A stretch of DNA of 16,493 nt from Candidatus Lindowiibacteriota bacterium (lineage in GTDB: Bacteria; Lindowbacteria; 2-12-FULL-62-27), in assembly GCA_023249255.1 (NCBI GenBank), contig JAHFCY010000046.1:1-16493 (forward strand), written 5' to 3'. Below are positions 1 through 16,493 of this stretch, piece by piece. The notes below the pieces were generated by a model. It was not told the DNA's origin, did no database searches, and saw only the letters and a program-made list of their open reading frames with translations. A program made the translations under genes and the position numbers. Within the stretch, counting starts at the first letter, position 1; the number at the start of each line of letters is the position of its first letter.

Positions 1-11
1 TCGATACCTCC

Positions 12-26
12 CGGGGAGTCACCCCG
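12..26. repeat. Short GC-rich hairpin at left edge
   Basis: A 5-bp perfect stem (CGGGG / CCCCG) closes a 5-nt loop. It is the first of three consecutive dyads in the first 75 bases. No T-run follows, so it is not a clear terminator. It may belong to a composite dispersed repeat together with the palindrome at 31-50 and the hairpin at 55-75. Its function is unknown. Confidence 0.4.
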
Positions 27-30
27 CTAT

Positions 31-50
31 CCTGCCTGCCGGCAGGCAGG
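31..50. repeat. Perfect 20-bp palindrome
   Basis: CCTGCCTGCCGGCAGGCAGG is a perfect self-complementary 20-mer lying in the leader of the VanZ-like gene. From memory, this palindrome recurs in many genomes of uncultured bacteria, where it puts a PACRQAG-like tail into spurious ORFs. That recollection was not checked here. A shorter relative, CTGCCGGCAG at 5371-5380, sits inside the acyl-CoA dehydrogenase gene and looks coincidental. The palindrome is likely a dispersed intergenic element or a cruciform or protein-binding site. Confidence 0.7.
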
Positions 51-54
51 TTGC

Positions 55-75
55 TTTCTCCATGAAGTGGAGAAA
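55..75 (+). promoter_or_regulatory. Hairpin sequestering the VanZ-gene ribosome binding site
   Basis: A perfect 7-bp stem, TTTCTCC (55-61) with GGAGAAA (69-75), encloses a 7-nt loop. The only Shine-Dalgarno-like sequence of the downstream gene, GGAG at 69-72, lies inside the 3' arm, 11 nt before the ATG at 84. In the mRNA the ribosome site would be paired when the hairpin forms. This would allow thermosensor-like or ligand-dependent control, or simply lower translation. The dyad is directly visible; a regulatory role is inference, and it could equally be part of a dispersed repeat. Confidence 0.45.
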
Positions 76-83
76 AATAAACG

Positions 84-1520
84 ATGGCTATATTTGCATC
101 CCGCGCGCCAATCCTCAAGAGACGAAATGATGACAGCGACGGCCTTCAAATGTATTCTGCGCCCATGACCGGTTCGACGAAATCGACAGCGTCGCGGGAC
201 GTGGCGGCAGCCGCCGTCTGGACGCTCATCATCTTCGCGACAGTTCCCTACGCGCAAATAATGTTGCATTGGATTGGATCGCATTTTGGCGGGGACCGAA
301 ACATCGCCAACGCGGCCGGCGCCGTTCTGCTGGCGGCTCTGGCCGTCGTGGTCGTGCGGCTGATCCGACGCCACGGCCGATGGGTCATTGCGGGTCTGGT
401 GTACGGCGGCATTCTCGGAACTCTGCTCTGGCACATGACGACTCTGAGTCAGGCGCCGGCCGACAGCACTCTGACACACCTTGAGATGGGATTTCTGCTC
501 GTCGGCGCGTGGGGACTGGCGCGCCTCGGGGTCCGGATCAACATGCGAACGGGGGACGGACTGATCCGCGGCATCTGGTTCGCGGCGATTGCGGCCGGCT
601 ATCTCCATTTCATGCGGCATCTCGAAATTGCGTCGGAAAAAATCCATTTTCTGGAATACGGCATTCTGGCTCTGCTTCTCTTTCGCGCGGTTCGACATGG
701 CATTCAAGGATGGGTGATTTACATCTACGTGATTTCGATCGGCTATGCCGTGGGGTTGATCGACGAGAGCCTGCAGTCGCTGATTGCGAGCCGGGTGAGC
801 GAATTGGACGACACGCTCTGGGATCTGGCGGCTGTTCTTCTGGCCGTTGTCGGTCACGTCGAGGCATGGCGGCCCGGGGAGCTGTATCAGCCGGTGCGGT
901 CGAGGCACGTCTGGGGAGCGTGCGCGACGTTGAGCGTGACGCTTCTGGCCGGCGCCGCGTTTGTTCAGCAGTACACAGACTTTGGCCATACCACGACCGA
1001 TCCCGGCATCGGCTCGTTTAATTCCGCATTCACTACCGTGGATCTGGCACAGATCGATCTGTCGCGCGGACGGGAAGCCGCGGCCATGATCGACGCCGAC
1101 GAAGACACAACTTACAGCAATTTTCTGAAACAACACACATCAAGAAACGATCCCTATGTTCACGAGGCCCGGGTCCACATTTTCCGGCGGGACAAGTATC
1201 TGGTGAGGATGCGGACGGAGGCCGACACGCTGGAGACCCGGCTCAAATTCATGCACGTGGCGGTCATGGAAAACCGGATCCTCGAAAAATATTTTCCGAC
1301 CCTGTGCTCCGCGTCGTCACGGCGGCGCTGGACGGACCTGAAGACCCAACTCGAAGGCGAGCTGGCCGCCAATCAGGCGCTTCTGCCCAATTACGAAAGC
1401 GCGGTGGGCAAGCGAATGATCACGTCGTTCGACAGCGACGCGTTCTGGCCCGGCACGTTTGCGGTGATAGCGGCGCTATGCGTCATCGCTGCGCTTTACG
1501 CCCGGCGCTCTCCTCTGTAG
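84..1520 (+). CDS. VanZ-like multi-pass membrane protein with extracytoplasmic C-terminal domain
   Basis: The protein is 478 aa. Hydrophobic helices fill residues 40-260. The VanZ signature is at 186-249: a Lys-x-x-His-x-x-Glu-Tyr run (EKIHFLEYG), then IDESLQ at 226-231, then an Arg and an acidic DDTLWD cluster at 242-247. An earlier His-x-Glu segment (THLEMGFLL, 131-139) looks like a worn second copy, so the core may be a tandem duplication. Residues about 293-455 are soluble and rich in charged residues, followed by a last helix at 457-473 and a short basic tail. VanZ family members are linked to teicoplanin resistance and cell-envelope functions, but the biochemical role of most is unknown. 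The ATG at 84 has GGAG 11 nt upstream; ATG at 150 (residue 23) is an alternative that removes a hydrophilic leader. It converges on the DUF115 gene with an 18-bp gap. Confidence 0.75.
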   Translation: MAIFASRAPILKRRNDDSDGLQMYSAPMTGSTKSTASRDVAAAAVWTLIIFATVPYAQIMLHWIGSHFGGDRNIANAAGAVLLAALAVVVVRLIRRHGRWVIAGLVYGGILGTLLWHMTTLSQAPADSTLTHLEMGFLLVGAWGLARLGVRINMRTGDGLIRGIWFAAIAAGYLHFMRHLEIASEKIHFLEYGILALLLFRAVRHGIQGWVIYIYVISIGYAVGLIDESLQSLIASRVSELDDTLWDLAAVLLAVVGHVEAWRPGELYQPVRSRHVWGACATLSVTLLAGAAFVQQYTDFGHTTTDPGIGSFNSAFTTVDLAQIDLSRGREAAAMIDADEDTTYSNFLKQHTSRNDPYVHEARVHIFRRDKYLVRMRTEADTLETRLKFMHVAVMENRILEKYFPTLCSASSRRRWTDLKTQLEGELAANQALLPNYESAVGKRMITSFDSDAFWPGTFAVIAALCVIAALYARRSPL

Positions 1521-1538
1521 TCGAGCTGAAGAAATTCT

Positions 1539-3329
1539 TTAGAAGGAATTCAACGCGGCTTCAAAGCGGTCCAGAAACGGCGCGACTGAATCGCGGCAGG
1601 CACGGGATGCCTGCTGGCGGCGAACGGGATGCTCCGATTCCGGTTCAAGTTCCAAAATCGCAGTCAACCGTTCAGAAATTTCCATCGATGTCATCGCGAC
1701 AAATCGATCAAGATCGAACGGCCCGACCCGGTCGATCGACGAATCGCGATCCAGCCGGGCCAAGTCATTGCGGAATTCGGTCAGCCGGCGTCGAACGTCA
1801 TCCGGTTTGATTGACGGCCGCGCGCCGCGGCAGCGGCCAAGCCGTGATTCGATGTCAGCCCGCTCGACGCCAAACCGCGTCAGAAAATCATCCACGCCAA
1901 TAGGCTCGTACCCGGTCAGTTTGGCGCCGCGATGCGGCCCGATCCGAAAACACGGAATTCCGCTTCGGGCGGATGCGTCTTCCATCCAGTGCTTGTAGAG
2001 GACGAGCACGCGATCCGACCACACGTCCTTGCCAGCCGCTCCATCCAGTCGCAGGCGGCTGCGCTGGCTCATGCCGGTGATGGACGAAGTTTCAAGCGTT
2101 TCAAACCGGCTCTGCTCGCCAATGTGCGCTCGAAATTTGTTCGTCAGTTTGCTGTGAGTGAGATATCCCGGCAGGGAGAAATCGACGCCGACGAGACCGA
2201 CGGCCGAACATCCGGCAATCCGCGCCAGATCGAACGCGCAGGTGATGACCGAACCGCCGCTCTGCAAAAATCCGTATTCATAATCGAGGAGGTGATCGAA
2301 AAGCGGCAGGAGCCCGTTTTTGACGACAACCAGATCGTCAATGTCCGACAGCACGTGTCCCGTCTGCGAAACGATGCGGCGGTCGGGCGGATACATCGGC
2401 ACGATACTCGGAAAACAAAACGCGTCATAGACCAGGATCGACGAGTGCGGCGGCACGCCGGCAAAATCCCGTGCGTTCTCCTCTTGCGCATCCATGGCCA
2501 CGACAACATCCGGATCGCAGCCGGCCCGCAAGAGCGGCGCCAGCGCGGTGTCGACCGCCGCAATCAACGCGCGTGATTTCAACTGCGATACTGCCTCCAG
2601 ATTGTCGTCCAGACTGGGACCCGCGCCGACGAGAATGAACGGAACGCCCTTGAACGTCGTTGTCAGAAGATTGAGCGGCGTGGAATCCAGAATGTACGGC
2701 AGATTTTCCGTGAGGTTGCGGTTCCAGAGGTCGGTGAGAGTCTTTCGCGTCTGCGTGTCGATAACCCGTTCGTTGATGAATTGCGCGAGGCGGCTTCGAA
2801 TGTCGTACAGGGTCGCCTCAAAAAAGGTCCGGTAGGCGGGCAAACTCAAAATGGCCGTTGACGGACGACGGCCCGCTTTCTCTGCATGGCGGAGATGAAT
2901 CAACAGATGCTCACGCCATTTGGGGCCCGACACCCAGACCGCGCGCGGATCGAACAGGATCGCCCGCAGATCGACACATCCGAGGACTTCTCGAAACACC
3001 CGCAGATCGGGTTCGAAAACGATGAGGCTGGACTGCGCCGGAAGCTTTTCCAGGGCGCGGCGCGGCAGATGGCCCAATCCGGCGCCAAATATAACGTAGA
3101 CGCGATTATTTTCGAACGCGAAGGACTCCAACAAACGCTGTGCCTCCGCATCCGGCGCTTTGGGACTGTGCAGGCACTTGCCGTTCCATTTGAGGGCCTG
3201 ACTATCATCGGCTCCGGACAGTTCAACCGGCGATGGGCCGCGCGGTTCCGGGGCAAGCTGGACGACCAGTTCAGGATGGCTGTGTTTTAAAATTTCGAGA
3301 TGCGTTCGAAACTGCCGGAGATTGCGCAT
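1539..3329 (-). CDS. DUF115 / motility accessory factor (MAF)-type protein, 6-hydroxymethylpterin pyrophosphokinase MptE-like
   Basis: The protein is 596 aa. The hallmark of the family is the glycine-rich loop VGAGPSLDDNL at 234-244, followed by AAVDTALAPLLRAGCDPD (257-274) and VVVAMDAQEEN (275-285). An N-terminal region has a second nucleotide-binding-like loop, VIFGAGLGHLP (79-89). A conserved central stretch, GGSVITCAFDLARIAGC (358-374) then VGVDFSL (380-386), is typical of DUF115. Family members include MAF proteins that glycosylate flagellin with nonulosonic acids and archaeal MptE. No flagellar or sialic-acid genes are visible here, so the substrate is unknown; a glycosyltransferase-like role in surface glycosylation is the best guess. 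Residues 497-596 form a charged helical tail. The ATG at 3329 lacks a strong Shine-Dalgarno sequence. No other in-frame Met precedes the core motif, so the start is reasonable but not proven. Confidence 0.8.
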   Translation of the reverse strand: MRNLRQFRTHLEILKHSHPELVVQLAPEPRGPSPVELSGADDSQALKWNGKCLHSPKAPDAEAQRLLESFAFENNRVYVIFGAGLGHLPRRALEKLPAQSSLIVFEPDLRVFREVLGCVDLRAILFDPRAVWVSGPKWREHLLIHLRHAEKAGRRPSTAILSLPAYRTFFEATLYDIRSRLAQFINERVIDTQTRKTLTDLWNRNLTENLPYILDSTPLNLLTTTFKGVPFILVGAGPSLDDNLEAVSQLKSRALIAAVDTALAPLLRAGCDPDVVVAMDAQEENARDFAGVPPHSSILVYDAFCFPSIVPMYPPDRRIVSQTGHVLSDIDDLVVVKNGLLPLFDHLLDYEYGFLQSGGSVITCAFDLARIAGCSAVGLVGVDFSLPGYLTHSKLTNKFRAHIGEQSRFETLETSSITGMSQRSRLRLDGAAGKDVWSDRVLVLYKHWMEDASARSGIPCFRIGPHRGAKLTGYEPIGVDDFLTRFGVERADIESRLGRCRGARPSIKPDDVRRRLTEFRNDLARLDRDSSIDRVGPFDLDRFVAMTSMEISERLTAILELEPESEHPVRRQQASRACRDSVAPFLDRFEAALNSF

Positions 3330-3360
3330 GGGCCAAGCCTATCTTAAAACAGAGGTCGAT

Positions 3361-4101
3361 ATGAAACGGAAGTTGTCAGTCTGGATGCGGATCAGCGGGA
3401 TCGTTTCAGCCGTGATCGCGATCACCGCCGCCGAATGTATCGCCTGGAAAACGGCCGACACCGGCGTCGTTCCGACTGTTGTGGCTCCCCGGCCGGACGG
3501 TTCGATCCAGATCGATGGCCGGACGGCCGAATCCGCATGGCGTCAGGCGCCGAGGCTTGTCCTCAAAGACAACCAGACCGGCGCGAAAAGCGCGCAGAGA
3601 ACTTTCGTTCGGGTGCTCGCCGACAAATCGTATCTCTACGCCGCCTTCGATTGCGCGGACATGCAGGCGATGGCAACGCTCACGACCCGGGATGACAATC
3701 TCTGGCGCGAGGAAGTCGTCGAATTGTTTTTTGATCCCACCGGAGAGGGGAAACGGTATCTGGAGATCGAAGTCAATCCGCTGGGGACTTTGTTCGACGC
3801 GTGGATCCGATTCGGGCCTGACATCGATTTTGACAAGGCGAAGCAGTTCAATCTATCCGGCGTCCGGGTGGCGACACGCATTCAGAGACGAAGCATCGAT
3901 CCGCCACGCGACGACGGGTGGTCCTGCGAAATCGCAATTCCGCTGGACGAACTGCCGGACCGCGCAGGCCCAGGCGCCCGGATCAATTTTGCGCGGGTCG
4001 ACCGGATCGATGGCCGGCACGTCTATGATGCGTGGTCGCCGACATTCAAATGGTTTCATGTGCCGGACCGGTTCGGCCGCTTCCGGCTGTCAGGCCGGTA
4101 A
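3361..4101 (+). CDS. Secreted carbohydrate-binding family 9-like (CBM9/DOMON-like) protein
   Basis: The protein is 246 aa from the ATG at 3361, chosen because AGAGG (3351-3355) sits 5 nt upstream and a signal peptide starts immediately. That peptide has a basic MKRK end and a hydrophobic stretch at 9-23, with cleavage plausible after CIA (26-28). The mature part follows the CBM9-like pattern: IDGRTAESAW (51-60), a beta strand with LYAAFDC (102-108), EEVVELFFDPTGEGKRYLEIEVNP (about 118-141), and WSCEIAIPLDEL (175-186). It ends with a DAWSP...FHVPDRFGRFRL motif, the usual domain close. Single CBM9-like domain proteins of this size are common, secreted and mostly of unknown ligand; some accompany polysaccharide-degrading systems. 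No catalytic domain is attached. An in-frame TTG at 3322 would only add a non-signal leader. The gene diverges from the DUF115 gene, with only 31 bp between the starts. Confidence 0.75.
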   Translation: MKRKLSVWMRISGIVSAVIAITAAECIAWKTADTGVVPTVVAPRPDGSIQIDGRTAESAWRQAPRLVLKDNQTGAKSAQRTFVRVLADKSYLYAAFDCADMQAMATLTTRDDNLWREEVVELFFDPTGEGKRYLEIEVNPLGTLFDAWIRFGPDIDFDKAKQFNLSGVRVATRIQRRSIDPPRDDGWSCEIAIPLDELPDRAGPGARINFARVDRIDGRHVYDAWSPTFKWFHVPDRFGRFRLSGR

Positions 4102-4138
4102 TAAAGGCTCTTTTTCTTCGCAACCCGGTTGCAGGTCC

Positions 4139-5221
4139 CTATAGATGTTTTTTCCAACGGTCGAATTGTTTGATAAAGCGTTGTCTGGTCGGAGCCTGGG
4201 CGTTTTCGTTCCAATCCATCTTCTGCGCAATCTCCGTCAGGAATTCGGTCAGGCCTTGTAGATCGCGGCCGTCGATGAATTCGGCGCCGATTCCTCCGGA
4301 CGGCGTGCGGTTATGATAATTGCCGAGCGGCAGTGCGACGCCGGACGCCGAATAACCCATCGCGTTAAAGAGAGAGGCTTCACAGACGCCGCCGTCGAGC
4401 ACTGCGATTTGATATTGAAACGACGCACGCTTTGACTTCAACCGCCGGGCCGACTCGATCAGAAACCGCGAAAGACGCGGATCGAAAATACCCGCCCGAT
4501 CACCGACACGGACAACAAATCCCCGGCCCTGTTCAGCCCGACCCGGAATCTTGCGGCTCATCTCGATTGAAACGACGCGCGATTTCTTTGGAAGAATTCG
4601 CGATTTCGCCAGGCCTGCCGCGCCGACAAATCCGACTTCCTCCGCACGCGTAAAACACGCGTAGACGTCAACCGGTCCGGCACGCCGGCGGAGGCGCTTC
4701 AACACCTCCAGCATGACGGCGACACCGCAGACATCATCGATGGTTCGCGCAAAAATTTTGTTGTTTCGCCGCCGGAAAACGGGAACATCCCAGAGGGCAA
4801 ACATCTCGCCGGAAAGCGGCGTGCGCAACTTTGCCCGGACACGCACCGCGCGGCCGCCTGCGCCTTTATCCTCGATAGATGAGATCGTTCCGATCACGCG
4901 TCCGGCCGGATAAAATCGGATTCGCTTTCCGACCAGATTTCCGCCAACACCACCCAACACGCGCAAAACGCAGGCACGCGCGCGCGCCAAAGGCGCGGAC
5001 TCGAGCATGAATCCGGGATGGTCCATGTGCGCGACCATCGCCAGCGGCGGATGGATCCGGCCGCGCCGAAGATGGGCGATGACATTGCCGTGGCGATCGA
5101 TTCGAAACGACACGCGCATCCGGCGGAGTCTCTGGATCACGACAGCTCGGACAGAGTCCTCGTGAAAGGACGTCGTGGGCAAAGAAAGCAGGCGCGTCAT
5201 CAACCGGTCGGTCTGTGTCAT
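4139..5221 (-). CDS. M42/M28-like zinc aminopeptidase
   Basis: The 360-aa protein has the metal and catalytic pattern of the MH clan, closest to M42 (glutamyl aminopeptidase/FrvX-like). AHMDHPG (64-70) supplies His65 and Asp67. ARTIDDVCG (158-166) supplies the bridging Asp. TRAEEVGFVGA (191-201) holds the general-base and metal Glu pair at 194-195. SIEMS (218-222) places Glu220 where M42 enzymes usually have Asp. NYHNRTPSGG (301-310) gives the last metal His303. The predicted reaction is removal of N-terminal residues from peptides in the cytoplasm, which fits amino-acid salvage. There is no signal peptide. The start lies 14 bp after the acyl-CoA dehydrogenase stop, with no clear Shine-Dalgarno sequence, so translation may depend on the upstream gene. 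Family-level confidence is high; exact specificity is unknown. Confidence 0.85.
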   Translation of the reverse strand: MTQTDRLMTRLLSLPTTSFHEDSVRAVVIQRLRRMRVSFRIDRHGNVIAHLRRGRIHPPLAMVAHMDHPGFMLESAPLARARACVLRVLGGVGGNLVGKRIRFYPAGRVIGTISSIEDKGAGGRAVRVRAKLRTPLSGEMFALWDVPVFRRRNNKIFARTIDDVCGVAVMLEVLKRLRRRAGPVDVYACFTRAEEVGFVGAAGLAKSRILPKKSRVVSIEMSRKIPGRAEQGRGFVVRVGDRAGIFDPRLSRFLIESARRLKSKRASFQYQIAVLDGGVCEASLFNAMGYSASGVALPLGNYHNRTPSGGIGAEFIDGRDLQGLTEFLTEIAQKMDWNENAQAPTRQRFIKQFDRWKKHL

Positions 5222-5235
5222 GAGTGCTTATTTAC

Positions 5236-7104
5236 TCAGGGCGTATCGCCGATGCATCCCTTTTCAAGCCATGTCATCTGTCCATCCAGAACGCGGCAGG
5301 CGAGTTTGTAGGTCCGGGCGTCGTCGTGACACCAGATGGCGCAATCCAGCGCCGCGATCCGCCTGCGGGCCTGCCGGCAGAACAGGTCGGCAAGCTGAAT
5401 CGGCGTTTTGTCTTTCGGATTTTGTTTGACCAGCGCGCGAGCATACGAAATCGCGGCGGACATCGCAAAGAGATCGGATCCGATTTCGACAATGCGATTG
5501 AGAACAGCCTGACGCTTTTCCAGTCCGGGGCCGAAGCGCACCATGGCATGAAAGATCGTGCGCGCCAGCTTTCTCGTCCGGCGATGAGCGAATCGCAGGT
5601 GCGATCCCAGCACACCGGCCTTCATCCAGTAGCGCGGCGGCCACGCAAGATTGAACCAGAGCGACGGATACCAGAACAGATAAAATCCCGCGGCCCGGCC
5701 AAGCGTCGCAAGACGCCGGAAAAACGGCACACCCGGGTTGACGATATCACCCGCAATCCGCATGTGGCGGTCGACCGCCTCGCGCGCGATGAACAGCCGC
5801 ATGATCTCGCTTGAACCTTCGATGATCGTGTTGATCCGCGCGTCACGCATCATCCGTTCCGCCGGGATTGCCTTCTCGCCGCGGGCACGAAGACTTCGCG
5901 ACGTCTCATAGCCTCGGCCACCCCGGATCTGCACGGTCTCGTCCGCGATTTTCCATGCGGCCTCCGAACAGAACATCTTCGCCATCGCCGCCTCAAGCCG
6001 GATGTCGGCATCCCCACGATCAGCCAAAGCTGACGCGTAATAGGTCGACGCCTCCATCGCAAACGTCGTCGACGCCATCCATCCGATTTTCTGCGCGATC
6101 GAGTCGTGACGCCCGATGGCCTGGCCCCACTGAACGCGTTCGTTCGCCCACTCGCGGACCCATCGAAGACACTGCTTGGCCATGCCGGTACAGGCGGCGG
6201 GAAGGGTCAGCCGGCCGGTGTTCAACGTGACCAGAGCCAGCTTCAGGCCTTTGCCTTCCTCCCACAATATATTTTTTGCCGGGACTTTGACGTCTGTAAA
6301 TTTCAGAAGACCGTTTTGAATGCCGTTCAATCCCATGAACTCGCACCGGTGGATGACTTCGATGCCGGGTGTGCTGCGGTCGACGATGAACGCCGTGATC
6401 TGTCGGCGGGATTTGCCGTTGACGATTTTGTCCGGCGTGCGCGCCATGACGACCATTACGTCGGCGACGGGACCATTCGTACACCAGAGTTTTTCGCCGT
6501 TGATCGTCCAGAGGCTTCGGTCTGCGTTCGGCGTCGCGGTCGTACTCATCCGCGCCGGATCGGAACCGACGTCCGGTTCGGTCAACGCAAACGCCGAGAC
6601 AAACCCCTTCGCAAACAGAGGAAAATATTTTTTCTTCTGCTCCTCCGTGCCGAATAATTTCAGCGGCTGGGGCACGCCGATCGACTGGTGCGCCGAAAGC
6701 CAGACCGCGGTTGAGCCGCAATACGAAGCGACCAGCGCGATCGCGCGATTGTAGTTGACCTGCGACAAACCCAGACCGCCATAGCTCGCCGAAATTTTCA
6801 TTGCGAAACATCCGAGCTCCGCCAGGCCTTTCAGCACGTCGACCGGAATGTCGTGCGTGCGGTCGATTTCATCGGGATCGAGATGCTCGCGGAGAAACGG
6901 CTCAAGTTTGGCGATGAATGCATCGCCGATTTGTCTGTCGGAGTCGGATTGAACGGGATAGGGGAAAATCAGGTCGGGCCGAAACCGGCCCATGAACATC
7001 TCGGCGAGAAACGACGGATGCTCCCACTCGGTTTCCCGGGCGGCTTCGGCCACCGCCATCGCATCGTCGCGGGAAACTCCTGTGCGAGACGACGGCTGAT
7101 TCAC
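5236..7104 (-). CDS. Acyl-CoA dehydrogenase (long, VLCAD/ACAD9-like, with C-terminal extension)
   Basis: This is a FAD-dependent alpha,beta-dehydrogenation enzyme of fatty-acid beta-oxidation. Of 622 residues, 50-450 are the acyl-CoA dehydrogenase core. Visible motifs are YGGLGLS (108-114), the FAD/substrate signature ALTEPDVGSDPA (173-184), WTINGEKLWCTNG (199-211), RVQWGQAIGRH (323-333), and QIRGGRGYE (392-400). The stretch RDARINTIIEGSSEI (420-434) places the catalytic base at Glu429, in the usual EGT/EGS position. Residues 450-622 form an extra mostly helical region, as in very-long-chain enzymes, which use it for dimerisation and membrane contact; SFYLFWYPSLWF-like hydrophobics near 473-486 fit membrane association. 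The start shown is GTG, 5 nt after the glutaredoxin stop and without a Shine-Dalgarno sequence. ATG at 7059 (residue 16) is a credible alternative. No electron-transfer flavoprotein genes are in view. Confidence 0.9.
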   Translation of the reverse strand: MNQPSSRTGVSRDDAMAVAEAARETEWEHPSFLAEMFMGRFRPDLIFPYPVQSDSDRQIGDAFIAKLEPFLREHLDPDEIDRTHDIPVDVLKGLAELGCFAMKISASYGGLGLSQVNYNRAIALVASYCGSTAVWLSAHQSIGVPQPLKLFGTEEQKKKYFPLFAKGFVSAFALTEPDVGSDPARMSTTATPNADRSLWTINGEKLWCTNGPVADVMVVMARTPDKIVNGKSRRQITAFIVDRSTPGIEVIHRCEFMGLNGIQNGLLKFTDVKVPAKNILWEEGKGLKLALVTLNTGRLTLPAACTGMAKQCLRWVREWANERVQWGQAIGRHDSIAQKIGWMASTTFAMEASTYYASALADRGDADIRLEAAMAKMFCSEAAWKIADETVQIRGGRGYETSRSLRARGEKAIPAERMMRDARINTIIEGSSEIMRLFIAREAVDRHMRIAGDIVNPGVPFFRRLATLGRAAGFYLFWYPSLWFNLAWPPRYWMKAGVLGSHLRFAHRRTRKLARTIFHAMVRFGPGLEKRQAVLNRIVEIGSDLFAMSAAISYARALVKQNPKDKTPIQLADLFCRQARRRIAALDCAIWCHDDARTYKLACRVLDGQMTWLEKGCIGDTP

Positions 7105-7109
7105 GGAAA

Positions 7110-7448
7110 TCAGTTGTTCGACAGTTTGGTGCCGAGAGCTTTCTCGATCAACGGCTGGAGTTCGCCGTTTTCGTACATCTCGGTCGCGATGTCACAGCCG
7201 CCGACCAGTTCACCGTTGACGTAAACTTGCGGAAACGTCGGCCAGTTCGAATAGCGCGGCAACGCCTCCCGCACGCCCGATCCATCCAAAACGTCACGCG
7301 TCTCAAACGGCACGCCCATCTGTTTGAAAATCGAGACGACCTGCGCTGAAAATCCGCAGACCGGCGCGTCCTTCGTGCCTTTGATGTACAGCAAAATTTT
7401 GTTCGATCCGATGTCCTTTTTGATCCGGTCCATGATGTCTTCCGACAT
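7110..7448 (-). CDS. grxD: Monothiol glutaredoxin, CGFS type (Grx4/GrxD family)
   Basis: At 112 aa the protein matches the usual family length. The active-site CGFS is at 31-34, preceded by the glutathione-binding YIKGTKDAP (21-29). WPTFPQVYVNGELVGGCD follows, containing the conserved TFPQ cis-proline loop and the GG-CD glutathione-contact motif. Members bridge a [2Fe-2S] cluster between two subunits with glutathione and act as carriers in iron-sulfur delivery rather than as thiol reductases. They commonly pair with BolA proteins, and a BolA/IbaG gene lies immediately upstream. The start is well supported: AGGAGG reads on the minus strand at 7457-7462, eight bases before the ATG. Confidence 0.95.
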   Translation of the reverse strand: MSEDIMDRIKKDIGSNKILLYIKGTKDAPVCGFSAQVVSIFKQMGVPFETRDVLDGSGVREALPRYSNWPTFPQVYVNGELVGGCDIATEMYENGELQPLIEKALGTKLSNN

Positions 7449-7491
7449 GGCCTATCCCTCCTGTGGCGGCGTGCGGCCGCTTGTCCCGTCC

Positions 7492-7510
7492 GGCGGATTC
7501 AAAATCCGCC
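7492..7510. repeat. Perfect 8-bp inverted repeat between bolA and grxD
   Basis: GGCGGATT (7492-7499) and AATCCGCC (7503-7510) pair perfectly around a 3-nt loop. A weaker 5-bp dyad, GCGGC/GCCGC, follows at 7466-7480. The repeat sits in the 71-bp gap between the BolA stop and the glutaredoxin ribosome site. There is no T-run after it on either strand, so it is not a typical intrinsic terminator. It may stabilise the 3' end of the upstream message, set the ratio of the two proteins, or be a dispersed palindromic element. Confidence 0.6.
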
Positions 7511-7519
7511 TCGATACGT

Positions 7520-7756
7520 TCAACCCACCTCGTCCGGCGTCAGCGTCTTCAGCGTCAAGGCATGGATGGCATCGGTCGCCATCTCCTCCTTGAATATTCC
7601 GTAAATCATCTGGTGCCGCTGCATCCGAGTTTTACCCAAAAACGCCGGCGAAATCACCGTCACCGCGATGTGATCGCCGCCGCCCATGTCCTGCACCTGC
7701 GCCTGCGATCCCGTCAACGCCTCTTCAATTCGCCTGCGAATTTCATTTACATCCAT
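7520..7756 (-). CDS. BolA family protein, IbaG/BolA2-like
   Basis: The protein is 78 aa. The BolA fold is shown by SPAFLGKTRMQRHQMIYGIF (36-55), IHALTLKTLTPDE (64-76) and the invariant His of IHAL. The loop GGGDHI (25-30) carries a histidine in the variable position, as in IbaG (GDGSH), so I place it nearer IbaG/BolA2 than E. coli BolA. Such proteins bind a [2Fe-2S] cluster jointly with CGFS glutaredoxins, using the conserved His residues, and take part in cluster trafficking. The immediate glutaredoxin neighbour is the expected partner. The start is supported by GGAGG (minus strand, 7762-7766), five bases before the ATG. Confidence 0.92.
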   Translation of the reverse strand: MDVNEIRRRIEEALTGSQAQVQDMGGGDHIAVTVISPAFLGKTRMQRHQMIYGIFKEEMATDAIHALTLKTLTPDEVG

Positions 7757-7832
7757 CCCGTCCTCCCGAATCTCTCCAAAGACTATCCGAGACCCGGTTT
7801 TTTTTCAAGGCATCCAGCCGGCGGTGCGGATC

Positions 7833-8696
7833 TCAAATTTTCAGCCTGGAAAAAATAGCGCGGCTGGAAGGCGACTTGTTCAGCGTGTAGAAATGGATGC
7901 CGGGAGCGCCGCGGTCGAGCAGGTCCTGACACTGCCGGACGGCGCAGTCAATCCCGAATGACTGGACCTTCTGGGCGTCGGTATGAATTTTTTCCAGCTC
8001 GTGGATCATGCCGTCGGGAAGATGAGCGCCGCACATTTTCGTGAATTTCTGAATCTGCGCGTAGTTGGTGACCGGCATGATGCCGGGGATGATCGGAACC
8101 GTAATGCCGATCCCGCGGGCACGGGTGACGAAATCGAAATAGTCGCGGTTGTCGAAAAAAAGCTGAGTGATCACGAAATCAGCGCCGGCGCCGACTTTGA
8201 ATTTGAGACGCTCGAGGTCAACCCGCCTGTCCCGGCACTCGACGTGGCCTTCGGGATACCCCGCGACGCCGATTGTGAAATCGTACCGGCCGCGGATGGC
8301 CGCGACCATTTCATCTGCATGGGAAAATCCATCCGGGTGCGGTTTAAAATCGCTCTCTCCTTGCGGCGGATCTCCTCGAAGCGCGAGGACGTTCTCGATG
8401 CCTTCATGCCGCAGCCGGTCGAGCACGGCGAAGACCTCCGTACGCGGCGATCCCACGCACGTCAGGTGCGCCACGGCTTCAATGCCAATTACGTTTCTGA
8501 TCCGCGACACGATCTCGACCGTTTTGTGCCGCGTACTTCCGCCCGCGCCATACGTGACGGACACAAACGACGGATGGTGTTTGCGTAAAACCTCAATGGT
8601 TTTGTAGAGATTTTTTTCACCCTCTGCAGTTTTCGGCGGAAAAAATTCAAACGAAAAAGTCCGGCCGTTCTTTGCGAGCATTTCCGAAATTCGCAT
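7833..8696 (-). CDS. metF: 5,10-methylenetetrahydrofolate reductase (MetF)
   Basis: This flavoprotein reduces methylene-tetrahydrofolate to 5-methyl-tetrahydrofolate, the methyl donor for methionine synthesis. Its 287 aa match the bacterial single-domain length. Motifs are FEFFPPK (16-22) with catalytic Glu17, VTYGAGGS (47-54), HLTCVG (77-82), LALRGDPP (104-111) with the flavin-tuning Asp109, AGYPEGH (145-151), TQLFFDN (177-183), PGIMPV (204-209) and GIHFYTLN (266-273). It starts two bases after the RNase H stop, with no evident Shine-Dalgarno sequence, so translation is probably coupled to that gene. The 76-bp gap downstream to the BolA gene holds that gene's ribosome site and an A-run but no convincing terminator. 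Confidence 0.95.
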   Translation of the reverse strand: MRISEMLAKNGRTFSFEFFPPKTAEGEKNLYKTIEVLRKHHPSFVSVTYGAGGSTRHKTVEIVSRIRNVIGIEAVAHLTCVGSPRTEVFAVLDRLRHEGIENVLALRGDPPQGESDFKPHPDGFSHADEMVAAIRGRYDFTIGVAGYPEGHVECRDRRVDLERLKFKVGAGADFVITQLFFDNRDYFDFVTRARGIGITVPIIPGIMPVTNYAQIQKFTKMCGAHLPDGMIHELEKIHTDAQKVQSFGIDCAVRQCQDLLDRGAPGIHFYTLNKSPSSRAIFSRLKI

Positions 8697-8698
8697 GG

Positions 8699-9364
8699 TC
8701 AGGATGTACTACGGACGCCCCAATTTTCCAACGTGAACGCCAGTTCTTCGGCACTTTTGCATTTTTTGTACCGGACGCCCCGGCGGCCTTCAACGGCCAT
8801 ACGACATTTTTCCCACTCGCGATAAAACTCCAGCGCGCCTTTTTCGAACACGACATAAACAGGATACCGCACGCGCGGAAGAGGCGGCAAACGCCCTGAC
8901 GCCAAAGACGCAGTCTCTACGTCAAACGCTTCGTCCCGCAACCGGATTTTTTTCTTCTGCGAGAACGTCTGGGCAATGTCATTGGCGCACTCGTTCTCGC
9001 GGTTGCCGGCGTGGGCGGGGACTTTGCGATATTCGACGCGGGGGCCGGAAAGCGCGTCCAGCGCTTCCCAGAGGTCCTGATTCCCGACCGGCGTTTTGTC
9101 GGTTTTCAAAAATCCATTTTGACGCCACTTTTGGATGTACCGCGTGATGCCGTCGATGACATACGCGCTGTCGGAATGGACGACAGCCCGCGCGCCGTCT
9201 GGAATTTTCCGGAGCGCCTCAATAACCGCCGTCATTTCCATCCGGTTGTTTGTGGAATGAGATTCGAATCCGCCTATTTCACGGCGGCGGCCGCCGCCAA
9301 GGATGACCGCGCCCCAGCCGGACGGCCCTGGATTGCCGCTCGTGGCGCCGTCGGTGTAGATCAG
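8699..9364 (-). CDS. rnhA: Ribonuclease HI with C-terminal hybrid-binding (viroplasmin-like) domain; probable CTG start
   Basis: The enzyme degrades the RNA strand of RNA-DNA hybrids. Reading the frame upstream of the first ATG (9241) restores the missing family N terminus: LIYTDGATSGNPGPSGWGAV and onward. Counting from the CTG at 9362-9364 (221 aa), the four catalytic acids are Asp5, Glu43 (NRMEM), Asp65 (HSDSAY) and Asp129 (ENECAND), with His118 in the flexible loop (PAHAGNREN). Starting at 9241 would lose Asp5. No ATG, GTG or TTG occurs in frame between the upstream stop near 9497 and 9241. CTG preceded by GAGAG is therefore the best start; ATC or a sequence error are alternatives. Residues about 170-218 (PVYVVFEKG, then WEKCRMAVEG and VRYKKCKSAEE) match the RNase H1 hybrid-binding domain, usually N-terminal. 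It begins 37 bp after ppdK and ends 2 bp before metF. Confidence 0.85.
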   Translation of the reverse strand: MIYTDGATSGNPGPSGWGAVILGGGRRREIGGFESHSTNNRMEMTAVIEALRKIPDGARAVVHSDSAYVIDGITRYIQKWRQNGFLKTDKTPVGNQDLWEALDALSGPRVEYRKVPAHAGNRENECANDIAQTFSQKKKIRLRDEAFDVETASLASGRLPPLPRVRYPVYVVFEKGALEFYREWEKCRMAVEGRRGVRYKKCKSAEELAFTLENWGVRSTS

Positions 9365-9370
9365 ATAACT

Positions 9371-9398
9371 CTCGTTACTCGTCGCTCGCCACTCGTTA
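9371..9398. repeat. 7-bp tandem repeat, four degenerate copies
   Basis: Four successive heptamers are ctcgtta, ctcgtcg, ctcgcca and ctcgtta, followed by a decayed ctttt. They fill nearly the whole gap between the ppdK stop (9402) and the RNase HI start (9364). On the transcribed minus strand each unit ends in CGAG, so the last one may supply part of the RNase HI ribosome site. Such heptameric tracts change length easily. Confidence 0.75.
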
Positions 9399-9401
9399 CT
9401 T

Positions 9402-12047
9402 TTATCGAAGCGCGGCGTGGGCCGCGGCCAGCCGCGCGATCGGCACGCGGTAGGGCGAACAGGAAACGTAGTTGAGGCCGATCCTGGCGCAGAAAATCAC
9501 GCTGGATGGCTCGCCGCCGTGTTCGCCGCAGATGCCGAGCTTCAGTTTCGGTTTTACCTTTCGGCCTTTCTCAGCCGCTATTTTCATGAGCGACCCGACG
9601 CCTTCCTGATCCAAGACCTGGAACGGATCCTCCTTGAAGATCTTCTGCTCGACGTACAACGGCAAAAATTTTCCGGCGTCGTCGCGGGACAGGCCAAACG
9701 TCATCTGCGTGAGATCGTTCGTGCCGAACGAGAAAAACTCGGCGACCTCAGCGATCTTGTCGGCCGTGATGGCCGCGCGCGGAATTTCGATCATGGTGCC
9801 GACGGTGTAGGCGACCCGCATGCCGCGTTCGGTGAAAACCTTCAAGGCCGTCTGGTCGACATCGGCCTTGCAGCGCTTCAGTTCCTCCACGTCGCCGACG
9901 AGCGGGATCATGATCTCGGGATGGACGTCGATGCCGTGGGATTTTTTGCACGTGCATGCGGCTTCAAGAATCGCGCGGGCCTGCATGCGATTGATCTCCG
10001 GAAAGGCGATGCCGAGCCGGCAGCCGCGATGGCCCAGCATGGGATTGAGTTCGTGGAGTTGCTCGTTTTTCTCGCGGAGTTTTTTGGCCGGAAGACCGGT
10101 CTTGATCGCAAGGTCCTCGATTTCCTTGTCCGTGTGCGGCAGAAATTCATGGAGAGGCGGGTCAAGAAGACGGATCGTCACGGGCCGCGAGCCCATCGCT
10201 TTGAAAATGCCGACGAAATCGTCACGCTGATACGGCAGAAGCTTGGCCAGCGCCTTCTCGCGCTCCGCGAGCGTGTCGGCCAGAATCATTTCACGGACGG
10301 CGTCGATCCGGTCGCCTTCGAAAAACATGTGCTCGGTCCGGCAAAGGCCGATACCCTCGGCGCCGAACCGGACGGCGACGGCCGCGTCGTGCGGCGTGTC
10401 GGCATTCGTGCGGATGTTGATCTTGCGAAACGTGTCGGCCCACGCCATGAGCGTTCTGAAATCGCCGGAATTCGGGTCGGGATCGACGAGTTTGGCTTTG
10501 CCGAGCAGCAGGCGGCCGGCGGACCCGTCCAGCGTGACCCAGTCGCCCTCGCGCAAGATGTGCGGACCACACCGCATGATTTTTTCGGCGTACGACATGT
10601 GCGCATCGCCGGATCCGGCCACACAGCACTTGCCCATGCCGCGCGCCACGACGGCCGCATGCGACGTCATGCCGCCGCGCGAGGTCAGAATTCCCTGCGC
10701 CGCGACCATGCCGCCGATGTCCTCCGGCGACGTCTCGATCCGGCACAAAATCACTTTTTCGCCTTTCGCCGCCCAGGCTTCGGCATCTTCCGCCGAAAAA
10801 ACGATGCGGCCCACAGCCGCGCCCGGCGACGCCGGCAATCCTTTCGCAATCTGCGTGACCTTCGCTGAAGGATCGATCATCGGATGCAAGAGCTGATCGA
10901 GCTGTTCGGGCTGGACGCGAAGAATCGCCTCTTTTTTGGTGATGAGTTTCTCCTTCACCATGTCCACCGCGACCTTGACCGCGGACGCGCCGGTGCGCTT
11001 GCCACTCCGGCACTGCAACATGAACAGCCGGTTTTCCTGCACCGTGAACTCGATGTCCTGCATGTCGCGATAGTGTTTCTCGAGTTTTTTCTGAATCGCC
11101 ATGAGCTGGCGATACGCGGCGGGAAACGCCTTCTCCATCTGCGAAACCGGCAGGGGCGTACGGATGCCGGCCACGACGTCCTCGCCCTGCGCGTTGACGA
11201 GAAATTCGCCGTAAAATTTGTTCTCGCCGGTTGACGGGTTGCGCGTGAACGCAACGCCCGTGCCCGACGTGTCGCCCATGTTGCCGTAGACCATCGACTG
11301 GACGTTGACGGCTGTGCCCCACTCGTCCGGAATTTTATTGAGCCGGCGATACGTGATCGCGCGGGTGTTGTTCCACGATCCAAATACAGCCCCGATCGCT
11401 CCCCACATCTGCTCTTCCGGATCGTCCGGGAAATTGACGCCCTTGCGTTTTTTGATGGCCGCCTTAAATTCCCAAACGAGATCCTTGAGATCCTGCGCGG
11501 TGAGTTGCGTGTCGAACTCGACCCGCCGAGACTTTTTCTTCGCGTGCAGGATGACTTCGAACGGATCCTCCTCGGTCTTGCTCTCGGGTTTCAGGTCGAG
11601 GACCACGTCGCCGTACATCTGCACGAACCGGCGGTAGGAGTCGTACGCGAACCGTTCATTTTTCGATTTATTGATGAGGCCCTGGACGGTGCGGTCGTTC
11701 AGCCCCAGATTGAGAATGGTATCCATCATGCCGGGCATCGACGCGCGCGCGCCGGACCGGACCGAAACGAGAAGAGGATTGGCCGGATCGCCGAATCCCG
11801 CAGCCATGTGTTTTTCGATCTTGGCCAGCGCGTCCCTGACCTGCTTCGCCAGCTCCTTCGGATACTTTCGCCCGTTGTCATAATAGTGGGTGCAGACATC
11901 GGTCGTGATCGTGAACCCGGCCGGAACCGGAATTCCGATGTTGACCATCTCGGCGAGATTGGCGCCCTTGCCGCCGAGCAGATTCTTCATCTTCGCCTCG
12001 CCATCCGCCTTTTTGCCCCCGAAAAAGTACACGTACTTCTTTGCCAT
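9402..12047 (-). CDS. ppdK: Pyruvate, phosphate dikinase (PPDK)
   Basis: PPDK interconverts pyruvate + ATP + phosphate with PEP + AMP + PPi, serving gluconeogenesis or PPi-linked glycolysis in the cytoplasm. The 881 aa include an N-terminal ATP-grasp domain (FFGGKKADG near 8-16, [12 protein letters not shown] near 23-34, [21 protein letters not shown] near 95-115). The phosphohistidine swivel domain is [16 protein letters not shown], with catalytic His463 and the Thr two residues before it that regulatory proteins modify in some members. The C-terminal PEP-binding TIM barrel includes [29 protein letters not shown] and [10 protein letters not shown] with catalytic Cys840. The length and active-site positions agree closely with the 874-aa clostridial enzyme (His455, Cys831). 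I chose the ATG at 12047 because AAGGAG lies 9 nt upstream; an in-frame ATG at 12065 has no such site. A terminator just upstream suggests its own promoter. Confidence 0.97.
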
Positions 12048-12056
12048 GATCGTTTT

Positions 12057-12062
12057 CTCCTT
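12057..12062 (-). promoter_or_regulatory. Ribosome binding site of ppdK
   Basis: The minus strand reads AAGGAG here, 9 nt before the ATG at 12047. This decides the start over the in-frame ATG at 12065, which has no purine-rich site at proper spacing. Confidence 0.8.
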
Positions 12063-12099
12063 CATGCTTTCTTTTTTTTAATGAGTCAGTTGACCGAAC

Positions 12100-12132
12100 A
12101 AAAAATCCCGCGGAGCGTACGTCACAGGGATT
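12100..12132 (-). terminator. Probable intrinsic terminator after the cyclase gene
   Basis: On the minus strand AATCCC (12132-12127) pairs with GGGATT (12109-12104) around a long loop of about 17 nt. The 3' arm runs into a T tract, six Ts in all. It lies 62 bp after the cyclase stop and 52 bp before the ppdK start. The stem is short and the loop long, so efficiency may be modest, but position and T-run fit. The remaining bases at 12133-12194 show nothing further that I recognise. Confidence 0.5.
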
Positions 12133-12194
12133 GAGGCGTCAAGGGAGATTCTGGACCGGAAGGGACAGAAATGATCCGCAGACCGAAGGATGTT

Positions 12195-13718
12195 TCAGCG
12201 GATTCGATAAATCTGAACTTCTCCTGCGCGGCCTTTGACTGACTTTTCGCCAACCCGTTCGGCGCTTTCGAGGACGCCTGCGGCGCGGGCGGTTTCCGCA
12301 GTGACCAGAATTTCTTCGGGTCCGGCGATGCCGACCAGGCGCGCCGCGACATTGACGACATCGCCGATGACCGTGTACTCCATCCGCATCGCCGATCCGA
12401 TGGTCCCGACCGTCGCCTCGCCGGTGGCGATTCCGATGCCAAAGCGGATGGGCCGACCGGAGCGCGTCTGGAGACCGCGGCAGGATTGGAGGATGTCCCG
12501 GGCGGCTTTGATGGCGCGAGCCGCGTGATCCTCCTGCGCGATGGGCGCGCCGAAAAAAGCGAGGACGCCGTCGCCGGTAAATTTGTCGATGGTCCCATTC
12601 TCACGAAAGATGGCCTGAATATTGGCGGCGAAAGCGCGATTGAGACATTCGAGCAATTCATCAGGCGGCAGGGTCTCCGCCAATGCCGTAAATCCGCGGA
12701 TGTCCGTGAAGAGCACGGTGAGCAGCCGCCGCTCGCCGCGAAGGCCCTGTGCCAAGCCTCCACGGCGGACTTCATCGGACACAGTCGGCGAAAAAAATCT
12801 GGAAAGCGACGCGCGCTCCTCGGTCTCGCGGCGGACTTCCTCGATCAAGCGCGTATTTTCAACCGCCGTGCCGGCGAGGTTTGCGAGAACGATGAGAAGA
12901 CGCAGGTCGGCGGCGTCGAACGCCCCGGCCCGGCCGCGGTTTTCGACCACCGCCGCGCCGACCACCCGCTCGCGCCCCCAGAGCGGCGCGACCATGGCTG
13001 AGCGGATAGTCCCGGCGGCCAGAGACGCGCCGGCGAGACGCTGATCCCGGCCGGCATCCGCCGTCACGAGCGCCTCGCCCGATTCCATCGCGCGCGATAG
13101 AAGCGTCCTGGAAAAGGGAAGCGAGTCGGCGGTTTCGATTCCCGCGCGGGAGAATACGAGTTCGGGTTTGGTATTGCCGCGCAAAAAAATTGCGCATCGA
13201 TCGGCATCAAGCGTATCGAGGATAATGCGCGCGATTTTCTGCAGGAGTTTTCCGATTTCGCGTTCGCCCTGAAGCGTCAATCCCAGTTGCAATAACGCCT
13301 CCAGCCGCGTCGCTTGCGCCGAAGGATCTTTGTGCGGCGATTTGCGGGAGGGTGGCATCGAAACCTGGGAATGGGCCTGCGTGGATTGAACCATCACAAC
13401 GTCCGTCGAATCCGTCCGCGCATCCTCTTCGTCACTCATGACCCGGAGAGAGACCGGCCCTATCCCGATGATATCACCCGGTTTTAATTCACGGGATTTG
13501 ATTCGCTCGCCGTTGACACTGGTTCCGTGAGCGGAACCCAAATCCTCAATCATCAATCCGACGCTTCGGCGGATGATCCGCGCATGTTTGCGGGAAACCG
13601 CCGGATCCGCCAGCGCGAGATCGTTGTCTGCCTGCCGACCGATCGAAACGACCTCTCCGATCGGAACTTCCCGGCCGCTTTCCGGCCCGTCAATGACGGC
13701 GATTCGGTACGCGGTCAT
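12195..13718 (-). CDS. FHA-GAF-class III adenylate cyclase
   Basis: The 507-aa protein has no membrane segment. An FHA domain (residues 1-95) shows the phosphothreonine-binding pattern: IGR at 26-28, SRKH at 42-45 and the NG turn at 69-70. A Pro/Ser/Gln-rich linker (100-135) leads to a GAF domain (about 138-290), which in other proteins binds cyclic nucleotides or other small ligands. A coiled linker (290-310) precedes the cyclase domain (about 330-480). That domain shows metal-binding Asp339 in LFTDIRGFT and Asp383 in DKFTGDGVLAFFG. Lys379 and Asp453 are the adenine-selecting pair, and Asn456 and Arg460 of VVNVAARL are transition-state residues. All key residues are present, so it should make cAMP as a homodimer. 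The ATG overlaps the stop of the propeller gene (ATGA), indicating translational coupling and probably shared function. Confidence 0.92.
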   Translation of the reverse strand: MTAYRIAVIDGPESGREVPIGEVVSIGRQADNDLALADPAVSRKHARIIRRSVGLMIEDLGSAHGTSVNGERIKSRELKPGDIIGIGPVSLRVMSDEEDARTDSTDVVMVQSTQAHSQVSMPPSRKSPHKDPSAQATRLEALLQLGLTLQGEREIGKLLQKIARIILDTLDADRCAIFLRGNTKPELVFSRAGIETADSLPFSRTLLSRAMESGEALVTADAGRDQRLAGASLAAGTIRSAMVAPLWGRERVVGAAVVENRGRAGAFDAADLRLLIVLANLAGTAVENTRLIEEVRRETEERASLSRFFSPTVSDEVRRGGLAQGLRGERRLLTVLFTDIRGFTALAETLPPDELLECLNRAFAANIQAIFRENGTIDKFTGDGVLAFFGAPIAQEDHAARAIKAARDILQSCRGLQTRSGRPIRFGIGIATGEATVGTIGSAMRMEYTVIGDVVNVAARLVGIAGPEEILVTAETARAAGVLESAERVGEKSVKGRAGEVQIYRIR

Positions 13719-16493
13719 GCCGCGGATCCGGTCTTGCCGCCGGAGATCGATTCCATCGCCAACCGTTGTTTCAAGATGCGATCGACCGCTCCGTGTTGAC
13801 GCGACACGATGGGAATCCGGCGGATGCGGGAAAAGCGAGGACTGAAAACCCCCGATGGTCTAAGCGTAATTGACAGAATGGAGCCTCGCGGATACGGATC
13901 CCAGCGAAACGATTCGATGCGGCTCCATGGAGTCAATCCGCCGAGGGCGGCAATTCCTTCTTCGCGCAGAGCTGTACCGAAGGTTCCTTGTAGGAAAAAC
14001 AGGATTCCGAGAGTAAGACGAAAGAGCGCAATCAAATAACTGGTATAAAACTCCGGCCCGGAAGAAATTCTCTGTATTTCCATCCATGCGACGTAAATAA
14101 GGAACAATCCCAACACCGGCAATATCCAAGATCGGCTGCGTTCCAGCCGAACGAGCACGCGGCCGGCAAGACTCGTCCTGTAAACTCCGTAAGAGAGAAT
14201 AATCCAGAAGAATAAAATTCCTATTAGAAGAAACATTTCAAATTTTCCGGCGCCGAAACAGAACCGCACAACCAAAGCCAGGCATCCGATCGCCGCGAAA
14301 AATAAAAGCCGCGAGCGACCCGTTTCAGAAAAATAGCGGGCGGCAGACTCCCGCCCCCAACGAATGACGGCGCCGACGTAAGCCACGAATCCACCGACAA
14401 CCATCATCACCACCCAAACCAAAAATATCAACGCAAGGGGTGGTCTGGGACGAGTCCGTGCCTGCGTTCGTCTTGAAACGGGAGTCGCGTTCTCCATCTT
14501 GGATTTGATCAGTCGATCGACCTCGGCCGTAATGGCCGCGAAAAAAGTGTCCGGAGACTTTGTGACAGAAGGAATCCAAACCGATCCGGCAGTGTCGAAT
14601 TCAAGCCGGTAGTCCCGGCCGGCCAAGTTGCATGGTTCGCTGACATGCCGAACCTCCGAACTCCCGACCGGCCGCGTGTCATCAAAGTCGCGGATGAGCC
14701 AGCCATCAAGCGATGAGATCAAACCATTGCAGTCATCGTCCACAATCATGACTTCGCGAACGGACGCATCGATTAAGACCGGACAGCGCCAGACAAAGGA
14801 ACGGTTGGGATAAATGCTGTCGGCATCGAGATTCCCGATTTTCCAACGTGAGACAAACGTATAAAACATTCCCTTGCCCACAAGTTGGACATCCGGCCAT
14901 ACAAGCAAGCCGTGAGAATGTTCAAGTTGACCCTGCCACGTGTTAACGGGATTGTTAAAGGGATTTTTGTCGCCGTCCCAATCTACATAAACGGTATGAG
15001 CCGGGCGGTTGTTATTGTCCTTCGGGTATTCTGACTTCACGCCGATTTCGATTCCCCGGCCGGAAATGAGAATTTTCGTCTTGTGGTCAATCAGCGGGAA
15101 AACGGGTGTATGTTCACTTGCATATCCAAGTCTCGGTACGGGAGACGCGATGAAGGAGAGAGGCGTGGATATTCCGGCCGATGAAACGCGGCGCGGATTT
15201 TCTGCAAGCAATATGCCTGCTTCATTTGAGATATTGATCGGCACAACCAGATCCGTGCGGCCGTCCCCATTCACATCGCCGATGGCAACGCAGATGGGCC
15301 CATCATTCGCCACAGGAAATTTTCTTGCATGGCCAAAATTTCTGCCCCCATTGCCGTAAATGACGTTGACCCCATCCGGTCCCCCGACCGCCACGGCCAG
15401 ATCGATTCGGCCGTCATTGTTGAGATCCCCGACTGCAACGGCCTTCGGTGAGCTCCCGACATCGATGCTTTCCCGCGGACGAAACCGCCCGTCGCCAAGG
15501 CCGAGCAGAATGTGAATTTTGCGCGTCGATATGTCCGCGATGGCAAGGTCCGTCTTGCCGTCTCCATCGAAATCTCCCGGCGCCGCATACACGAGGGAAG
15601 GTCCAAACGAAGCGCTTACGGTTTGTATGGATGCATCAAATCCTCCGCCGGGCCGGCCCAGCGAGACGCTGATGAATCCCACTTTATGAGGCATGGCACG
15701 AAAATGCGTGCCGACGATGTCCTTCACGCCGTCATTGTTAAAATCCGCCACGGCTATGGATATAGGCCAGCCGCTCGCATACTGCGTCGGAGATGAGAAC
15801 TCCCCGGCGACGGCGCCTTTGAAGACGGTGACTGAATCCACCGACTGGTGTTGCAGGATCAAATCCATGTGGCCGTCGCCATCCAAATCGTCGCAGAGAA
15901 TTTGATGCGGGTATTTCAAAGGTACATTCAACCTTTTTTGCGGAGCAAACTTGCCTCCGCCCAATGACATGATCACGCTGATGTCTCTTGAGCCGGCGTT
16001 GACCGACGCGATGTCCGGCAGTCCATCCCCGTTGAGATCGGCAATGGCGATGGAAGCCGGCGAATCGCCGACAGGCACTTTTATCAAGGGGCGGAATTGG
16101 CCATTTCCCAACCCGAAGAGAACACTCAAGTCGTCGGCGTTGGAATTCGCAGTGACGATGTCCAGGAACCCGTCCTTGTTCAAATCGGCCAATTTCAAAT
16201 CCCCGGGACGCTCTCCCACACTCCATCTTTCAGATTGCCGGACGAACTCGGTCGGCGGCTCTTCCGATCGAGGTGACCCGTCCGCGCGTGGCGTCAGGAA
16301 ATTCAAAGACGGTGTAACGACCGGGCTGTATGAAGTCGGCGTTGCATCCGGCTGCGGTCCGGCCAACTGCAATTTCGATTGCAAAAACATGGAGCCAGCC
16401 GCCGCGGCGGCAAGAATCGCGAGAAACGTGGACGCGGCGAGGATAAAAGCTCGGGTCGTGGATTTTTTGGACGGAGTTTCGAGCGGCGGCAAC
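13715..16493 (-). CDS. Membrane-anchored FG-GAP/VCBS seven-repeat beta-propeller protein (5' end at window edge)
   Basis: About 925 codons are visible, to a TTG at 16490-16492. The true start may be that TTG or lie beyond the window. A basic N-terminal stretch and one helix (14-37) anchor the protein. Residues 90-430 hold seven calcium-loop repeats of the form D-x-[DN]-x-D-G-x-x-D, starting at residues 103, 152, 202, 250, 307, 356 and 406. Their 48-57 residue spacing is that of a seven-bladed FG-GAP propeller. Residues 431-650 form a second beta-rich region with further acidic loops (DWDGDKNPFNN, DDDCNG). Five helices follow near 686-711, 728-746, 751-771, 788-805 and 816-836. Basic loops after the first and third of these put the propeller outside and the C terminus inside. 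The last 85 residues (EEGIAALGG, then W-SRIESFRW) resemble small bacterial PH-like/DUF5673 domains. Partners are unknown. It overlaps the cyclase gene by 4 bp. Confidence 0.85.
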   Translation of the reverse strand, partial: LPPLETPSKKSTTRAFILAASTFLAILAAAAAGSMFLQSKLQLAGPQPDATPTSYSPVVTPSLNFLTPRADGSPRSEEPPTEFVRQSERWSVGERPGDLKLADLNKDGFLDIVTANSNADDLSVLFGLGNGQFRPLIKVPVGDSPASIAIADLNGDGLPDIASVNAGSRDISVIMSLGGGKFAPQKRLNVPLKYPHQILCDDLDGDGHMDLILQHQSVDSVTVFKGAVAGEFSSPTQYASGWPISIAVADFNNDGVKDIVGTHFRAMPHKVGFISVSLGRPGGGFDASIQTVSASFGPSLVYAAPGDFDGDGKTDLAIADISTRKIHILLGLGDGRFRPRESIDVGSSPKAVAVGDLNNDGRIDLAVAVGGPDGVNVIYGNGGRNFGHARKFPVANDGPICVAIGDVNGDGRTDLVVPINISNEAGILLAENPRRVSSAGISTPLSFIASPVPRLGYASEHTPVFPLIDHKTKILISGRGIEIGVKSEYPKDNNNRPAHTVYVDWDGDKNPFNNPVNTWQGQLEHSHGLLVWPDVQLVGKGMFYTFVSRWKIGNLDADSIYPNRSFVWRCPVLIDASVREVMIVDDDCNGLISSLDGWLIRDFDDTRPVGSSEVRHVSEPCNLAGRDYRLEFDTAGSVWIPSVTKSPDTFFAAITAEVDRLIKSKMENATPVSRRTQARTRPRPPLALIFLVWVVMMVVGGFVAYVGAVIRWGRESAARYFSETGRSRLLFFAAIGCLALVVRFCFGAGKFEMFLLIGILFFWIILSYGVYRTSLAGRVLVRLERSRSWILPVLGLFLIYVAWMEIQRISSGPEFYTSYLIALFRLTLGILFFLQGTFGTALREEGIAALGGLTPWSRIESFRWDPYPRGSILSITLRPSGVFSPRFSRIRRIPIVSRQHGAVDRILKQRLAMESISGGKTGSAA

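Follow-up and report, generated by a model that had tools for sequence, protein, structure and literature searches.

Control of a second-messenger cyclase by a forkhead-associated (FHA) domain has been described in Bdellovibrio, where the FHA domain of DgcB controls the cyclase through a phosphopeptide (PMC6733907). Sensing by a beta-propeller has been described for PknD, a receptor Ser/Thr kinase in which an extracellular propeller serves as the sensor (PMC3322341). In Mycobacterium tuberculosis, FHA genes are clustered with kinase genes (PMC1262709), and the principle of such clustering is, therefore, already known. In the open-access papers that were searched, we found neither a published pair of an FHA-GAF-cyclase and a kinase nor a paper on the FHA-GAF-cyclase family.

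The locus described here lies at one end of a 16,493-nucleotide stretch of Candidatus Lindowiibacteriota DNA (hereafter, the window), which is the complete contig C241 of a fragmented assembly (3.35 Mb in 366 contigs, 88.7% complete). The phylum is sampled by three genomes, and two genomes of the same family (G001 and G002) were available for testing. An earlier note, made from the sequence alone, had proposed that a propeller-membrane protein and a cyclase, encoded by overlapping genes in the window, form a transmembrane sensing system.

An FHA-GAF-cyclase with intact motifs

The gene at 12195-13718 (minus strand) encodes a cytosolic FHA-GAF-class III adenylate cyclase of 507 amino acids with no transmembrane (TM) segment, as assigned from its open reading frame, Pfam matches, an alignment with seven relatives, and the catalytic residues. 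On the same strand, the FHA domain occupies residues 24-87 (13458-13649; PF00498, 8.3e-20), the GAF domain residues 155-288 (12855-13256; PF13492 and PF01590, about 7e-15), and the class III nucleotide cyclase domain residues 333-505 (12204-12722; PF00211, 1.8e-21). The three motifs that together define a phosphothreonine-binding FHA domain (PMC1262709) are all intact, namely GR at residues 27-28, SxxH at 42-45, and NG at 69-70.

The earlier note held that the cyclase keeps every catalytic residue, and all six were indeed located: D339 and D383 for the metal, K379 and T449 on the adenine side, and N456 and R460. Across 38 aligned rows, K379 was near-invariant and the other five were invariant. 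The protein, in other words, possesses the two metal-binding Asp, the base-binding Lys plus Asp/Thr, and the transition-state Asn and Arg by which class III nucleotide cyclases are recognized. In this family a Lys/Thr pair on the base goes with ATP; the combination of K379 and T449 suggests ATP as the predicted substrate, and the product would then be cAMP. Solved class III adenylate cyclases (2w01, 1wc0/1wc1, and CyaB 3r5g) matched the catalytic domain with E values down to 2e-30, and no solved structure matched the entire FHA-GAF-cyclase order. No second FHA-GAF-cyclase was found in the window genome, in which the next best matches examined consisted of a cyclase domain and a partial GAF without FHA.

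The linker between the FHA and GAF domains (residues 91-135; 13314-13448 of the window) contains the Thr motif STDVV, and the corresponding linkers of relatives carry clade-conserved Thr motifs of their own: GVTVVA in myxobacteria, ATIVR in Gemmatimonadota, and GHTQV in Acidobacteriota. In these linkers, a Thr is often followed two positions later by a hydrophobic residue, an observation to be taken as a lead only. By analogy with DgcB, these motifs are possible candidates for self-phosphorylation sites.

The propeller-membrane protein

The adjoining gene (13715-16492, minus strand) encodes at least 925 amino acids of a propeller-membrane protein, the reading frame of which is open to the edge of C241, so that its 5' end is cut off. 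As the earlier note had observed, its stop and the cyclase start share an ATGA, located at 13715-13718; both frames are on the minus strand. The visible part opens with LPPLETPSKKSTTR (residues 1-14), a stretch that is basic and rich in Pro, and a first transmembrane helix, TM1 (15-34; the two together at 16391-16492). These are followed by an FG-GAP beta-propeller with seven canonical calcium loops (15203-16237; PF13517, 3e-43; PF01839, 1.9e-25) and an extracytoplasmic region of about 255 residues (431-685; 14438-15202) that had no Pfam match and no detected relatives. Next come a five-helix bundle assigned by hydrophobicity (686-839; 13976-14437), the loops 2-3 and 4-5 of which are positively charged, and a small C-terminal domain of 86 residues (840-925; 13718-13975), which appeared as beta-beta-beta-alpha in a low-confidence model. 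All of these features are on the minus strand.

The seven loops start at residues 103, 152, 202, 250, 307, 356, and 406, and each has the DxDxDG signature with a further D at position 9, so that the seven-loop calcium propeller of the earlier note was recovered both by the loops and by the FG-GAP_3 match in Pfam (3e-43). Seven DxDxDG...D repeats are what identifies an FG-GAP beta-propeller; the fold is thus assigned from sequence, the single-sequence AlphaFold2 model of the whole protein (pLDDT 37) having been discarded. The five clustered hydrophobic helices (about 686-838) and the small C-terminal domain were likewise seen, along with an extra N-terminal helix (15-33) that had escaped the earlier count. 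Judging from charges and hydrophobicity, the propeller would lie outside, as previously suggested, while loops 2-3 and 4-5 and the C-terminus would be cytoplasmic, although the linker ahead of helix 2 is also strongly basic. AlphaFold2 prediction of the C-terminal 90 residues reached a pLDDT of 55 and led to no meaningful PDB match, and DUF5673 (PF18923) was rejected as the identity of this domain, as it scored 12.2 and 17 bits against a cut-off of 26.7 and was absent in G001 and G002.

As a start codon, the reading frame offers only a TTG within the four terminal bases of C241, and the next in-frame ATG is M35, located behind the first helix. Because the frame is open to the contig edge and has no proper start, a membrane protein that had been taken as complete probably lacks its N-terminus, which calls for caution, and its gene very probably continues beyond the end of C241. 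The visible part contains no kinase domain, the N-terminus being missing at the contig end. When compared by eye, without scoring, LPPLETPSKKSTTR and its helix resemble the juxtamembrane segments of Ser/Thr kinases from organisms of this family, which are likewise Pro-rich and basic (for example, SPPPPPSEAHKKK ahead of the helix in the L028 kinase). A separate frame with calcium loops, 4028 amino acids long and with five such motifs (L125:1-12087; G000:C204), also runs off the end of its contig.

The propeller-cyclase pair is not conserved

The earlier note had asked whether the two genes stay together across homologues, and in this respect the proposed pair did not hold. The membrane half had no match in 98 genomes, none in a pattern scan of 84,980 species, which reaches close relatives only, and nothing better than E 0.01 within the phylum (three genomes). 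The cyclase had matches in 82 of the 98 genomes, mostly to its catalytic domain alone. Together with its orthologues in G001 and G002 the window cyclase forms one clade (support 95/97); neither orthologue has a propeller neighbour, and neither genome has the membrane half. Thus, the two genes are unlinked in all relatives as far as could be tested, i.e., in two same-family genomes that both lack the membrane half. Among 36 FHA-GAF-cyclase loci, in which one genome is counted twice, the window locus alone had an FG-GAP gene within 1.5 kb. FG-GAP relatives as such were found in 113 of 241 genomes, with several in the window genome; the best 29 propeller relatives had no kinase or cyclase beside them (about 1.5 kb on each side) and included no kinase-propeller fusion. 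The ATGA overlap is weak evidence for the pair because unrelated genes on C241 are about equally tight: acyl-CoA dehydrogenase and glutaredoxin are separated by 5 nt, and MTHFR and RNase H by 2 nt. Tight gene packing is, in fact, general on this contig.

These results bear directly on the possibility that the propeller protein is a stand-alone receptor that switches its co-translated cyclase directly, through the cytoplasmic loops or the C-terminal domain. The common strand and the overlap would fit such an arrangement, as would the predicted cytoplasmic C-terminus of the propeller protein and the fact that the cyclase has neither a membrane segment nor an extracellular sensor of its own. However, the cyclase relatives, including the two family-mate orthologues, have no propeller neighbour, the membrane half is without relatives, the overlap is hardly tighter than the spacing of unrelated genes, and the supposed receptor is itself incomplete at its 5' end; we therefore regard a direct switch as unlikely. 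Less likely still is that the gene of an FG-GAP surface protein has only recently come to lie upstream of a cyclase that works on its own, with no functional link, a reading that agrees with the abundance of FG-GAP relatives, the uniqueness of the pairing to the window genome, and the general tightness of C241, but sits poorly with a four-base overlap suggestive of shared transcription and a membrane half unusual for an FG-GAP surface protein, and for which three genomes of the phylum are too sparse a sample to separate recent insertion from loss.

Ser/Thr kinases adjoin many FHA-GAF-cyclases

Of 34 FHA-GAF-cyclase loci (the 36 loci minus the window and one duplicate genome), 13 had a Ser/Thr kinase at a distance of at most 1.5 kb, compared with 1 of 52 non-FHA cyclases (Fisher p = 1e-5); this test is confounded by taxonomy because many of the non-FHA loci are cyanobacterial. 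When cyclases of the same genomes (G000 and relatives) were compared, which reduces this confounding without removing it, a kinase stood by 9 of 15 FHA cyclases and by 2 of 27 non-FHA cyclases (Fisher p = 0.0004); in one of the latter two cases, the kinase domain was within the same protein. The remaining 21 of the 34 loci had no kinase within 1.5 kb, some of their flanks being short. In G002, three kinases in a row lie directly upstream of the cyclase, and the last abuts its start; in G001, 394 bp separate the cyclase from the terminal member of a large kinase cluster. In a third genome (G026:C13, L032:4299-7181), a 960-amino-acid protein with CHASE2, a weak cyclase-like domain, and a Ser/Thr kinase domain is encoded directly upstream of the FHA-GAF-cyclase. 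This adjacency supports the suggestion of the earlier note that the FHA domain may read a phosphorylated partner, and the recurrent kinase neighbour offers a specific and testable partner for FHA cyclases. No propeller was found on other kinases of the same family of organisms.

Two further observations were made on these kinases. About a dozen Ser/Thr kinase genes are packed into 21 kb adjoining the G001 orthologue of the FHA-GAF-cyclase (G001:C33, about 64000-85000; L161, L162). Several kinases of the family (L161:34-1299, L028:8928-10151, L168, and L163) terminate in helix-hairpin-helix (HHH_3) domains, either behind a transmembrane helix or without one, an odd location for this usually DNA-binding fold.

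Kinases of the window genome and a possible missing neighbour

Four kinase genes above the Pfam cut-off were found in the window genome, none of them on C241. Two (A and B) are in tandem on contig C233 with a four-base, ATGA-type overlap, and kinase B is cut off at the contig end; its remainder was not found on any other contig of the genome. Kinase A is orthologous (support 98/99) to the kinases that adjoin the cyclase orthologues of G001 and G002. C233 is oriented as needed to lead into C241, and the resulting order would parallel the kinase-kinase-kinase-cyclase order of G002. A search for a terminal overlap joining C241 to C233 or to another contig was negative, and the GC content of the two contigs differs (0.586 for C241 vs 0.546 for C233), for which reasons the join is one that we infer; nonetheless, C233 and C241 are probably neighbours in the genome. 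That the propeller protein is fused to a kinase, as the C-terminus of kinase B or of a third kinase, rather than being encoded by a separate gene, is a more tentative proposition.

Another kinase gene of G000 (C200, L126:4918-9204) encodes a 1428-amino-acid Ser/Thr kinase joined to an SF1 helicase (AAA_11/AAA_12) and an MTES_1575-type nuclease domain. It is conserved in a family-mate, with its orthologue in G001:C16 (L171:1326-5507), and looks like a defence-type protein.

A kinase-cluster model

Overall, we consider it somewhat probable (roughly 55%) that the cyclase is the effector of a Ser/Thr-kinase cluster, with the propeller either forming the sensory portion of a receptor kinase or acting as an accessory sensor. 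In such a scheme, an extracellular ligand or a calcium-dependent contact would be registered at the propeller, and the signal would pass across the helices. A membrane kinase, to which the propeller is presumably fused or with which it acts, would then phosphorylate a Thr, whether its own, that of a partner, or one within the FHA-GAF linker of the cyclase itself. The resulting phosphothreonine, the effect of which we take to be activating rather than inhibiting, would be bound by the FHA domain, and the GAF domain would add a small-ligand or dimer input. The cyclase dimer would change accordingly in a manner tuned by the GAF domain, and the class III domain would produce cAMP. If the cyclase indeed serves a kinase cluster, the propeller protein would most likely form the C-terminal end of a receptor kinase, with the kinase half lost at the contig break; alternatively, it may be a separate sensor encoded just downstream of the kinases.

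The most elaborate form of this model places a receptor kinase, a transmembrane helix, a seven-bladed FG-GAP propeller, a five-helix bundle, and a cytoplasmic tail in a single protein, its gene sharing a single operon of overlapping genes with those of a second kinase and the FHA-GAF-cyclase reader; we offer it as a speculative possibility. If true, a complete relay from receptor kinase to cAMP would reside in one cluster, and its receptor would have an architecture absent from the relatives examined. More generally, the kinase adjacency points to a way in which bacteria may convert Ser/Thr phosphorylation into a cAMP signal. Interest thus moves away from the pair of propeller and cyclase and towards a kinase cluster that the assembly has probably broken up: a membrane sensor that feeds a phosphothreonine-reading cyclase remains plausible, but the specific pair does not stand as a system. 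The observation of the earlier note is confirmed and its interpretation partly supported; the window cyclase is probably a variant of the kinase-associated FHA cyclases, its interest residing mostly in the kinase link and not in the propeller.

Comparison with known systems

The closest counterparts are the kinase-adjacent FHA-GAF-class III cyclases of myxobacteria (among them Hyalangium, Corallococcus, and Citreicoccus) and of G001 and G002, which share the full-length domain order with the window cyclase at about 31-39% identity and have identical catalytic and FHA residues. They differ in what adjoins them, which is directly a kinase in these relatives and a propeller-membrane frame without a start in the window. 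The G026:C13 locus (L032) resembles the window in that a membrane protein with an extracellular sensor is encoded directly ahead of the FHA-GAF-cyclase; there, however, CHASE2 is the sensor, and a kinase domain can be seen in the protein. DgcB, like the window cyclase, has an FHA domain ahead of a second-messenger cyclase, but its cyclase is a GGDEF domain (c-di-GMP), it has no GAF domain, and its phosphopeptide comes from its own N-terminus; the likeness is one of logic, not of membership. PknD would be comparable if the missing N-terminus of the window protein is a kinase, in that both would then be membrane proteins that sense the outside through a propeller. The propeller of PknD is six-bladed, whereas the window protein has a seven-loop FG-GAP propeller followed by 255 amino acids, five helices, and a cytoplasmic tail, and here too the likeness is an analogy and not membership.
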